Below are positions 1 through 64,000 of a stretch of DNA of 64,000 nucleotides, piece after piece. Every line of letters begins with the position of its first letter. Position 1 is the stretch's first letter. Below the pieces are notes generated by a model. It did not search any database. It was not told the origin of the DNA and worked only from the letters and a program-made list of their open reading frames with translations. The stretch is from the NCBI RefSeq assembly GCF_900172325.1, contig NZ_FWFR01000002.1, positions 620,001 through 684,000 on the forward strand, written 5' to 3'. The stretch is from Oceanibacterium hippocampi (GTDB taxonomy: Bacteria; Pseudomonadota; Alphaproteobacteria; Sneathiellales; Sneathiellaceae). Position numbers and translations under genes: made by a program.

Positions 1-228
1 ATTCCCGCCAAGGCCGAGCATGCGGTTCCAGTCGCGCGCCAGGACGGCCTGCCGCTGTTCCCCGGACATCGGGAAGCGGTCCAGGTAACTGGCCTCGTCC
101 GCCTTGAACGCCTCCCGGTTGCCGGCCACGCGCAGCGACATGCAGAACATGTTCAGGTGGTAGCCCTGGCGTGACCGGGCCGCGTCGAACACGTGCGTGC
201 CCGGAATGTCGTCGTAATCCGCTGTCAT
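1..228 (-). CDS. ligA: Protocatechuate 4,5-dioxygenase alpha subunit (LigA family), cut by window edge
   Basis: This is the N-terminal 76 residues of a LigA-type small subunit, which caps the active site of the Fe(II) extradiol enzyme LigB and opens protocatechuate (or gallate) between C4 and C5. Visible family motifs are PGTHVFD at residues 9-15, SRQGYHLNMFC at 19-29 and RDWNRMLGLGGN at 65-76. Family members are about 120-140 residues long, so the C-terminus lies beyond the left edge. The ATG overlaps the TGA of the upstream dehydrogenase gene by four bases (ATGA), so the two are translationally coupled. The catalytic ligB would be expected just outside the window. Confident as to family; protocatechuate versus gallate preference cannot be read from this fragment. 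Confidence 0.9.
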   Translation of the reverse strand, partial: MTADYDDIPGTHVFDAARSRQGYHLNMFCMSLRVAGNREAFKADEASYLDRFPMSGEQRQAVLARDWNRMLGLGGN

Positions 229-1151
229 GCCGCCTCGTCCTTGCTCGGGATCCGTTCGATCAGGGCGTCGGCGAGAACGCGGTAGTCGTCGTTCTCCATC
301 GGCAGGCCGAGCCCCCCTATTTCCGCCTGCCAGCCAACCGTCGCCGCGGCCATTCGGGGCGCCAGCCCCAGTTCCTCGACGGTCCGCGCCACCTCGCGCA
401 TCTCGGCCGCGCGCCGCGTGCCGTGGATCATCGCCCGGCTCATCATGTAGGCCGCCCGCCCGGCGACGTCGAAACCGGGGAAACTCTTCTCCAGCGAGGC
501 CAGCACGGTCTCGTCGACACCCGCCTTCCGGCCGGTGAGCACGCATTCGAGAAACAGCGCCTCCATGCCCTTGATCATGATCGATCGTACCATCTTGATC
601 GACGAGGCGGCGCCGACCGGCCCCTCGACCGCCTGCGCATTCATGCCGAGTGCCCCAAGCCGTTCCAGAGCCGCCGCCGCGTGCGGCCCGGCGACCAGCA
701 GCGGCGTCCGGTGCAGACCCGGATGGACCGGCGCCATGACCGCCGTGTCGACGTAGCGGCCGCCGGCGGCCTCGATCGACAACGCGGCCCGGCGCTTGCT
801 CTCGGGCGAGCAGGAATTGCAGTCGAAATAGAGCGCGCCGGCGCCGATCCCCGGTGCGGCCGCCTCCGCCGCGACGAGCGCCTGATCGGCGGTCACGGTC
901 GAGAATATCGCCGCGGCGCCGGCCAGCGCCCCGGCAAGGCTCGCCGCACCGGTGATGCCGGTCCGAGCGTAATCGGCCCGCTTGGCCGCGACGATGGCGG
1001 CGTCGGCCGAGTCGGTCTTGATGTCATAGGCGACGATCGCTTCGGTTCGCCCGGCGCCCCATCCGGCAACGAAGGCCTGCGCGGCCTCGCCATAACCGAT
1101 GAAGGCGACCGTTCCCGGCGCTGTTCCCCTGTTTTCGCTGATGCCTGCCAC
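225..1151 (-). CDS. NAD(P)-dependent oxidoreductase, DUF1932 / 6-phosphogluconate-dehydrogenase-like
   Basis: The protein has an N-terminal Rossmann fold (VAFIGYGEAAQ close to the start) and a helical 6PGDH-like C-terminal half with the DUF1932 signature. The longest frame begins with TTG at 1214. I prefer the GTG at 1151, which follows GGGAG and gives 308 residues with the Rossmann strand near the N-terminus. It overlaps ligA by four bases. In the protocatechuate 4,5-pathway the step after LigAB is oxidation of 4-carboxy-2-hydroxymuconate semialdehyde, classically by LigC of the GFO/IDH family. No LigC homologue is seen here, so this enzyme could take that step. That is inference from position only. 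Confidence 0.8.
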   Translation of the reverse strand: MAGISENRGTAPGTVAFIGYGEAAQAFVAGWGAGRTEAIVAYDIKTDSADAAIVAAKRADYARTGITGAASLAGALAGAAAIFSTVTADQALVAAEAAAPGIGAGALYFDCNSCSPESKRRAALSIEAAGGRYVDTAVMAPVHPGLHRTPLLVAGPHAAAALERLGALGMNAQAVEGPVGAASSIKMVRSIMIKGMEALFLECVLTGRKAGVDETVLASLEKSFPGFDVAGRAAYMMSRAMIHGTRRAAEMREVARTVEELGLAPRMAAATVGWQAEIGGLGLPMENDDYRVLADALIERIPSKDEAA

Positions 1152-1248
1152 GTTCCCGTTCTCCCGTCCGGCGGGCTCTTCGACCGTCCGCTGCTCGACC
1201 GGCGTACCATTCAACGGCCAACCTGAATAATCGGAAATTCATCTCCGC

Positions 1249-1265
1249 TATTCATTTCTTGAATA
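1249..1265. promoter_or_regulatory. LysR-type operator candidate upstream of the ligA operon
   Basis: A perfect inverted repeat, TATTCA-N5-TGAATA, contains the T-N11-A core typical of LysR-family sites. A second related repeat, TGAAT-N8-ATTCA, lies at 1224-1241. Both sit between the LysR stop codon (1287) and the start of the dehydrogenase-ligA operon, where an activator site is expected. Binding by the adjacent LysR protein is inferred. Confidence 0.5.
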
Positions 1266-1286
1266 ATGCGACCGGGTCAATGCCGC

Positions 1287-2519
1287 TCAGGGCTGCGCCG
1301 TTGCCAGCTCGCCCGCCCGGCGCAGGCAATCGAGGAAGGCGCTCTGGGTCCCGGTCGGCCGCCAGTCCCGCCGGCAGGTCGTTCCGATCGGCCGGACCGT
1401 GCCGGCGCTATCGACGGGGAGCGGCGCGAGCAGGCCCATTTCCTGCTCGTGGCGGATCTGGTGGGTCGAGATCAGGGTCAGCCGATCGGAACCCGTCAGC
1501 AACCCGCGGATCAACACCAGTGAGCTTGCCTCGACGATCGACGATGGCTCGCTCACGCCCGCGAACAGCGCCTCGAAATGGCGGCGTGTCGGCGTGCCGC
1601 GGCGGGCAACCACCCAGGGATAGGCGGCCAGGTCGTCGCGCCCGATCGCCCCCTGCCGGCACAACGGATGGCCGGCCCGGCCGACCACCGCGAGCGGATC
1701 GCGGAACAGCTCCTCCTGCACGACATCGTCGATCGGCACCGGAATGCGCAGCGCACCGACCAGCACGTCGATATCGCCATGGCGAAGCCCGTGCAGCAGG
1801 TCGTCATAGGGGCCGTCGATAACGCTGAACCTGACATCGGGCCGGGATTCCATCAGCATGTTGATCGCGCTCGGCAGCACGAAGGTTCGCGCCAGCGGCA
1901 TCGTGCCGACGACGATCCGGCCCTGGTCGACGCCCAGCGTCTCGCCGATCTCGGCGAAGCCCTGGGCCAGTTCGGCGAAGGCGAGCCGCACCGAGCGGGC
2001 GAGCATCTCGGCCGCCGGCGTGACCTCAATCCCGCCGGCACTCTTGATGAACAGGGCAAGCCCGGACAGCCGCTCCAGGTCGCGCGCCGCCCGGTGCAGG
2101 CTCGGTTGCGACACCCCCGCCTCGCGCGCCGCGAGGGTGAAGTTCCCGGCCCGGGCGACGGCAACCAGCGCCCGGAGCTGCGCGCTGGTCGCCAACTGGT
2201 CGAAATTCGAGAAGCCGCGCCCGCCCCGTCGCGCGCCCAGGCGGAGCGCCTCGCGGGCGCCGTTCCGGACCAGCGAGAGCGCCCGCTCGACACGGGAGAG
2301 AAAACGCTGGCCCAGTTCGTTGACCCGCATGCCGCCCGGCGAGCGCACGAACATCGGCGCGCCGAGCTGTCCTTCCAGCTTGGCAAGCGCCTGGGTGATC
2401 GCCGGCTGCGACAGGTGGACCCGCGTCGCGGCCTGCGAGATGCTGCCGCTCGCGGCGACTTCGCGAAAGGCGCGGAGATGGCGAAAATTCGGCATCCGGT
2501 CGTACAGGATCTCGTCCAC
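1287..2519 (-). CDS. LysR-family regulator with two tandem helix-turn-helix domains
   Basis: The first winged-helix domain has [21 protein letters not shown] followed by LGAPMFVR. After a short linker a second complete LysR-type domain follows, with [21 protein letters not shown]. An ordinary LysR effector-binding domain then runs to the end. At about 410 residues it is some 100 longer than a standard LysR protein, the excess being the extra DNA-binding domain. The reading frame extends to 3317, but the upstream part is antisense to galB. I chose GTG 2519 because GGAAGGG precedes it at good spacing; ATG 2537 and ATG 2495 are alternatives. It lies between the ligA operon and galBCD-ligI and is the likely regulator of both. 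Confidence 0.88.
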
Positions 2520-2678
2520 GCCCCACCCTTCCCACATTTCTTTTTCTCTATAGCCATTTCTTATACTGCTGCATCGAGATTGGAATAGGGAACAGCGTAT
2601 TGCGCGGGGATACTGCCCGGAGATTTCTTTCCGCGGCGCGCCCTCGGGCGGCCGCGCATCCTGCTTCACGAGGCTTCC

Positions 2679-3413
2679 ATGACAGACCGCAAGACAGCCC
2701 TGGTGATCAGCGCCCATGCCGCCGACTTCGTCTGGCGCTGCGCCGGCGCGATCGCGTTGCACCAGGAAAAGGGCTACGACGTCACCATCGTCTGCCTCTC
2801 GTTCGGCGAGCGCGGAGAATCGGCGAAACTCTGGAAGCAGGCGGGCGCGACCCTGGAAGGCGTGAAGGCGGATCGCCGGAAGGAGGCGGAGGCCGCCGCC
2901 CAGGCGCTCGACGCGCACGACATCCGCTTCCTCGACGCCGGCGACTACCCGCTCGCCCTCGACGAGGCGAAGAAGTTCGCGCTCGTCGACATCATCCGCG
3001 CGGTCCAGCCGGCTTTCATGTTGAGCCATTCGCTCTACGATCCCTACAATACCGACCACATGTACGCGACCAACGTCGCCATGGAATGCCGCATGATCGC
3101 CCAGGCCTGGGGCCACAATCCCGGCCAGAAGGTGCTCGGCGCGCCGCAGCTCTACCTGTTCGAGCCGCACCAGACCGAGCAGATGGGCTGGAAGCCGGAT
3201 GTCTTCCTCGACATCACCCCGGTCTGGGAGAAGAAGCGCGCGGCCATCGAATGCATGCAGGGCCAGGAGCATCTCTGGACCTACTACACCAACCTCGCGG
3301 AGAACCGGGGCAACCATTTCCGGCGCAACTCGGGCGGCCAGTCCGGCGGCCGGCCGGCGAAATATGCCGAGGGTTTCCAGTCGATCTACCCGCGCACCGT
3401 GGACGAACTCTGA
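2679..3413 (+). CDS. galB: 4-oxalomesaconate hydratase, PIG-L/LmbE family (GalB)
   Basis: GalB adds water to 4-oxalomesaconate to give 4-carboxy-4-hydroxy-2-oxoadipate in the gallate and protocatechuate 4,5-cleavage routes. Unlike LigJ, which is an amidohydrolase, GalB belongs to the PIG-L/LmbE zinc deacetylase superfamily. The 244-residue protein begins with the LmbE-like strand [18 protein letters not shown]; the usual AHPDD metal motif reads AHAAD here, the variant expected of the hydratase branch. Histidines at [12 protein letters not shown] and [10 protein letters not shown] are further ligand candidates. The start follows a GAGG ribosome binding site. The TGA overlaps the ATG of the aldolase gene (TGATG). 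Neighbouring galC, galD and ligI make the assignment strong. Confidence 0.88.
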
Positions 3414-4087
3414 TGTCGGGAATCGTCGTCAGGGAAATCGCGCGCGCCCCGCAGGCCATCATCGACGGTCTCGGCGCCTGCGGCGTCGCCACCGTGCACG
3501 AGGCGCAGGGCCGGAAGGGTCTGCTCGCCGCGTCCATGCGGCCGATCTATCCGGGGGCGCGGCTCGCCGCCTCGGCGGTGACGATCTCCGCCCCGCCCGG
3601 CGACAACTGGATGGTCCACGTGGCGATCGAGCAGCTCACGAGCGGCGACATCCTCGTGCTCGCGCCGACCTCGCCCTGCGAAGACGGCTATTTCGGCGAC
3701 CTGCTTGCGACGTCGGCGCGGGCCCGGGGCGGCGTCGGGCTGGTGATCGACGCCGGCGTCCGCGATGTCCGTGACCTGACGGAGATGGGCTTCCCGGTCT
3801 GGTCGAAGGCCGTCTTCGCCCAGGGCACGGTGAAGGAGACCATCGGCTCGGTCAATGTCCCGGTGGTCTGCGCCGGTGCGCTGGTCAATCCCGGCGATGT
3901 CATCGTCGCCGACGACGACGGTGTCTGCGTCGTGCGCCGCGAGGAAGCCGAAGCGGTACTCGCGAAGGCGCGCGACCGCGAGGCGAAGGAAGTCGAGAAG
4001 CGCAAGCGGCTCGCCGCCGGCGAGCTTGGCCTCGACATCTACGACATGCGCGGGCGGCTGGCCGAGAAAGGCCTGAAATATGTCTGA
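3413..4087 (+). CDS. galC: 4-carboxy-4-hydroxy-2-oxoadipate aldolase (GalC/LigK, RraA fold)
   Basis: This class II aldolase cleaves 4-carboxy-4-hydroxy-2-oxoadipate to pyruvate and oxaloacetate, the last step of the pathway. The 224-residue length and RraA-like fold fit the family. [15 protein letters not shown] is near the N-terminus, [12 protein letters not shown] and GDILVLA are central, and [13 protein letters not shown] carries the metal/substrate loop with Arg and Asp. [16 protein letters not shown] is the usual C-terminal signature. It overlaps galB by one base and galD by eight, so the three are co-translated. LigK of Sphingobium is the same family; the galC symbol is preferred because galB and galD flank it. 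Confidence 0.92.
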
Positions 4088-5138
4088 CGGCGTCCGCTGC
4101 ATGTGGATGCGCGGCGGCACCTCGAAGGGCGGTTTCTTCCTGCATGAAGACCTGCCGGCCGATCCGGCGATCCGCGACGCCTTCCTGCTGTCGGTCATGG
4201 GCTCGCCCGACCCGCGCCAGATCGACGGGCTGGGCGGCGCCGACCCGCTCGCCTCCAAGGTCGCGGTGGTGCGACGCTCGGAGCGCGAGGGCGTCGACGT
4301 GGATTACCTGTTCCTGCAGGTCTTCGTCGACCAGCCGATCGTCACCGACAAGCAGAACTGCGGCAATATGCTGGCCGGCGTCGGCCCCTTCGCGATCGAG
4401 CGCGGACTCGTGCCCGCGACCGGCGACGAGACCCCGGTGACCATCTTCATGGAGAACACCGGCCAGACCGCGACGGCGCTGGTCGCGACACCGGGCGGCC
4501 GGGTGACTTATGCCGGAACGGCGCGGATCGACGGCGTGCCGGGTACCGCCGCCCCCGTCCCCGTCACCTTCCAGGACACCGCCGGCTCGACCTGCGGCGC
4601 GCTTCTGCCGACCGGCAACCTGGTCGACGTGATCGACGGTGTCGAGGTCACCTGCATCGACAACGGGATGCCGGTAGTCGTGATGCGGGCCGCCGACCTC
4701 GGGATCACCGGCGACGAGAGCCGCCAGACGCTGGATGCGGACGAGACGCTGAAGGCGAAGCTCGAGAAGATCCGCCTTGAAGCCGGCCCGCTGATGAATC
4801 TCGGCGATGTTCGCGCCGCCTCGGTGCCGAAGATGTGCCTCGTCTCGGCGCCGAAGGCCGGTGGTGCGGTCTGCACGCGCACCTTCATCCCGCATCGCTG
4901 TCACGCCTCGATCGGCGTCCTCGGCGCGGTCAGCGTGGCCACCGCCTGCATGCTGCCCGGCACCCCCGGGGCGTCCGTCGCGACGATCCCGGATGGCGCC
5001 CGCAGGACCCTCGACATCGAGCATCCGATCGGCGCCATGTCGGTGGTGGTCGAGGTCGACGGCAGCGGCGCGGTCAGCAACGCCGCCATCCTCAGGACCG
5101 CACGCAAGCTGTTCGACGGCACCGTCTTCGCCGCCTGA
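4080..5138 (+). CDS. galD: 4-oxalomesaconate tautomerase (GalD, PrpF family)
   Basis: GalD interconverts keto and enol forms of 4-oxalomesaconate so that the hydratase can use it. The protein is a PrpF-type isomerase of the diaminopimelate-epimerase fold, 352 residues, normal for the family. It starts [14 protein letters not shown], the conserved PrpF opening, followed by [16 protein letters not shown] and KQNCGNM, where a catalytic Cys is expected, and [17 protein letters not shown] in the second half. Its start lies inside the 3' end of the aldolase gene. Together with galB and galC it supplies the steps from 4-oxalomesaconate to pyruvate and oxaloacetate. Confidence 0.92.
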
Positions 5139-5154
5139 CTTACCGGAGTATTCG

Positions 5155-6027
5155 ATGGATCCCGACTGGCTGCCCTTCCACCCGGACCCGACCAGGCCGG
5201 CCTTCGTCCCGCCGGAAGGCGCGGTCGATGCCCATTGCCATGTCTTCGGACCCGCCGCGCAGTTCCCGTACGCGCCGGAACGGAAATACACCCCCTGCGA
5301 CGCCTCGAAGGAGCAGCTGTTCGCGCTCCGCGATTTTCTCGGCTTCGACCGCAACGTGATCGTCCAGGCGACCTGTCACGGCAAGGACAACCGGGCGCTG
5401 GTCGATGCGCTGAAGAGCTCCGGCGGCAAGGCGCGCGGCGTCGTCTCGGTCGGCCCTGACGTGAGCGACGAGGCACTGGCCGAAATGGACGCGGCGGGCG
5501 TGCGCGGCGTGCGCTTCAATTTCGTCAAGCGGCTGGTCGATGCGACACCGAAGGACGTCTTCCTCGGGATCGCCGAACGGATCGCCAGACTGGGCTGGCA
5601 TGTCGTGGTCTATTTCGAGGCGGCCGACCTCGAGGAACTGATCCCCTTCCTGAAGGAGATCCCGACGACGATCGTGGTCGATCACATGGGCCGCCCCGAC
5701 ATCGCGAAGGGCGTCGACAATCCGGGCTTCCGGCGCTTCGTCGGCCTGATGGAAGATGTGCCCACCCTCTGGTCAAAGGTAACCTGCCCGGAACGGCTGA
5801 GCCTGGAAGGCCCGCCCGCCTACGCCGACGTCGCGCCCTTCGCCCGCCACATCGTCGACCGTTTCACCGACCGCGTGCTCTGGGGCACCGACTGGCCGCA
5901 TCCGAACATGAAATCGCACATGCCGGACGACGGCCACCTGGTCGACGTGATCCCGCATATCGCGACCGATGCGGCGAAACAGCGGGCCCTGCTGGTCGAC
6001 AACCCGATGCGGCTCTACTGGGCCTGA
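5155..6027 (+). CDS. ligI: 2-pyrone-4,6-dicarboxylate hydrolase (LigI)
   Basis: LigI opens the lactone 2-pyrone-4,6-dicarboxylate to 4-oxalomesaconate. It belongs to the amidohydrolase superfamily. The 290-residue protein shows the strand-1 motif VDAHCHVFGP, a middle VVDHMGRPD, and the C-terminal LWGTDWPHPN carrying the catalytic Asp, all in family order. The ATG follows GGAG at good spacing, 16 bases after galD. Its presence shows that the host runs the pyrone-dicarboxylate branch of the protocatechuate 4,5-pathway and feeds it into the galD-galB-galC steps. The stop lies 18 bases from the convergent ferredoxin reductase gene, with no obvious terminator between. Confidence 0.93.
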   Translation: MDPDWLPFHPDPTRPAFVPPEGAVDAHCHVFGPAAQFPYAPERKYTPCDASKEQLFALRDFLGFDRNVIVQATCHGKDNRALVDALKSSGGKARGVVSVGPDVSDEALAEMDAAGVRGVRFNFVKRLVDATPKDVFLGIAERIARLGWHVVVYFEAADLEELIPFLKEIPTTIVVDHMGRPDIAKGVDNPGFRRFVGLMEDVPTLWSKVTCPERLSLEGPPAYADVAPFARHIVDRFTDRVLWGTDWPHPNMKSHMPDDGHLVDVIPHIATDAAKQRALLVDNPMRLYWA

Positions 6028-6045
6028 GGCGGAACGGCCGGGCGA

Positions 6046-7281
6046 TCAGGCGAGCAGCGATTTCAGCGGGAAATCCGGGTCGGCCGCCTGATCGGGGGTC
6101 GGCGAGACGCCGGCGGCGAGCAGTTTCCGGCCCTGCAGATGGTCGCCCGCGCGGTTGACGGAATCGATCGCCCGCAGTTCCGTCCCCCTGAAATGGAAGA
6201 GCGAGAATTTCCCGAGCGCCGGATCGCCCCGCAGGACCGTGCGATCGCAGCCGTCCTGCAGCCCGACCATCTGCAGCTTGACGTCATACTGGTCCGACCA
6301 GAACCACGGTACTGTGACATAGGGCCGGTCATGGCCGGCGATGGTGGCCGCGACCGTGCGCCCCAGATCGGCTGCGTTCTGCACCGATTCAAGGCGGATC
6401 CGCCGTCCGGTGAACGGATGCTCGACCGCCGCGCAATCGCCGGCGGCGAGGATCGCGGGGTCCGACGTGCGGCCGTGACCGTCGACGACGATGCCGTTGT
6501 CGATGGTGAGCCCGGCCGCCTCGGCAAGCGCGGTTTCGGGGACGACGCCGATCCCGACCAGCACCAGCTCGGCCTTGTGGCTGCTGCCGTCGGCGCAGGC
6601 GACAGCGCTCACCGCGCCACTCTCGCCCGTTATCGCGTTGACTGCCATGCCGCAGGCGATGTCGACGCCGTGACCGCGATGGAGCGCGGTGAAGAAGTCG
6701 GACAGTTCGGGCGACAGGACACGCGCCATGACCCGTGGCAGGGCCTCCAGCACGCGGACCCGCTTGCCGAGTTTCGCGGCAGCAGCGGCAAATTCGAGGC
6801 CGATGAAGCCGGCGCCGATAACCACGACGTCCGCGGCGCGGGCAAGCGCCGCCTTGATCCGGTCACTGTCGTCGAGGCTCCTGAGATCGAAGACCCCGGC
6901 AAGATCGGCGCCCGGCACCGGCAGCCGCCGGACGCGGGCGCCGGTTGCGAGCACGAGATGGCTGTAGGGCAGCGTCGTGCCATCCACGAGGCGCACCTGC
7001 CTTGACGACCGCTCGATCGCCGTGACCCGGGTGCCGAGCCGAAGCGCGATGTTATGTTTTCCGTAATAGTCTTCGTTGCGAAAACTCAGCCGTTCCCGCG
7101 CCAGGTCGCCGAGCATGTAGCTCTTGGACAGCGGCGGGCGCTGGTAGGGCAGATGCGGCTCCTCGCCCACCAGGGCCACCGGCCCGTCGAAGCCTTCGCG
7201 GCGCAGCGAGTCCGCGACCTGGTAGCCCGCCTGTCCGGCACCGACGACGACGACCCCGCGCTCCGCCTCTATGCCTGCCAT
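6046..7281 (-). CDS. FAD-dependent ferredoxin-NAD(P)H reductase (oxygenase-type)
   Basis: The 411-residue flavoprotein has an FAD-binding Rossmann motif VVVGAGQAGYQVADSL at the N-terminus, YQRPPLSKSYM, a second dinucleotide motif VVVIGAGFIGLEFAAA near residue 150 for NAD(P)H, the ILAAGDCA motif and a reductase C-terminal domain. This arrangement is that of putidaredoxin-reductase and dioxygenase-component reductases that pass electrons to a [2Fe-2S] ferredoxin for a P450 or Rieske oxygenase. No ferredoxin gene is adjacent. AGGGAAGG precedes the ATG. The upstream oxidase gene overlaps it by 13 bases, so the two are co-transcribed. The physiological partner is unknown. Confidence 0.88.
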   Translation of the reverse strand: MAGIEAERGVVVVGAGQAGYQVADSLRREGFDGPVALVGEEPHLPYQRPPLSKSYMLGDLARERLSFRNEDYYGKHNIALRLGTRVTAIERSSRQVRLVDGTTLPYSHLVLATGARVRRLPVPGADLAGVFDLRSLDDSDRIKAALARAADVVVIGAGFIGLEFAAAAAKLGKRVRVLEALPRVMARVLSPELSDFFTALHRGHGVDIACGMAVNAITGESGAVSAVACADGSSHKAELVLVGIGVVPETALAEAAGLTIDNGIVVDGHGRTSDPAILAAGDCAAVEHPFTGRRIRLESVQNAADLGRTVAATIAGHDRPYVTVPWFWSDQYDVKLQMVGLQDGCDRTVLRGDPALGKFSLFHFRGTELRAIDSVNRAGDHLQGRKLLAAGVSPTPDQAADPDFPLKSLLA

Positions 7282-8396
7282 GTCGCCGCCTTCCCTCTAC
7301 TGTCGTGACTTGAAGCCTGCGCGAACCGGTCCGCGCGACAAGGCGCGAGCAGTACTTCGTCCGAGCCGTCGAGCAGTTCCGCCGCCGCGAGGCGGGCCAC
7401 GGTCGGGGCGAGCGTCACCCCGGCATGCATCGCCGCCAGGTAGAGACCGTCAATCCCCGCGACGGCCCCGACGATCGGCAGCCCGTCATCCGGCATTGGC
7501 CGCCAGCCGACGCTGACCTGTTCGAGGCGGAGTGCTTCCGTGCCGCGCAGGCCGGCGCGGATCGCAGCAAGCGCCCGGGCCGCGACCGCATCCGGGCCGT
7601 TCGTGGCCGTATCGTCCAGATAATCCTCGGCCGCCAGCAGGCTCCCGGCGCCGCGCCGTCGGACCTCGAAACCGGGACCGGACAGGATCGGCCCGGGCGA
7701 CATGGCGATCCCGCGACAATGCAGCAGGATCGCCGGCGAGACATGGAGTGGCAGGGCCACGCCGAGAGGTGCTGCGAGCGCCGCCGCGCCCGCCCCGGCG
7801 GCCAGCACCACGTGGTCCGCCGGGATCCGTTCTGTGCCCACATTCACGCCGTCGACCCGGCCATCGCTCGCGGTGATCGCGTCGACGGGGGTGCGGTCGC
7901 GCAGAACCGCCCCGGCCTCGCACGCGGCCGCGACCAGCACCCGCACGGCAGCCGGCGGGTCGACCGCGCCTTCGCCGCCCGCCCATGCGGCAACCGCCGG
8001 CGGATCGACGAGCATCGGGGCCCGTGCCATGATCTCGGCGCGTTCCAGCAGGAGGACGTCGTAGCCCCGCTCGGCATGATCGCTGACCAAACGCTCGGTT
8101 GCCCCGGTATCGGCGGTCCAGGAGAGCGCCCCCCGCCACTCCGGCGCAAGTCGGCCATCCAGTCGCGCATCCAGCCTGTGCCAGTCTTCCATCGCGGCCT
8201 GCCGAAGTCGCGCACAGGGCGCCGCCATGCCGTGCGTGACGGTGATCCAGCCGAAGCTTGCGGCGGTCGCCCCGCCGCCGGGGATGCCTGCTTCAAGCAA
8301 GGTCACCGCGGCACCCCGGCGCGCGAGATCAAGGGCGATCGCCGCACCGACGATGCCGGCGCCGATCACGGCGATTGTCGGTCCTGTTCCGCCCAC
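7269..8396 (-). CDS. FAD-dependent amine/amino-acid oxidoreductase (DAO family)
   Basis: The N-terminus carries a clear FAD motif, IAVIGAGIVGAAIALDLARRG ending in a Glu that binds the ribose, followed by the DAO-family GGGATAASFGW loop. The C-terminal half has WRPMPDDGLPIVG and HAGVTLAP, typical of D-amino-acid dehydrogenase and glycine/sarcosine-oxidase-like enzymes. The longest frame begins at GTG 8435. I chose GTG 8396 because it follows GGGGGAGA and places the Rossmann strand at residue 6, giving 375 residues. It overlaps the ferredoxin reductase gene. The substrate is not evident. An FNR-type site lies about 45 bases upstream of its start. Confidence 0.82.
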   Translation of the reverse strand: MGGTGPTIAVIGAGIVGAAIALDLARRGAAVTLLEAGIPGGGATAASFGWITVTHGMAAPCARLRQAAMEDWHRLDARLDGRLAPEWRGALSWTADTGATERLVSDHAERGYDVLLLERAEIMARAPMLVDPPAVAAWAGGEGAVDPPAAVRVLVAAACEAGAVLRDRTPVDAITASDGRVDGVNVGTERIPADHVVLAAGAGAAALAAPLGVALPLHVSPAILLHCRGIAMSPGPILSGPGFEVRRRGAGSLLAAEDYLDDTATNGPDAVAARALAAIRAGLRGTEALRLEQVSVGWRPMPDDGLPIVGAVAGIDGLYLAAMHAGVTLAPTVARLAAAELLDGSDEVLLAPCRADRFAQASSHDSRGKAATWQA

Positions 8397-8440
8397 GGCT
8401 CTCCCCCATCTCCTGCCCCACCATCGCAACCGCACGAGAG

Positions 8441-8454
8441 TTGATCAAGGTCAA
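8441..8454. promoter_or_regulatory. FNR/Dnr-type box
   Basis: TTGAT-CAAG-GTCAA matches the FNR-family consensus TTGAT-N4-ATCAA with one mismatch. It lies between the divergent oxidase gene and the universal stress protein gene, 142 bases before the latter's start. Universal stress genes are commonly under anaerobic FNR/Anr control, which supports the call. It could act on either gene. Confidence 0.55.
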
Positions 8455-8595
8455 GGCGGCCAACCGGCCATTCCCGCAGTCTGGCGGCATCGCATCGCAT
8501 GGCCGGCACGACCACCCGCGAGGGCGTATCCGGCCCCCGCCCCGTTCGACCGACCGTTTGAGGGGTTGGCCGGAGCGCGCACGGAGGATACCGAA

Positions 8596-9051
8596 ATGGT
8601 CGCGAAATACCTTGTCGCCGTCGACGGCTCCAGCCACGGCTGGAAGGCGCTCGACCTCGCCGTCGATCTGGCCGCCCAGCGCCACGCCGGGCTGGTCATC
8701 CTACATGTCGTCCGCCACGAACCGGTGCCGGACGGCCTCGAACGCTTCGCCGAGGTCGAGGGCATCCGCAAGGACGAGCTCGCGGCCCGCTACGAGGCCG
8801 GCGGCAGGATGGGGGCCGGCATCCTCCGCGAAGCCGAGATCCGCGCCCGGAGCGCGAAGATCGACGGGGTCGAGAGCCGGACCGAGGAAGGCGACCCGGC
8901 CAGTCAGATCGCGCTCGTCGCCCGGCAGGTCCATGCCGAGATGATCTTCATCGGCAGCCGCGGCCTGAACGACGCGGCAGGCCTGCTGATGGGCAGCGTT
9001 TCCCACAAGGTGCTGCATCTGGCCCGCTGCACCTGCGTCGCCGTCCGCTAA
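8596..9051 (+). CDS. Universal stress protein (UspA family)
   Basis: A single Usp domain of 151 residues. The N-terminal strand KYLVAVDGSSHGWKALDLA carries the conserved Asp, and the C-terminal half has MIFIGSRGLNDAAGLLMGSVSHKV, the G-2x-G-9x-G-S type ATP-binding loop, ending with the common CTCVAVR. It is cytosolic and probably protects during stress or oxygen limitation. The GGAGG ribosome binding site eight bases before the ATG is strong. The gene appears monocistronic. An FNR-type box upstream suggests induction under low oxygen. Its biochemical partner is not known. Confidence 0.92.
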   Translation: MVAKYLVAVDGSSHGWKALDLAVDLAAQRHAGLVILHVVRHEPVPDGLERFAEVEGIRKDELAARYEAGGRMGAGILREAEIRARSAKIDGVESRTEEGDPASQIALVARQVHAEMIFIGSRGLNDAAGLLMGSVSHKVLHLARCTCVAVR

Positions 9052-9099
9052 CCGCCGGGCTCTTCCGCTCCGGCGGCGGCCCAGACGACTGTGTTCTGG

Positions 9100-9115
9100 A
9101 TCACATTATCGTGAT
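9100..9115. promoter_or_regulatory. Inverted repeat upstream of the diiron/OsmC operon
   Basis: ATCAC-N6-GTGAT, flanked by GTGT on the left and ACAC on the right, lies 89 bases before the diiron protein start. It may be a regulator site or part of the promoter. The binding protein is not identified. Confidence 0.3.
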
Positions 9116-9127
9116 ACACGGCCGCCT

Positions 9128-9143
9128 ACCTGTCTGAACAGGT
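9128..9143. promoter_or_regulatory. Palindromic operator candidate (TetR-like)
   Basis: ACCTGT-CTGA-ACAGGT is a perfect inverted repeat with six-base arms, 61 bases before the diiron protein start. Its size and symmetry resemble sites of TetR-type repressors, but no such regulator gene is in the window. Confidence 0.4.
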
Positions 9144-9203
9144 GCCGAAAGAAAGCCGAGAAGCGGCCGACGGACGGCACCCTGGTCAAACAGGGGAACG
9201 GCA

Positions 9204-10136
9204 ATGAATGCAATATTCGACTTTCCGGCAACCGACCGCTACGCCCGGTGTATTCGTGCCTCGAAGCAGGTCCGCTGGGACATCGACAATGATGTGATCC
9301 GTGATCGGCATTTCGACCGGTCCGACAAGTTCCTGCCCGACGGACTCTCGCTCGTCCGCGACTTCACCACGCTCTCTGTCGACGAACAGCACTTCCTCAG
9401 CCAGATCCAGGGCCGCACCTACGCCAACATCTTCGGTCTGGCGGAGCGCTTCATCAACGCCAAGATACTCGAGCTCAGCCGCGACTACTGGCTCGGCGAC
9501 CAGGTGGCACTCGAAGCGCTGGTCCGCTTCAGCGACGAGGAACTGAAGCATCAGGCCCTGTTCCGGCGGATCGAGGAGATGATCGCCGAGACCTTGCCGG
9601 CAGGCTATCGCTTCGACGTCGATCCGGATCAGGTGGCGATGGCCGTGCTCGGCAGCAGCACCTGGGCGGTGCTGGCGCTGACCCACGACATCGAGCTCTT
9701 CACCCAGCTGCATTACCGCCAGTCGATCGAGCCCGACAGCATGCTCTCGCCGCTCTTCAAGGACGTCTTCCTGTTCCACTGGAAGGAGGAAAGCCAGCAC
9801 GCGATCCTCGACGAACTGGAATGGAAGCGTCATGACGCGACATTCAGCCCGGCGGAACGAGATCAGGCAGTCGATGATTTCATCGGCCTTGTCGGCGCCG
9901 TCGACGGAATCCTCCAGGTCCAGGCCAAGGCCGATGCCGCCTATTTCGTCGCCGCCTGCGGACGCACCGTGGACGTCGAGGAAGCAGCCGAAATCGAGAC
10001 CGGAATCGTCGCCGCCTATCGCTGGCAGTATATCCACTCCGGCGCCGACCATCCGCACTTCCAGAAAGTGCTCGGCAGCCTCGTCAGCGAGCAACAGCTC
10101 GGCCGCATCGCGGCCACGCTCGGGGCACTCCAGTAG
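9204..10136 (+). CDS. Ferritin-like diiron protein of unknown function
   Basis: The 310-residue protein is helical and holds a plausible carboxylate-bridged diiron site: a Glu in NIFGLAERFIN, an ExxH in SDEELKHQALFRR, a Glu in DIELFTQLHY and a second ExxH in WKEESQHAILDELEW. This spacing of E, ExxH, E, ExxH is that of ferritin-like oxygenases such as the AurF and ribonucleotide-reductase groups, but the overall sequence does not identify a substrate. It has no signal peptide or membrane segment and should be cytosolic. It is followed after 64 bases by an OsmC-family gene on the same strand. Two inverted repeats precede it. Confidence 0.75.
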   Translation: MNAIFDFPATDRYARCIRASKQVRWDIDNDVIRDRHFDRSDKFLPDGLSLVRDFTTLSVDEQHFLSQIQGRTYANIFGLAERFINAKILELSRDYWLGDQVALEALVRFSDEELKHQALFRRIEEMIAETLPAGYRFDVDPDQVAMAVLGSSTWAVLALTHDIELFTQLHYRQSIEPDSMLSPLFKDVFLFHWKEESQHAILDELEWKRHDATFSPAERDQAVDDFIGLVGAVDGILQVQAKADAAYFVAACGRTVDVEEAAEIETGIVAAYRWQYIHSGADHPHFQKVLGSLVSEQQLGRIAATLGALQ

Positions 10137-10200
10137 GAACGTCCCGCCCCGGGGAACCAGTCCGAGATCTTCAGAAACGTCCCGATACAGGAGAATTGTC

Positions 10201-10776
10201 ATGAACGCGCATACGCAGACCAGTGTCGCACCGACCATCGTCAACGGCCTGAATGTCGACGACCTGAAGGCGCTCGCCGCCTCGGTCGCGAACGATACCG
10301 ACAAGGGGCACACCCGTTGGCGGGTCGCGACCTCCTGGCAGGGTCAGACCCGCAGCCGCTCCGAAGTGACCGGCTTCGATCTCGACGGCGAGACCGTGGA
10401 GCGGCACTTCACCATCGACATCGACGAGCCGGAAGAACTCGGCGGCGGCAATCGCCATGCCAACCCGCAGGAGCATCTGCTGTCGGCACTCAACGCCTGC
10501 ATGACCGTCGGCTACGTGGCGCAATGCGCGGTGCGCGGGATCAGGCTTGACAGCGTCGAGATCGAGACCGCGGGCGACATCGACCTGCGCGGCTTCTTCG
10601 GCCTCGATCCGGATATCGCGCCGGGCTTCGAGAGCCTGCGCTATACCGTTCGGATCAAGGGCGACGGCACTCCGGAGCAGTTCCGGGAGATCCACGAGGC
10701 GGTGACGGCGACCTCGCCGAACGTCCACAATATCTCGCGGGCGATCGGTCTTCGCCCGACCCTGATCGTCGAGTAG
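10201..10776 (+). CDS. OsmC/Ohr-family protein
   Basis: OsmC-family proteins are small dimeric thiol peroxidases that reduce organic hydroperoxides with two cysteines. In this 191-residue protein the first conserved element is NPQEHLLSALNACMTVGYV, whose Cys is the expected peroxidatic residue. The usual second Cys region reads SPNVHNISRAIG here, lacking Cys. Another Cys lies shortly after the first (AQCAVRG). It may therefore use a different resolving partner or have another role. GGAG precedes the ATG. It follows the diiron protein gene and is probably co-transcribed with it, suggesting an oxidative or metal-related function. Function beyond the family is not established. Confidence 0.85.
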   Translation: MNAHTQTSVAPTIVNGLNVDDLKALAASVANDTDKGHTRWRVATSWQGQTRSRSEVTGFDLDGETVERHFTIDIDEPEELGGGNRHANPQEHLLSALNACMTVGYVAQCAVRGIRLDSVEIETAGDIDLRGFFGLDPDIAPGFESLRYTVRIKGDGTPEQFREIHEAVTATSPNVHNISRAIGLRPTLIVE

Positions 10777-10804
10777 CGGCGCAGCCGGAGCAGCGCGCGG
10801 CGCG

Positions 10805-10830
10805 CGCCCCGCGGGATCCCCCGCGGGGCG
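10805..10830. terminator. GC-rich hairpin between convergent genes
   Basis: An eleven-base-pair perfect stem (CGCCCCGCGGG with its complement) closes a four-base loop. It lies between the stop of the OsmC gene and the stop of copB, which face each other. There is no long T-run, so termination would be weak or Rho-assisted, but position and symmetry fit a shared bidirectional terminator. Confidence 0.6.
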
Positions 10831-10849
10831 CAGCCGTTTCGGCAGGGGT

Positions 10850-11557
10850 TCAGAACATCAGCCGGGCGCCGACCACAAGGAACAGGCTGTCGGCGTCGCC
10901 GCCCTCCGCCCGCTTCAGATTGGCGGTTTCGCCAAAGCTCCGTTCGTAATGAACGCCGACATAGGGCGAGAAGGCCCGGTCGACGAGGTCGTAGCTTAGC
11001 CGGGCGCCGATCTCGACCTTCGGCCCCCAGGCACCGCGACCGGCGAACCGGTCGTCGACAAGCGGAACCTCGACCTCGACGCTTGGCGTGAGGATAAGCC
11101 GATTGGTGATCAGCCCCTCGTATTCCGCCTCGAACCGGAAATACGGACGATCGGAGACGAACAGGTCGGCATCGATCTCGAACCATTGCGGCGCGAGACC
11201 GTGAAGACCCAGAACGCCATGCACCCGCTTGTATCCGTCGGGGGTCTCGACACTGACCCCGGCCACGGCATCGAAGAAGTCCGAGATCGGCTTCTGCAGG
11301 CGCAACTGGTTCTGCAACGACTCGAAATTCTTTTCCCCGGTCTCGTACTCGGCCTCGCTTCGCCAGACCAGGCGAAGCTCGTCCTTGCCGAAGAAGGCAT
11401 CGAAATCCCAGGCGGCGACGTCGTCGCCCGTGCCGGCGCGATACTCGAGCTGTTCCGCCTGGAACCCCCAGACATAGGGCTCCGCCCGGGCAATCGACAG
11501 GCATGCGGCAAGCAGCGTGAGGGCCGCCGCCGCGATGGCAAGAAAGCGTCCGTTCAT
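10850..11557 (-). CDS. copB: Copper resistance outer-membrane protein CopB
   Basis: CopB is an outer-membrane beta-barrel protein of the Cop/Pco system, thought to sequester or export copper. The 235-residue protein has a cleavable signal peptide (hydrophobic core ALTLLAACLSIARA) and then alternating strands starting YVWGFQAEQLEYR, with FDAFFGKDELRLVWRSEAEY and APQWFEIDADLFVSDR, and ends with a Phe as outer-membrane barrels do. It lacks the Met/His-rich N-terminal segment of longer homologues, so the metal-binding arm is missing. It lies four bases after copA, the usual order. Confidence 0.9.
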   Translation of the reverse strand: MNGRFLAIAAAALTLLAACLSIARAEPYVWGFQAEQLEYRAGTGDDVAAWDFDAFFGKDELRLVWRSEAEYETGEKNFESLQNQLRLQKPISDFFDAVAGVSVETPDGYKRVHGVLGLHGLAPQWFEIDADLFVSDRPYFRFEAEYEGLITNRLILTPSVEVEVPLVDDRFAGRGAWGPKVEIGARLSYDLVDRAFSPYVGVHYERSFGETANLKRAEGGDADSLFLVVGARLMF

Positions 11558-11561
11558 CGCC

Positions 11562-13313
11562 TCAACCTCCGCTCACACCGGTCAGCGCCGCCGCCTTTTC
11601 CGGAGGACCGCCTTCCACGATCACCTTCCGGAACATCCCGGTGTCCGCGTGATAGGAGAGATGGCAGTGGAATGCCCATGCCCCGGGCGCGTCGACCTCG
11701 GTCTCCATGTAGACGGTCGTTCCAGGCGTCACGCTGACAACGTGCTTGATCGGGTTCCAGCGGCCGTTGCCATTGTCGAGGATCGACCACATGCCATGCA
11801 GGTGCATGGGATGGGTCATCATCGTCTCGTTGACGAACTTGAAACGGACCCGCTCGCCATACTGCAGCCGGATCGGCTCGGCATCCTCGTACTTGATCCC
11901 GTTGATCGACCAGATATAGCGCTCCATGTTGCCGGTCAGCCGGAGCTCGATCTCGCGCCCCGCCGGCCGCTCCGCATAGAGCGGCGATTGTGCCTTCAGG
12001 TCGCTGTAGGAAAGGAACTTCCCGCCCGGCTCGGCCGCGGTCGGGCTGAGGCCGCTGCCCGGGGCATAGAACGGATCGGGTTTGTCCATCGCCATTCCGC
12101 CGTGGGCACTGTGGTCCATGCCTTTCATCGTCGTGCCGTCCGGCATGCTGTGGGTCATGCCCGGCATCGAACCCTGGTCCATGCCTTTCATCGTCGTGCC
12201 GTCGGGCATGCTATGGGTCATGCCCGGCATCGAACCGTGGTCCATGCCTTCATGCGCCATGCCCATGTCGGCCATAGTCAGGAGCGGCGCCGGGCGCAGC
12301 TCCGGCACGTCGGCCTCCTCCCCCTCGCGGGTCGCGAGCGTACCCCGGGCGAACCCGGTTCGGCCCATCGATTCAGCGAAGATCGTATAGGCACGGTCCT
12401 CCGTCGGACGGACGATCACGTCGAACGTCTCGGCCACCGCGATGCGGAACTCGTCGACCGTGACCGGCTGCACGTTGTTGCCGTCGGCCTGTACCACGGT
12501 CAATTTCAGACCCGGAATGCGAATGTCGAAATAGGTCATCGCCGACGAATTGATGAAGCGGAGGCGCACCCGTTCGCCCGGCGTGAAAAGCCCGGTCCAG
12601 TTCTGCGACACCGCCTTGCCGTTGATCAGCGGGGTGAAGCCCTGCAAATCCTCGATATCGGTCGGCATCATGCGCATCTCGCCCCAGGCGGCGCGGTCGG
12701 CCAGCGTCCGGTCGAGCCCCTTGCTGGCGACATCGTCGAGGAAGTCGAACAGGGTGCGTTGCTTCCGGTTGTAGTAATCCGCCGACATCTTCAGGTTGCG
12801 CAGGATCCGGTCGCCGGAATGGGGGTGGGCATCCGTCAGCTGAACGACATAGTCGCGATCGTATCGGAAGGGCTCGCGCTTCTTCGGCGTGATCACGATG
12901 GCGCCGTAGGCGCCGTCCGGTTCCTGGAACCCGGTATGGCTGTGGAACCAGTAGGTGCCGCTCTGGCGGATCGGGAACCGGTATGTGAAGGTCTCGCCGG
13001 GCGCGATGCCGGGATAGGAAATTCCCGGGACGCCGTCCTGATCGGTCGGCAGAATGATGCCGTGCCAATGCACCGAGGTCGATTCCGAGAGGTTGTTGGT
13101 CACGTTGATCGTGACCTCCTCGCCTTCCTCGAAGCGCAGAACGGGGCCCGGTGTGGCGCCGTTATAGCCGATGCCGCTACGGGTGAAGCTTCCGGTGTCG
13201 ACCTGAACGCGGTCGACGGTGAGATTGTATTCGCCGGACTGGACTGCGGTCACGGGCGCCAGCAAGGCGCCGAGACAGAGCAGGCCGGCAGGCATGAGGC
13301 CGAAGGATTTCAT
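11562..13313 (-). CDS. copA: Periplasmic multicopper oxidase CopA (copper resistance)
   Basis: CopA oxidises Cu(I) and binds extra copper in the periplasm. All four multicopper-oxidase motifs are visible: HWHGIILPTDQDG, YWFHSHTGFQ, HPMHLHG and HCHLSYHADTGM. A Met/His-rich insert between them holds GMDHGSMPGMTHSMP units, two of them encoded by near-identical 63-bp tandem repeats. The frame opens at 13331, but AAGGA precedes the ATG at 13313, which gives 583 residues and a compact Sec signal peptide ending near TAVQSGEY. Classical CopA proteins carry a twin-arginine signal; none is seen here. The gene sits between the cupredoxin gene and copB in a leftward copper operon. Confidence 0.93.
   Translation of the reverse strand: MKSFGLMPAGLLCLGALLAPVTAVQSGEYNLTVDRVQVDTGSFTRSGIGYNGATPGPVLRFEEGEEVTINVTNNLSESTSVHWHGIILPTDQDGVPGISYPGIAPGETFTYRFPIRQSGTYWFHSHTGFQEPDGAYGAIVITPKKREPFRYDRDYVVQLTDAHPHSGDRILRNLKMSADYYNRKQRTLFDFLDDVASKGLDRTLADRAAWGEMRMMPTDIEDLQGFTPLINGKAVSQNWTGLFTPGERVRLRFINSSAMTYFDIRIPGLKLTVVQADGNNVQPVTVDEFRIAVAETFDVIVRPTEDRAYTIFAESMGRTGFARGTLATREGEEADVPELRPAPLLTMADMGMAHEGMDHGSMPGMTHSMPDGTTMKGMDQGSMPGMTHSMPDGTTMKGMDHSAHGGMAMDKPDPFYAPGSGLSPTAAEPGGKFLSYSDLKAQSPLYAERPAGREIELRLTGNMERYIWSINGIKYEDAEPIRLQYGERVRFKFVNETMMTHPMHLHGMWSILDNGNGRWNPIKHVVSVTPGTTVYMETEVDAPGAWAFHCHLSYHADTGMFRKVIVEGGPPEKAAALTGVSGG
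12112..12237 (-). repeat. Two 63-bp tandem repeats within copA
   Basis: Units 12112-12174 and 12175-12237 are almost identical and each encodes 21 residues rich in Met and His (core SMPGMTHSMPDGTTMKGM). A partial third unit follows. In-frame duplication expands the copper-binding insert without shifting the frame. Copy number may vary between strains. Confidence 0.85.
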
Positions 13314-13393
13314 CCTGGCATTCCTTTTCATGATGGTCGGCGACGCGGGAAGTCCGGGCGAGACGGCCTTGCGACCGCCCCGTCCGAGTGCCG

Positions 13394-13939
13394 TCAGTGC
13401 TTGATCATGATTTGTCCCTGCATGCCCGCCTCGTAATGGCCTGGGACGTTGCAGGCGAATTCGAGGACGGCGTCCTCCGGGAAGGTCCAGACGACCTCGC
13501 CGGACTTGCCGGGCTCCAGCAGCACGCTGTTGGGATCGTTGTGCATGCCATGGCCCATATCGGCCTGCATGGCCTTTGCCGCCTCGTGATTGATCCGGTC
13601 GGGCTCGAGCACGCCATGCTCCACCATCATCATCATTTCCTTCTGATGACCGCGATGCATGTCGGCTGTACCGATATTGAACTCGTGGACCAGTTCGCCG
13701 TTGTTGCGAACGGTGAAGCGCACGGTCTCGCCGGCCTTCACATCGACCTTCTCAGGCTCGTAGAAATTGTCGTGCATGACGATCTCGACGGTGCGCGTGG
13801 CCTTGGCGGCCTCGCCGGCGTGACCGACACCCTTGGACGAACCATGGCCCATGTCCGCGGACGATGGGCCCGCGGCGAGTACGGCGGCAACGGTGAACGC
13901 GGCACCGGCAGCGGTGCGCGACAGGCAGGAAAAATTCAT
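13394..13939 (-). CDS. copI: Periplasmic cupredoxin (CopI-like)
   Basis: A 181-residue blue-copper-type protein with an N-terminal signal peptide (SRTAAGAAFTVAAVLAAGPSSA). The mature part has the cupredoxin fold, with ligand candidates His85 (ELVHEFNIG) and the C-terminal cluster Cys163, His168 and Met173 (ACNVPGHYEAGM). Between them is a His/Met-rich stretch with MHRGHQKEMMMMVEH. This matches the CopI family, which protects periplasmic proteins from Cu(I). The longest frame runs to 14116, but ATG 13939, preceded by GGGGA, starts directly at the signal peptide. It lies 80 bases upstream of copA on the same strand. Confidence 0.85.
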   Translation of the reverse strand: MNFSCLSRTAAGAAFTVAAVLAAGPSSADMGHGSSKGVGHAGEAAKATRTVEIVMHDNFYEPEKVDVKAGETVRFTVRNNGELVHEFNIGTADMHRGHQKEMMMMVEHGVLEPDRINHEAAKAMQADMGHGMHNDPNSVLLEPGKSGEVVWTFPEDAVLEFACNVPGHYEAGMQGQIMIKH

Positions 13940-14030
13940 CGGATATCCCCGAATATTGGAATCGCATGTACGGAGTCCGGCGTCGGCCATCTCATGGAGA
14001 GACGGCCGGAAGCGGGACAGGTGAAGGCGA

Positions 14031-14372
14031 TCAGGTTCGAGGAGGCGGTGTTTCGGCCCCGGACAGGATTCCGCGTTGCCGCTCGGCGTAGGCAGCGAAA
14101 TCCGCAGGCCGCGCAAAGATCACAGGCGTTCCGACCTGTTCAGGCTGTCCCAGGAAACCGCCGCAATGGCCGAACGCCATCGCGCAGCAAAGGTCTCCGC
14201 CGGTATCGCAATCCACTTCCCCGTCGGCGCAAATGCCGTCCTCATGCATCGAGGCCATGGCCGTCGATGTTCCATGATGGGTGGCCTCGGCAGCGAGACC
14301 ATCGCTGCCATTCGCCATTGTCGTCGCCGACAGGAGCGTCAGCACGACCAGCCAGGAAAGGAACCGCTTCAT
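14031..14372 (-). CDS. Small exported Cys/His/Met-rich protein of the copper operon
   Basis: I do not recognise a family. The 113-residue protein has a signal peptide (MKRFLSWLVVLTLLSATTMA). The short mature part has a His/Met-rich start (THHGTSTAMASMHEDG) and five cysteines at 48, 55, 62, 63 and 70, the last in DLCCAMAFGHC. Such spacing could bind Cu(I) or form disulfides. The frame extends to TTG 14393, but ATG 14372 begins directly at the signal peptide. It is the first gene of the leftward copper operon, 91 bases before the cupredoxin, facing the CueR-type promoter region. A periplasmic copper-binding role is inferred from context and composition. Confidence 0.7.
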   Translation of the reverse strand: MKRFLSWLVVLTLLSATTMANGSDGLAAEATHHGTSTAMASMHEDGICADGEVDCDTGGDLCCAMAFGHCGGFLGQPEQVGTPVIFARPADFAAYAERQRGILSGAETPPPRT

Positions 14373-14430
14373 ACCGGTCTGATAATCGGCCAAACGACCG
14401 GAAGATCAAGATCGCCGCAAAAGAATCTCG

Positions 14431-14461
14431 TTGACCTTCCAGTGACTGGAAACTCCATATC
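14431..14461 (+). promoter_or_regulatory. CueR/MerR-type copper promoter
   Basis: A -35 element TTGACC and a -10-like CATATC are separated by 19 bases, the over-long spacer typical of MerR-family activators. The spacer carries the dyad CTTCCAGTGACTGGAA, close to the known CueR operator ACCTTCC...GGAAGG. It lies 27 bases before the P-type ATPase start. No cueR gene is in the window, so the regulator must be encoded elsewhere. Confidence 0.75.
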
Positions 14462-14488
14462 CAGTTTATATTGATCCAGGAGGGCACG

Positions 14489-16948
14489 ATGTCGGATGGT
14501 GCGGCGATCACAGAGACGATGATTATCAGGGATCCGGTTTGCGGCATGCTCGTGGACCCCGGTCCCGAAACACCGATCGCGGACGTCGACGGCCATGCCT
14601 TTCATTTCTGTGCCGAAGGATGCCGCAAGCGATTCGAGGCCGACCCGCAGTCCTACATACGTGCGACCGACCCGGTGTGCGGCATGACGGTCGAGCGCGC
14701 CAGCGCCCGCCACATGGCGAAGCATCAGGGCGAGCGCCACTATTTCTGCTCGTCCGGCTGCCTGACGAAATTCGAGAAGGACCCGGACGCCTACCTGGGC
14801 GATCGGCCGCCGCCCGAACCGATGCCCGAGGGCACGATCTATACCTGCCCGATGCATCCGGAAATCGAGCGGACCGGGCCGGAGGATTGCCCGATCTGCG
14901 GCATGGCGCTGGAGCCGAAGGGCCTGCCCGCCGCCGATGAGGGCCCCAACCCTGAATTCGTCGATTTCCGCCGTCGCTTCGTTGTCGGCGCGATATTGAC
15001 CGTTCCCGTCCTCGTGCTGGCGATGGCCCCGCACCTGGGCTTCGGGTTGCGCGGCATGATTGGCGAGCGCCTGTCGCTCTGGCTCGAACTCGTGCTCTCG
15101 ACGCCGGTCATCCTGTGGTCCGGCTGGCCGTTCCTGGTGCGCGGCGCGAAATCCTTCCGCACCATGAACCTCAACATGTTCAGCCTGATCGCGATCGGCG
15201 TCTCGGCCGCTTACCTCTTCAGTCTCGTCGCGGTGCTGGCGCCGGGCCTGTTTCCCGCCGGGTTCCGCGACGCGGAGGGCAATGTCGGGGTCTATTTCGA
15301 GGCCGGCGCGGTAATCGTCGTGCTGGTGCTGCTCGGCCAGTTACTCGAACTCGGCGCCCGCCAGCGGACCGGCGCTGCGCTCCGCGCGCTCATGGGGCTC
15401 GCGGCCAAGTCGGCCCGCGTCATCCGCTCCGACGGACGGGAGGAGGAAATCCCGCTCGAGGATGTCCAGGTCGGCGACCGGCTCCGGGTCCGGCCGGGCG
15501 AGAAGATCCCGGTCGACGGCGAGGTCCTCGACGGTCGTTCGCCGGTCGATGAATCGATGCTCACCGGCGAGCCCATCCCGGTCGAGAAGTCGGCCGGCGA
15601 TCCGGTCACCGGCGCGACCCTGAACGGCACGGGAAGCCTGGTGATCGAGGCCCGGCGGGTTGGCAAGGACACGATGCTGGCGCGGATCGTCGGCATGGTG
15701 GCGGAAGCCCAGCGGTCCCGCGCGCCGATCCAGAAACTCGCCGATTCCGTCGCCGGGATCTTCGTTCCCGCGGTGATCGGCACCGCCATCCTCGCCTTCA
15801 TCGCCTGGTCGATCTGGGGACCGTCGCCGGCGCTTGCCTATGCCCTCATCGCCGCGATTTCGGTACTGATCATCGCCTGCCCCTGCGCCCTCGGGCTGGC
15901 GACGCCGGTCTCCATCATGACCGCGACCGGTCGCGGCGCCCAGGCCGGCGTCCTGATCAAGAACGCCGAGGCACTGGAGCGCTTCGCCAGGGTCGATATC
16001 CTGATCGTCGACAAGACCGGCACGCTGACCGCCGGCAAGCCGGCGCTGGTCGCGGTGCTGCCGGAAGCCGGCCACGACGAGGCCGACGTGTTGCGGCTCG
16101 CCGCCAGCCTCGAACGGGGCTCGGAACACCCGCTGGCCGAGGCCATCGTCCAGGGCGCCGAGGCGCGAAACGTGACGCCGGAAGACGCCACGGATTTCGA
16201 GGCGGTGACCGGCAAGGGCGTGAAGGGCCGCGTCGGGGGCCGCGACGTGGCGCTCGGGAATGTTGCACTGCTCGCCGATCTCGGCCTCGACAGCACGCAA
16301 TTCACGGCGACCGCGAACGAGCGGCGCGACCAGGGCGAAACCGTCATGTTCGTCGTGGTCGATGGCCGGATTGCCGGCCTGGTCGCCGTCGCCGACCCGA
16401 TCAAGCCGACCACGGCGGACGCGATCCGCGAACTGCACGCACAGGGCTTCCGCATCGTCATGGCGACCGGCGACAACGAACGGACCGCGCGCGCGGTCGC
16501 GAGCCGGATCGGCATCGACGAGATCCGCGCCGACGTGCTGCCAGAAGACAAGGCCCGCATCGTCGCGGAACTGCAGGCAGAGGGGCATCGTGTCGCGATG
16601 GCCGGCGACGGCGTGAACGACGCGCCGGCGCTTGCCCGGGCGGATGTCGGCATTGCCATGGGCACCGGCGCCGACGTCGCCATCGAAAGCGCCGGGATCA
16701 CGCTGGTGAAGGGCGACCTGAACGGCATCGTCCGGGCCCGGCGCCTGGCGGAAATGACGATGCGCAACATCCGCCAGAACCTGTTCTTCGCGCTGGTCTA
16801 CAACGCCGCGGGCGTTCCGATTGCCGCCGGCGTGCTGTATCCTTTCTTCGGGATCCTGCTCTCGCCCATGTTCGCCGCTGCGGCGATGAGCCTCTCCTCG
16901 GTGTCGGTCATCAGCAACGCGCTCCGCCTCAGGGGCATCCGCCTGTAG
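14489..16948 (+). CDS. Copper-exporting P1B-type ATPase with two YHS domains
   Basis: This 819-residue inner-membrane pump exports Cu(I) to the periplasm using ATP. The N-terminus has two YHS-type metal-binding domains in tandem (DPVCGML... and DPVCGMTV..., residues about 15-58 and 61-105) and then a heavy-metal-binding domain (YTCPMHPEI...[10 protein letters not shown], about 117-143) instead of the usual ferredoxin-like CxxC domains. The membrane CPC motif ([12 protein letters not shown], near 463), phosphorylation motif DKTGT (near 507), SEHPLAEAI and [10 protein letters not shown] are intact. The CAGGAGG ribosome binding site sets ATG 14489 as the start. It is read from the CueR-type promoter and followed by a multicopper oxidase gene. 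Confidence 0.94.
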
Positions 16949-16971
16949 GGCGGCCGGTCTGGAGGGTCATC

Positions 16972-18432
16972 ATGAAGCACCCGGAGAGGGCGATGCTCAC
17001 CCGCCGAACGGTTCTCGGCACCGGCCTTGCCGCCGGCCTCGCGGCGCCGTTCGCCGGCATCGTTGCCGGGCATGCCGCGACTTCCGGCCCGGCCCGCACG
17101 ATCCGGATTCGCCCCGCCCCGGCCGATGTCCGGCTGGTCCCCGAACCCTACGGCCTGACCCCGACTTGGTGCTTCAACGGCGCCGTGCCGGGTCCGGAAC
17201 TCCGCCTGCTTCCTGGCGAGCCGGTCCGGATCGAGGTCGAGAACGGCCTTGCCGAGGCGACCACCGTTCACTGGCACGGCCTGCGCGTGCCGAACGCCAT
17301 GGACGGCGTGCCGCACCTGACCCAGCCGCCGATCGAGCCCGGCGAGCGCTTCGTCTACGAGTTCGCCGCGCCCGATGCCGGCACCTACTGGTATCACCCG
17401 CACATGCGGAGCCACGAGCAGGTCGGCCGTGGCCTTGCCGGACCGCTAATCGTGGAGGAGCCGTCGCCGCCCCGGGTCGACCGCGAGCTCGTCTGGATGC
17501 TCGACGACTGGCGGCTGACCCAGGCGGCGCGGATCACCGACGATTTCGGCAGCCCCCGCGACCTCAGCCACAACGGCCGTGTCGGCAACACCGTCACAAT
17601 CAACGGCCGGGTCCCCGACGCCGTTCCGGTCCGTCCGGGCGAACGGCTCAGGCTGCGCCTGATCAACGGCGCCAACGCGCGGATCTTCGCGCTCGATTTC
17701 GGCGACCAGCGGCCGCTTGTGATCGCCCTCGACGGCCAGCCGGTGACACCGCACGAGCCGCCCGACGGGCTCGTCACGCTCGGCCCGGCGATGCGGGCCG
17801 ACCTGATCCTCGACATTGCCGGCACCGCCGGCACGCGAAGCGCGGTGATCGACCGCTTCTACCGGGGTTCCGACTATCGGCTGGTCGATCTCGCCCTCGA
17901 TGGCGAGCCCCTGCGGGCGGGCCCGCCGGACTGGCCGATCGCGCTGCCGTCGAACGGGCTACCCGAACCGGATGTCAAGACCGCGACGCGCCACGACGTG
18001 GTCTTCAACGGCGGCATGATGGGCGGGATGGTCATGCAGCAGATGGGCGCCGGCGGTGGCACGATGCCCGAGCCGCCGGCGATGCGGGACATGATGATGG
18101 CCGGCCGCATGTGGTTCATCAACGGCGTCGCCGCCACCGGCCACCTGATGGAGCCGGTGATGACCCTCGAGCGCGGACGGAGCCATGTGATCGCGATGAC
18201 CAACGCCACCGCCTGGCATCACCCGATCCATCTGCACGGCCATTCCTTCCGCGTGCTCAGCCGAAACGGCGAACCGACCCGGCACCGGGAATGGCAGGAC
18301 ACGGTGCTGATGGCGCCCCGTGAACGGGTCGAGATCGCCTTCGTCGCCGACAATCCGGGCGACTGGATGTTCCACTGTCACATCCTCGAACACCAGGCCG
18401 CGGGCATGATGGGCGTCATCCGCGTCGCCTGA
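16972..18432 (+). CDS. Multicopper oxidase, CueO-like, Tat-exported
   Basis: Periplasmic cuprous oxidase of 486 residues. A twin-arginine signal is visible (LTRRTVLGTGLAAGLAAPFA). Copper-ligand motifs appear in order: HWHGLRVPNAMDGVP, YWYHPHMRSHEQ, HPIHLHGHSF and HCHILEHQAAGMM. A Met-rich loop (GGMMGGMVMQQMGAGGG, then MMMAGRM) before the third motif resembles the Met-rich insert of CueO that collects Cu(I). GGAGG precedes the ATG, and the gene follows the P-type ATPase after 23 bases, so both should be induced by copper together. The host thus has two distinct multicopper oxidases, this one and CopA. Confidence 0.92.
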   Translation: MKHPERAMLTRRTVLGTGLAAGLAAPFAGIVAGHAATSGPARTIRIRPAPADVRLVPEPYGLTPTWCFNGAVPGPELRLLPGEPVRIEVENGLAEATTVHWHGLRVPNAMDGVPHLTQPPIEPGERFVYEFAAPDAGTYWYHPHMRSHEQVGRGLAGPLIVEEPSPPRVDRELVWMLDDWRLTQAARITDDFGSPRDLSHNGRVGNTVTINGRVPDAVPVRPGERLRLRLINGANARIFALDFGDQRPLVIALDGQPVTPHEPPDGLVTLGPAMRADLILDIAGTAGTRSAVIDRFYRGSDYRLVDLALDGEPLRAGPPDWPIALPSNGLPEPDVKTATRHDVVFNGGMMGGMVMQQMGAGGGTMPEPPAMRDMMMAGRMWFINGVAATGHLMEPVMTLERGRSHVIAMTNATAWHHPIHLHGHSFRVLSRNGEPTRHREWQDTVLMAPRERVEIAFVADNPGDWMFHCHILEHQAAGMMGVIRVA

Positions 18433-18450
18433 AGGCGCGACCGCGCCTTC
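18431..18450 (+). terminator. Hairpin at the end of the rightward copper operon
   Basis: A perfect eight-base-pair stem with a four-base loop, GAAGGCGC-GACC-GCGCCTTC, overlaps the oxidase stop codon. No T-run follows, so it may act as an mRNA 3' end stabiliser or a Rho-assisted terminator. Confidence 0.45.
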
Positions 18451-18519
18451 ATCCGGGTTGAGATTTGCGCCGGCCGCCGTTACTCCTCCTCCGCAGCCAG
18501 CCAGTTCGGGATCCCAACC

Positions 18520-19536
18520 ATGTCAGAGCCGTCGCAGCCGTTGGTCACGGTCGCCATCACCTCCTACGAGCGCGCCGACCTGTTCCGGCTCTGCCTCGAG
18601 AGCGTGTGCGCCCAGACCCACCGTGAACTGGAAATCTTCGTCCACGACAATTCGATCAGCGACGCGATCCACGACATCGTGGCCGACATCGGCGATCCCC
18701 GGATCGTCTACGAGCGCAATTCCCCGAACCTCTCCGATGTCATCATTCTCAACCACCAGAAGGCCTTCACGCCGCGGAACGGCAAGTATCACATTGTGCT
18801 GTCGAGCGACTGGACGCTGGTGCCGGAAGCGATCGGGGCCATGGTCGCAAAGCTGGAGGCCGAGCCCCGGGCCTGCGCCGCGCGCGCCGGCCACGTGCAG
18901 CGCGATCTCGGCAGCGGCCGGGACAAGCCGGTCGCCGGCAAGTTCGAGAATGTGAAGGGCGCCCGCGGCGACGGCGAACTCTACGACTGCCGGGCGCTGA
19001 TCGAGGCGGCCTTCTTCACCCTGACCGGCGTCGGCATCATCTATCACACGCTCCTGCCGTCCGACCTCCTGCGCTACACCAACCTTTCGAAAGTCTATCT
19101 GCATGCCGGCTACGAGCATCAGGCGGGCCTCGAGCTGCTGATGCTGAAACCCTGGCTTGCGGTGCTCAAGGCGCCGCTGTTCGTCGAACTGATCCACCCG
19201 GACCGCTACCAGTCGGGCGGCTACCGGGCCTACGAGAAGTTCGGCGAATGGGTCGCCCGGGCGCGCTTCTTCGAGAACAGCTACCCGGAACTGCTGGCCC
19301 GCGACTTCAACCCGTTCAAGCTCCGCGCCGGGCTCGCCCTCGGTTTCCTGCGCTGCATGTTCCGCCACGACGAACGTCCGGCCGAGGCGGCCGCCTATGT
19401 CGCGCGCTACGGCTCGCAGATCCTGTTCTCGGCGCTGCTATGGCCGGTCTACCGGCCGATCGCCTTCGTCCGCTGGCACCTCAAGCAGGCGGGCAAGCGG
19501 ATCAAGCGCCGTCGCCGGGACCGCGCCGGCCGATGA
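18520..19536 (+). CDS. Family 2 glycosyltransferase
   Basis: The GT-A type N-terminus reads PLVTVAITSYERADLFRLCL, then IFVHDNSISD, and an acidic position at VLSSDWTLVPEAIG where the metal-binding DxD would lie. The second half is long and hydrophobic in places, and the C-terminus is very basic (KQAGKRIKRRRRDRAGR), suggesting membrane association. It is likely to add a sugar to a surface polysaccharide. Its 3' end overlaps the 3' end of the convergent acetyltransferase gene by 35 bases. The donor and acceptor cannot be told from sequence. Confidence 0.85.
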   Translation: MSEPSQPLVTVAITSYERADLFRLCLESVCAQTHRELEIFVHDNSISDAIHDIVADIGDPRIVYERNSPNLSDVIILNHQKAFTPRNGKYHIVLSSDWTLVPEAIGAMVAKLEAEPRACAARAGHVQRDLGSGRDKPVAGKFENVKGARGDGELYDCRALIEAAFFTLTGVGIIYHTLLPSDLLRYTNLSKVYLHAGYEHQAGLELLMLKPWLAVLKAPLFVELIHPDRYQSGGYRAYEKFGEWVARARFFENSYPELLARDFNPFKLRAGLALGFLRCMFRHDERPAEAAAYVARYGSQILFSALLWPVYRPIAFVRWHLKQAGKRIKRRRRDRAGR

Positions 19537-20005
19537 TCCTGAGCGGCGCGCCGACGGCGATCGCAAAGGCCGGGACCTCGCCGCGGACGACCGCGCCGGC
19601 CCCGATCACCGCGCCCCGGCCGATCCTCACGCCGTCCAGCAGCACGCTGTTGGCACCGATCCAGACATCGTCCTCCAACACGATCCCGCCGCGCGATGGC
19701 TGGAAGCCCTGCTCGAAGATGAAGCGGTCGGGATCGTCGAAGGCATGGTTGGTCGGCGCGAAGGTGCAGTTGGCGGCGATCAGGCAGCCCCGCCCCATGC
19801 GGATGCCGTTGCCGATATAGAGCACGCAGCCCGAGTTGATCTGGCAATCGGCGCCGATCACGACGTCGCCGCTGCCGCCCGCCGGCTTGACCTTAACGAA
19901 GGAATCGACGACCGCGCGTTCGCCGATCTCGATCACGGAACCGCGCACCGAATCCTCGATATCGGCAAGTTTCGAGATCCGCGCGCTCGGCGCGATCCTC
20001 AGCAT
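19502..20005 (-). CDS. Left-handed beta-helix acetyltransferase
   Basis: A 167-residue hexapeptide-repeat protein. Repeats such as VVIGADCQINSGCVLYIG, IRMGRGCLIAANCTFAP and IVLEDDVWIGANSVLLDG form the left-handed beta-helix, and the histidine in TNHAFDD is the usual catalytic base position. Such enzymes add acetyl or similar groups to sugar nucleotides or O-antigen sugars. The frame continues upstream to 20281, but ATG 20005 lies at the overlap with the upstream epimerase stop (ATGCTGA) and the N-terminus MLRIAPSARI is typical. It is the last gene of the leftward CDP-sugar cluster. Confidence 0.85.
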   Translation of the reverse strand: MLRIAPSARISKLADIEDSVRGSVIEIGERAVVDSFVKVKPAGGSGDVVIGADCQINSGCVLYIGNGIRMGRGCLIAANCTFAPTNHAFDDPDRFIFEQGFQPSRGGIVLEDDVWIGANSVLLDGVRIGRGAVIGAGAVVRGEVPAFAIAVGAPLRIIGRRGPGDGA

Positions 20006-20580
20006 GACCGCTCGAAGGCAAGCAGATCGCGCTCCTCCAGACCGGCGAGGTCCGGCGCGGCGGAATCCTTCTCGCTCAGAACCGCCCGGTCGGCGATCGG
20101 CCAGTCGATCCCGACCGCCGGATCCGCCCAGGAAAGCGTGCGGTCGAGCGACTGGTCGTAACTGTCCTGCACGAAATAGCTGACCACCGACTGCTCGGTC
20201 AGGGTCTGGTAACCGTGCGCGCAACCGGGCGGCACGTAGATGGCGCGGGCATTCTCGGCCGAGAGCTCGACGCCGTACCATTGTCCGAACGTGGGCGAGC
20301 CTTTCCGGATATCGACGAAGACGTCGAAGACGGCGCCGACGACGCAGCGGACGAACTTGCCCTCGCGCTTCGGCGTGGCCAGGAAATGCAGCCCGCGCAC
20401 GGTGCCGAGCGTGTTGTTGGACGAGAGGTTGCTCTGCACGAACGGCCGGGTGATCCCGGCAGCGGTGAACTCATCGGCGCATAACATCCGCGTGAAGATG
20501 CCGCGCTGGTCCCGGTGGACCCGGCAATCGACCAGCCGGGCACCCGGGATGGCGAGCTCGGTGAAGCTGAAGGCGCCCAT
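19999..20580 (-). CDS. rfbC: dTDP-4-dehydrorhamnose 3,5-epimerase family protein (RfbC-like)
   Basis: A cupin-fold sugar-nucleotide epimerase of 193 residues. It has RDQRGIFTRML, QSNLSSNNTLGTVRGLHF with the catalytic His, KFVRCVVGAVFDVFVDIRKGSPTFG and the YVPPGCAHGYQTL strand, all in family order. Because the next genes are a glucose-1-phosphate cytidylyltransferase and a CDP-glucose 4,6-dehydratase rather than RmlA and RmlB, the substrate is probably a CDP-4-keto-6-deoxy sugar. It overlaps the acetyltransferase gene by seven bases. Confidence 0.88.
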   Translation of the reverse strand: MGAFSFTELAIPGARLVDCRVHRDQRGIFTRMLCADEFTAAGITRPFVQSNLSSNNTLGTVRGLHFLATPKREGKFVRCVVGAVFDVFVDIRKGSPTFGQWYGVELSAENARAIYVPPGCAHGYQTLTEQSVVSYFVQDSYDQSLDRTLSWADPAVGIDWPIADRAVLSEKDSAAPDLAGLEERDLLAFERSC

Positions 20581-20583
20581 GCC

Positions 20584-21393
20584 CTATTCCGCGTCCCGAC
20601 GCAGCCAGGGCGGTGTCCCGCCCTTGCACATCTCGTTCAGGAGATCGCGTTCACGCGCCGTGTCCATGCATTGCCAGAAGCCCCCGTGACAATGGACGGA
20701 AAGCTGTTCGCGGTCGGCCAGAACCTCGAGCACGCCGCGTTCCAGCGAGACGTCGTCGGCCGGCCCCAGGTGATCGAAGGCGGGTTTCTCTAGCACCATG
20801 AAGCCGCCGTTGATCCAGCCGCCCTGCGACTGCGGCTTCTCCTGGAAGGTCTTGATCTGGCCGCCCTCGATGTCGAGCTCGCCGAACCGCGAGGACGGGC
20901 GGACACCGGTGATCGTCGCCAGCCGGCCGCTCTTCCGGTGGGCCTCGTAAAGCGCCCCGATATCGACCGTCGAGACGCCGTCGCCATAGGTCGCGAAGAA
21001 GGTCGGGCTGTCGATCCGGTCGAGCACCTTGCGGATCCGCATGCCGGTCTGGCTGAGGCGCCCGGTCTCGGCCAGTACCACGTCCCAGTCCTCCGGTCCC
21101 CGGCCGCCGTTGTCGAGGACCTGCGCGGTACCGCTCTTGAGATTGACCTCGATGTCGCGATTGATCCGCCAGTAATGCAGGAAATAGTCGCGGATCATGT
21201 CGCCCTTGTAGCCGAGGCAGAGGATGAACCGCCGCACGCCGAACAGCGCGTAGTGGGACATGATGTGCCAGAGGATCGGCCTGTTGTCGATTTCGACCAT
21301 CGGCTTCGGGCGGATCGTCGTCTCCTCGGCGAAGCGCGTGCCGAGGCCGCCGCACAGGATGACCGCCGGGATGTCCTTCAGATCGTTTGTCAC
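20584..21393 (-). CDS. rfbF: Glucose-1-phosphate cytidylyltransferase
   Basis: This enzyme joins CTP and glucose-1-phosphate to make CDP-glucose, the first step to CDP-deoxy sugars. The 269-residue length fits RfbF. The nucleotide-binding signature AVILCGGLGTRFAEET and RPKPMVEI come first, then GVRRFILCLGYKGDMI, TYGDGVS with the metal-binding Asp, and FQEKPQ. It sits between the epimerase and the dehydratase genes, three and six bases apart, within one leftward operon. Confidence 0.93.
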   Translation of the reverse strand: MTNDLKDIPAVILCGGLGTRFAEETTIRPKPMVEIDNRPILWHIMSHYALFGVRRFILCLGYKGDMIRDYFLHYWRINRDIEVNLKSGTAQVLDNGGRGPEDWDVVLAETGRLSQTGMRIRKVLDRIDSPTFFATYGDGVSTVDIGALYEAHRKSGRLATITGVRPSSRFGELDIEGGQIKTFQEKPQSQGGWINGGFMVLEKPAFDHLGPADDVSLERGVLEVLADREQLSVHCHGGFWQCMDTARERDLLNEMCKGGTPPWLRRDAE

Positions 21394-21399
21394 GCGCTG

Positions 21400-22494
21400 C
21401 TACCCCTTCTTCCCGTCGCCCAGATAGGCGTCAATCTGTTCGCGGCAGGCGGCGAGCGGGTCGCCCCCCTCGTGCCAGGCCCGATACCATGCCAGCGTCT
21501 CGGCAATCGTCTCCTCGAGCGACCAGCGCGGTCGCCAGTCGAGCCGCGCCTGCGCCTTGCCGGTGTCGAGCATCAGCAGTGTCGCCTCGTGCGGCTCGCC
21601 GTCCCGCGCGACCCGCACCACCGGCTTGCCCGGCCAGTCCGACTCGGCCAGCGATACCAGCCTCTCGACCGGCACGCAGGCCTCGAGATCGGGGCCGAAA
21701 TTCCACGCTTCCGCGAAGTCCGCAACGACCGGCCCAGCCAGCCGCTCGGCCAGCAGGAGATAGCCGTTCAGCGGCTCCAGCACATGCTGCCAGGGGCGGA
21801 CGGCGGCCGGGTTCCGGATCGCCATGACCCGGTCGGCGACGCGGGCGCGGACGAAATCCGGAACCAGCCGGTCGGTCGCGAAATCGCCACCGCCGATGAC
21901 ATTGCCCGCTCGCGCGCTGGCGATCCCGCAGGCCGCGCCCGCCGGACCGAAGAAGCTCCGGCGCATCGACTGGGTGACGATCTCGGCGCAGGCCTTGCTG
22001 GCACTGTAGGGATCGTGCCCGCCGAGCGGGTCGCTCTCGCGATAGGCACGGCCGGTCTCGGCATTCTCGTAGCATTTGTCGGTCGTGACGACGACGACGG
22101 CGCGGACCTGCTCGCCGGCGCGGCGCACCGCCTCCAGCAGGTTCGCCGTTCCCATGACGTTGGTCGAGAAGGTCTCGAGCGGATCGCGGTAGCTCTCCCG
22201 GACCAGCGCCTGGGCGGCAAGGTGCAGCACGGTGTCGGCCCTGGAGGCGACGAGCGCCGACGCCAGGCGGTCGGCATCGCGGATGTCGGCGATATGCTCG
22301 CCGGCCAGCAGGGCGCCGGTTCCCGCCAGTTCGTAAAGCGAGGGCGCCGGCACCGGCGCCAGGCTGTAGCCGGTGACCACCGCCCCGAGACGATGCAGCA
22401 GCACCGTCAGCCACGCCCCCTTGAAGCCGGTATGACCGGTCAGGAAGACGCGGCGCCCGCGCCAGAATCCGGGATCTGGGGCATGACCGTGCAT
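21400..22494 (-). CDS. rfbG: CDP-glucose 4,6-dehydratase
   Basis: An extended SDR that converts CDP-glucose to CDP-4-keto-6-deoxyglucose. The N-terminus has WRGRRVFLTGHTGFKGAW, the RfbG version of the Rossmann motif. VVVTTDKCYEN gives the catalytic Thr-Asp-Lys region and HDPYSASKACAE the Tyr and Lys of the YxxxK motif. Length is 364 residues from ATG 22494; a GTG at 22506 overlapping the previous stop (GTGA) is equally possible. Product use is likely a 6-deoxy sugar of the O-antigen, modified by the downstream epimerase and acetyltransferase. Confidence 0.92.
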   Translation of the reverse strand: MHGHAPDPGFWRGRRVFLTGHTGFKGAWLTVLLHRLGAVVTGYSLAPVPAPSLYELAGTGALLAGEHIADIRDADRLASALVASRADTVLHLAAQALVRESYRDPLETFSTNVMGTANLLEAVRRAGEQVRAVVVVTTDKCYENAETGRAYRESDPLGGHDPYSASKACAEIVTQSMRRSFFGPAGAACGIASARAGNVIGGGDFATDRLVPDFVRARVADRVMAIRNPAAVRPWQHVLEPLNGYLLLAERLAGPVVADFAEAWNFGPDLEACVPVERLVSLAESDWPGKPVVRVARDGEPHEATLLMLDTGKAQARLDWRPRWSLEETIAETLAWYRAWHEGGDPLAACREQIDAYLGDGKKG

Positions 22495-22502
22495 CGGCAA
22501 GA

Positions 22503-24152
22503 TCACCCGGCCGCGCTGTCCTTGACCCGGCGGAGATAGCCGTCAGGCCAGTAGGTCACGTGATGGCGAAGCGGGCTCTCGTTGAACTCGAAGGCCGGCA
22601 TGTCGATCACGAAATCCTCGTTCTCGGCAACATAGGCGCGTGCCGCCTCGGTCGGGTTGCTGACCGGCCAGTCGGCGCCGGTCCGCGGCCCGCCGGCGAC
22701 CTGGGCCATGATGCCGTCGGCGGCGACCGCGTAGCAGCCGACCGTCACCAGCGGCGCATAAGCGCGCAGTTCCGCCAGGACGTGGTCCTTGGTGTGGTTG
22801 CTGTCGAGGATCAGCATGACCTTGTCGTCCTTGCCGATCCGCGCCTTGACCTGGTCGACGATCGCCTGGCTGGTCGATGACCCCTCGAACATCTCGATCC
22901 GCTTGAACAGCGGATGTTCCTCGATGGCGCGCCGGTTGTGCGGGCGGATCTGGATGTCGACGCCGATCACCCGGCCATGGCCCATGGCCTCGAACAGGCT
23001 GGCGTAGTAGATCAGCGAGCCGCCGTGGGCGATGCCGGTCTCGATGATGACGTCCGGCCTGGTCGTGTGGATCAGTTCCTGGATCCGGATCATGTCCTCG
23101 GGCAGCTGGATGATCGGCCGCCCCATCCAGGTGAAGGTATAAATATGCTTCACGTCCCAGCCGACGCGGAGCCAGGCCTTCGAGGCGACTTCCCAGCCCT
23201 CGGCGCTTTCCATCGGCAGTTCCAGCGCGATGCCCCGGGCCTCGTCCCGGTAGCGGACGATGCCGCGCGCCTCGTCGATTGTCGTTTCGCCGCGCGACGC
23301 CGGGTCGAGGGCATGGTGATAGCCGCGATAGCTGTTCACGACATCGTCGATGACATCGTTCAGCGAGCGCGTGATCGGCGGAAACTCGGCGCTGTAGCGG
23401 CCCATGTCGATGGGCGGGAAGATCCTCGTCGGCGCCTTGTCGGCGACCGTCGTCTTCACTCCGGTCAGGCGGCCGAGGGCGGCGGCGATATCGCCGTGGC
23501 TGACGTTGTCCGGGCCGGCAACATTGTAGATCCGGCCCTTCGCCCTTGTCGCGATATTGATCAGCGCCTCGACGACATCATCGACATAGACGTAATTCTT
23601 GGCCGATTCGAGACTTTCGCCGAGCGTGAGCGCGTCGGAGGTGACGGCGGTACGAATGACCGAGTTCAGGAAATTCTGCGAATTCGGATCGAAGCCGGCG
23701 ACGTTGGACACACGGGCCACGCGGATCTTCGGATTGTCGAGCGACAGGCAGGCGCTCTCGCCCATGATCTTGGACAGGTTGTAGAGGTCGTCGGCAGCCT
23801 GCGGATCGACGGAAAGCCGGGCCGCCTCCGAGGTCGTTTCGCAGCCCAGGTAGACCCGTGTCGTCGACAGATAGAGGAAGCTCTCGAACTTGGTCGAATG
23901 CAGGATGGTGTTGAGCAGCGAGACATGGGCATCGACCGTCTCCCGCTTCTTCTCGCGGAAATCGGCGGTCATGCCGATGCAATAGATCACCTGGCCGAGA
24001 TCGGCGTTGTAGGGCGCGACCTTGAAGTCGGAGTTCCGCGCCCCGGAAAGCCAGGTCCGGTCCGGCGTCGCGACCTCGTGCCCCGATGCTTTGAGCGTGT
24101 CGGACAGTCGCCGGCCGATGAACCCGCCGGCCCCAAAAATGGTGAATTTCAC
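22503..24152 (-). CDS. Fusion of SDR epimerase/dehydratase and CmcI-type methyltransferase-like domain
   Basis: Residues 1 to about 270 are an atypical extended SDR: FTIFGAGGFIGRRL binds NAD, LYLSTTRVYLG and DLYNLSKIMGE supply Ser and YxxxK. From about 300 to the end the sequence is of the cephalosporin-hydroxylase (CmcI) family, a SAM-methyltransferase-like Rossmann fold: QLPEDMIRIQELIHTTRPD, IIETGIAHGGSLIYYA, GRVIGVDIQIRPHN and LILDSNHTKDHVLAEL. Both halves look intact. In polysaccharide clusters CmcI-like proteins are usually separate and are thought to methylate sugars. The fusion implies consecutive steps on one sugar nucleotide. Its stop overlaps the rfbG start region. Confidence 0.82.
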   Translation of the reverse strand: MKFTIFGAGGFIGRRLSDTLKASGHEVATPDRTWLSGARNSDFKVAPYNADLGQVIYCIGMTADFREKKRETVDAHVSLLNTILHSTKFESFLYLSTTRVYLGCETTSEAARLSVDPQAADDLYNLSKIMGESACLSLDNPKIRVARVSNVAGFDPNSQNFLNSVIRTAVTSDALTLGESLESAKNYVYVDDVVEALINIATRAKGRIYNVAGPDNVSHGDIAAALGRLTGVKTTVADKAPTRIFPPIDMGRYSAEFPPITRSLNDVIDDVVNSYRGYHHALDPASRGETTIDEARGIVRYRDEARGIALELPMESAEGWEVASKAWLRVGWDVKHIYTFTWMGRPIIQLPEDMIRIQELIHTTRPDVIIETGIAHGGSLIYYASLFEAMGHGRVIGVDIQIRPHNRRAIEEHPLFKRIEMFEGSSTSQAIVDQVKARIGKDDKVMLILDSNHTKDHVLAELRAYAPLVTVGCYAVAADGIMAQVAGGPRTGADWPVSNPTEAARAYVAENEDFVIDMPAFEFNESPLRHHVTYWPDGYLRRVKDSAAG

Positions 24153-24195
24153 ATCGCTCTCCGCTTCATTGCCGTATGGGGCTCGCCATTCCGGA

Positions 24196-24918
24196 TCATG
24201 GCTTGATCATTACCGCCTGCCCGGTCGGCAGACGCAGGAGCGGCACGCCGCGTTCGGCGGCGAAACCGTCAAAGGCCGCCTTCTGCTCTTCATGCCCCGG
24301 CCAGCCGTAATCGTCGAGCACGACCGTCGCGCCGCTGACCAGCTTCGGCCAGAAATGCTCGGCGGCGGCGATCTCCGGCACAACCGTGTTCATGTCGATC
24401 GACAGATAGGCAACCCGGTCGATCTCGACATCGGCAAGCGTATCGGGCACCGGGCCACGCACGATCTCGACATTCGGATAGACCGAGAAGCGCTTCCGCA
24501 CTTCCTCGTAGACGTCGCTCTCATACTCGTTCTTGTAGAGCGCGCGCTGCCGCTCACGCTCGGTCAGGGTTTTCTCGTCGAAGCCGGCGAAGGTATCGAA
24601 CAGATAGAACTTCCGCGGCTGCTTCGCGAAATCGAGCGCCCGTATCACGGCATGCGCGGTGCCGCCCTTGTGGACCCCGCACTCGACGAAATCGCCCTGC
24701 AACCCGCGCCCGCGCGCCGCCGCCCAGAGCACCACATGGACCCGCCAGTGAACCCGCGACTTGCCCCAGGCGCCGGTCTCGGCGCCGGCCCGGTAGGCGT
24801 CGGCGAAGGCCGGGTCGTCCATGAAATCGCAATTGTGGATCGATTTCAGGCCGTCCTGGTCGTAGCGGTAGGTCACGGCCTTCTTCCGCTTCAGTCCCAG
24901 CCATTTCCTGATCGACAT
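24196..24918 (-). CDS. TylF/MycF-family O-methyltransferase
   Basis: The 240-residue protein has the TylF signatures: FVECGVHKGGTAHAVIRAL as the SAM-binding loop, KFYLFDTFAGFDE, AYLSIDMNTVVPEIAAAE and VVLDDYGWPGHEEQKAAFD with the paired Asp that bind the metal. Members methylate sugar hydroxyls of macrolides or of surface polysaccharides; context here points to the latter. It is the first gene of the leftward CDP-sugar operon, 43 bases before the epimerase-CmcI fusion gene. Two methyltransferase-like domains in one cluster suggest a heavily O-methylated surface sugar. Confidence 0.88.
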   Translation of the reverse strand: MSIRKWLGLKRKKAVTYRYDQDGLKSIHNCDFMDDPAFADAYRAGAETGAWGKSRVHWRVHVVLWAAARGRGLQGDFVECGVHKGGTAHAVIRALDFAKQPRKFYLFDTFAGFDEKTLTERERQRALYKNEYESDVYEEVRKRFSVYPNVEIVRGPVPDTLADVEIDRVAYLSIDMNTVVPEIAAAEHFWPKLVSGATVVLDDYGWPGHEEQKAAFDGFAAERGVPLLRLPTGQAVMIKP

Positions 24919-25330
24919 TCATGACCTCCCGGGTCGGGCATGGAGCGCCGCGCTTCGCTCTTTTCGGTTCGAACGCCCCGGGGTGATGACCCGTCGCACG
25001 TCCGGCACCGGATCGCCGACCCGTCCTTTTGCTGTGCCCGACTGCCCCGGAGGCGGGCGGGCAGATGGTTACTGAATAGCGCCGCCTTTGGCAAGGCGAA
25101 GGGCGCCGACGTTCCGCCATTTCGTTGCCTTCCGGCGGCGCGATACGGGGCCTGCGTCAATTCGTCCGTACCGCATTGCAGCAATCGGCGCGGGCGACCA
25201 TATCCCGAACACACGGCCCCTGCGATCCAGATGCCCGACGAACCACCCTCAGGCGAGCGCGCCGCCTGCGCGATGGGGATGGACACAGCGGGCCCCGAAC
25301 ATGCCGCGAGAGCGCCGGAGCATCATCCCG
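24919..25330. other. Intergenic region without a supported gene
   Basis: This 412-base gap separates the divergent TylF and patatin genes and should hold both promoters. I found no coding frame with family features, no strong -35/-10 pair and no long palindrome. Two upstream in-frame ATGs (including 25301) could extend the patatin protein by a few residues. Confidence 0.5.
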
Positions 25331-26467
25331 ATGAACGAGAAGACACAGTCGAAGCCGACCGTCGACGCGGAAAAGACCGTGCTGGTGCTGCAGGGCGGCG
25401 GCGCGCTTGGCGCCTACCAGGCCGGCGTCTTCGAGGAATTGACGACGACCGGGCACACACCGGACTGGATCGCCGGCATTTCCATCGGCGCCATCAACGC
25501 GGCGCTGATTGCCGGGAACCCGCCCGAGCAGAGGATCGAGCGGCTGCGCGCCTTCTGGGAAAAACTGTCGTCGCGCCTGCTGGCCGAACCGGTCATCCCG
25601 GGCGAGGAGGCGCGCGCGCTGTTCAACGAGACAAGCGCCATGATCGCCGCCGGCACCGGGCTTCCCGGCTTCTTCCAGCCGCGTTTCCCGCCGGCAGCGA
25701 TCTACCCGGCGGGCTCGCCGCAGGCGCTGAGCCTCTACGAGACGAGCCCGCTGCTGAAGACGCTCGTCGAGTACGTCGATTTCGACCTGATCAACTCGGA
25801 GAAGATGCGCCTTTCCATGGGAGCGGTGAATATCCGCACCGGCAACTTCGCCTATTTCGACAGCCACCGGCAGAAGATCGGCCCGGAGCACGTGATGGCG
25901 AGCGGCGCGCTGCCGCCCAGCTTCCCGCCGATCGAGATTGACGGCGAGCATTACTGGGACGGCGGCATCGTCTCGAACACGCCGCTGCAATATGTCCTCG
26001 ACGAAGCGCCCAACGACGACATGCTGGTCTTCCAGGTCGATTTGTTCAGCGCGCGCGGCCCGATGCCGCGCACCCTCTCGGATGTCTCGGAACGGGCGAA
26101 GGATATCCGCTTCTCCAGCCGGACCCGGCTGAACACCGATGTCTTCCGCCGCAATCGCGCCCTGCAGCGCGCCGCCCACCGGCTGATCCACAAGCTGCCC
26201 GAGGAGTATCAATCCGATCCCGACGTCCAGATGATCGACAGGCTCTGCTGCGACGCGGCAGTGACGATCGTGCACCTGATCCACCGGCGGAAGAACTACC
26301 ACAGCCAGTCGAAGGATTATGAATTCTCCCGCCACTCGGTGCTCGAGCACTGGCAGAGCGGCGTCGTCGACGTACGTCGCACCTTCCGCCAGAAGGCCTG
26401 GCGCGAGCGCACCAGGCCGAAGGAGGGCGTCACCGTCCTCGACCTGACCCGCGACGTCGACGACTGA
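25331..26467 (+). CDS. Patatin-like phospholipase with C-terminal DUF3734
   Basis: A cytosolic serine lipid hydrolase of 378 residues. The oxyanion loop [13 protein letters not shown] is at about 20-32, the nucleophile elbow GISIG puts Ser51 in place, and the DGG motif with Asp210 completes the dyad. The last 100 residues, including [18 protein letters not shown], are of the DUF3734 type often fused to such patatins. ATG 25331 follows GGAG. The next gene, 45 bases on, is 3-hydroxybutyrate dehydrogenase; the pairing is widespread and suggests a link with polyhydroxybutyrate or lipid turnover, although the substrate is not shown. Confidence 0.9.
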
Positions 26468-26511
26468 TCCGGTCGCGGCGATCGACAATTCGTTCCAGAG
26501 GAAAGACGACC

Positions 26512-27294
26512 ATGAAACTCAAGGACAAGGTCTGCATCGTCACCGGCGCCGCGCGCGGCATCGGCGAGGGCATCGCCAGGCGTTTCGTCGCGGAAGGCGC
26601 CCGCGTCGCGATCGCCGACCTGGACCTCGGCGCGGCCAGCGAGACCGCCAAGCGGCTGACCGCCACCGGCCCCGGTTCGGCCTTCGGCGTCGCCATGAAC
26701 GTGACCGACGAGGATGCGGTCAACGCCGGGGTCGCCGCGGTCGTCGCGAAATGGGGCGGTGTCGACGTGCTGGTTTCCAACGCCGGCATCCAGATCGTCG
26801 ACAAGATCGAGGATTACGCGTTCAAGGACTGGAAGAAGCTGCTCGCCATTCACCTGGACGGCGCCTTCCTGACCACGAAGGCCTGCATTCCGCACATGTA
26901 CCGGCAGAAGTCCGGCTCGGTCATCCTCATGGGCTCGGTCCATTCAAAGGAGGCTTCGCCGCTGAAATCCGCCTATGTGACCGCCAAGCATGGCCTGCTC
27001 GGCCTTGCCCGGGTGATCTCCAAGGAAGGCGCCGAACACGGCGTGCGGGCCAACGTCATCTGCCCGGGCTTCGTCAAGACGCCGCTGGTCGAGAAGCAGA
27101 TCCCGGAACAGGCGAAAGAACTCGGAATCAGCGAGGACGAGGTCGTCGACCGGATCATGCTGGGCGAGACGGTCGACAAGGAATTCACCACCATCGAGGA
27201 CGTGGCCGAGGTCGCCCTCCTGTTCGCCGCCTTCCCGACCAACGCGCTCACCGGCCAGTCACTGGTGGTCAGCCACGGCTGGCACATGGACTGA
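26512..27294 (+). CDS. bdhA: 3-hydroxybutyrate dehydrogenase
   Basis: Classical SDR of 260 residues that oxidises D-3-hydroxybutyrate to acetoacetate with NAD, in PHB breakdown. The cofactor motif [13 protein letters not shown] at 90-92, and catalytic Ser142, Tyr155 and Lys159 are all present. The family marks [20 protein letters not shown] and the C-terminal VVSHGWHMD, in which His and Trp contribute to the substrate pocket, make the substrate call good. AGAGGA precedes the ATG. It forms an operon with the upstream patatin gene and ends 20 bases from the convergent mgtE stop. Confidence 0.93.
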
Positions 27295-27314
27295 CGACAC
27301 CCCTTCCCGCGTCC

Positions 27315-28631
27315 TCAGCCCCCGGCGACCAGCATCCCCGACAGCAGGGTCGCGATCCCGAGGAAGGAGAAAAAGCCGGCAACGTCGGTCACCGTCGTCA
27401 GGATGATCGACGAGGCTACCGCCGGATCCTGGCCGAGCCGGGCGAGGACGATCGGCACCAGCGCGCCAGCGATCCCGGCGGCGACCATCGAGATCACCAT
27501 CGAGAGCGCGATCACCAGCACGAGGCCGACACTGCCGCTCCACAGGAAGACGCCGATCCCGCAGGTGATCGCGATCGCGACACCGTTCCAGAAGCCGGCG
27601 TTCATCTCCTTCCGCATCACGCGGAGCCAGTGGCCGATGGTGATTTCCCGGAGCGCGAGACCGCGCATCGTCACCGCCAGCGCCTGGGCGCCGGCATTTC
27701 CCGATTGGCCGGCGACAACCGGCAACAGCACCGCGAGCGCGGTGAAGGTGGCGATGGTATTCTCGAAGAAACCGACGACCGATGCGGCAAGGAACGCGGT
27801 CAGCAGGTTGATCTGCAACCATGGCATGCGCTTGCGCAGGGCGAACCAGCTCGACGACAGGGCGCGTTCGTCCTTGCTCACGCCGACCATCGTCTGGATG
27901 TCGAGACTGGCCTCGCTCTTCAGGGCGTTCAGCAGGGTTCCATGGCGAACGATGCCCAGAATGCGCCCCTCCTGATCGACGACCATCAGTTCATCGAGAC
28001 TATGCGCCTCGAGGGCCTCCACGACCTCTTCCCGAGGCGCCATCGGCCCGACCACCGCGGGGACTGCCCGGGCGAGGCTCGACAACACCGTATCCGGGCT
28101 GTTGAAGGCGAGCTTGCGGACATCGACGACCCCGGCGAGCCGGTTCTCTGCGTCCAGCAACTTGATGAAATGGACGTCGGCCGAACCGCGATGGGGTTCG
28201 CGCAGCAAGGCCATCGCACGGCCGACGGTCTCTTCCGCCGGCAGGCTGAAGACAGCGGTATCCATCAGGCGCCCGGCCGTTGCTTCCGGATATTCCAGCG
28301 TCTGGCGGAGCTGGGTCGCCAGGCCGTCCGGCAGTTCGCCCAGGACCTGCTCACGGCGGTCGTCCGGCATCTGCCCGAGGAGGGCGACCGCCCGGCTCCG
28401 CTCCGGCTGTTGCAACACCGCCAGGCGAAGCTCCACCGGCAGCCGTTCCAGTACCGTCGCCCCGGTCATCGGCGTCAGCGCGTTCATCACGGGCACCGCG
28501 CGTTCGGGCGGGACCAGCGACAGGTAACGCTCGATCTCGGCCGGGGAATAGGCGTCGATCGCCCGTGCCGCCTCGGCCGGGTAGCGGGACAGATACGCGC
28601 TGGCCAGTGCCAGGGTCGCCGGGCCGGTCAT
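27315..28631 (-). CDS. mgtE: MgtE-type magnesium transporter
   Basis: The 438-residue protein has the three MgtE parts. An alpha-helical N-domain includes ERLPVELRLAVLQQPE and MPDDRREQVLGELPDG. Two CBS motifs follow, around DVHFIKLLDAENRLAGVVDV and DELMVVDQEGRILGIV. The C-terminal membrane domain has LPVVAGQSGNAGAQALAV, the signature that lines the ion pore, with about five helices. The frame runs far upstream, but ATG 28631 overlaps the stop of the preceding MgtE-like gene (ATGA) and gives normal length. It imports Mg2+ or a related divalent cation, gated by the cytosolic domains. Confidence 0.92.
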   Translation of the reverse strand: MTGPATLALASAYLSRYPAEAARAIDAYSPAEIERYLSLVPPERAVPVMNALTPMTGATVLERLPVELRLAVLQQPERSRAVALLGQMPDDRREQVLGELPDGLATQLRQTLEYPEATAGRLMDTAVFSLPAEETVGRAMALLREPHRGSADVHFIKLLDAENRLAGVVDVRKLAFNSPDTVLSSLARAVPAVVGPMAPREEVVEALEAHSLDELMVVDQEGRILGIVRHGTLLNALKSEASLDIQTMVGVSKDERALSSSWFALRKRMPWLQINLLTAFLAASVVGFFENTIATFTALAVLLPVVAGQSGNAGAQALAVTMRGLALREITIGHWLRVMRKEMNAGFWNGVAIAITCGIGVFLWSGSVGLVLVIALSMVISMVAAGIAGALVPIVLARLGQDPAVASSIILTTVTDVAGFFSFLGIATLLSGMLVAGG

Positions 28632-29479
28632 CGGGCCGTCCCCTCTTCCGGCGGCGACGGCGGCTCGACCTGCGCCTTCGCCATCGAGGCGGCAAGGACG
28701 GCGGCAAGGCCGACATAGACATTGTTCGCGAGCAGCAGATAGTCGCCGCCATCCTCGTCGTTGCCGGCGGCGCGCGGCTGTTCCGAGGCCACGCGCAACG
28801 CGGCATGGCGGACGCTGCCGACCAGCTTGCCGTCCCGGTCGACCACCGGCAGGGTATCGAGATCGGCCCAGGCCGGCTCCTCGAGCGCGCTCTCGATGCT
28901 GGCGCTGGCCCTCAGCGTACGCTTCGCTGGGATGGCGACGGCCGGCAGCAACGCCTCGTCGCCAGCGGTTAACAGGCGCGACAGCGGCACCACGCCGACA
29001 AGCTTCTGCCCGGCATCGACGACATAGATCTCGCTGACCGTCGTCGGATGCCGCTGCAGTCGCCGGCGCGCCACGGCAACACTCGCCGTCTGCGGCAGTG
29101 CCATCGGGTGGCTCTCCATCCAGGCGCCGACCCGGTGCCTCGGTTGCAGCAGGATCACCTCGAGCTGCAGGCGGGTCGCCGTCGACATGCCCTGGAGCAG
29201 GCTGGCCCGGCGCTCCGGCGCGATCCGGCGCAGGATGTCGGCGGCCTTGCGGCGCGCCATCGCCCCGAGAAAGGCCACCGCGAGTCTGTCGTCGACATGT
29301 TCCATGGCCGCGGCGGCAACGCCCGCGGACAGCGTCGAGAACAGGTCGACGGCGCGATCCTCCGGAAGCTCCGCCGCGAAGGCGGCGATCGCCTCCGCGT
29401 CGCATTCCTCGGCAACGGCCGCGGCATCCTGCAGATGGCGCTCCAGGAACAGCTCGGCCAGCGCGTCCCGCCCGCTCAC
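28628..29479 (-). CDS. Soluble MgtE N-domain/CBS protein without the transport domain
   Basis: The 283-residue protein resembles the cytosolic half of MgtE: an N-domain with ELPEDRAVDLFSTL, MARRKAADILRRIAPERRASLLQGM, then two CBS motifs around VSEIYVVDAGQKLVGVVPLS and LDTLPVVDRDGKLVGSV. It ends soon after one weakly hydrophobic segment (NNVYVGLAAVLAASMAKA) and has no pore domain. It overlaps the MscS gene upstream and the full mgtE gene downstream by four bases each. A duplicated regulatory subunit that assembles with the full transporter is a reasonable inference. The alternative is a decayed MgtE paralogue, but the frame is intact and coupled. Confidence 0.78.
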   Translation of the reverse strand: MSGRDALAELFLERHLQDAAAVAEECDAEAIAAFAAELPEDRAVDLFSTLSAGVAAAAMEHVDDRLAVAFLGAMARRKAADILRRIAPERRASLLQGMSTATRLQLEVILLQPRHRVGAWMESHPMALPQTASVAVARRRLQRHPTTVSEIYVVDAGQKLVGVVPLSRLLTAGDEALLPAVAIPAKRTLRASASIESALEEPAWADLDTLPVVDRDGKLVGSVRHAALRVASEQPRAAGNDEDGGDYLLLANNVYVGLAAVLAASMAKAQVEPPSPPEEGTAR

Positions 29480-30303
29480 GATTTCGCCTCCGGCTTCAGG
29501 GTGAGCGTGACCTCTTCGGCGAACAGGTGGGCGGGGATCGAGAGCCGGCCGTCGGCGGTCTCGACGATGACAGCGACCGAGGTGATCTCGAGGATCGTCC
29601 CCTCCATGTCGCGCACCCGGATACGCTGGCCCGGATTGAGGTCGCGATCCAGGTAGTGGGCGCCGATCACGTTGCTGACGAAGATCCGCGCGCCAAGGCT
29701 GAAGGCGAGCGAAAGGCCACCGAGGCCGGCCGCCACGGTGACCGCCAGAACCGTGATGATGACCGTGATGTCGATGCCGATCTGGTCCAGGCCGACCACC
29801 ACCAGGAGGATCAGCGTCAGACCCTGCACGAGGCCGCCGATGAGCTTGCGCTGCTGCTCGGAAAGGTTCGGCAGGGCCGCCGTGGTCGCGTCGCGGGCAA
29901 TCGTCGCGAGGATGAAGCCCGCGAAGATGATCAGCAGGCCGGACAGGATATTCGGCAGGTAGCCCACGAGCTTGTCCAGCCAGCCGGCGAAGATGCTCAG
30001 GCCGAGGACATTGGTCGCCGCGGTCAAGAAGAACAGGATGACCAGCCAGTAGATGATGCTGGCAAGGACGCGCGCCGTCGATCCCTGGGCGTCGATGCTG
30101 CGAACGAATCCGCCGAGCCCGATCGCCTGGGAAACCCGGTTGAGGGTATGTGCCGAACGCAGCGTCAGACCCCTCAGGAGCCTCGCCACGAGCCAGCCGA
30201 CGAGAAGCAGCAGGATTGCGCTGATCAGCGACGGCAGATGTTGCAGAAAAGCGTCAGCAATCTGTCTCAAGCTCGCCGCGAGCGGCCGAATTTGGTCCAG
30301 CAT
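29476..30303 (-). CDS. Small-conductance mechanosensitive channel (MscS family)
   Basis: The 275-residue membrane protein has hydrophobic helices at SLISAILLLLVGWLVARLL, ASIIYWLVILFFLTAATNV, LPNILSGLLIIFAGFILA and LIGGLVQGLTLILLVVVGL. The pore-helix-like stretch TVAAGLGGLSLAFSLGARIFVSN is followed by a beta domain with RDLNPGQRIRVRDMEGTILEI, the MscS signature. It opens under membrane tension to release solutes, or may be of the CmpX-like regulatory type. GGAG precedes the ATG. It is the first gene of a three-gene leftward operon with the two MgtE-type genes, linking ion or osmotic balance to divalent-cation transport. Confidence 0.88.
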   Translation of the reverse strand: MLDQIRPLAASLRQIADAFLQHLPSLISAILLLLVGWLVARLLRGLTLRSAHTLNRVSQAIGLGGFVRSIDAQGSTARVLASIIYWLVILFFLTAATNVLGLSIFAGWLDKLVGYLPNILSGLLIIFAGFILATIARDATTAALPNLSEQQRKLIGGLVQGLTLILLVVVGLDQIGIDITVIITVLAVTVAAGLGGLSLAFSLGARIFVSNVIGAHYLDRDLNPGQRIRVRDMEGTILEITSVAVIVETADGRLSIPAHLFAEEVTLTLKPEAKS

Positions 30304-30470
30304 AGGAGTGTCTCCTCCGTTGGGTTCGGTCAGCTGGTTTGAATGCGCAATCTCTCGTCAGTCAGCCTCGTCTTACTGTTTCTCGTACGGTCTCGCGGCA
30401 ACGGGCCATGTTGCCTTCTCGGCTCTCATTCTACCCCAGTTTCCGCCGGATTGATCCTGCCACGTTCGAC

Positions 30471-30498
30471 GCCCCCGGGATCAGGGCATGCCGGGGGC
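30471..30498 (-). terminator. Hairpin after the DUF1428 gene
   Basis: An eight-base-pair stem GCCCCCGG/CCGGGGGC with a 12-base loop lies 29 bases beyond the leftward DUF1428 stop. It has no T-run. It falls between that stop and the start of the MscS operon. Confidence 0.35.
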
Positions 30499-30527
30499 GT
30501 GAACGGGGATGCGACGCGCGGTCGTAT

Positions 30528-30884
30528 TCAAAGCTCGAGGATTGCCTCGAAGCCGCCGAAAATCATGCGCTTGCCGTCGAAGGGCATTTCCATGCCGCCC
30601 TCGCCCATCTTCATGCGCGGATCGGACCTGATCTTCTCGTTGCCCTCGTCGCGCGCGGCACGCGACGGCCAGACGACATAGGCGAAGACAACCGTCTCGT
30701 CGTCCTTGCACTTCACCGCCATCGGGAAGGACGTGACATCGCCGTCCGGTACGTCGTCGCCCCAGCATTCGACGATCTTGAGCGCGCCATGTTCCTTGAA
30801 GATCGGCGCCGCCCGGGTCGCCAGTTCGTAATAGGCTTCACGATTCCGGGTCGGTACCGGGATCACTATTCCGTCGACATACAT
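30528..30884 (-). CDS. DUF1428 family protein
   Basis: A 118-residue protein of the ferredoxin-like (dimeric alpha-beta barrel) DUF1428 family, also known as YbaA-like. Recognisable parts are YVDGIVIPVPTRNREAYYE, WGDDVPDGDVTSFPMAVKCKDDETVVFAYVVWPS and the ending MEMPFDGKRMIFGGFEAIL. AGGAGG precedes the ATG at ideal spacing. It follows a VOC-family gene by 26 bases on the same strand, and the pair faces a MarR regulator. The biochemical role of DUF1428 proteins is not established. Confidence 0.9.
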   Translation of the reverse strand: MYVDGIVIPVPTRNREAYYELATRAAPIFKEHGALKIVECWGDDVPDGDVTSFPMAVKCKDDETVVFAYVVWPSRAARDEGNEKIRSDPRMKMGEGGMEMPFDGKRMIFGGFEAILEL

Positions 30885-30910
30885 GCCGTTTCCTCCTGTC
30901 CTGCGGGGCG

Positions 30911-31420
30911 TCAGCCCCTGTAAGCCGCTTCCAGCGCGGCAATGTCGATCTTCGTCATGGTCAGCACGGCGCGCATCACCCGGTCGCATTGGGCGCTGTC
31001 GCCGTCCTGCAACATGGTCTGGAGCGCCGAGGGCACGACCTGCCATGTGACGCCGAAGCGATCGGTCAGCCAGCCGCATTGCAGCGTCTCGCCACCCTCG
31101 CGCAGGCGCTCCCAATAGCGGTCGATCTCCGCCTGGCTGTCGCAGATCACCATGTGCGACACCGCCGGGCTGAAGGTGAAGTCGGGCCCGCCGTTGAGTG
31201 CGACGAACTGCCGGCCGAACAACGTGAAGGTGATGGTGAGCACGCTGCCGGCGGGGCGCGGCCCGGCCTCGCCGGCATGGAGACGACCGACCTCTTCCAC
31301 GTCCGGGAAGATCTCGGAATAGAACGCGACCGCTGCCTCGGCGTTGTCGTCGAACCAGAGACAGGTGGCGATGCGCTCGCTGGTCTCGACGCGCTTGCCG
31401 GTGCCTGGATGTCCTTGCAC
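30911..31420 (-). CDS. VOC-superfamily protein (PhnB / 3-demethylubiquinone-methyltransferase-like)
   Basis: A 169-residue protein with the PhnB-like fold: ATCLWFDDNAEAAVAFYSEIFP at the start, TFTLFGRQFVALNGGPDF, and WLTDRFGVTWQVVP near the end, with a C-terminal helix TKIDIAALEAAYRG. The frame opens at 31468, but GTG 31420 has AAGGAG nine bases before it and removes a charged, non-conserved extension. It is co-directional with the DUF1428 gene and divergent from MarR. Many such proteins are orphan; no enzymatic role can be assigned. Confidence 0.83.
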   Translation of the reverse strand: MQGHPGTGKRVETSERIATCLWFDDNAEAAVAFYSEIFPDVEEVGRLHAGEAGPRPAGSVLTITFTLFGRQFVALNGGPDFTFSPAVSHMVICDSQAEIDRYWERLREGGETLQCGWLTDRFGVTWQVVPSALQTMLQDGDSAQCDRVMRAVLTMTKIDIAALEAAYRG

Positions 31421-31546
31421 GGCAGAATTCTCCTTCGTTCCGCGGACCCGCTTTCGTGCCGCGCACATCGTGGCGCCCCTGCGGTGCCGCTCGCGGCGCC
31501 CTGACGACTTGGCGAGGATGTCCGCTCGATCCGGGCGCGAAGCCTC

Positions 31547-31575
31547 GTTGACTTTTACGTTGATGTCAACATACT
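31547..31575 (+). promoter_or_regulatory. MarR promoter/operator
   Basis: TTGACT (31548-31553) and CATACT (31570-31575) form a -35/-10 pair with a 16-base spacer. GTTGAC (31547-31552) and GTCAAC (31565-31570) form an inverted repeat across the spacer, with another GTTGA-N2-TCAAC nested in it. This suits MarR autorepression. The ATG at 31582 lies where transcription should begin, so the mRNA may be leaderless. Confidence 0.5.
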
Positions 31576-31581
31576 TGCCTC

Positions 31582-32028
31582 ATGACGATGCTTCCCGATC
31601 TGCCGCTCGAAGTGACCCACGAGGTCCGCGACCGCTGCCTCTGCCTGCACCTGCAGCGCGCCGCCCGCAGGGTCGCGCGGCGCTTTGACGAGGCCTTGCG
31701 GCCGTTCGGGCTGACCAGCGGACAATTCTCGCTGCTGATGGCGCTCAACCGACCGGCTTCGCCGCGACTGGGCGACATCGCCGCTTTCCTGGCCATGGAC
31801 CGGACCACACTGACTGCCAACCTGAAGCCGCTGGAACGGCGCGGCCTGGTTCAGGTCACGGTCGACGAGGAGGACCGTCGCGGTCGTCGCCTGACGATCA
31901 CCGACGCCGGCCGGCGCCATCTTAGGGACGCCGTTCCGGTCTGGCGGGCGACCCACGACACGGTCGACGCGATGCTCGCGGGCGGCGATCCGGACCGTCT
32001 CCGCGGCGACCTGGTCGCACTCTCATGA
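31582..32028 (+). CDS. MarR-family transcriptional regulator
   Basis: A 148-residue winged-helix regulator. The N-terminal helix CLCLHLQRAARRVARRFDEAL is followed by the DNA-binding region FSLLMALNRPASPRLGDIAAFLAMDRTTLTANLKPLE and the wing DEEDRRGRRLTITDAG. MarR proteins bind as dimers to inverted repeats and respond to small phenolics, antibiotics or oxidants. No ribosome binding site precedes the ATG, while a promoter-like pair ends just upstream, consistent with a leaderless message. A second ATG lies six bases further on. It likely controls itself and the flanking VOC genes. Confidence 0.88.
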   Translation: MTMLPDLPLEVTHEVRDRCLCLHLQRAARRVARRFDEALRPFGLTSGQFSLLMALNRPASPRLGDIAAFLAMDRTTLTANLKPLERRGLVQVTVDEEDRRGRRLTITDAGRRHLRDAVPVWRATHDTVDAMLAGGDPDRLRGDLVALS

Positions 32029-32077
32029 ACGGTTGCCGGCGCTTTCCGTTCCCTCATTCCCGAAGAAAGGAATACGA

Positions 32078-32506
32078 ATGCTCCTCGCCCCCTATCTCAC
32101 CTTCTACGGCAACTGCCGCGCGGCCTTCGAATTCTACGAGATGGCCCTTGGCGGCAAGATCATGGCGATGATCAGCTTCGCCGACATGCCGGCCGACGCG
32201 ACCGCGCCGGAAATCGCGAATGACCTGATCATGCACGCCCACATGACAATCGGCGAACAGACGCTGATGGCCTCCGATGCGCCGCCCGAGCAGGCCGGCT
32301 CGCCGACGCAGGGAATCTGCCTCTCGCTCCAGGTCGACGACGCGGCCGAGGCCGAGACGCTGTTCGGTCGCCTGGCAGAGGGCGGAACGGTGCAGATGCC
32401 GTTGCAGGAGACCTTCTGGGCGACCCGCTTCGGCATGGTGACCGACCGCTTCGGCACGCCGTGGATGGTGAACTGCTCGAACGACTGGCGCCCGGACCAG
32501 CCCTGA
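32078..32506 (+). CDS. VOC-superfamily protein (PhnB-like)
   Basis: A 142-residue PhnB/YjdN-type VOC protein. It has LTFYGNCRAAFEFYEMALGGK at the start, HAHMTIGEQTLMASDAPPE in the middle and RFGMVTDRFGTPWMVNC at the end, all family hallmarks. AAAGGA precedes ATG 32078; an upstream ATG at 32033 lacks this. It follows the MarR gene by 49 bases and may be in the same transcript. It ends 16 bases from the convergent lipoprotein gene. No substrate can be assigned. Confidence 0.88.
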   Translation: MLLAPYLTFYGNCRAAFEFYEMALGGKIMAMISFADMPADATAPEIANDLIMHAHMTIGEQTLMASDAPPEQAGSPTQGICLSLQVDDAAEAETLFGRLAEGGTVQMPLQETFWATRFGMVTDRFGTPWMVNCSNDWRPDQP

Positions 32507-32522
32507 CCGGAGGCCGGCGGCG

Positions 32523-33350
32523 CTATCTCGTCCGATAGCGGTTGAGGAAGTCGAGAATCTCGGCCCGGACGCCCTCGTCGAAGGAGAGCCAGTGCTGGTC
32601 GGCGAGCGGCGACGGCGCCCGGTAGACGATCGAGCGCTGCCCGGCGCCCCGCATGAAGGCGCCGCAATCGCCGGTCAGGACGGCCCTGCCCCGGAACCAC
32701 GGGTCATCCTCGCCCAGCAGCGCCAGTACGGGCTCGTCGGCGGGCGCGGCGAGGCCGCGATATTCCGGCCAGCCCGCGTGGCAGGTCCAGCCTTCGATGA
32801 TCCGGCCGCTCACGACCTCGCCCTCGTACGTCGCGGTGGCGATCGCGCCTTCGCTGTGACCGGCAAGGAAGACGTTGTCCCGGTCGACGAAGGGCAGTTC
32901 CCTGACCTTCTTCAGCGCATGGTCGATCTCCGCATGTCGCCAGCCCAGGACGCCGCGATGGAAGCCGCCCTTCGCGCGGGGGCCGTCGCAGCTCCTCGGC
33001 TTGTAGCTGCGCGCGAAACTGTCGGGTTCGATGACAAGGAAACCCGCCTTCGCCATCCGGTAGCCGAATTCCGCCGAGGCCCGGGACAGCCCGGTGCAGC
33101 CATGGGCGTGGACGATCACCGGGACCGCGCCGTCGGACGGCTCATAAGCCGCGAGATCGACATCCCGGATCCGCACACCCGACCTGGGACGGGGACCGGG
33201 AAGATAGATCTGCGCCCCCTCCCAGGTCCGCAGCAATTCGTCCGCATCGCTGCCGGAATCGCTGGCCTGGCTTCCGGCGCAACCCGCCAGGATCGCGACG
33301 GCAAGCAGGACCGGCACGATTATCCGGCGGCACATGCGCATGGCGATCAT
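32523..33350 (-). CDS. Lipoprotein alpha/beta-hydrolase (dienelactone-hydrolase-like)
   Basis: The N-terminus has a lipoprotein signal (VPVLLAVAILAGC), so the mature protein is lipid-anchored in the periplasm. The alpha/beta-hydrolase core shows VPVIVHAHGCTGLSRA as the oxyanion loop, the nucleophile elbow AGHSEGAIA and the acid/His region near ALLGEDDPWF and ADQHWLSFDEG. It is about 275 residues. The start lies ten bases after the stop of the last ABC ATPase gene, whose TGAGG gives its ribosome binding site, so it is the last gene of the peptide-type importer operon. It may cleave a substrate before uptake; the bond type is unknown. Confidence 0.82.
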   Translation of the reverse strand: MIAMRMCRRIIVPVLLAVAILAGCAGSQASDSGSDADELLRTWEGAQIYLPGPRPRSGVRIRDVDLAAYEPSDGAVPVIVHAHGCTGLSRASAEFGYRMAKAGFLVIEPDSFARSYKPRSCDGPRAKGGFHRGVLGWRHAEIDHALKKVRELPFVDRDNVFLAGHSEGAIATATYEGEVVSGRIIEGWTCHAGWPEYRGLAAPADEPVLALLGEDDPWFRGRAVLTGDCGAFMRGAGQRSIVYRAPSPLADQHWLSFDEGVRAEILDFLNRYRTR

Positions 33351-33360
33351 CGGGCGGACC

Positions 33361-34128
33361 TCACCGGATCGTCGCGTACAGGGCCCGGCTGTAGTCGTGC
33401 GCCGGCATGTCGTAGAAGGTTCGCGCCGGCGCGACCTCGACGATATCGCCTTTCAGCATCACGGCGATCCGGTGCGAGATGTAGCGGGTCGCGGCCAGGT
33501 CATGGGAAATGAAGATCGCGGCGAAGCGGTGCTCCGCCTGCAGTTCGCGGATCAGGTTCAGGATCTGCGCCTGGACCGAAACGTCGAGCGCACTCACCGC
33601 CTCGTCGAAGACGATGAAGCGCGGTTCGGTGATCAACGCACGGGCGATCGCCATGCGCTGGCGCTGGCCACCGGACAGGTCGCCCGGATAGCGCTCGGCG
33701 AATCCGGGGTCGAGACCGACCCGTTCCAGCATCGACGCGACCCGCTGACGCCTCGCCTGACGGTCGAGATCGCCTCGGATCGTCAACGGCTCGGCGACCG
33801 AGACGCCGCATCTGAGGCGGGGATTGAGCGCCCATTCCGGGTGCTGCAGGACAACCGAGAGCGCCCCCTCGCGGCGGATGGCGGGGTCGAACGGCCTGCC
33901 CTCGATCAGGAATTCGCCCCGCGAGGGGCGGATCAGGCCGAGCGCTACCCGGCCGAGCGTCGTCTTGCCGGAGCCGGATTCGCCGACCAGGCCCAGCGTC
34001 TCGCCGGCGGCAATCTCGAGATCGACGGCACCGACGGCGGGCACCTCCGTGCGGTTCCAGACCGGCCCCTTGCGATAGGTGACGCCGACCCCGCGGAAGG
34101 CGATCACCGGCGCCGCGACGTCAGTCAT
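33361..34128 (-). CDS. Peptide/nickel-type ABC importer ATPase (DppF-like)
   Basis: One of two ATPases of a Dpp/Opp-type importer. The 255-residue protein carries Walker A GLVGESGSGKTTL, the signature LSGGQRQRM, Walker B FIVFDEAVSALDVS and the switch His in FISHDLA. Sequence around VVLQHPEWALNPRL is the Q-loop. It overlaps the preceding ATPase gene by four bases (ATGA). It lacks the long C-terminal Cys-rich tail of its partner, as DppF-like subunits sometimes do. The substrate class comes from the binding protein at the head of the operon. Confidence 0.92.
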   Translation of the reverse strand: MTDVAAPVIAFRGVGVTYRKGPVWNRTEVPAVGAVDLEIAAGETLGLVGESGSGKTTLGRVALGLIRPSRGEFLIEGRPFDPAIRREGALSVVLQHPEWALNPRLRCGVSVAEPLTIRGDLDRQARRQRVASMLERVGLDPGFAERYPGDLSGGQRQRMAIARALITEPRFIVFDEAVSALDVSVQAQILNLIRELQAEHRFAAIFISHDLAATRYISHRIAVMLKGDIVEVAPARTFYDMPAHDYSRALYATIR

Positions 34129-35108
34129 TCGGCAACCTCCCGCGCGGTTCCGGAAGCGGCCATGATCTCCTCCGCGAAATGGCAGGCGACGCGGCTTCCG
34201 CCGACCGCGCGTTCGGCCGGCCGCTCGCGTCGGCAACGCTCGGCCGCATGGGCACAGCGCGGCGCGAAGGCACAGTCGGCCGACGGCGCCCGCAGGACCG
34301 GCGGCACGCCCGGGATCGGGTCGAGCTGCTCGCCCGGCGCCTCGTTGCCGGCGGCCGCGCGGATCAGCGCCCGGGTATAGGGATGAGCAGGACTGCCGAA
34401 GACGGCCTGGCTCTCGCCCATCTCGACGATCCGCCCGCCATACATCACGATCACCCGTTCGCAGCGATGGACGATCATCCTCAGGTCGTGGCTCAGGATC
34501 ACGAGACTCGCGCCGGTCTCCGCCCGCATCGCGAACAGCAGATCCAGGATGCGGTCGCGGATCGAGGCATCGAGCGAGGCAGTCGGCTCGTCGGCGATCA
34601 GGATCTGGGGATTGCGGGCGATTGCCAGCGCGATCACCACCCGCTGCGCCATGCCGCCGGACAGTTCGTGCGGGAAGCTCCGGGCGACACGGCCGGGCTC
34701 GTCGAGGCCGGCCCGGACGAGCAACCTCTCGACCGCCGCGGTGTCAGGCGTGCCCTCCATGGCAAGCGCGACCTGGCGTCCGATCCGCATCGTCGGGTCG
34801 AGCGCCGACATCGGGTTCTGGAAGACGAAGCCCAGCCGTTCCCGCCGCAACCGGCGCACGGTCTCGTCGTCGCTGGTGGTCACCGAGCAGCCGGCGACAA
34901 GGATGTCGCCCGCGTCGATCCGGGCGTTCGGCGCGAGCAACCGTCCGATCGCCATGCCGAGCGTCGACTTGCCGGAGCCGCTTTCACCGACGATGCCGAG
35001 CGTCTCGCCGGCGCCTATCGCCAGGTCGATGCCGTCGAGCGCGAAGACCGCGCCGCCCCCGGTCTCGTAGGCGACGACGAAGTCGCGGATGTCGACCGCC
35101 GCCGTCAT
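34125..35108 (-). CDS. Peptide/nickel-type ABC importer ATPase (DppD-like)
   Basis: A 327-residue ATPase with Walker A GIVGESGSGKSTL, signature LSGGMAQRV, Walker B ILIADEPTASLD and HDLRMIVHRC. The C-terminal oligopeptide-transporter extension has DPIPGVPPVLRAPSADCAFAPRCAHAAERC, where the cysteines bind an iron-sulfur cluster in DppD-type proteins. It overlaps the permease gene before it and the ATPase gene after it by four bases each, so stoichiometric translation is likely. Confidence 0.92.
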   Translation of the reverse strand: MTAAVDIRDFVVAYETGGGAVFALDGIDLAIGAGETLGIVGESGSGKSTLGMAIGRLLAPNARIDAGDILVAGCSVTTSDDETVRRLRRERLGFVFQNPMSALDPTMRIGRQVALAMEGTPDTAAVERLLVRAGLDEPGRVARSFPHELSGGMAQRVVIALAIARNPQILIADEPTASLDASIRDRILDLLFAMRAETGASLVILSHDLRMIVHRCERVIVMYGGRIVEMGESQAVFGSPAHPYTRALIRAAAGNEAPGEQLDPIPGVPPVLRAPSADCAFAPRCAHAAERCRRERPAERAVGGSRVACHFAEEIMAASGTAREVAE

Positions 35109-35959
35109 TTGAGCGACCGTCCGCGAAGCGGGTCGAGGGCGTCGCGGATCGCGTCGCCGAGCAGGTTGATCGACATGATCGCGGCCGCCAGCACGAGACC
35201 GGGCGCGAGCACCAGCCAGGGCGCGATGGTCAGATAGACGCTGCCGAGGCGGAGCAGCGAGCCGAGCGAGGCCGCCGGCGGCTGCACGCCGAGGCCGAGG
35301 AAGGAAAGCGCGCTTTCGATGATCATCGAGACGGAAAGCGCATAGGTGAGCTGGATGATCGCGGCGCCGAGGATGTTCGGCAGCAGGTGGACCAGCATCA
35401 CCCGCCACGTCGAGGCGCCGGAGACCACGGCGGCGACGACGAATTCCCGCTCGGCAACCGAAAGCGTGACGGATCGCACGACGCGGATGAAGAGCGGTAT
35501 CGTCGCGGTCGATATGACGACGATCGCGGCGATGCTGCCCGGCCCGATCACGGCCGCCGCCAGCAGGCCGAACAGGAGCGCCGGAAAGGCGAACAGGATA
35601 TCTGCGATGCGGGCGATCAGATGGTCGGTCGCGCCATGCAGGTAACCGGCCGCCATGCCGAGCAGCGTGCCGATCACCGCCGTGATGATCACCGCGATGG
35701 CCGACAGCAGGAAAGTCACGCCGATGCCCTCGACGACGCGCGGCAGGTAGCTCCGGCCGAGATCGTCGGTGCCGAGCGGAAAGGCAAGGCTGGGCGCGCC
35801 GAGTCGCGGGCCGGCGCCGATGGCGTTCGGATCGCCGAGCGGCAGCAGATCGCCGAAGATCCCGAGGATCAGCAGCACCAGCAGCAGGACGGCCCCGAGC
35901 AGGCCCAGCGAATCGCGCCGGAAGAAGCGCCCGAGCCGGGCCGAGGCGAGCGCGATCAC
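35105..35959 (-). CDS. Peptide/nickel-type ABC importer permease (DppC-like)
   Basis: Inner-membrane permease of 284 residues with about six helices. The N-terminal segment FFRRDSLGLLGAVLLLVLL is followed by the periplasmic PLGTDDLGRSYLPRV motif of the DppC group and the EAA-type loop EFVVAAVVSGASTWRVMLVHLLPN that contacts the ATPase. The frame extends upstream to 36442, but GTG 35959 overlaps the stop of the first permease gene (GTGA) and gives normal length. It pairs with the upstream DppB-like protein. Confidence 0.9.
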   Translation of the reverse strand: MIALASARLGRFFRRDSLGLLGAVLLLVLLILGIFGDLLPLGDPNAIGAGPRLGAPSLAFPLGTDDLGRSYLPRVVEGIGVTFLLSAIAVIITAVIGTLLGMAAGYLHGATDHLIARIADILFAFPALLFGLLAAAVIGPGSIAAIVVISTATIPLFIRVVRSVTLSVAEREFVVAAVVSGASTWRVMLVHLLPNILGAAIIQLTYALSVSMIIESALSFLGLGVQPPAASLGSLLRLGSVYLTIAPWLVLAPGLVLAAAIMSINLLGDAIRDALDPLRGRSLK

Positions 35960-36954
35960 GTGCCGGACCGGGCCGCGCCGATGCGCGGGTCGATCAGCGC
36001 GTAGGCGAAGTCGGCAACCATGTTGAGTGAAACGAAGACGAAGGCGGCGAGCAGCACACCGGCCTGGACGACGGCATAGTCGCGCTCCTCCAGCGAGGAG
36101 AAGATGTAGTAGCCGACGCCCGGGATCGAGAAGAGCACCTCGGCGATCACCGCGCCGCCAAGCAGAAAGCCGAAATAGGTCGCGGTCACGGTCACCACCG
36201 GGATCGCCGCGTTCCGCAGCACATGGTGGCGCACGATGTCGCGCGGCCGCTGGCCGCGGGCGACCGCGGCAAGGATATGGCCGTCGGTCATGACCCGCAG
36301 CACCGCGTCCCGGGTCGTCCGCAGGAACAGCGCGATGGCGAAGACCGACAGCGAGACGGTCGGCAGGATCATGGTCTTGAGATTGTCCCAGAGGCCCTGG
36401 TCGAGCGGCACGAAGCCGCCGACCTTCAGGCCGAGAGACCATTTCGAGAAGATGAAGATGAAGGCGCTGCCGATCACGAAATCCGGCACGCTGGCGCCGA
36501 GCGCGCCGACCAGGCGTCCGAGACGCCCCTTGCCGCCGGCGCCGCCCTCGGCGAGACCGCTCCAGACGCCGAGCGGCAGGCCGATTGCGAGCGCCAGGAG
36601 GAGCGTCAGGATCGCCAGTTCGCCGGTCACCGGCGCCCGGCGGAGAAACTCGTCTATCACCGGCTTGTTGGTCACCATCGAGTTGCCGAAGTCACCCTGC
36701 AGCAGCGCCCAGAGCCACTTGCCGAACTGAACGAAGATCGGCTCGTCGAGACCGTAGCGCTGGATCAGCAGATCCCGCGCCGCGCCGGTGGCGAAGGGTC
36801 CGAGGACGATGTCGGCGTAGCCGCCCGGAATCAGCCTGAGCGACAGGAAGACCAGCAGCGCGACGCCGAACATGGTGATCGCCGCGATCAGCAGCCGCGG
36901 GGCGAGGAAATAGATCAGGCGCAAGCGTCCGTCTCCGTCACCGAGGGGGACCAT
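35956..36954 (-). CDS. Peptide/nickel-type ABC importer permease (DppB-like)
   Basis: Inner-membrane permease of 332 residues. The N-terminal helix PRLLIAAITMFGVALLVFLSLRLIPG and the following RYGLDEPIFVQFGKWLWALLQGDFGNSM are typical of DppB. The cytosolic loop HILAAVARGQRPRDIVRHHVLRNA is the EAA motif, and EVLFSIPGVGYYIFSSLEERDY closes the family signature. It follows the binding-protein gene by 45 bases and overlaps the second permease gene. Confidence 0.92.
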   Translation of the reverse strand: MVPLGDGDGRLRLIYFLAPRLLIAAITMFGVALLVFLSLRLIPGGYADIVLGPFATGAARDLLIQRYGLDEPIFVQFGKWLWALLQGDFGNSMVTNKPVIDEFLRRAPVTGELAILTLLLALAIGLPLGVWSGLAEGGAGGKGRLGRLVGALGASVPDFVIGSAFIFIFSKWSLGLKVGGFVPLDQGLWDNLKTMILPTVSLSVFAIALFLRTTRDAVLRVMTDGHILAAVARGQRPRDIVRHHVLRNAAIPVVTVTATYFGFLLGGAVIAEVLFSIPGVGYYIFSSLEERDYAVVQAGVLLAAFVFVSLNMVADFAYALIDPRIGAARSGT

Positions 36955-36999
36955 CCGCCGGACGCAATCGTGGCGCCCGGCGGGTGGATCAGCCTTGCG

Positions 37000-38628
37000 T
37001 TAGTCCTTCGAGGTATACTCGGCAGCATACTGGAAGGTGTTGGAGGAACCGGAAACCGGGTCGACACGGATATCGATCTTGTCTTTCCGGTGCAGGATGA
37101 AGTCGACCTTCGAGACCAGCGCGAGGATGTTGGCGCCGTCGTCGATCATGCCGCAGACCTCGGTCAGCTTGGCATCGCGTTCGCCCCCGGCCGGCGTGCT
37201 CTTCAGTTCTCCGAGCGCATCGGCGAGTTCCGGCACATACTCGTGGAAGACGGTGTTCCAGACCGCGAATTTCGGGTTCCACCAGGCGATCACCATGCTC
37301 GGATCGCTGTACCCGGCGAGCCAGGAGATCGAGGCGTCGAAATCGCCGTCCGTGAAGACCTTCTGGAGATACTCGGCGGTCGGCATCTGCAGGATCTCGA
37401 CCTCGATGCCCACGTCGCGGGCATTCTGCTGGATCACCTGGGCGATGCGGGCATAGACCGGGTCGGAGGCCGGCGCGATGATCGTCGTCTCGACCTCATC
37501 CTCGCCGGTCGCGGTGACCAGTTCGCGCGCCTTCTTCAGCCGCTCCTCGCGCGGCAGCGCGTAGGTGTCCGTCGTGCCGCAGGCATCCTTGCCGAACGCG
37601 ACCGGGACCGGCTGATCCGGCACGGTGGCGCCGGCGAAGACGATATTGGCGATCGCGTTGCGGTCGATCGCGAGGTTGAAGGCCTGGCGGATCCGCTTGT
37701 CCTTGAAGGCCGACTTGTCCGACAGCGCATTGATGTCGACGCGGAAATAGTTGGTCGTCTTCTGCGCCTCGACGACGATGTTCGGGTCGTCGGCGACGAG
37801 ACGGGCGATATCCGGGTTCGAGAAGATCGCGTAGTCGACCCGCCCGTCACGGAGCGCGGCGACCCGCGCCGCCTCGTCCGGGATGATCGGCACGTCGATC
37901 CGGTCCGCCTTGGGATAACCGTCGCGCCAGTAATGGGGATTGCGGACCAGCGTCCAGCTTTCCTTCGGCAGATGCTCGGCGACCATGAAGGGGCCGGAAC
38001 CCAGCATCTCGGAATTCGGATCGAAGGTACCGTCCTTCAGTTCCTTGATCGGGACGATCGCCGCCGAGATATGGGCGAGCGCCGTCAGGAACGCGGTATG
38101 CGGCTTTTCGAGTTCCACCACGACCGTGTGATCGTCCGGCGCCGTCATCGACTTGATGACACCGAACTGCCGCCCCCAGTAGGAGGAGATCTTCAGGCTG
38201 GCCTTCTGCTTCGCCTCGTCGGTCGTCGCCGCGGCAACGCCCTCGGGGTTCAGTTCCTCGCCGCTGATCCGCTGCAGGCTACCGATCACGTCGCCTGCCG
38301 TCACCGGGCGCCCGTTCGACCATTTGGCATTCTCGCGGAGCTTCAGGACGTAACCGGTCGGCGAGGTCTGCTCCCACGAGACCGCGAGGCCCGGCTGCAG
38401 ATTCATGTCCTTGTCGGTGGTCAGCAGGGTCTCATAGATCATCTGGTACATGGTCCAGGACGCGACCGTGCCGGCAATGTTGACGTCCATGCTGGTCACG
38501 TCCGCGGCCTTGCCCCAGGCGATGACGTTCTCGGCCTGCGCCATGCCCGCGCCGCCGACGGCGACTCCGCCGACCGCTGCCGCGACAAGCGCCAGGCGCC
38601 GGCCGCCGGATTTCCACAATGCTCTCAT
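37000..38628 (-). CDS. Peptide-type ABC importer solute-binding protein (family 5)
   Basis: A periplasmic binding protein of 542 residues with a Sec signal peptide (hydrophobic core LALVAAAVGGVAVGGAG, cleavage near MAQAEN). The mature chain has the SBP family 5 pattern: DVTSMDVNIAG, MIYETLLTTDKDMNLQPGLAVSWE, the WSNGRPVTAGDVIGSL strand, and RIRQAFNLAIDRNAIANIV. These capture di/oligopeptides, opines or other large polar solutes. It heads the leftward importer operon and is divergent from the amidase and RpiR genes, suggesting an amide- or peptide-containing substrate that the amidase hydrolyses. Confidence 0.92.
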   Translation of the reverse strand: MRALWKSGGRRLALVAAAVGGVAVGGAGMAQAENVIAWGKAADVTSMDVNIAGTVASWTMYQMIYETLLTTDKDMNLQPGLAVSWEQTSPTGYVLKLRENAKWSNGRPVTAGDVIGSLQRISGEELNPEGVAAATTDEAKQKASLKISSYWGRQFGVIKSMTAPDDHTVVVELEKPHTAFLTALAHISAAIVPIKELKDGTFDPNSEMLGSGPFMVAEHLPKESWTLVRNPHYWRDGYPKADRIDVPIIPDEAARVAALRDGRVDYAIFSNPDIARLVADDPNIVVEAQKTTNYFRVDINALSDKSAFKDKRIRQAFNLAIDRNAIANIVFAGATVPDQPVPVAFGKDACGTTDTYALPREERLKKARELVTATGEDEVETTIIAPASDPVYARIAQVIQQNARDVGIEVEILQMPTAEYLQKVFTDGDFDASISWLAGYSDPSMVIAWWNPKFAVWNTVFHEYVPELADALGELKSTPAGGERDAKLTEVCGMIDDGANILALVSKVDFILHRKDKIDIRVDPVSGSSNTFQYAAEYTSKD

Positions 38629-38754
38629 CTTTCTGCCTCCGGTTTATCGTTTGATTCGCCGTTGCCTCGGCGCGCCGCGAATATCTCTCCCGGTTCCGCG
38701 CCGGCAGCGTTTCGCTGTTCTGTCCGCCTGTATCCGAACCCCGTCGATGTTATC

Positions 38755-38782
38755 TTGACACCAACATTCCGACAAATGTTAT
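38755..38782 (+). promoter_or_regulatory. Amidase-rpiR promoter with operator
   Basis: A consensus -35 TTGACA and a -10-like TGTTAT are 16 bases apart. AACATT (38763-38768) and AATGTT (38775-38780) form an inverted repeat across the spacer, and TGTTA-N6-TAACA follows at 38777-38792. The site sits between the divergent importer and amidase operons and is a natural target for the RpiR protein encoded downstream. Confidence 0.5.
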
Positions 38783-38851
38783 TTCTTTAACAACAATGCC
38801 CGTAAAGGGATATCATGCGGGCAGTTTGTAGCTTGTCCCTGGATGGATTGA

Positions 38852-40297
38852 ATGGCGGTCATTGACGAATACGACGACCATGATGCGCTCGGTCTCGCCG
38901 CGCTTGTCGCGTCCGGCAAGGTGACGCCGGGCGAGCTTCTGGAAACCGCGATAACCCGCGCCGAAACGGTCGAGCCGGCGATCAATGCGATCAGCTACCG
39001 GCATGACGATCTGGCGCGAGAGGCGGTTGCCGCCGGCCTCCCCGACGGCCCCTTCAGGGGTGTCCCCTTCCTGCTGAAGAATGTCGGGGTCCAACTCGCC
39101 GGCACCGTCACGAGCGGCGGCTCGGCGCTCTTCTCCGACGCGGTCGCCGATCACGATTCCGATGTCGTCCAGCGCTACAAGGCCGCCGGCCTGGTGATTT
39201 TCGGCAAGACCAACACGCCGGAACAGGGTCTCGCCGCATCGACCGAAACGGTTCTGCACGGCGATACCCGCAATCCCTGGGACCTGACCCGGACTGCCGG
39301 CGGCTCGTCCGGCGGTGCCGCCGCGGCGGTGGCCGCCGGCATCGTCCCCGCGGCGCAGGGCAGCGACGGTGGCGGCTCGATTCGCATTCCGGCCTCCTGC
39401 TGCGGCCTGTTCGGCCTGAAACCGACCCGCGGGCGGGTCTCCCTCGGACCCGATGCCGGGGAAAGCTGGGGCGGCCTCGGGGTCGTCCATGCCCTGACGC
39501 GAAGCGTGCGGGACAGCGCCGCGCTGCTGGACGCGGTCGCCGGCCGCATTCCGGGCGACCCCTATTCGGCGCAACCGCCCGCCCGTCCCTACCGCAAGGA
39601 AGTCGGCGCCGATCCGGGCAAGCTGAAGGTCGCCCTGCAACTGGCCCCGCTGTCCGGCACGCCGGTCGACCCGGAATGCGTCACGGCCGCGCGCGAGGCG
39701 GCACAACTTCTGGAAAGCCTCGGTCATCACGTCGAGGAGGCGATGCCTCCCGGTGACGGCGAGGAGGTCGGCGGAGCCGTCTGGACACTGGTCGCCGCCA
39801 ATGTCCTTTCCGCCCTCCGTCGCAGGGCAACGCATCTCGGCCGGGAACTGGCCGAGAGCGATGTCGAGCCGGTCACCTGGAACGCGGTCGTGCATGCCCG
39901 GACGCTGACTGCCGACGCCTATGCCGACGCGTTGTCGGTGATCCATGCCCAGGGCCGGCGGATGGCCGCCTTCCATCGCGACAACGACATTCTCGTCAGC
40001 CCGACCCTGGCGGAACCACCGGCGCCGCTCGGTCCGCAACGGATGCGGAACCCGGACATCGAGGAATATTCGGCAGCGCTTCTGCGCTTCAGCCCGTTCA
40101 CCAGTCTGTTCAATGTCAGCGGTCAGCCGAGCATGTCGGTGCCGCTGCACTGGAGCGCGGACGGCCTGCCGGTGGGCGTCATGATGAGCGCGACCATGGA
40201 GAACGAGGGCCTCCTCTTCCGCCTGGCGGCCCAGCTCGAGACCGCGAAACCCTGGTTCCACCGGCGTCCGCCGGCGTCTCCCCCGGGCACGGTGTGA
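38852..40297 (+). CDS. Amidase signature family enzyme
   Basis: A 481-residue amidase hydrolysing a carbon-nitrogen amide bond. The Ser-cisSer-Lys triad is placed at Lys76 (GVPFLLKN), Ser152 (AGGSSGGAA) and Ser176 (GSDGGGSIRIPAS), with spacing matching known amidases. CCGLFGLKPTRGRVS continues the signature. The final part has FNVSGQPSMSVPLHWSADGLPVGV, also conserved. The substrate cannot be read; because the gene is divergent from a peptide-type importer, a transported amide or acylated amino compound is likely. It overlaps the RpiR gene by one base. Confidence 0.9.
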   Translation: MAVIDEYDDHDALGLAALVASGKVTPGELLETAITRAETVEPAINAISYRHDDLAREAVAAGLPDGPFRGVPFLLKNVGVQLAGTVTSGGSALFSDAVADHDSDVVQRYKAAGLVIFGKTNTPEQGLAASTETVLHGDTRNPWDLTRTAGGSSGGAAAAVAAGIVPAAQGSDGGGSIRIPASCCGLFGLKPTRGRVSLGPDAGESWGGLGVVHALTRSVRDSAALLDAVAGRIPGDPYSAQPPARPYRKEVGADPGKLKVALQLAPLSGTPVDPECVTAAREAAQLLESLGHHVEEAMPPGDGEEVGGAVWTLVAANVLSALRRRATHLGRELAESDVEPVTWNAVVHARTLTADAYADALSVIHAQGRRMAAFHRDNDILVSPTLAEPPAPLGPQRMRNPDIEEYSAALLRFSPFTSLFNVSGQPSMSVPLHWSADGLPVGVMMSATMENEGLLFRLAAQLETAKPWFHRRPPASPPGTV

Positions 40298-41151
40298 TGA
40301 ACGGCGACCTGGAAAGGCGCCTGCGCGCCGATTTGCATCGCTTCACCCGGTCGGAGCGGGAGATCGCCACCTACATGTTGGCCAACCTCCAGGACCTGCC
40401 GTTCGAAACGGCGGCGACGATCGCCGCGCGGGTCGGCGTCAGCCAGATGACGGTCAGCCGTTTCATGCGAACCCTGGGCTACAGCGGCATCGGCGAATTG
40501 AAGGAAGAGTTGCGCGAGTCCAGCCTGAACCCGTCCCTGCTCCTTACCGACCGGGCCGAGCATCTGAAGAAAAGGGGCCCGGCCGGGCGGGACCTGCATG
40601 CCAGCCTGCAGCTCGAGATCCGCGCCCTCGTCGCCGTTTACGAACTGGTCGGAACGCCGCTCTGGCAACGGGTGGTCGAGACCCTGTGCGATTCGGACGC
40701 GGTTTTCGTGGCCGGCTTCCAGACCCTGGGCGGCATCGCCGCCGACTTCGCCGCCCGCCTGCAATATCTGCGCCCCGAGGTCGGTGTCCTCGATGGCGCG
40801 GACGGCACCTTCGCGGCGCTGTTCGGCGGCAAGGCAGATGCCCCCGCCCTGGTGCTGTTCGAAATGCGCCGCTACACGCGGCTCAGCCAGCTCCTTGCCG
40901 AACAGGCGAGCCGCGCCGGCGTCCGGCTGATCGTCATCTGCGACAGGCATTGCCACTGGGCGCATGCCCACACCGAGGACGTGCTGGCGGTGAACACGGA
41001 AAGCCGCCTGTTCTGGGACAGCCAGTCGCCGTTCGTCAGTCTCTCGAACCTCCTGTTCGAGGATATCGCCCAGCGGCTCGGCGAGCGCGCGACGGATCGG
41101 ATCGGCCGGCTGACCGCGTTGCAGCAGAACTTCGGCGCCTTCCTCGACTGA
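40297..41151 (+). CDS. RpiR-family (HTH + SIS domain) transcriptional regulator
   Basis: The 284-residue protein has an N-terminal RpiR-type helix-turn-helix (LPFETAATIAARVGVSQMTVSRFMRTLGYSG) and a C-terminal SIS-like domain starting near residue 115, with CDSDAVFVAGFQTLGGIAAD. The SIS sugar-phosphate loop is not well conserved (FEMRRYTRLSQLLAEQA replaces the usual SGxTxE), so the ligand may not be a sugar phosphate. The ATG overlaps the amidase stop (TGATGA context). It probably controls the amidase operon and the divergent importer through the inverted repeats between them. Confidence 0.87.
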   Translation: MNGDLERRLRADLHRFTRSEREIATYMLANLQDLPFETAATIAARVGVSQMTVSRFMRTLGYSGIGELKEELRESSLNPSLLLTDRAEHLKKRGPAGRDLHASLQLEIRALVAVYELVGTPLWQRVVETLCDSDAVFVAGFQTLGGIAADFAARLQYLRPEVGVLDGADGTFAALFGGKADAPALVLFEMRRYTRLSQLLAEQASRAGVRLIVICDRHCHWAHAHTEDVLAVNTESRLFWDSQSPFVSLSNLLFEDIAQRLGERATDRIGRLTALQQNFGAFLD

Positions 41152-41170
41152 CGACGCCTGTTGCCGACCG

Positions 41171-42637
41171 TCAGCGCGGCATGGCCCAGGGCAGCGGCGC
41201 CTCGTTGAGGCCCCAGTAGAGGCTCTTCTGCTGCATGTACTGGCGGATGCCGTGACGCCCCTTCTCGCGACCGAGGCCGCTGTCCTTGAAGCCGCCGAAC
41301 GGCGTCGAGATGCTGAACTGCTTGTAGGTGTTGATCCAGACCGTGCCGGCCGCGATGCGCCGGGCCAGCCGCCAGACCTTCTGGTAGTCGCGCGACCAGA
41401 GCCCGCAGGCGAGGCCGTAGACGCTGTCGTTGGCCTGGGCGACCAGGTCGTCCTCGTCATCGAAGGGGAGCGCGACCAGCACCGGCCCGAAGATCTCCTC
41501 CTGGCAGGTACGGCTGGCATTGGCCAGGCCGTCGATGATCGTCGGCAGGTAATAGGCCCCGTCCGCATGGGCCGTGCCGTCCGGGCGGGCGCCGCCGCAA
41601 AGGATGCGGCCGCCTTCCTCGCGGGCGAGATCGACATAGCGCTCGACGCTCGCCCGGTGGTCGAAATGGACGAGCGGCGCGACCTGGGTCGCCGGATCCT
41701 CGCCAGGGCCGACCCGCAGTTGCCGGGCGCGGGCGACCAGCCGCCCGAGAAACTCGTCGTAGATGCCGCGTTCGATGAACAGGCGCGAACCGGCGATGCA
41801 GCTCTGCCCGCTCGACGAGAAGATCCCGAACAGCACGCCGTTGATCGCATGCTCGATATCGGAATCGGCGAAGACCACGGTCGGTGACTTGCCCCCCAGT
41901 TCCAGCGTGATCGGCATCAGCTTCTCGCCGGCCACCGTCGCCAGATGACGGCCGGTCCGGGTGCCGCCGGTGAACGAGACCTTGCGGACCAGCGGATGGC
42001 GGACGATGGCGTCGCCGGCGATCCGCCCCTGCCCCGGCAGGACCGAAAGCAGGCCGGCCGGCAGTCCCGCCGTCTCGCAGATGCGGGCGAACTTGAGCGA
42101 CACCAGCGGCGTCCATTCGGCCGGCTTGAGCACCACCGCGTTGCCGGCGGCGAGCGCCGGCGCGGCCTTCTGGGCGTCGCTCGCGATCGGCGAATTCCAG
42201 GGCGTGATCGCGCCGATGACGCCGAGCGGCTCGTGCACGCTCATCGTCATGTAATCGCCGCGCGGCGGGGTCAGCTCGTCCTCCAGCGTTTCCAGCGCGG
42301 CCGCCATGTAGCGGAAGGTCCCGGCGGCGCTGGCCGCCAGCGCCGTCGTCTCGCCGCGCGTCTTGCCGGTATCGCGGGTCTGCAGGATCGAGATGGCCTC
42401 GATCTCCGATTCCAGCCCGTCGGCGATCCGGGTGAGGATGCGGGCCCGTTCGTGCGGCCTGAGATCGCGCCAGGCGGGATCGTTCATTGCCTCGTGACCG
42501 CGTGTCACCGCATCCGCCACGTCCTCGGCGGAGGCACCCGCGAACTCCGCATTGACGCTGCCGTCGGCCGGATTGATCGAGGTAAGCACCGGGCCCCTGC
42601 CCTGACGCCATTCGCCGCCGACGAAGATCTCGGTCAT
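41171..42637 (-). CDS. NAD(P)-dependent aldehyde dehydrogenase (end of 17-gene operon)
   Basis: A 488-residue ALDH-superfamily enzyme. The cofactor and catalytic motifs are intact: ITPWNSPIASDAQKAAPALAAG, VSFTGGTRTGRHLA, the general base in LELGGKSPTVVF and the nucleophile in SSSGQSCIAGSRLF. GGFKDSGLGREKGRHG closes the family pattern. It is the last gene of the leftward catabolic operon, twelve bases after the aspartate-dehydrogenase-like gene. Near a ThDP decarboxylase, it most likely oxidises the aldehyde formed by that enzyme. It could equally act on a semialdehyde from ring cleavage. Confidence 0.92.
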   Translation of the reverse strand: MTEIFVGGEWRQGRGPVLTSINPADGSVNAEFAGASAEDVADAVTRGHEAMNDPAWRDLRPHERARILTRIADGLESEIEAISILQTRDTGKTRGETTALAASAAGTFRYMAAALETLEDELTPPRGDYMTMSVHEPLGVIGAITPWNSPIASDAQKAAPALAAGNAVVLKPAEWTPLVSLKFARICETAGLPAGLLSVLPGQGRIAGDAIVRHPLVRKVSFTGGTRTGRHLATVAGEKLMPITLELGGKSPTVVFADSDIEHAINGVLFGIFSSSGQSCIAGSRLFIERGIYDEFLGRLVARARQLRVGPGEDPATQVAPLVHFDHRASVERYVDLAREEGGRILCGGARPDGTAHADGAYYLPTIIDGLANASRTCQEEIFGPVLVALPFDDEDDLVAQANDSVYGLACGLWSRDYQKVWRLARRIAAGTVWINTYKQFSISTPFGGFKDSGLGREKGRHGIRQYMQQKSLYWGLNEAPLPWAMPR

Positions 42638-42649
42638 GGTCGCTCCCGC

Positions 42650-43447
42650 TCAGATGACGACGACGGCGCCCGGCTGGCCCAACGCGCGCGCCATGCTGAG
42701 CGCGGTCAGCATCGACGTCTTCGGGTTGGCCGGCGACGGACGCCCGGACAGGGTGATCGCGAAATGGCCAAAGTCGCCGGCGGCCTCGATCTCGTGGATA
42801 TTGCCGGTGACTCCCGGGTCGGCGACGAGTTCGACCTCGGTCGCCTCGAAGCCGAGTCCGGCCAGCGCCACGGTCGCCGCGACATTGGCGTTCTTCGGAT
42901 ATTGTTCCGCCGCCGCCCGGGCCGAGCCCCGATAAAGCACCACCGGCGCGGTCAGCGTGGCAAGGTCGCAAATCGCCTCGGCCGGGGTCCCCGTCCAGGC
43001 CTGCGGCGGCTTGCGGGACCGGTAGCGAACCGTGTCCAGCCGGCCGAAACGGGCTGCGGCAAGCGCGTCCATGCCGCCGATCGCCCCGGCCGGCAGGACC
43101 AGTCGGGCGCCCGAACGCGCGGCCGCCTCGGTCAGCCGGTCGTAAAGCGCCTGATCGGCAAGCGCGCCGATCGAGGCGATCACGAGGTCGCTGCCAGCAT
43201 CGAGGATCGCCAGACCGAACTCCCGCACGGCTTCATGCCCGGCGCATTCACCGACAAGCTCTGGCCCCTCGGCGAGCAGCGTCTCGATCGAGGTGACGAG
43301 CGGCACGTCGCCGAGCCGCTCCCGGGCCAGCTGCTCCCGTCCCGGCCGGACCAGGACGGCAGCGAGTTCGACGCCCGGCATCTGCGGCAGCGTCTCGACG
43401 ACCGTCGCGGCAATCCCGCCATAACCGATGAGCGCGATCCGGATCAC
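42650..43447 (-). CDS. L-aspartate-dehydrogenase-like protein (DUF108/NadX family)
   Basis: A 265-residue protein with the N-terminal Rossmann loop IALIGYGGIAATVVE and the aspartate-dehydrogenase C-domain, marked by PKNANVAATVALAGLG, the catalytic-His region GNIHEIEAAGDFGHFAI and the closing NPKTSMLTALSMARAL. Known members oxidise L-aspartate to iminosuccinate or oxaloacetate with NAD(P). Here it overlaps the ThDP enzyme gene by four bases and precedes an aldehyde dehydrogenase, a setting that suggests a catabolic rather than a NAD-biosynthetic role. The true substrate may be another amino acid or imine. Confidence 0.87.
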   Translation of the reverse strand: MIRIALIGYGGIAATVVETLPQMPGVELAAVLVRPGREQLARERLGDVPLVTSIETLLAEGPELVGECAGHEAVREFGLAILDAGSDLVIASIGALADQALYDRLTEAAARSGARLVLPAGAIGGMDALAAARFGRLDTVRYRSRKPPQAWTGTPAEAICDLATLTAPVVLYRGSARAAAEQYPKNANVAATVALAGLGFEATEVELVADPGVTGNIHEIEAAGDFGHFAITLSGRPSPANPKTSMLTALSMARALGQPGAVVVI

Positions 43448-45123
43448 GCCGGCACCGATTCCCTGGCCGGGGCCTTCTGCGGCACCGGCGGGCCGGCGAA
43501 GGCGACCTTGAACGGGCCAACGGCAATCATGTCGATCTCGACCATCGCCGGACCCGGCAGGGCGATCGCGGCGGCCATCGCGTCGGGAAAGTCATCCAGG
43601 TCGCGAACCACCGTGTGGGCGAGCCCCATGGCCGCCGACAGCGCGCCGAAATCGGGCGCCAGCGGATCGGCGAAATAGCGCCGGCCGCCGTAGTGAACGT
43701 CCTGGATGTTGCGGATGACGCCGTAGCCCTGGTCGTTCATCAGCAGGAAGACCACGTCCGCGCGTTCCTGCACGGCGGTCATCAGTTCGCCGAGCGAGAG
43801 CGCGAAACCGCCGTCGCCGACTAGCGTGACGGTCTTGCGGCCCTGGGCACCCGCCGCCACGGCGGCGCCGATGCCCATCGGCGTGCCCTGCCCGATGCCG
43901 CCGCCCAGCGCATGCACGCCGTCGCGCGGCCCGAAGATGCGCAGCAGGCGATTGCCCCAGGTGCTGTTCGAGATCGTCACGTCACGAACCCAGACCGCGT
44001 CGCGCGGCATCACCGCCTGCAACTGGTCGATCAGCCGGCCATAAGGACCGAGATTGTCACGCAGCGCGGTGACCGCCGTCTCGCGCGCCGTCGCCAGATC
44101 GTCGGCGAAGGCCGGATCGATCGCCATGCGGCCGGCGACCCGGTCGGCCAGGGCATCGAGGATGTCGGCGGCATCGCCATGCACGAAGCCGTCGCCCACG
44201 TAGGACCGGCCCTCGGTGCGCGGATCGGCATCGGCGAGCCAGAGCGGACGCGGCAATTCCATCTTGTAGTTCCGCGTTTCGTTGCCCCGCAGGCGGGAGC
44301 CCGCGACCAGCATGAAATCGCAGGTCCGGTACAAGGCCTCGACCGCCGGCACCATGTTGACCGCACCGAGGCTGAGCGGATGATCCTCCGGCACGATACC
44401 CCGGCCGTTGGTGCTGGTGACGACGCCGATCCCCATCGAGACGAGCCGCTCCGCGCCGACGGTCGCGCCACGGGCGCCGCCACCGAGCCAGAGCAGCGGG
44501 CGGCGGGCCTTGACCAGCGCCGCGGCGAGCGCGTCAAGCGCCACCTCGGACGGGCGCGCCGTCACCGGCGGGATCGGCGCGAGGTCGTCGGGAATCGTCA
44601 CCGCGGCCTTCTGGATGTCGATCGGGATCTCGATGCTGACCGGGCCGGCCGGCGGGGTAAGCGCGATCCGTGCGGCCTCGCGCAACACGCCGAGCGCGGT
44701 TTCCGGCGACCAGACCCGGAAGCTCGCCTTTGAAACAGCTTCAAGCAAGCGCGGCTGGTCCGGCGCCTCGTGGATATAGCCCCGGTCCCGGTCCAGGTAG
44801 GGACTGTCGATCTGGCCGGTCAGGTGCAGGACCGGGCTGCCCGCGGTCAGCGCCTCGACCATCGCACCGGCGGCATTGCCGCAGGCGGTGCCGGTGCTGG
44901 TGAAGGCGGCCGTGAGCCCGCCCCGGACGCGTGCGGCGGCATCCGCCATGTTGACCGCGCCGGCCTCGCCGCGCGCGAGGACGTAGCGGATATTCCCGCG
45001 ACGACCGATCGCGTCGAGCATCGGCATGTTGTGGATGGAGATGACCCCGAAGGTCTCCTCGACACCGGCCGCTTCGAGAAACGCGGCGACCAGATCGCCG
45101 ACGGTGGTTTTCACTTCAGGCAT
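43444..45123 (-). CDS. Thiamine-diphosphate-dependent decarboxylase/synthase
   Basis: A 559-residue ThDP enzyme of the acetolactate-synthase/benzoylformate-decarboxylase superfamily. The Pyr domain has the cofactor-activating Glu53 (RGEAGAVNMADAAA). The middle domain includes PVSIEIPIDIQKAAV and RPLLWLGGGARG. The PP domain has LVGDGGFALSLGELMTA with the ND of LLMNDQGYG ending the Mg-ThDP motif. It likely decarboxylates a 2-oxo acid to an aldehyde for the neighbouring ALDH. The frame extends to 45216, but ATG 45123 is preceded by AGGAGG and overlaps the degenerate SDR stop. Confidence 0.88.
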   Translation of the reverse strand: MPEVKTTVGDLVAAFLEAAGVEETFGVISIHNMPMLDAIGRRGNIRYVLARGEAGAVNMADAAARVRGGLTAAFTSTGTACGNAAGAMVEALTAGSPVLHLTGQIDSPYLDRDRGYIHEAPDQPRLLEAVSKASFRVWSPETALGVLREAARIALTPPAGPVSIEIPIDIQKAAVTIPDDLAPIPPVTARPSEVALDALAAALVKARRPLLWLGGGARGATVGAERLVSMGIGVVTSTNGRGIVPEDHPLSLGAVNMVPAVEALYRTCDFMLVAGSRLRGNETRNYKMELPRPLWLADADPRTEGRSYVGDGFVHGDAADILDALADRVAGRMAIDPAFADDLATARETAVTALRDNLGPYGRLIDQLQAVMPRDAVWVRDVTISNSTWGNRLLRIFGPRDGVHALGGGIGQGTPMGIGAAVAAGAQGRKTVTLVGDGGFALSLGELMTAVQERADVVFLLMNDQGYGVIRNIQDVHYGGRRYFADPLAPDFGALSAAMGLAHTVVRDLDDFPDAMAAAIALPGPAMVEIDMIAVGPFKVAFAGPPVPQKAPARESVPA

Positions 45124-45901
45124 GACGCGACACCCCTCCTGATACCTCCAGCGCCGCGCCGGTGATGTAGGACGCGGCCGGTGAAGCGAGAAAGACAACG
45201 GCACGGGCCGGCTCATCCGGCTGGCCGAAACGACCCAATGGAACCTTGCGGATGCGGGCCTCGCCCGCGATCCAGTCGTCGAAATCCCGGCCCGGTGCGC
45301 GGGCCGCCTCGAAGCGGCGGCGCCACTGGCCGGAGACGATCACGCCGAGCAGGATCGAATTGACGCGCACGCCCCTGGGCGCGAACTCGACGCTCAGCGA
45401 TTTCACCAGGTTCTGTACGCCGGCGCGCGCCGCCGAGGTGCAGACCATGTGCGGTTCGGGCTGCCGGGACAGCAGCGAGTTGACAACCACAATGCTGCCG
45501 GCCGACGAATTCTCCAGCGCCGGCAGGAAGGCCCGGGTCGGGCGGATCACGCTGAAGAACTTGAGATGCAGTTCCTCTTCCCAGGCCGCGTCGCCGGTAT
45601 CGGCGAAGGTCGATACGCGACCCTGCCCGGCATTGTTGATCAGCATGTCGACCGCGCCGAAACGGTCGACAACCGCGGCGCGGAAGGCGCCGACCTGACC
45701 CTCGTCCAGCACGTCGCAACGCATGGCCAGCAGACGGTCGTCGAATCCGAGCGTTGCCGCGGCCGCATCCAGCCGGCCACCGTCGCGGCCACAGATGGCG
45801 ACCCTGGCGCCTTCGCCGAGCAGGATGCGGGCCGCTTCCAGCCCGATGCCGGAGGTTCCCCCGGTCACGACCGCCACGCGGTCCTTCAGACCCAGATCCA
45901 T
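45116..45901 (-). CDS. SDR-family protein lacking the catalytic Tyr and Lys
   Basis: A 261-residue short-chain dehydrogenase by fold: VAVVTGGTSGIGLEAARIL binds the cofactor, LINNAGQG is at 88-95, and Ser142 is in place (VVVNSLLS). The YxxxK motif is absent. The expected positions read CTSAARAG, with Thr155 and Arg159 instead of Tyr and Lys. The C-terminal NSILLGVIVSGQWRRRFEA replaces the usual PG motif region. The rest is well preserved, so it is a real gene of a divergent SDR subgroup, perhaps catalysing another reaction or serving as a binding subunit. It overlaps the ThDP gene by eight bases. Confidence 0.85.
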   Translation of the reverse strand: MDLGLKDRVAVVTGGTSGIGLEAARILLGEGARVAICGRDGGRLDAAAATLGFDDRLLAMRCDVLDEGQVGAFRAAVVDRFGAVDMLINNAGQGRVSTFADTGDAAWEEELHLKFFSVIRPTRAFLPALENSSAGSIVVVNSLLSRQPEPHMVCTSAARAGVQNLVKSLSVEFAPRGVRVNSILLGVIVSGQWRRRFEAARAPGRDFDDWIAGEARIRKVPLGRFGQPDEPARAVVFLASPAASYITGAALEVSGGVSRHA

Positions 45902-45925
45902 CGCGTCAGCCTTTCCCGGCGGCGG

Positions 45926-46762
45926 TCATGAGCCCGCCGCCCGCTGTTCCAGCGCCGCCGGCCGGAAGCCCAGCCAGGCCGAGATTTCCCGTGCGCTCTC
46001 GAGGACCCGGTCCTTGATGACCCCGTCAAGCTCGTCGAGCGGGATGTAGCTGCCGGGACTGGAGATATTGATCGCCGCGACGATCCGCCCGGATGCATCG
46101 CGAACCGGCGCCGCGACCGACGCCACACCGCGTTCGAAGGCGAAACGGCTGACGACGTAACCGCGGTTGCGATCCTGCTCGACGATATCCAGCAGTTCCG
46201 GGACCGTGCCGGGCGTGAACTCGGTAAATCGTTCCAGAGCCACGCCGGCATACAGGTTCACGATATCGCTGTCGTTCAGGGCGCCGAGCAGGACGCGCCC
46301 CATCGACGTCGCATGGGCCTGGAAGCGGGTCCCGACATGGACGTTGCTGGCAAGCTGGGCCTGCGAGGCGACGCGGGCGATATAGACGATCTCGCGGCCT
46401 TCGCGGATCGCCATGTGGGCCGCCGCGCCGGTCGCGTCGCGAAGCGCGGTCAGGTGCGGGCGGGCGACCTCGACCAGGTCCATGGAGGCGAGATATTCGA
46501 ACCCGAGCGTCAGGATGCGTGATCCGAGCGCATAGCTCTTGCCGCCGACAACCCGCTGCAGATAGCCCATGCGCTCCAGTGTCACCGCCAGCCGGAACAC
46601 GGTCGAGCGTGGCAGCGCGAGCTCGCGCCCGAGATCGGCGAGGGTCATTTCCCGCCGGTCGCGGCTGAAACATTCGAGAAGCCGGAGACCCCGCTCGAGA
46701 CCGGGCACGACATAGCGTTCGGTATCGGCGGCGGCCGCCTTTTCATCGGCTTCGCTGCTCAT
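45926..46762 (-). CDS. IclR-family transcriptional regulator (within the operon)
   Basis: The 278-residue protein has an N-terminal winged helix (GLRLLECFSRDRREMTLADLGRELALPRSTVFRLAVTLERMG) and the IclR effector domain with RDATGAAAHMAIREGREIVYIARV and VSRFAFERGVASVAAPVRDASGRIVAAINISS. IclR regulators commonly control aromatic and 2-oxo-acid catabolism. It overlaps the hydrolase gene by four bases and is therefore made with the enzymes it should regulate. The palindrome GTTTCATATATGAAAC before the first gene is its likely target. Confidence 0.9.
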   Translation of the reverse strand: MSSEADEKAAAADTERYVVPGLERGLRLLECFSRDRREMTLADLGRELALPRSTVFRLAVTLERMGYLQRVVGGKSYALGSRILTLGFEYLASMDLVEVARPHLTALRDATGAAAHMAIREGREIVYIARVASQAQLASNVHVGTRFQAHATSMGRVLLGALNDSDIVNLYAGVALERFTEFTPGTVPELLDIVEQDRNRGYVVSRFAFERGVASVAAPVRDASGRIVAAINISSPGSYIPLDELDGVIKDRVLESAREISAWLGFRPAALEQRAAGS

Positions 46763-47571
46763 CGGTTCCTCCTCAGGAAGCGCCTCAGCGCCTCGTTGTA
46801 GCGTTCCGGCACTTCCGCGTAGCTCGGATGGCCAACTTCGCCGAGATCGACATAATCGGCCCCGGGCAGTCGCGCCGCGACGTCGCGGCAGCGCGCTTCC
46901 GGCGTGATCGGGTCGGCCGTCCCGGCCATCACCCGGATCGGCAGGTCGAGACCGGCGAGATCGGCCAGCAGATCGCCCCGGGCGAGCAGATGATTGGCGG
47001 CGCGGTAGCCCTCGGGGCGGATTTCTCCCATGACGCGACGCGTCAGGTCGATAACCTCCGGCGCCGCGTGCGGACCGCAGGTCCGCGCTGCGCGCTTCTC
47101 CGCCAGGCCCTTGGGCCCGAGCGTTTCCAGGTCGCGGACCCGGGCCGCGGCCCCCTCCGGCAGTGGCGCGTCGGCCGCGGCGCCGAATCCGACCGCCGGG
47201 TGCGAGAGCACGAGCCGGCCGATCCGGGCGGGATGGCGGCGGGCGAAGGCGGCGGCGACAAGCGCGCCGAAGGAATGGCCGACGACGTCAGCGGTCGCGA
47301 TCCCGAGCGCGTCGAGCGCGGCCGCCAGGTGATCGGCGTAATCCGCCGGCGCCGGCCGCGCGTTGGCCAGCGGATCGGACCGGCCATAGCCCGGCGCATC
47401 CCAGGCGATGACCCGGTGATCGGCGCCGAGCGCGGCAAGCTGGTGGATCCAGGAACCACTGTTCGAGCCGATCCCGTGCAGCAGCACCAGCGCCGGCCCT
47501 GTGCCCGCCTCGCGATAGCTGAGCGCCAGGTCGCCGACCGCGACGGTTTTCCGGGGATGGGCTTCGCTCAC
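46759..47571 (-). CDS. Alpha/beta-hydrolase
   Basis: A 270-residue hydrolase close in design to 3-oxoadipate enol-lactonase and meta-cleavage-product hydrolases. Motifs are VLLHGIGSNSGSW for the oxyanion hole, VVGHSFGALVAAAFA with the nucleophile Ser, an Asp near MAGTADPITPE and the catalytic His in EVGHPSYAEVPE. In this operon it may hydrolyse a ring-cleavage product or lactone made downstream of the VOC dioxygenase. It overlaps the IclR gene and follows an SDR gene by ten bases. Confidence 0.88.
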   Translation of the reverse strand: MSEAHPRKTVAVGDLALSYREAGTGPALVLLHGIGSNSGSWIHQLAALGADHRVIAWDAPGYGRSDPLANARPAPADYADHLAAALDALGIATADVVGHSFGALVAAAFARRHPARIGRLVLSHPAVGFGAAADAPLPEGAAARVRDLETLGPKGLAEKRAARTCGPHAAPEVIDLTRRVMGEIRPEGYRAANHLLARGDLLADLAGLDLPIRVMAGTADPITPEARCRDVAARLPGADYVDLGEVGHPSYAEVPERYNEALRRFLRRNR

Positions 47572-47581
47572 CGTTCCGCCC

Positions 47582-48337
47582 TCAATTGAAAACGAAGCCG
47601 CCGTTGACCGGCAGCGTCTGGCCGGTCACGAAACCGGCCCCGGACCCGAGCAGGTAGAGCACCGCGCCGATCACGTCATCGGCATACTGCGGTCGCGGGA
47701 TCGCCCGCCCGGTCTCGTAAAGGCGATGGCGCTCCTCCGGGACATATTCGGTGGCCTCGACGCGCACCAGCCCGGGCGCGACCGCGTTGACCGTGATCCC
47801 GTCGCCGCCCATCTCGCGGGCCAATGAGCGCGTCATCGAGATGATCGCGCCCTTGCTGCTGACATAGGACAACAGCCGGGGCGCGCCCCAAAGCGCGGTA
47901 TCGCTGGCCAGGTTGACCACCCGGCCGCCCGACGACTTGCGGAGCCAGGGCGCGAAGGCCTTCACCGCCAGCCAGGTGCCCCGGACATTGACGGACATGA
48001 CCCGGTCCCAGGTCTCGATATCGATTTCCTCGAAGGTCTTGCCGCCGATACCGGTCGCGATGGCGCCGTTGTTCACCAGCCCGTCAACCCGGCCGTAGCG
48101 CGCCCCGACTTCGCCCGCCAGCGCCTCGATCGAGGCCGGGTCGCCGAGATCGAGCGGCAGGAAGCAGGCCTCGTGACCCGCCTCGACGAGCGCGGCGGCC
48201 GAGGCCTCGCCCCATTCCCGATTGATCTCGGCAATGACGACGGCCTCGGCGCCCGCCCCGGCGGCAGCCTCGGCGAACGCCCTGCCAAGGCCCCGGCCGG
48301 CGCCGGTGACAACGATGATGCGTCCGGAAAGCGGCAT
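47582..48337 (-). CDS. SDR-family oxidoreductase (intact catalytic site)
   Basis: A 251-residue short-chain dehydrogenase with TGAGRGLGRAFAEAA at the N-terminus, NNGAI at 89-93, and catalytic Ser145, Tyr158 and Lys162. The end reads FVTGQTLPVNGGFVF, the standard C-terminal motif. ATG 48337 lies eight bases after the cupin stop; longer frames upstream run through the cupin gene. It presumably oxidises or reduces an alcohol/ketone or a cis-dihydrodiol formed by the Rieske oxygenase. A dihydrodiol dehydrogenase role would fit, but is only inferred. Confidence 0.88.
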   Translation of the reverse strand: MPLSGRIIVVTGAGRGLGRAFAEAAAGAGAEAVVIAEINREWGEASAAALVEAGHEACFLPLDLGDPASIEALAGEVGARYGRVDGLVNNGAIATGIGGKTFEEIDIETWDRVMSVNVRGTWLAVKAFAPWLRKSSGGRVVNLASDTALWGAPRLLSYVSSKGAIISMTRSLAREMGGDGITVNAVAPGLVRVEATEYVPEERHRLYETGRAIPRPQYADDVIGAVLYLLGSGAGFVTGQTLPVNGGFVFN

Positions 48338-48345
48338 GGCGGTCG

Positions 48346-48957
48346 TCAGCTCGCCTTGCTCAGTTTCTCCGACTCGGCGGCGGCCGCGATCTCGCGACGG
48401 CGCTTGCGGAGTTCCATCAGCGGATGCCCGTCCGGATAGTCGGGCACGATCGGCTTCGAGGTGCCGAGCATGACGCACATCAGGGCCTCTTCCTGGCCCT
48501 CGTTGCGAAGCCCGCGATAGACGCCGGGCGGCACCGAGATCAGGTCGCGCGAGGTCAGCACGGTCTCGGCCGTCTCGCCGTCGAGTTCGAAGAACAGCCG
48601 GAGCTTCTCGGCCTTGAGCACGAAGAAGACTTCCTCGGCATCGTGATGGACATGCAGCGGGCCCTCGCAGCCGGCCGGCAGGATCATCGTCGAGAACGTG
48701 AAATGCTCCGACGGGACGGTGCCGCTGTCGCTGGCCACGCCGGTCGCGCCGGTGCCCATGTAGCGGCACTGGGCGCGCTTGTATTTCGGGTCGAAGTCGG
48801 CCTGGAACTTGAGCGCGTTCCAGTCGTAGGTCCGGCTCTCGAAACGGGCCACGCGGCTCTTCTCGATCCACTCGCCGAGGCTGCGGTCGGCCGGCTTTTC
48901 CCAGCTCGGCAGCATCTGGCCCGCCTGTTCGACGATCTTTTCCTTGCGCTTGCTCAT
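48346..48957 (-). CDS. Cupin-domain protein
   Basis: A 203-residue single-cupin protein. The metal-binding motif is LHVHHDAEEVFFVLKAEK, with His102, His104 and a Glu at 108-109, and a second motif around SVPPGVYRGLRNEG, where the usual fourth ligand His is replaced by Tyr-Arg. N- and C-terminal extensions are charged and helical. Such proteins can be dioxygenases, isomerases or binding proteins; no function is clear. It is placed between the ABC permease gene (25 bases) and an SDR gene (8 bases). Confidence 0.83.
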   Translation of the reverse strand: MSKRKEKIVEQAGQMLPSWEKPADRSLGEWIEKSRVARFESRTYDWNALKFQADFDPKYKRAQCRYMGTGATGVASDSGTVPSEHFTFSTMILPAGCEGPLHVHHDAEEVFFVLKAEKLRLFFELDGETAETVLTSRDLISVPPGVYRGLRNEGQEEALMCVMLGTSKPIVPDYPDGHPLMELRKRRREIAAAAESEKLSKAS

Positions 48958-48982
48958 CTTTCGATTCCTCCGTGAAATCAGC

Positions 48983-49777
48983 TCAGCCGTCGGCGCGGAC
49001 GCGCGCGGGCATGTAATGCAGGACCCGGCGTTCGGCGAGAACGATGAGCCCGTAGAGAACGATGCCGATCAGGGTCAGCAGAATGATCGCCACGAAAACC
49101 ATCGCGGTGTTGCCGGCGCCCTCGCCGAACGAGAGCAGGTAGCCGAGTCCGGTATTGCCGCCGACCAGTTCGCCGACCACGACCCCGATCACCGCGAGCG
49201 TCGCGGCGATGCGAAGACCGGCGAAGAAAGGCGGCAGCGAGGCGGGAAACTCGATCTTCCAGAAGACCTGCAGACGGCTCGCCGTGAACGCCCGCGCGAG
49301 CCGGGTGATGTCCGGATCGATCGAGCGTACGGCGCCGAGCACGTTGATCATCACCGGGAAGAAGACGATCAGCACCGCGACCAGGATCTTCGGATAGACG
49401 GTGTAGCCGAACCAGATGATGAACAGCGGCGCGAACGCCACCTTCGGCGCGATCTGCAGCGCCAGGATATAGGGCGACAGCAGGAATTCGGCGGTCGGCG
49501 ACATGCCGAGGATGAAGCCCACCACCATCCCGAGAAGCACGCCCAGGACCAGCCCGGCAACGACCTGCCCCGCGGTGATCGCGGTATGGAACAGCAGGTT
49601 CTCGTTGCCGGACATGTAGATGAACTCGCTCCACACCTTCGACGCCGGCGGAATGATGAAGGCCGGGATGCCGAACAGGGTCGGTCCCCATTCCCAGAGG
49701 GCAAGGAAGGCACAGAACAGGAGAACACTGCCTGCCAGCATCCGCTGGGTCGAGGATTCGATCGAGAGGGAGTCCAT
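48983..49777 (-). CDS. ABC importer permease (SsuC/TauC type)
   Basis: A 264-residue inner-membrane permease of the nitrate/sulfonate/taurine group with about six helices. The periplasmic FGIPAFIIPPASKVWSEF and the cytosolic EAA-type loop DPDITRLARAFTASRLQVFWKIEFPASLPPFFAGLR are family marks, followed by GVVVGELVGGNTGLGYLL. It works with the binding protein upstream and the ATPase two genes upstream. Substrates of this group include sulfonates, aromatic acids and pyrimidine precursors; here an aromatic acid is likely from context. Confidence 0.9.
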   Translation of the reverse strand: MDSLSIESSTQRMLAGSVLLFCAFLALWEWGPTLFGIPAFIIPPASKVWSEFIYMSGNENLLFHTAITAGQVVAGLVLGVLLGMVVGFILGMSPTAEFLLSPYILALQIAPKVAFAPLFIIWFGYTVYPKILVAVLIVFFPVMINVLGAVRSIDPDITRLARAFTASRLQVFWKIEFPASLPPFFAGLRIAATLAVIGVVVGELVGGNTGLGYLLSFGEGAGNTAMVFVAIILLTLIGIVLYGLIVLAERRVLHYMPARVRADG

Positions 49778-49816
49778 CGCGTCTACTCCTGGATCGGGTT
49801 TGCGCGGTTCAGCGGA

Positions 49817-50803
49817 TCACTGGACGAACTGGTTGGTATAGAGCTCGTCGACCGGCGTGCGGGTGCGGACGATGCCCTGCTCCAGGTAGAATTCCTGGAG
49901 CGCGGTGAGGCGCTCCACGTCCATCAGGCCGAGCGTCTCCTGGCCGCTGTAGACATATTTCGTGAACATCCGGAAGATCTCCGCCATGTCCTTCTCCTTG
50001 CCCTTGTTCTGGGGCACGGCCTTGACATAGTCGACGGCGGCGCCGTCCGGATCGTCCATGATGTCCTTCATGCCCTTGAGCGTCGCGCGGACGAGCTTGC
50101 GGACGAGCTCGGGATTGTTCTCGATGGTCTCGTCGGCGACGATGATCGCCTGCGCCATGCTCTTGAAATACTCGTCGGACGGGATGACCTTGATCCCTTC
50201 CATGCCCGACTGCATCGCGTAATAGGTCCAGTCCGGAACCGAGGCCATCGCGTCGGACTCGCCGGCGACGAACAGCTTCCAGATATTGACCGGGCCGACC
50301 GCCTGGGCGTTCACGTCGTCCTTGCCGAGCCCCTGCGAGGCCAGCACGCCGAGCAGCGCGTAGAAGGTGGTGTCCTGATAGGCCATCGCGGTGATGGTCT
50401 TGCCCTTGAGATCGGCCGGGGTCTCGATGTCGCGCTTGGTGTTGACCACGAGCTGCATCAACGAGCGTCCGCCGAGCACCGCGACCGCCTTGACCGGCAC
50501 GCCGTTGGCGCGGACGAGGATCGGCGTGTCGCCGATCGCGCCGCCGACGACCGCATTGCCGGCGCCGACCTGCTTGGCCACATCGACGCCGCCCTTGGCG
50601 ACCTGGAAGGTGACGTTCAGGCCCTCGTCGTCATAGTAGCCGCGCTCCTTCGCCAGCATCCACGGCGAGAAGGCAGGCAGGAAGCCCGGCGCGGGCAGCA
50701 GATAGGTGATGTCTTCCGCCGCTTCCGCCTGCGGGGTCGCGAAGGCGCCGAGGGCCGCGGCGCCGACGAGGCCCGCGATCAGAAATTTGCGAATGTTTTT
50801 CAT
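49817..50803 (-). CDS. ABC importer solute-binding protein (NMT1/SsuA type)
   Basis: A periplasmic binding protein of 328 residues. Signal peptide is IRKFLIAGLVGAAALGAFA with cleavage near AEAAED. The mature domain has FSPWMLAKERGYYDDEGLNV, GDTPILVRANGVPVKAV and LKGKTITAMAYQDTTFY, as in NMT1/THI5-like proteins. ATG 50803 follows GGGAA; the frame's earlier methionine at 50845 would extend past the signal peptide. It delivers the substrate to the SsuC-type permease whose gene follows 39 bases later. Confidence 0.9.
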   Translation of the reverse strand: MKNIRKFLIAGLVGAAALGAFATPQAEAAEDITYLLPAPGFLPAFSPWMLAKERGYYDDEGLNVTFQVAKGGVDVAKQVGAGNAVVGGAIGDTPILVRANGVPVKAVAVLGGRSLMQLVVNTKRDIETPADLKGKTITAMAYQDTTFYALLGVLASQGLGKDDVNAQAVGPVNIWKLFVAGESDAMASVPDWTYYAMQSGMEGIKVIPSDEYFKSMAQAIIVADETIENNPELVRKLVRATLKGMKDIMDDPDGAAVDYVKAVPQNKGKEKDMAEIFRMFTKYVYSGQETLGLMDVERLTALQEFYLEQGIVRTRTPVDELYTNQFVQ

Positions 50804-50841
50804 GACGTTTCCCTGTTGTCTCCCGTTTCCGTGCCTCGGCT

Positions 50842-51630
50842 TCATGCCTCGGCGGCCTCTCCGATATGCAGCAGGTCCATCAGCGCCGCGACGTAGCCGC
50901 CGACGCGTTCGTGTTGCCTGCGCTGCATGGGATTGTCGCGATCGGGGATCTCGACAACGATTTCCTCGATGATCGTGCCCGGCCGCTGGCTCATCACCAG
51001 CACGCGGTCGGAGAGCGCGATCGCCTCGACGAGGTCATGGGTGATGAACAGCGCCGTCTTGCCGGTCTCGGCGAGGGTTTTGCCGAGGTCCTGCTGCAGG
51101 ACCATCTTGGTCTGCGCGTCGAGCGCCGAGAACGGCTCGTCCATCAGCAGCACCGACGGATCGACGGCGAGCGTGCGGGCGAGCGCGGCGCGCTGGCGCA
51201 TGCCGCCCGACAACTCGTGCGGATAGCTGTTCACGAAGCCACCGAGGTGGCATTTCTCGAGCAGTTCGATCGCCCGCGCCTTGCTCTCGGCGGTCACCAG
51301 CTTCTGGATCTCGAGGCCGAGCTCGACATTCTCGCGGATCGTCCGCCAGGGCAGCAGCAGGTCCTTCTGCAACATGAAGGCGACATGCGAGATCGGCCGC
51401 GTCACCCGCTCGCCATCGACGTAGATCTCGCCCGTCGTCGCCGGATCGAGGCCGGAGCCGAGATTGAGGCAGGTGCTCTTGCCGCAGCCGGAGGGGCCGA
51501 TGATCGAGACGACCTCGCCTTCGGCGACCTGGAAGCTGACGTCGGAGATCGCCGTCACTTCCGTGCTGCCGCGATGGCTGGCGCGGAAGATCTTGGTGAC
51601 GTTCCTGAATTCGAGTGCCTGCCTGGTCAT
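50842..51630 (-). CDS. ABC importer ATPase (SsuB/TauB type)
   Basis: A 262-residue ATPase with Walker A IIGPSGCGKSTCL, the Q-loop region AFMLQKDLLLPWRTIREN, signature LSGGMRQRAALA and Walker B VLLMDEPFSALDAQ, all diagnostic of the nitrate/sulfonate group. I start it at ATG 51630, preceded by AGGGG. ATG 51678, which overlaps the VOC gene stop, would add a 16-residue low-complexity leader and remains possible. The three importer genes lie inside the catabolic operon, so uptake and degradation are co-regulated. Confidence 0.9.
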   Translation of the reverse strand: MTRQALEFRNVTKIFRASHRGSTEVTAISDVSFQVAEGEVVSIIGPSGCGKSTCLNLGSGLDPATTGEIYVDGERVTRPISHVAFMLQKDLLLPWRTIRENVELGLEIQKLVTAESKARAIELLEKCHLGGFVNSYPHELSGGMRQRAALARTLAVDPSVLLMDEPFSALDAQTKMVLQQDLGKTLAETGKTALFITHDLVEAIALSDRVLVMSQRPGTIIEEIVVEIPDRDNPMQRRQHERVGGYVAALMDLLHIGEAAEA

Positions 51631-51677
51631 GACCCGCCCCTGTCCTGCCGAACTCCCGGTTTCCGCCGTCCTCGCCA

Positions 51678-52643
51678 TCAGGATTGCTTCTCGGTGAGGA
51701 ACTTGCCGCTTGCCGTCGCCGGCCCCCTGCTCTGGCGCCGGGTCTCGCCGTCGAGGCCGCCGTCGACGGCCCATTCCGCGAACACGGTCGGGCCGGGCTC
51801 GAAGTCGCGCGGCTGCCAGTTCCCGGTCAGGTAATCCTCGTCGGCGTAATATTCGATCAAACCGCCGGCCGGGTTCCGGAAGTACCAGAAATAGGCGGAC
51901 GAGATCGGGTGCCGTCCCGGCCCGAGCTGGGTGTCCCAGCCCTTCCGCGACATCTGCAGGCCGCCACCGAAGACCTCGTGGATGTCGCGCACGGTGAAGG
52001 CGACATGGTTGAGGCCGCGATTGCCGGCCGGCGTCTGCAGGAGAAACAGGTCGTGATGGCCGCCTTCCGCCGCGCAGCGGAGAAAATGGCCGCGCCCGGG
52101 ATAACGGTCGGAGAGCTGGAACCCGAGGGCGGCGTAGAAGGCGGTCGTTTCCTCGAGCGTGTTGGTGAAGAAGACGACATGGCCGACCTCGATCGGGCTG
52201 GCGCGGTCGTACACCGGGCCGGGCGTGTCGATACGGGCGTTGTGGCCCCAGACGTTCGAGGGCGAGCCCTTGACCTCGACATCGCGCTTCCGGCTGACCC
52301 GGAGCGCGACGCCGCAGCCGTTCGGGTCAATCGCGTGCAGCGTGCCGTCCGGATCCTCGCGGAAGCCCGGCCGCGCGGCCAGGGTCGGACGGTAGCGCTG
52401 CAGATCGGCCGTCCCGGACACGCCCCAGACCACCTCGCGGAGCGTCGGCCCTTCCTCGAAGGCCGGCGGCAACGCCGGGTCGTCCGGCAGCCTGACCTGG
52501 ATCTCGCAGCCGTTCGCCGCCTCGAAATCGAGACCCGCCGCGTCCTCGGCCATCAGGGTCAGGCCCCAGTCGGCGAAGAAGGCGCGACAGGTCGCCAGAT
52601 CGGCGGCGCCGTAGGTAATCCGGTCTATACCGAGAATGCTCAT
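51678..52643 (-). CDS. Extradiol-type VOC dioxygenase
   Basis: A 321-residue two-domain VOC protein. The C-terminal domain carries the Fe(II) ligand set of type I extradiol dioxygenases: His155 (EVGHVVFF), His213 (GLNHVAFTV) and Glu264 (GGLIEYYAD). The N-terminal domain lacks a metal site, as usual. Such enzymes open catechol rings adjacent to a hydroxyl group. It lies between the oxygenase reductase gene (15 bases) and the ABC ATPase gene. Ring cleavage of a diol made by the Rieske enzyme is the natural reading, but the ring substrate is unknown. Confidence 0.88.
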   Translation of the reverse strand: MSILGIDRITYGAADLATCRAFFADWGLTLMAEDAAGLDFEAANGCEIQVRLPDDPALPPAFEEGPTLREVVWGVSGTADLQRYRPTLAARPGFREDPDGTLHAIDPNGCGVALRVSRKRDVEVKGSPSNVWGHNARIDTPGPVYDRASPIEVGHVVFFTNTLEETTAFYAALGFQLSDRYPGRGHFLRCAAEGGHHDLFLLQTPAGNRGLNHVAFTVRDIHEVFGGGLQMSRKGWDTQLGPGRHPISSAYFWYFRNPAGGLIEYYADEDYLTGNWQPRDFEPGPTVFAEWAVDGGLDGETRRQSRGPATASGKFLTEKQS

Positions 52644-52658
52644 CGAACGGTCTCCGGG

Positions 52659-53633
52659 TCAGATATCGAGAACCAGGCCGGAACCCTTGCAGCGCGAGAC
52701 GCAGACCATCATGGTCCGGTTCGACTGCTGCTCGGCCTTGGTGAGAACGGAATCCCGATGATCGGGAACACCGTCGAGGACACGGGTTTCGCAGGTTCCG
52801 CAGATCCCGTCCTCGCAGGAGGACGGTACGATCACGCCGGCATCGGCAAGCGCGCCGAGGATCGAACGCCCGGCCGGGACCTCGACGGTCAACCCCTTCC
52901 TGGCGAGCCGCACGGTGAAGGCGCTGTCCGCGCCCTCCGTCTCGATCGCCTTGGGCGTGAAATACTCGACATGGACGCGCTCGTCCGGAACCTCGGCGAC
53001 CGCCGCCTCGAAGGCCGCCATCATCGGCCCCGGGCCGCAGCAGTAGAAATGCGTGCCCGCCGGATGGCCGGCGACCGCCGCGGCGATGTCGAACGGCCCG
53101 CCCGCCTCGGCGTCGACATGCAGGCGCAGGTCGGCCCCCATCGCCTCGAGCTGATCGAGGAAAGCGGCGCGCTCGCGGCTTCGCACGGCATAGTGGAAGG
53201 TAAGGGGACGGCCGCGTTCGGTCAGGCGGCGGGCCATGCAGAGCATCGGCGTGATGCCGATGCCGCCGGCCAGCAGCACCACCTTCTCGGCGTCCTCGAC
53301 CAGCGGGAAATGGTTGAGCGGCGGCTCGACGTCGATGCGGTCGCCGACCCGGAGCTTGCCGTGCACGAAGCTGGAGCCGCCCCGGCTCGCCGCGTCGAGG
53401 CCGACGCCGACCACGTAGCGATCGCGGTTGGCCGGATCGCCGGCCAGCGAATAGCTTCGCACCAGGCCGTTCGGCAATCGCAGATCGACATGGGCGCCGG
53501 GTTCGTAGGATGGCAGTTCGTCACCGTCCGGCCGCCGCAGTTCGACGGAAAGGACGCCTTCCGCCTCCCACTGCATGCGCTGGATACGGAGGTTCAGGGG
53601 GCGGCGGTCGCCGCTGTCGGCGGCGGCGCTCAC
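52659..53633 (-). CDS. Rieske oxygenase reductase (phthalate-dioxygenase-reductase/VanB type)
   Basis: A 324-residue electron-transfer protein in one chain. The FMN domain includes LPNGLVRSYSLAGDPANRDRY. The NAD domain follows with VVLLAGGIGITPMLCMA and HFYCCGPGPMM. The C-terminal plant-type [2Fe-2S] ferredoxin domain carries PSSCEDGICGTCETRVLDG and the final Cys in MMVCVSRC. It takes electrons from NADH and passes them to the Rieske oxygenase two genes upstream. It overlaps the RidA gene by four bases. Confidence 0.93.
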   Translation of the reverse strand: MSAAADSGDRRPLNLRIQRMQWEAEGVLSVELRRPDGDELPSYEPGAHVDLRLPNGLVRSYSLAGDPANRDRYVVGVGLDAASRGGSSFVHGKLRVGDRIDVEPPLNHFPLVEDAEKVVLLAGGIGITPMLCMARRLTERGRPLTFHYAVRSRERAAFLDQLEAMGADLRLHVDAEAGGPFDIAAAVAGHPAGTHFYCCGPGPMMAAFEAAVAEVPDERVHVEYFTPKAIETEGADSAFTVRLARKGLTVEVPAGRSILGALADAGVIVPSSCEDGICGTCETRVLDGVPDHRDSVLTKAEQQSNRTMMVCVSRCKGSGLVLDI

Positions 53634-54052
53634 CGGTCCGCCCCTTCCGCCTGCAGGTCGACGTCCAGGTTGGCGAAGGCATCGACCTCGACGAGAAGAT
53701 CCGGAAAGACGAAGCCTGAGACCTCGACCAGCGTCGAACAGGGATAGACATCGCGGAAGGCGGCCTTCCGGGCGGCGTTCACTTCGTCCTTGCGGGCGAT
53801 GTCGGTGACATAGATGACCAGCCGGTAGATGTTGCCGTCACGGCCGCCGGCCGCGGCGAGCTGCGCCTTGATCTTGGCGAAGATCGCCGCCGTCTGCGCC
53901 GCCATGCTGTCACCGCCGGCCGCGTTGCCATCGGCAGTGCGCGCGGTCACGCCCGAGAACACGACCTCGCGGCCGATCAACAGGCAGTTCGACCAGGAGG
54001 CGCCGGGCGGTTCCGGGACCTCGGCCGCGACGATTTTCCGGAAAGCGGACAT
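53630..54052 (-). CDS. RidA/YjgF-family protein
   Basis: A 140-residue trimeric RidA-fold protein with LIGREVVFSGVTARTADGN near the start and VEVSGFVFPDLLVEVDAFANLD at the end. Canonical RidA deaminases carry an essential Arg in a PARS-like motif; here the position reads YPCSTLVEV, so that Arg is missing. It may deaminate a ring-cleavage product, as 2-aminomuconate deaminases of this family do, or act as a tautomerase or hydrolase. The start overlaps the Rieske gene stop (TGATG) and its stop overlaps the reductase gene, placing it firmly in the oxygenase module. Confidence 0.87.
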   Translation of the reverse strand: MSAFRKIVAAEVPEPPGASWSNCLLIGREVVFSGVTARTADGNAAGGDSMAAQTAAIFAKIKAQLAAAGGRDGNIYRLVIYVTDIARKDEVNAARKAAFRDVYPCSTLVEVSGFVFPDLLVEVDAFANLDVDLQAEGADR

Positions 54053-55125
54053 CAGGCCGCGCTCTGCCGGCCCATGCGGCGCGCCGCCTCGGCCTCGAGC
54101 TGCTCGGTCGCGAGATTACGCAGCCGACGGCGCAGCCGGACAAGCCCCATGTCGTGCTGATAGAGGAACTCGTTGGCGTTGGCGCCCTCGTCGAGGTCCT
54201 CCAGCAGGCCCCGGTCCTGCTCCAGCACGTGCCAGTGCCGCTCCTCGAGCCGGTTCTTGTACAGGAAGCGCCAGGTGTCGCGCTGCCAGCCCTGGACGTC
54301 GCGGACCCGCCAGTGGAAGATCGCCGCCTTGTTCGGGCCGATCGGCGTGTACATGCCGACGATGTGGAAATTGCCGCCCGGACCGCCGGTCTTCGGGTAG
54401 GGGATCTCCAGGCGCAGCCAGTGGATGCCGGTCTCGCCCCACTCGGTCCAGTCGAAATTGACGTTCCGCTGGCCTTCCTTCTCGAAGACGAAGCCATGAT
54501 CGGTATCACGGATGCGGAACTTCGCCGTGGTGTCGCCGAAGGACATCGAATGCGACTGCTTGTGCAGGAAGGTGCCGTGCATCGGGTCCATGACATTGTC
54601 ATAGACGAAGCGATAATCGCCGTTCCATTCCGCGTAGCAGAGGAAGGCGCTGTAGTTGTCGGATTCGAGCTGCTCCGGCATCGTGAAGGGTGCCGGATCG
54701 GTGTTCTGTTCCTGGTCGTCCGACACATAGGCGAAGATCGTGTCGTTGCGTTCGATCGCAGGGAACACGCGGACGCAGCGCGACCCTTCCAGCTTGCAGC
54801 CCGGGCTGCCGGGAACCGACACAGCAACGCCGTTCTCGTCGACCTGGACACCGTGATAGCCGCAGGCGATCCGGTCATCCATGACGATGCCGCGGGACAG
54901 CGGCGCGCCGCGATGCGGGCACAGATCCTCGAGGATCCGGACCGTGCCGTCACGACGCCGCCAGAGCACCATGCGATAACCGAGCCGGCGCAGCGAGATC
55001 GCCCGCTCGCCCACGAAGCTCGACGGGCAGATCGGCCACCAGAGATTGCGCAGGCCGACCGCCAGGCGCTGCTCGATCATCTCGTCGGTGGCGGCGTTGT
55101 CCAGATTGCCGTTGAAGTCCGTCAT
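54052..55125 (-). CDS. Rieske non-heme iron oxygenase, large subunit
   Basis: A 357-residue aromatic-ring oxygenase or O-demethylase. The Rieske cluster is bound by Cys69-His71 (CPHRG) and Cys88-His91 (CGYHG). The mononuclear iron site follows at Asp180, His183 and His188 (DPMHGTFLH). Its length and single-subunit form resemble vanillate demethylase or phthalate-type oxygenases rather than two-subunit dioxygenases. Electrons would come from the reductase two genes downstream. It is preceded after 40 bases by a tiny helix-turn-helix-like protein gene. Substrate unknown; a ring-hydroxylation or demethylation that opens the pathway is inferred. Confidence 0.93.
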   Translation of the reverse strand: MTDFNGNLDNAATDEMIEQRLAVGLRNLWWPICPSSFVGERAISLRRLGYRMVLWRRRDGTVRILEDLCPHRGAPLSRGIVMDDRIACGYHGVQVDENGVAVSVPGSPGCKLEGSRCVRVFPAIERNDTIFAYVSDDQEQNTDPAPFTMPEQLESDNYSAFLCYAEWNGDYRFVYDNVMDPMHGTFLHKQSHSMSFGDTTAKFRIRDTDHGFVFEKEGQRNVNFDWTEWGETGIHWLRLEIPYPKTGGPGGNFHIVGMYTPIGPNKAAIFHWRVRDVQGWQRDTWRFLYKNRLEERHWHVLEQDRGLLEDLDEGANANEFLYQHDMGLVRLRRRLRNLATEQLEAEAARRMGRQSAA

Positions 55126-55165
55126 CTCGCTCTCCCCGCTTTCGTCAGCGTTCGCGTCGCGCCGG

Positions 55166-55387
55166 TCAGGCGCCGAGCCGCTTCATTTCCGCGACATAAA
55201 GGCCAGCCGTCCAGGCGGCCCCGCCCGGTGCCGGCACACATTGCTCGTTGAGGCTCCGCACGAGCCCGTCCAGGCCGTCGACCCCGGCCGCGAAGGCCCG
55301 CTCGATCGCGTCGCCGAGAATGTTCTCGTAATCGGTCGGCGCCCTGTCGCGGGTCTGATGCACTTCGAGATACTGCTGATTGGTCAT
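55166..55387 (-). CDS. Small recombinase-like helix-turn-helix protein
   Basis: A 73-residue protein beginning MTNQQYLEVHQTRDRAPTD. Its C-terminal half, SLNEQCVPAPGGAAWTAG, resembles the short helical module of serine recombinases (NxxGxPTPxGxxWT), but there is no catalytic domain. I recall similar orphan proteins beside Rieske oxygenases, so it may be an accessory subunit or small regulator. Two adjacent ATGs (55390 and 55387) follow GGGGG; the second has better spacing and overlaps the stop of the preceding gene (TGATG). Confidence 0.72.
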   Translation of the reverse strand: MTNQQYLEVHQTRDRAPTDYENILGDAIERAFAAGVDGLDGLVRSLNEQCVPAPGGAAWTAGLYVAEMKRLGA

Positions 55388-55713
55388 CATTTTCCCCCGT
55401 TTCGCACCCGTTCCCGGATCATCTCGCGAACCGGAACGAAGTCGTATGTCGGAAAGATTTCGGTGCTGAAGACACCCCACGCGGACCGCTCAAGCTCGAC
55501 GTTGACCACGTTCAGCCGGGACGGCGGCAGGCGGAGGGTCACGATCTGGCCGAAGCCCATGGCCACGGTCCAGGAGACGATCTCGACGCCCTCGGGCGGG
55601 AAACGCTCCCACCAATCGGCCTCTTTCAGCCGGGTCTGGATGGCGTCGAGATTGTTGGACTGATCATGGCGCAGGAACACCGTCAGCAACATCGTCTCTT
55701 CGGCATCGGGCAT
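55387..55713 (-). CDS. Small protein of unknown function, first gene of the catabolic operon
   Basis: A 108-residue protein with no family that I can name. It has LLTVFLRHDQSNNLDAIQ, VEIVSWTVAMGFGQIVTLRLP and FVPVREMIRERVRNGGK, a pattern that suggests an alpha-beta barrel of the EthD or muconolactone-isomerase style. The GGGGGG ribosome binding site supports ATG 55713; a later ATG at 55692 is possible. It overlaps the next small gene. Being first in the operon and co-translated with the oxygenase genes suggests an accessory or isomerase role. Confidence 0.7.
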   Translation of the reverse strand: MPDAEETMLLTVFLRHDQSNNLDAIQTRLKEADWWERFPPEGVEIVSWTVAMGFGQIVTLRLPPSRLNVVNVELERSAWGVFSTEIFPTYDFVPVREMIRERVRNGGK

Positions 55714-55758
55714 CGGATGGTCCCCCCTTCGGGTCGGGCTATCTCGACCAGTGAATAT

Positions 55759-55774
55759 GTTTCATATATGAAAC
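55759..55774. promoter_or_regulatory. Perfect 16-bp palindrome, likely IclR operator
   Basis: GTTTCATATATGAAAC is a fully symmetric palindrome 46 bases before the first gene of the catabolic operon. Palindromes of TTTCA/TGAAA type fit IclR-family sites, and an IclR regulator is encoded in the same operon. The surrounding AT-rich sequence would also hold the promoter. Confidence 0.6.
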
Positions 55775-55941
55775 TCAATTTCACTATCGAAATAATATGA
55801 CTCGGCGATGGCCCTGTAAAGCGAAAAATCGCCAGAGCGGAATCGGCAGCGCGGCGCCGAAGAACGGCACCGCGCGGATATCCGGGAAGTAAAGGATGGC
55901 TTCAGGGGGCTTCGGAACCCTCACGGACCGGAACCAAGAAC

Positions 55942-55980
55942 CGCCCGACCGAACCGGTCATCACCGGATCGGTTCAGGCG
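55942..55980 (-). terminator. Hairpin after the small zinc-ribbon gene
   Basis: Arms ACCGAACCGGT and ACCGGATCGGT pair with one mismatch around a CATC loop, and CGCC/GGCG extend the stem outward. It begins 31 bases beyond the leftward stop at 56012. A few T follow on that strand (GTTCTTGGTTC), so it is a plausible terminator. Confidence 0.5.
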
Positions 55981-56011
55981 GATGATCGGTGCGGGCGCCG
56001 GTCGGCGTCGT

Positions 56012-56224
56012 TCAGACCCGTCGGCCGGCCGAGGTGAAGCTGTAGGGCGTGCCATTGCGCCAGGCGGTCGAACCCTTGCAACGGCCGCAGATCCGCTCTC
56101 CCGACCAGCTGCTCAGGAATTCCGACTTGCAGCGGAGACAATGGCGCGTCTTGCTCTCGTCCGCGTGCGACGGCTCGAACGCTGTGGCGAGGTCCGGCGA
56201 CTGCGCGATAGCTGATTTTGTCAC
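56012..56224 (-). CDS. Small CxxC...CxxC zinc-ribbon-like protein
   Basis: A 70-residue protein with four cysteines at 29, 32, 46 and 49, in HCLRCKSEFLSSW and RICGRCKGSTAWRNG. Short proteins with this pattern (CxxC-x3-F-x-S-x-W-x-GERIC-xx-CK) are common and unannotated in alphaproteobacteria, as I recall. The four Cys would bind one zinc. The start is GTG at 56224, preceded by AAAGG at nine bases. The gene stands alone; function unknown. A hairpin lies downstream. Confidence 0.72.
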   Translation of the reverse strand: MTKSAIAQSPDLATAFEPSHADESKTRHCLRCKSEFLSSWSGERICGRCKGSTAWRNGTPYSFTSAGRRV

Positions 56225-56424
56225 GTTGGTAAACCTTTCGCTTCCGTCCCTTCATCGGGAAAGAGGAACAGGGGACCGACGACCCGGCATGCCGGTACGG
56301 GCGCGCAAAAGTCGACGGCAATTCGAGGCCGCGACCCCGAACCCGTCGCGGCGATGCCACGGGACCGGGATCGCAGGCCCGTCACTGGATCGCGACCCGT
56401 TCAAGCGGGCCGCAGTGCCGAGAT

Positions 56425-56568
56425 TCAGCTCTTCGGTTTCGGCGCGGCCGTCTTGTCGACCGCTGCGGGAGCCTTTACCGCCGGCTTGTTGGCAGCTGCT
56501 GTAGCATCGGCGGCCGGCGCCGGTTTAGCGGCGCTGTCCTGGGTGACAGAGAATTTCTTGAAGGACAT
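56425..56568 (-). CDS. Small Lys/Ala/Pro-rich protein (47 residues)
   Basis: The frame begins MSFKKFSVTQDSAAKPAP and continues as an Ala/Lys/Pro-rich tail ending APKPKS. I recall short proteins opening MSFKKF or MSFKKY in other alphaproteobacteria, which suggests a real gene. The composition indicates disorder. The ATG lies at the border of an AT-rich island that could hold its promoter. There is no strong ribosome binding site (AGAAAG at some distance). It is too short for certainty. Confidence 0.5.
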   Translation of the reverse strand: MSFKKFSVTQDSAAKPAPAADATAAANKPAVKAPAAVDKTAAPKPKS

Positions 56569-56803
56569 GGAATTGGACTTTCTAATTGCCAAGGCCAAAT
56601 CGACCCTCAGTTTAATATGGGTAGAAACTCCGGAATTTCAAATACCCGCCACTCTTCTCCAATATTAACTTCTTGAACGTCTATTTTTAAATTCGAGAGC
56701 TTTTGAAGCGTTCGTTTTGTAAAATCTTTTTGGCAATAGACATCACTTTTCAGATTCAACTAGATAGAGATAGCATTTCATCGAATTCGACATCTACCGG
56801 GCG
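56569..56803. other. AT-rich island without a supported gene
   Basis: About 230 bases with base composition clearly richer in A+T than the rest of the window, with runs such as ATTTTTAAATT and TTTTGTAAAATCTTTTT. It lies between the 47-residue gene and the terminator of the aldehyde dehydrogenase operon. It may be a promoter region or a remnant of foreign DNA. No tRNA, integrase or repeat was seen. Confidence 0.45.
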
Positions 56804-56838
56804 AAAAAAGGCCACGCCTCCGAAGGAGGCCTCGGGCC
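56804..56838 (-). terminator. Rho-independent terminator of the aldehyde dehydrogenase operon
   Basis: Read leftward, a stem GCCTCC/GGAGGC closes a TTC loop, extended by pairing of outer GGCC arms, and is followed at once by six T. It begins 17 bases beyond the aldehyde dehydrogenase stop. It is the clearest intrinsic terminator in the window. Confidence 0.8.
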
Positions 56839-56854
56839 GCCTCTCCGGAACGCG

Positions 56855-58345
56855 TCAGATCCGCGCGGCGACACTCTTGGTGCGGCAATAGCTCAACAGG
56901 CCTTCGAGCCCCTTCTCGCGACCGAAGCCCGACTTCCGGTTGCCGCCGAAAGGCACCTCGATGCCCCCGGCGAAATACTCGTTGATGAAGACCTGTCCCG
57001 CGTCGACCCGATGGGCGAAACGATGCGCCCGGGAGAAGTCGCCGGTGTAGATGCCGGCGACCAGCGCGTACTGGCTGTCGTTGGCGAGCGCCAGGGCATG
57101 ATCGGCATCCTCGGCGACCTGCACGGTCAGGACCGGGCCGAAGATCTCCTCGCGCACCAGTTCGTCATCGGGTTCGCGGTTGTCGACGATGGTCGGCCGG
57201 TAGAACCAGCCCTTGCCGGTTTCCGGATCGGTGGTTGTCGCGCCGCCCGTGACGATCTCGGCGCCCCGGTCCCGGGCCCGATCGATGAATCCGGAAATCC
57301 GGGCAAGCTGTTCGGCCGAGTTGACCGGTCCGAGCGCCGGGTTGCGCAGCCCGTGGCCGATACTGAGCGCTTCCGCGCGGCGACAAAGCGTCTCGACGAA
57401 CGGCGCATGCAGCGAACGCTCGACGATCAGGCGCGAGCCGGCCGAGCAGATCTGCCCGGCATTCTCGAAGATCGCCCCCATGACCCCGTCGAGCGCCCGC
57501 TCGACATCGCAATCGCCGAGCACGACGACGGGCGACTTGCCGCCGAGCTCGAGCACCACCCGCGTCACGTGATCGGCGGCGGCCCGCATCACCTTCTGGC
57601 CGCTCGCGACCGAACCGGTGAAGGTGATGTGGTCGATGCCCGGATGGGCCGACAACGGCGCGCCGACCTCTATCCCGGTGCCGGTCACGACGTTGCAGAC
57701 GCCGTCGGGCAGGCCCGCCTGTCTGAGGATATCGGCCAGCATGAGCGCGGTGAACGGGGTCTGCTCGGCCGGCTTGGCGACGACCGTGCAACCGGCCGCC
57801 AGAGCCGGGGCGATGCCCCGCGCCGCGGTCGAGATCGGATAGTTCCAGGGAATGATCTGCGCGGTGACGCCGACCGGCTCGTGCAGGCTGTAGCCGAGAT
57901 ACGTCGGGCCGATCGGGAAGCTGTCGCCCTGCAACTTGTCGCAGGCCCCGGCATAATATTCGAAGGCCCGCGCGGCGCCGCCGACATCGCCCTCGGCCTC
58001 GGCCAGCGGCTTGCCGCTGTCGAGGCATTCGGCGACCGCGAGCCGGGCGGCATTCTGACGGATCAGGCCGGCGGCGCGCATCAGGATCCGCCCGCGCTCG
58101 GCCGCCGCCATGTCGCGCCAGGCCGTCTCGAAGGCCCGACGGGCCGACTGCACTGCGGCATCGACGTCGTCGGCGTCGCCCCGGGCGAAGTCGGCAAAGG
58201 GCTCTGCCCGTCCCGGATCCAGGCTCGCCATCGACCGGCCCGCGGCGCCGGCACGGAACGCCCCGTCGATGAAATGCCCGTTCGGCAGGCCGGGAAGTGT
58301 TCCACCGGACAAGGCGCGCGCGGCAAGCTCACGGCTGCTGTTCAT
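56855..58345 (-). CDS. Aldehyde dehydrogenase (with enolase-superfamily neighbour)
   Basis: A 496-residue ALDH with IIPWNYPISTAARGIAPALAAG, ITFTGSVASGQKVM, the general base in LELGGKSPVVVL and catalytic Cys in NAGQICSAGSRL, ending PFGGNRKSGFGREKGLEGL. The frame extends to 58543; ATG 58345, four bases after the enolase gene stop at 58350, gives standard length. With a sugar-acid-type dehydratase upstream it may oxidise a 2-oxo semialdehyde, for example in a hexarate or pentonate pathway. A betaine- or aminobutyraldehyde-type role is the alternative, given the MocR and polyamine-type importer next door. Confidence 0.9.
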   Translation of the reverse strand: MNSSRELAARALSGGTLPGLPNGHFIDGAFRAGAAGRSMASLDPGRAEPFADFARGDADDVDAAVQSARRAFETAWRDMAAAERGRILMRAAGLIRQNAARLAVAECLDSGKPLAEAEGDVGGAARAFEYYAGACDKLQGDSFPIGPTYLGYSLHEPVGVTAQIIPWNYPISTAARGIAPALAAGCTVVAKPAEQTPFTALMLADILRQAGLPDGVCNVVTGTGIEVGAPLSAHPGIDHITFTGSVASGQKVMRAAADHVTRVVLELGGKSPVVVLGDCDVERALDGVMGAIFENAGQICSAGSRLIVERSLHAPFVETLCRRAEALSIGHGLRNPALGPVNSAEQLARISGFIDRARDRGAEIVTGGATTTDPETGKGWFYRPTIVDNREPDDELVREEIFGPVLTVQVAEDADHALALANDSQYALVAGIYTGDFSRAHRFAHRVDAGQVFINEYFAGGIEVPFGGNRKSGFGREKGLEGLLSYCRTKSVAARI

Positions 58346-58349
58346 CGGT

Positions 58350-59456
58350 TCAATGTCCCTGTTCGCTGATGCGGTAGGCGGATCGGGCGAGCCATTCTGG
58401 ATCGACGTCGACGCCCCAGCCAGGGCGCGCGGTGACCGTGGCGCGGCCATTCTCGATCGCGTAGGGCGATTCCACGAAAAGCCCCTCCTGCCACGGGTAG
58501 TAATCTTCCCGCTCGATCGAGAATTCGAGATATTTCCCGGCATTCGGGATCGCGCGCAGCAAGTGCATGGTGAACAGCGTCACCATCGAGAGATTGGCGC
58601 TGTGCGGCGTGCAGGGCAGCCCGGCCTCGGCCGCCATCTTCGCGACGCGAAGCGTGCGCGTCAGGCCGCCGAGGTAGCAGACATCCGGCTGCACGATGTC
58701 GACCACCCGGCCGGCGATCATCCGCCGCCAGTCGACCAGCGAGCAATCCTGCTCGCCGCCGGCGACGTCGATGTCGAGGGTCTCGGTGACCTGCCGGGTC
58801 TGCTCGTATTCCCAGTAGGGGCACGGCTCCTCGAAATGCGAGATACCGTTGTCCTGCAGGATGCCGCCGACCTCGATCGCGCGCCCGGGCGAGAAGCCGG
58901 AATTGGCGTCGACCAGCAGCGCCACCGCGTCGCCCAGTTCGCGTCGCATGGTCGGCACGATCTCTTCCGTGCGGCCCGGCCATTCGTCGACATCATGGCC
59001 GCATTCCGCGCCGACCCGGAACTTGAAGGCGTCGAAACCGCAACGGTCGCGCAGGTCCTTCAGCCGCGCCGCCTCGTCCGCCGGGGTGATGTCGCGCTTC
59101 ATCGACGAGGCATAGGCGCGAAGCGTGCCCGGCGTACCGCCGATCAGCGCACAGACCGGCTTGCCCTCCAGCTTGCCGCGCAGATCCCAGAGTGCGGTAT
59201 CGAGCCCGCCGATCGCCCGGCGCAGGTAGGCACCGGGGAACTTGTGCTCGCGCTCAGGGATGAGGTCGACCAGGGCGTCGATATCGAGCGCGTCCCGGCC
59301 GAGCGCATACGGCGCGACCTGGCGGTGCACGACCTGCGCTGTGATGTCTGCGAAATAGGGCGCGACTTGACCCCAACCCTCGGCACCGTCATCCGTTCTG
59401 ACGCGGACGAAGCAGACGAACTCGTTCGTGAAGGTCTCGATACTGGCGATGATCAT
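58350..59456 (-). CDS. Enolase-superfamily enzyme, mandelate-racemase group
   Basis: A 368-residue enzyme. Metal ligands are Asp183 (LLVDANSG), Glu209 (FEEPCP) and Glu235 (AGGEQD), spaced 26 and 26 as in mandelate racemase. The Asp258-His285 catalytic dyad (IVQPDV, TPHSAN) keeps the family distances of 23 and 27. The other face has Lys145 and Arg147 (FKFR) instead of KxK. This set fits an acid-sugar dehydratase or a racemase. It is divergent from the MocR regulator and followed by an aldehyde dehydrogenase gene, which suggests a dehydratase-dehydrogenase pair. The substrate is not known. Confidence 0.9.
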
Positions 59457-59502
59457 GGCGGTTCCGCGATATTCCCTAAAGGGCTGGCCCGATCCTCACG
59501 AT

Positions 59503-59569
59503 AGACCGAATTGGTCTTGATTTAAGGTCCATTATCGTTCGTCCTATGGTCCAATCCATATCGGGACCA
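59503..59569. promoter_or_regulatory. MocR operator region with repeated GGTCC motifs
   Basis: In the gap between the enolase and mocR genes the motif recurs five times: AGACC (59503) and GGTCT (59513) as an inverted pair, GGTCC at 59526 and 59548 as direct repeats 22 bases apart, and GGACC at 59564. Direct repeats about two helical turns apart suit MocR dimers. A related GTCCAAT occurs at 61095. Confidence 0.5.
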
Positions 59570-59573
59570 GGCC

Positions 59574-61064
59574 ATGAAGACGAACGCAGGGGCGTTGCTG
59601 TCCTCGATCAGGATCGACCGGGCGGCCGACCGGAAGATCAGCGTCCAGCTTTACTTGCGGCTCAAGGACATCCTGCTGTCGGGCGGGGTCAATCCGGGCG
59701 AGCGGCTGCCGGCGACCCGGACCCTGGCCAAGGAAATCGGCGTCTCGCGGACAACCGTTATCGACGCGATCGACCGGCTGACCGCGGAAGGGCTGCTCGA
59801 CGCCCGGGTCGGGGCCGGCACCTTCGTCAGCCAGGCCCTGGCCGGTCGCCCGGCAAGCCCGGCCGCGCCGCGCCCGGCCGCCGGCGAAAGCCATGCCCCG
59901 TCGCTCTCGCAGGCGGCGGCCGACGCTCGCGAACGCTTCGCCCCCCGCGCCTGGCTGCCGCACAAGTCGCAGGCCTTCATCACCGCGCTGCCGGCGCTCG
60001 ACCTCTTCCCGATGGCGCACTGGGCGCGGCTTTCGGCACGACACTGGCGGGCGGGTCGCGACGATGTCATGGGCTACGGCCATCCGTCCGGCCACCAGGG
60101 CCTCAGGGAAGCCATCGCCACCCATCTCAATGCGGCGCGCGGCATTAGGTGCGATCCGGACCAGCTTTTCGTCGTCGCCGGCGCGCAGCAGGCCTTCTTC
60201 CTGATCAGCACGCTGCTGCTCAATCCCGGCGAGCGCGTCTGGTTCGAGAATCCCGGTGCCATCGGCGCGCGCAACGCCTTCGTCGCCGGCGGCGCCGAGA
60301 TCGTGCCGGTCGACATCGACGCGGAAGGCCTGAGCGTCGTCGACGGGCTGCGCAAGGCACCCGCCTTCCGCCTCGCCTTCGTCACCCCGTCGCACCAGCA
60401 GCCGCTCGGCCAGGTGATGAGCCTGCGCCGCCGGCTGGCCCTGCTGCAGGCCGCAGACGAGGCCGACGCGCTCATCGTCGAGGACGACTACGACGGCGAG
60501 TTCTACTATGGCAACCAGCCGCAGCCGTCGCTGAAGAGCATCGATACCCGGGACCGGGTGATCTATGTCGGGACCTTCTCGAAATCGCTGTTTCCCTCGC
60601 TCCGGCTCGGCTTCATCCTGGTCCCGAGGAACCTGGTGGGCGCGCTCGCCGAGGTCAGCGCCTACTGGCTGAGCGGCGTGCCGACGGCAACGCAGGCGAT
60701 CGTCGCCGATTTCATGAACGAGGGCCTGTTCGCGACCCATATCCGGCTGATGCGGCGGGCCTACAAGGCCCGGCACGACGCCCTGCTCGAGGCCGCGGCG
60801 TCGCTGCGCCCGCATATCGACATCCGACCCACCTCGAGTGGCTTTCACACGGTCGGATTCCTGCCCGCGGCGGCCGACGAGGACCGCATCGTCGCAGGGG
60901 CGCGGGAAAAAGGCATTATCGTCGCCCCGCTGTCACGCTATTCTGCGACAGCTAGCGGCCGGAAGGGACTGGTCCTCGGCTTTGGCGGCGTGACCCCGGA
61001 CGATATCCGGCGCGGCGTCAGGAAGCTCGCGGACCTGCCAGAACTGGCCCGGCCATTGGTCTGA
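59574..61064 (+). CDS. MocR-family regulator (GntR helix-turn-helix fused to aminotransferase domain)
   Basis: The 496-residue protein has a GntR-type N-domain (LPATRTLAKEIGVSRTTVIDAIDRLTAEGLLDARVGAGTFV), a linker rich in Ala and Pro, and a fold-type I aminotransferase domain. The PLP Lys lies near residue 337 in VGTFSKSLFPSLRLGF; HPSGHQGLREAIATHL, VVAGAQQAF and VEDDYDGEF are further PLP-site marks. MocR proteins sense an amino compound through PLP and control its uptake or breakdown. It is divergent from the enolase-ALDH genes and precedes a polyamine-type importer, both likely targets. Confidence 0.93.
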   Translation: MKTNAGALLSSIRIDRAADRKISVQLYLRLKDILLSGGVNPGERLPATRTLAKEIGVSRTTVIDAIDRLTAEGLLDARVGAGTFVSQALAGRPASPAAPRPAAGESHAPSLSQAAADARERFAPRAWLPHKSQAFITALPALDLFPMAHWARLSARHWRAGRDDVMGYGHPSGHQGLREAIATHLNAARGIRCDPDQLFVVAGAQQAFFLISTLLLNPGERVWFENPGAIGARNAFVAGGAEIVPVDIDAEGLSVVDGLRKAPAFRLAFVTPSHQQPLGQVMSLRRRLALLQAADEADALIVEDDYDGEFYYGNQPQPSLKSIDTRDRVIYVGTFSKSLFPSLRLGFILVPRNLVGALAEVSAYWLSGVPTATQAIVADFMNEGLFATHIRLMRRAYKARHDALLEAAASLRPHIDIRPTSSGFHTVGFLPAAADEDRIVAGAREKGIIVAPLSRYSATASGRKGLVLGFGGVTPDDIRRGVRKLADLPELARPLV

Positions 61065-61094
61065 CTGAAATGTCGTTAATGGATATATTTCACA

Positions 61095-61107
61095 GTCCAA
61101 TAAGACC
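61095..61107. promoter_or_regulatory. Possible MocR half-sites upstream of the importer operon
   Basis: GTCCAATAAGACC resembles the GGTCCAAT and AGACC elements found before mocR. It lies about 70 bases before the binding-protein start. Weak evidence by itself; the repeated motif in two neighbouring promoters is what makes it notable. Confidence 0.3.
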
Positions 61108-61176
61108 GTAGGCTTCTTTCATTCAAAGAATGCCGGCCTGTCCGTCCGGACGACCGGTCAGAAGCGGGAGGTAACA

Positions 61177-62253
61177 ATGAGAATAGGGACACTGGCCGGG
61201 GCACTCCTGGCTGCAACCATGCTTACCGCGGCAACCGCGGCGCAGGCGGAAACGCTGCGGTTGCTGACCTGGGGTTCCTACGCCCCAGAGGAAGTGATCA
61301 AAATGTTCGAGGAGAAGTATCCCGACATCGACGTCGAGGTGACCTTCTCCAACAACGAGGAAATGATCGCCAAGCTGCGCGCGACCGGCGGCGCCGGCTT
61401 CGACCTCGCCCAGCCGAGCCACGACCGGGTCTATGCCGCCCAGCTCGAGTACGACATCTACAAGCCGCTCGACCTGTCGAAGATCGATACCTCGGTCATG
61501 CAGGAGAAGCTGCTGGACGGCGTCAAGGCCAACACGACCATCGACGGCAAGGTCTATTCCGTACCGCACCAGTGGGGCACGTCCGGCCTGATGGCGGACA
61601 AGTCGAAGGCGCCGGATGTCAGCGGCTGGGGCGATCTCTGCGATCCGGCCTACAAGGGCAAGACCTCGATGCGCCTGAAGCGCACGATCCTGCTCGGCAC
61701 CGCCTTCTCGATGGGCGAGAACCCGTTCGAGGCCTATTCCGACCTCGACCGCTACCAGAAGATCCTCGACAAGGTGGTCGACAAGCTGATCACCTGCAAG
61801 GACAACATCAAGGCCTACTGGAAGGGCGGCGACGACCTGTCCGCGCTGATGCTGTCTGGTGAAGTGGTCGCGTCCGAGACCTGGGACTCGACCGCCTACA
61901 AGCTCTACGGCGAGAACCCGAACATCGTGTTCGTGCCGCCCAAGACTGGCGCGCTCGCGTGGATCGACACCTTCACCCTGCCGCGCAAGGGCAAGGCCGA
62001 CGACGCCGCCTACAAGTGGATCAACTTCGTCCTGCAGCCGGAAATCGTGAAGCTGATGTCCGCCAGCACAGGCGCCATTGCCGCGATCAAGGGCGGCAAG
62101 GACCTGATGCCGGAGGAAAAGAAGGCGGCTATCAATGCCGCGTTCACCGACGCCGACATCGCGAACCTGCAGTTCTTCGCTAACATTCCTCCGGGTGTTG
62201 AGGACATGGAAGGCAAGGCGCTAGAGAAGATCAAGGCCGCGACCGGCGGTTGA
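61177..62253 (+). CDS. Polyamine-type ABC importer solute-binding protein (PotD/PotF-like)
   Basis: A 358-residue periplasmic binding protein of family 1. The signal peptide is RIGTLAGALLAATMLTAATAAQA. The mature chain begins ETLRLLTWGSYAPEEVIKMFEEKYP, then FDLAQPSHDRVYAAQ, VPHQWGTSGLMADKSK and FVPPKTGALAWIDTFTLPR, as in putrescine/spermidine or related amine binders. GGGAGG precedes the ATG. It is followed by an unusual stable hairpin and then by the ATPase gene. MocR control would fit an amino compound as ligand. Confidence 0.92.
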   Translation: MRIGTLAGALLAATMLTAATAAQAETLRLLTWGSYAPEEVIKMFEEKYPDIDVEVTFSNNEEMIAKLRATGGAGFDLAQPSHDRVYAAQLEYDIYKPLDLSKIDTSVMQEKLLDGVKANTTIDGKVYSVPHQWGTSGLMADKSKAPDVSGWGDLCDPAYKGKTSMRLKRTILLGTAFSMGENPFEAYSDLDRYQKILDKVVDKLITCKDNIKAYWKGGDDLSALMLSGEVVASETWDSTAYKLYGENPNIVFVPPKTGALAWIDTFTLPRKGKADDAAYKWINFVLQPEIVKLMSASTGAIAAIKGGKDLMPEEKKAAINAAFTDADIANLQFFANIPPGVEDMEGKALEKIKAATGG

Positions 62254-62274
62254 TCTTCCGGCATCGAGAACGCG

Positions 62275-62308
62275 GAATGCCGCCCCGGCCCCGGTCGGGG
62301 CGGCATTC
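62275..62308 (+). terminator. Stable intercistronic hairpin between binding-protein and ATPase genes
   Basis: A thirteen-base-pair perfect stem (GAATGCCGCCCCG and its complement) closes an eight-base loop. No T-run follows. It probably acts as a partial terminator or as an mRNA 3' end stabiliser, so that the binding protein is made in excess over the membrane components. Confidence 0.6.
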
Positions 62309-62349
62309 TCGCCGTTTCGGGGATCCCTGCCCTATCGACGGACCAGCCC

Positions 62350-63480
62350 ATGACCTCCAAGCCTGACTTCGATCTCGAATGCAGCAATGTATCGAAGACC
62401 TTCGGCCCGGTGCGCGCGGTCGATGACGTCTCGTTCGAAATCCCGAGCGGCTCCTTCTTCTCGATCCTCGGCCCTTCGGGCTGCGGGAAGACGACGCTGA
62501 TGCGGATGATCGCCGGATTCGAGAACCCGACCGCCGGCGACATCCGGATCAAGGGCATGTCCGTGCTCGGCACGCCGCCCAACCGGCGGAACGTGAAGAT
62601 GGTGTTCCAGCACCTCGCGCTGTTCCCGATGATGAACGTCTACGAGAATATCGCCTACGGCCTGCGCTGCGCCGGCGCCGGAAAGGCCGAGATCGCGACC
62701 AAGGTGAAGGACGTGCTGGAACGGATCGCCCTTCCCGACGTCGGCGAACGCGAGATCCACCAGCTTTCCGGCGGCCAGAAGCAGCGCATCGCGATTGCCC
62801 GCTGCATGGTACTCGATCCCGATGTGCTGCTGCTCGACGAACCGCTCGGCGCGCTCGACCTGAAGCTGCGCGAGGCCATGAAGATCGAGCTGAAACTGCT
62901 GCAGCACCAGTTCAACACGACCTTCGTCTACATCACCCATGACCAGTCCGAAGCGCTCGTCATGTCCGACCATGTCGCGGTGATGAACTCGGGCCGCTTC
63001 GAACAGATCGGCACGCCCCAACAGCTCTATCACAAGCCGGCAAGCGCCTTCGTGGCCGGGTTCGTCGGCGATGCCAACCGCTGGAACGGCCGGGTCGCCG
63101 AGGCCCGCGACGGCCGCGCCCGGGTCGAGACGAGCGCCGGCCTGACCCTCACCTGCACGCCCGGGTCCGGCCAGACCTTTCGTCCCGGCGATGCGGTCGA
63201 GATCTTCGTCCGCCCGGAATTCATCCGCACCAGCGCCCGCAACGGGCAGGACGCGGCGAACGACGGGGCGGGTGACGACGGTCTCGAGGGGATCGTCGAC
63301 AGCCTGCTGTTCAACGGCGCCAACAGCCGCGCCCTCGTCCGGCCACCGCAGGGAGAACCGATCGAGGCCGACATCACGCTGACCGGCGGACCGGAGGACA
63401 TCCGTCCCGGCGAGACGGTCCGCCTGTCTTGGTCGCCCGACCAGGCACTCTGCTTCGCGGTCGGCACGGCCCCGCGATGA
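62350..63480 (+). CDS. Polyamine-type ABC importer ATPase (PotA-like)
   Basis: A 376-residue ATPase. The nucleotide domain has Walker A ILGPSGCGKTTLMRMI, the Q-loop MVFQHLALFPMMNV, signature LSGGQKQRIAIARC and Walker B LLLDEPLGALDLKLR. The C-terminal third is the TOBE regulatory region, with DAVEIFVRPEFIR and PGETVRLSWSPDQ. The stop overlaps the ATG of the permease gene by four bases (ATGA). It energises uptake of the ligand bound by the upstream periplasmic protein. Confidence 0.93.
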   Translation: MTSKPDFDLECSNVSKTFGPVRAVDDVSFEIPSGSFFSILGPSGCGKTTLMRMIAGFENPTAGDIRIKGMSVLGTPPNRRNVKMVFQHLALFPMMNVYENIAYGLRCAGAGKAEIATKVKDVLERIALPDVGEREIHQLSGGQKQRIAIARCMVLDPDVLLLDEPLGALDLKLREAMKIELKLLQHQFNTTFVYITHDQSEALVMSDHVAVMNSGRFEQIGTPQQLYHKPASAFVAGFVGDANRWNGRVAEARDGRARVETSAGLTLTCTPGSGQTFRPGDAVEIFVRPEFIRTSARNGQDAANDGAGDDGLEGIVDSLLFNGANSRALVRPPQGEPIEADITLTGGPEDIRPGETVRLSWSPDQALCFAVGTAPR

Positions 63481-64000
63481 ACCAGGCGGATTTCAAGCGG
63501 CTCTCGCTGATCCTGCTGTTCATGCCGTTCGCGCTCTGGATCCTGCTGCTCATCATCCTGCCCCATATCGGCATGGGCGTCCTGGCGCTGCGCGAGAAGG
63601 TCGGGCCGCGGGTCTATGAATTCGGCTTCGGCAACTTCATCGACTTCGCCATGGAGCCGATCTACTGGAACATCCTGTTCCGCACCGGCTCGATGTCGCT
63701 GCTGGTCACCGCGCTGGCGCTGATCGCCGGCTTCCCGATCGCCTATTACATCGCCAAGATCGCCGGCCGCCGCTCGCGCGGGGCGCTGTTCCTGGTTTGC
63801 CTGATCCCGCTCTGGGTCAGCGACTTGATCCGCGCCTTTGGCTGGATCCTGCTGCTCCGCGAGACCGGGGTGGTGTCGAGCACGCTGCTGTGGCTGGGCC
63901 TCGTCGATGCCCCGGTCGAGATGCTCTACAACGACATCACGGTGGTGATCGGCCTGGTCTACACGGTGATCCTGTTCATGATCGTGCCGTTGGTCTCGAC
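63477..64000 (+). CDS. Polyamine-type ABC importer permease (PotB-like), cut by window edge
   Basis: The first 174 residues of a PotB/PotH-type inner-membrane permease. Helices are visible at LSLILLFMPFALWILLLIILPHIG, TGSMSLLVTALALIAGFPIAYYIA and GALFLVCLIPLWVSDLIRAFGW, the last being a typical PotB segment. The gene continues beyond the right edge, where a second permease gene (PotC-like) would be expected. The ATG overlaps the ATPase gene stop. Confidence 0.9.
   Translation, partial: MNQADFKRLSLILLFMPFALWILLLIILPHIGMGVLALREKVGPRVYEFGFGNFIDFAMEPIYWNILFRTGSMSLLVTALALIAGFPIAYYIAKIAGRRSRGALFLVCLIPLWVSDLIRAFGWILLLRETGVVSSTLLWLGLVDAPVEMLYNDITVVIGLVYTVILFMIVPLVS

Follow-up and report, generated by a model that had tools for sequence, protein, structure and literature searches.

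A pore-less MgtE paralogue as the probable controller of an MgtE subfamily that has lost most of its Mg2+ sensor

We consider it fairly probable that a pore-less MgtE-like protein, encoded directly upstream of mgtE in Oceanibacterium hippocampi, acts as an almost obligatory regulatory subunit for a subfamily of MgtE that is no longer gated by canonical Mg2+ sensing. MgtE is the textbook Mg2+ channel, shut by its own cytosolic Mg2+ sensor. The subfamily to which the operon MgtE belongs has lost most of this built-in sensor; hence the pore-less half is probably the controller of the operon MgtE. The two genes are preceded by a third, which encodes an MscS-like membrane protein. All three lie in the window, by which we mean the whole stretch of 64,000 nucleotides that was analysed, with the following features:

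30303-29476, minus strand: first gene, 275 aa, for a cage-less MscS-like (PF05552 type) membrane protein
29479-28628, minus strand: second gene, 283 aa with a GTG start, for the pore-less MgtE-like protein (N domain, CBS pair and C-terminal helix)
28631-27315, minus strand: third gene, 438 aa, a full mgtE of the partnered subfamily
29476..29479, minus strand: GTGA overlap of 4 nt between the MscS-like stop and the start of the pore-less gene, read from the sequence
28628..28631, minus strand: ATGA overlap of 4 nt between the stop of the pore-less gene and the mgtE start, read from the sequence
29147..29479, minus strand: N domain of the pore-less protein, residues 1-111 (Pfam MgtE_N at residues 15-110; helices in the model)
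28772..29146, minus strand: CBS pair of the pore-less protein, residues 112-236 (Pfam), containing the VGAW stretch (117-120) and W204
28676..28747, minus strand: predicted C-terminal helix of the pore-less protein, residues 245-268 (hydropathy and a low-confidence model)
27912..28631, minus strand: cytosolic N domain and CBS pair of the operon MgtE, residues 1-240, with most Mg2+-sensor acids lost
27324..27851, minus strand: pore region of the operon MgtE, residues 261-436 (structure model), in which D416 corresponds to Thermus D432 and D402 to Thermus D418

The first-pass annotation had described a pore-less N-domain and CBS gene that overlaps a full mgtE, and both genes are present as described, joined by the ATGA overlap. 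It had also placed an MscS channel at the head of the operon. An MscS-like gene does come first and is joined by the GTGA overlap, but its product has no match to the MscS cytoplasmic cage. The pore-less protein and the operon MgtE of the window are 27% identical over 226 aligned positions. The source genome encodes one other MgtE, a 496-aa frame (G000:C16, locus L001), and has two CorA matches; a search of it with the MscS-like profile matched the operon copy alone. A further MgtE_N match in this genome (G000:C7:113781-114089, 26.3 bits, just above the cut-off) falls in a 342-aa frame that we presume to be FliG. Elsewhere in the window, a single 549-aa frame at 22503-24152 (minus strand) has two apparent domains; by eye, an NAD-dependent epimerase comes first and a cephalosporin-hydroxylase-like domain second.

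Perhaps the three genes are neighbors merely by chance? We searched named genome records with MgtE peptides alone, a test that is not biased by the pore-less gene, and compared the loci of the best 80 of 322 relatives. The three-gene order proposed in the first-pass annotation was borne out: the pore-less gene lay directly upstream of mgtE on the same strand at 76 of these 80 loci, and the MscS-like gene lay upstream of it at 70. Three of the four loci without a pore-less gene are contig ends (L048, L051 and L111, where no more than 276 nt precede the mgtE frame), and the ten without an MscS-like gene are nine contig ends and L090. L090 is the one true exception, an MgtE locus with neither companion gene and with a disrupted mgtE 5' end. 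That 5' end (L090:4335-5661) joins a fragment that by eye resembles a small gene neighboring the cassette at seven other loci; the arrangement may reflect a deletion, or else a join made in assembly.

The junctions among the best 80 of 322 are tight. With start codons picked by script, the pore-less gene overlaps mgtE at 49 of 76 loci and is no more than 30 nt away at 72, the commonest overlaps being 4 nt (23 loci) and 11 nt (20 loci); the MscS-like and pore-less genes overlap by 8 nt at 42 of 70 loci and are at most 30 nt apart at 69. No natural fusion of any two of the three genes occurs in the 76 loci, each of which has separate frames. Scattered stop codons in the pore-less half of relatives, which would have told against the proposal, were not seen: of the 72 copies that no contig end interrupts, 71 have their full length of 274-310 aa. 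The single truncated copy, L065:1171-1654, is on a MAG contig, as is the one locus with a split MscS-like frame (L110:2866-3667).

The three-gene order recurs across records named Alpha-, Beta-, Gamma- and 'Delta'-proteobacteria and Nitrospinaceae. A first survey of 95 genomes turned up distant copies in this order in four members of the same family, whose pore-less proteins are 26-28% identical, and Pseudoalteromonas piscicida carries a complete cassette on a 1.3-Mb circular replicon. When 385 genomes of the class were searched with a profile of the MgtE pore region, 11 genomes, the source genome included, matched at E <= 1e-60; the pore-less profile gave a short-frame match above 88 bits in the same 11, among the matches listed. 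Ten of the 11 have a third match to the pore-less profile, consistent with a further ordinary MgtE, and the exception is a genome that is 68% complete. Among 398 genomes of the phylum, six have the pore-less gene, again including the source genome, and all six copies adjoin an MgtE gene and an MscS-like gene. In one of the six (G712) the match extends past a stop close to the C terminus, and the open frame measures 273 aa. We conclude that the cassette is rare (6/398, 11/385) yet holds together as a unit. The 76/80 linkage (best 80 of 322) together with the match in the same 11 of 385 genomes rules out chance adjacency.

Three further short frames were candidates for an unpartnered pore-less gene, and none of the three proved to be one. 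G043 is an ordinary-type MgtE truncated where its contig stops, G024 is an ordinary-type MgtE with its pore in another frame, and G090 is a 193-aa CBS-containing frame on a piece with no MgtE pore or MscS-like match. MgtEs from Sinorhizobium and Shinella plasmid records were also rejected as cassette members; they have no pore-less or MscS-like neighbor and score low with the pore profile.

The pore-less protein has the N domain and CBS pair folded as in 2YVY, by sequence and in the model. Pfam reports MgtE_N (43.5 bits) and two CBS stretches; the MgtE pore domain is absent from the 283 residues by Pfam, and the model places a single helix after the CBS pair. The predicted structure (pLDDT 89.6) has its best PDB fold matches in the Thermus MgtE cytosolic domain chains (TM 0.72-0.73, query length), which are also its nearest solved relatives by sequence. 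In an unrooted tree of the N and CBS region, the pore-less proteins, the operon MgtEs and the ordinary MgtEs formed three clades with bootstrap 100 each; the tree held 39, 42 and 42 rows of these, Thermus being among the ordinary MgtEs, and used half of the collected pore-less and operon MgtE rows. The pore-less proteins formed one clade and are therefore one family, not the product of repeated mgtE decay. Residues particular to this family include W204 (77/78 pore-less, 0/84 operon MgtE, 0/41 ordinary MgtE), R84 (73/78, 1/84 and 2/41, respectively) and the VGAW stretch. Among the pairs listed, the dN/dS of the gene was 0.05-0.26 in 12 distinct close pairs, some with a member in common, and a 13th was saturated. 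The family is under purifying selection.

Could the pore-less protein be a free cytosolic sensor or a decaying duplicate that touches neither membrane protein? It does evolve faster than its neighbors: pairs of pore-less proteins share a median of 26% identity, where the MgtE cytosolic half has 36% and the MscS-like protein 35%. One copy is also truncated (L065). Even so, the full length of 71/72 uncut copies (best 80 of 322), the dN/dS of 0.05-0.26, the single clade and the near-perfect linkage make this reading very improbable, and the first and second of these rule out a relic or pseudogene.

The first-pass annotation had called the pore-less half soluble. This label is uncertain, because the predicted C-terminal helix of the window protein is hydrophobic: the 24-residue helix at 245-268, which the model gives with low confidence, reaches a 19-residue hydropathy mean of 1.74. 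A mean of at least 1.6 occurs at the C terminus of 20 of 78 pore-less proteins and elsewhere in the protein in 10 of 78. With so few reaching 1.6 there, we rejected a clear C-terminal membrane anchor as a rule of the family. The segment may be a peripheral membrane helix or a docking helix.

The CBS domains gave a mixed picture with regard to nucleotide binding. PMC5529423 gives the ATP-site residues of Thermus MgtE as Y170, R187, D188 and F227. These are partly kept in the operon MgtEs and poorly in the pore-less proteins, where the F227 column is F in 10/78 and the D188 column is D in 20/78; ordinary MgtEs vary there too (F in 1/41, D in 4/41).

The operon MgtE is a complete transporter by domain content. 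MgtE_N, two CBS stretches and the MgtE pore domain all score over the Pfam cut-offs (46.3, 42.2 and 110.2 bits, respectively), and NCBIfam TIGR00400 scores 228.1, just under its cut-off of 232.75. The equivalents of the pore aspartates D418 and D432 are each acidic in all 84 operon MgtEs; the D432 column is acidic in 39 of 41 ordinary MgtEs.

The sensor is a different matter. According to PMC5882242, Thermus MgtE closes as Mg2+ bridges acids between the N domain, the CBS domain and the plug helix; the sensor acids, described there with their sites and mutants, include E59, D91, D95, D226, D247, D250 and E258. PMC5529423 and PMC8104411 give the general gating scheme. Of these seven positions, a mean of 5.15 were acidic in the 41 ordinary MgtEs, 0.55 in the 84 operon MgtEs and 1.04 in the 78 pore-less proteins. 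The operon MgtE of the window has P, S, A, S, T, N and L there. The loss was plainest at D91 (acidic in 39/41 ordinary, 0/84 operon MgtE and 8/78 pore-less), E258 (34/41, 2/84 and 7/78) and D247 (38/41, 11/84 and 20/78); at D95 and D226 even the ordinary MgtEs vary, with acids in 19/41 and 15/41, respectively. The net charge of the cytosolic part is -30.9 for ordinary MgtEs, -11.0 for operon MgtEs and -0.7 for pore-less proteins. L001, the ordinary MgtE of the source genome, keeps E59, D91, D247, E258 and D259 and has E at 250, with no acid at 95 or 226. Apart from L001, the ordinary MgtEs were collected as matches to the pore-less protein or its profile, so any bias in the set would be towards likeness.

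Single sensor columns could slip in the alignment because the N domain is divergent. When a slip of one residue was allowed, operon MgtEs had an acid at E258 in 75/84 (mainly D259), at D91 in 28/84, at D226 in 23/84 and at D247 in 19/84; E59 (2/84), D95 (1/84) and D250 (23/84) were about unchanged. Two plug acids, E255 (69/84) and D259 (73/84), are kept at their own positions. Some Mg2+ response may remain, since E255, D259 and E216 are mostly kept in the operon MgtEs. These alignments support the view that the operon MgtE would not be gated by the full set of canonical Mg2+ bridges. Perhaps the partner supplies the missing acids? The pore-less mean of 1.04 of 7 (n=78) rules this out. The double regulation suggested in the first-pass annotation, taken as regulation by Mg2+, likewise finds no support in the counts, both proteins being without most of the sensor acids (0.55 and 1.04 of 7).

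The pore-less protein likely acts on the operon MgtE, because the N-CBS module is common to both, MgtE is homodimeric as described in PMC5529423, the genes are nearly inseparable and the cytosolic parts diverge together. Over 71 loci the pairwise distances of the pore-less protein correlated with those of the MgtE cytosolic half at r 0.90, of the MscS-like protein at 0.87 and of the MgtE pore at 0.72, where co-inherited genes are expected to correlate and 0.90 versus 0.87 is a small gap. A hetero-oligomer of MgtE and the pore-less protein, with coupling to the MscS-like channel, is plausible from gene order, predicted fold and correlated divergence.

What, then, is the first gene? Pfam reports MS_channel_1st_1 (57.3 bits) and the PF05552 'conserved TM helix' in the MscS-like protein; the MscS beta domain (MS_channel_2nd) scores 15.8 bits in the window copy, under the cut-off of 20.2. 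A profile of 63 copies matched MscS chains from TM2-TM3 to the beta domain (residues ~24-166 of 286), the best at E 1e-7 to 1e-9, and so takes in both the pore helix and the beta domain. The C-terminal alpha/beta cage of MscS has no match, the profile alignment stopping near residue 166/286, at profile position 260 of 279. Judged by these matches, the protein is a cage-less MscS-like membrane protein with a putative channel function.

Two other readings give this protein a larger part. The first joins the three proteins in a single assembly, a Mg2+ channel steered osmotically or by tension, in which the pore-less protein would link both membrane proteins. The three-gene order kept in Alpha-, Beta-, Gamma- and 'Delta'-proteobacteria and in Nitrospinaceae records speaks for it, as does the loss of most canonical Mg2+-sensor acids from the operon MgtE; against it, no fourth neighbor was general enough across 82 places to give a functional hint, and we regard such an assembly as unlikely. 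In the second, the pore-less protein would serve the MscS-like protein, replacing its missing cage and gating it, with MgtE merely co-expressed. The match of the MscS-like family to MscS over TM2-TM3 to the beta domain alone, the tight overlap of the two genes (8 nt in 42/70 loci, <=30 nt in 69/70; best 80 of 322) and the distance correlation of 0.87 fit this. However, the predicted fold of the pore-less protein is that of the MgtE cytosolic half, every pore-less gene identified in our samples adjoins an MgtE, and the correlation with the MgtE cytosolic half is slightly higher. We therefore hold service to the MscS-like protein to be quite unlikely.

The 82 places comprise the 80 named loci (best 80 of 322), the Pseudoalteromonas locus and the window, many with flanks cut, and no fixed fourth gene was found across them. 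Genes that from their sequence we take to be RimK-like (ATP-grasp) and RimB-like (zinc protease-like) lie near the cassette in 16/82 and 11/82 places, respectively; flanks of this kind are seen at L081, L035, L086 and L092, among others. Frames at L086, L090 and L092 look by eye like succinylglutamate desuccinylases. A gene for a CorC/CNNM-like CBS transporter, another Mg2+-related family, lies upstream of the MscS-like gene in 7/82 places (L036, L037, L040, L047, L081, L095 and L107).

If the pore-less protein is a regulatory subunit of the operon MgtE, as we favor, it may pack on the N-CBS half of the MgtE dimer by way of surfaces on its CBS and N domains, and its C-terminal helix may help to keep it at the membrane. 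It would then set the MgtE plug helices, so that gating would answer to some signal besides the canonical Mg2+ bridges between subunits. Candidates for that signal would be nucleotide binding by the CBS domains and a change of state in the cage-less MscS-like protein. The other MgtE of the source genome, which keeps most of the sensor, could carry ordinary Mg2+ homeostasis, leaving the operon MgtE to serve a special state such as osmotic change. A bolder form, which we offer tentatively and think unlikely, is a three-part machine in Pseudomonadota and Nitrospinaceae: a largely Mg2+-blind MgtE would be gated by a pore-less paralogue that also touches the cage-less MscS-type channel, and Mg2+ entry or release would follow membrane tension or osmotic state, not cytosolic Mg2+.

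Were the regulatory-subunit reading true, MgtE gating could move to a separate subunit and to another signal. The subfamily keeps its pore, drops most of its sensor and is nearly always accompanied by the pore-less paralogue and the cage-less MscS-like protein. Annotating operon MgtE genes as ordinary Mg2+-homeostatic MgtE may accordingly mislead. Nisaea, Sneathiella, Pseudoalteromonas and others form a ready test set. MgtE, MscS and CBS-pair proteins have all been described before. The titles and abstract openings of the open-licence PMC papers that were listed yielded no description of a pore-less MgtE subunit or paralogue family, the gene order, the linkage or the sensor loss, which appear new in the literature searched.

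Four known systems bear comparison with the cassette. The N domain of the pore-less protein weakly matches the FliG middle domain (FliG_M 14.6 bits, cut-off 25; FliG chains at E ~1e-4), but the pore-less protein has a CBS pair, and no flagellar gene was seen adjoining it when neighbors were read by eye. Stand-alone CBS-pair proteins, such as plant CBSX1/CBSX2 and AcuB, resemble it in having a CBS pair without a transporter domain, whereas the pore-less protein adds an N domain of the MgtE type and goes with a single MgtE subfamily. MscS (PDB 2OAU, 6RLD) and the MscS-like protein are alike through TM2-TM3 and the beta domain; the latter differs in its lack of a cage match and in an upstream part of the PF05552 'conserved TM helix' type. 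The fourth is Thermus thermophilus MgtE (PDB 2YVX/2ZY9; Pfam MgtE_N, CBS, MgtE). The operon MgtE has the same domain order and the equivalents of D418 and D432, and the pore-less protein shares the N and CBS fold in its model. In contrast to the solved MgtE, a homodimer according to PMC5529423, the operon MgtE is without most of the sensor acids and is paired with a pore-less paralogue.
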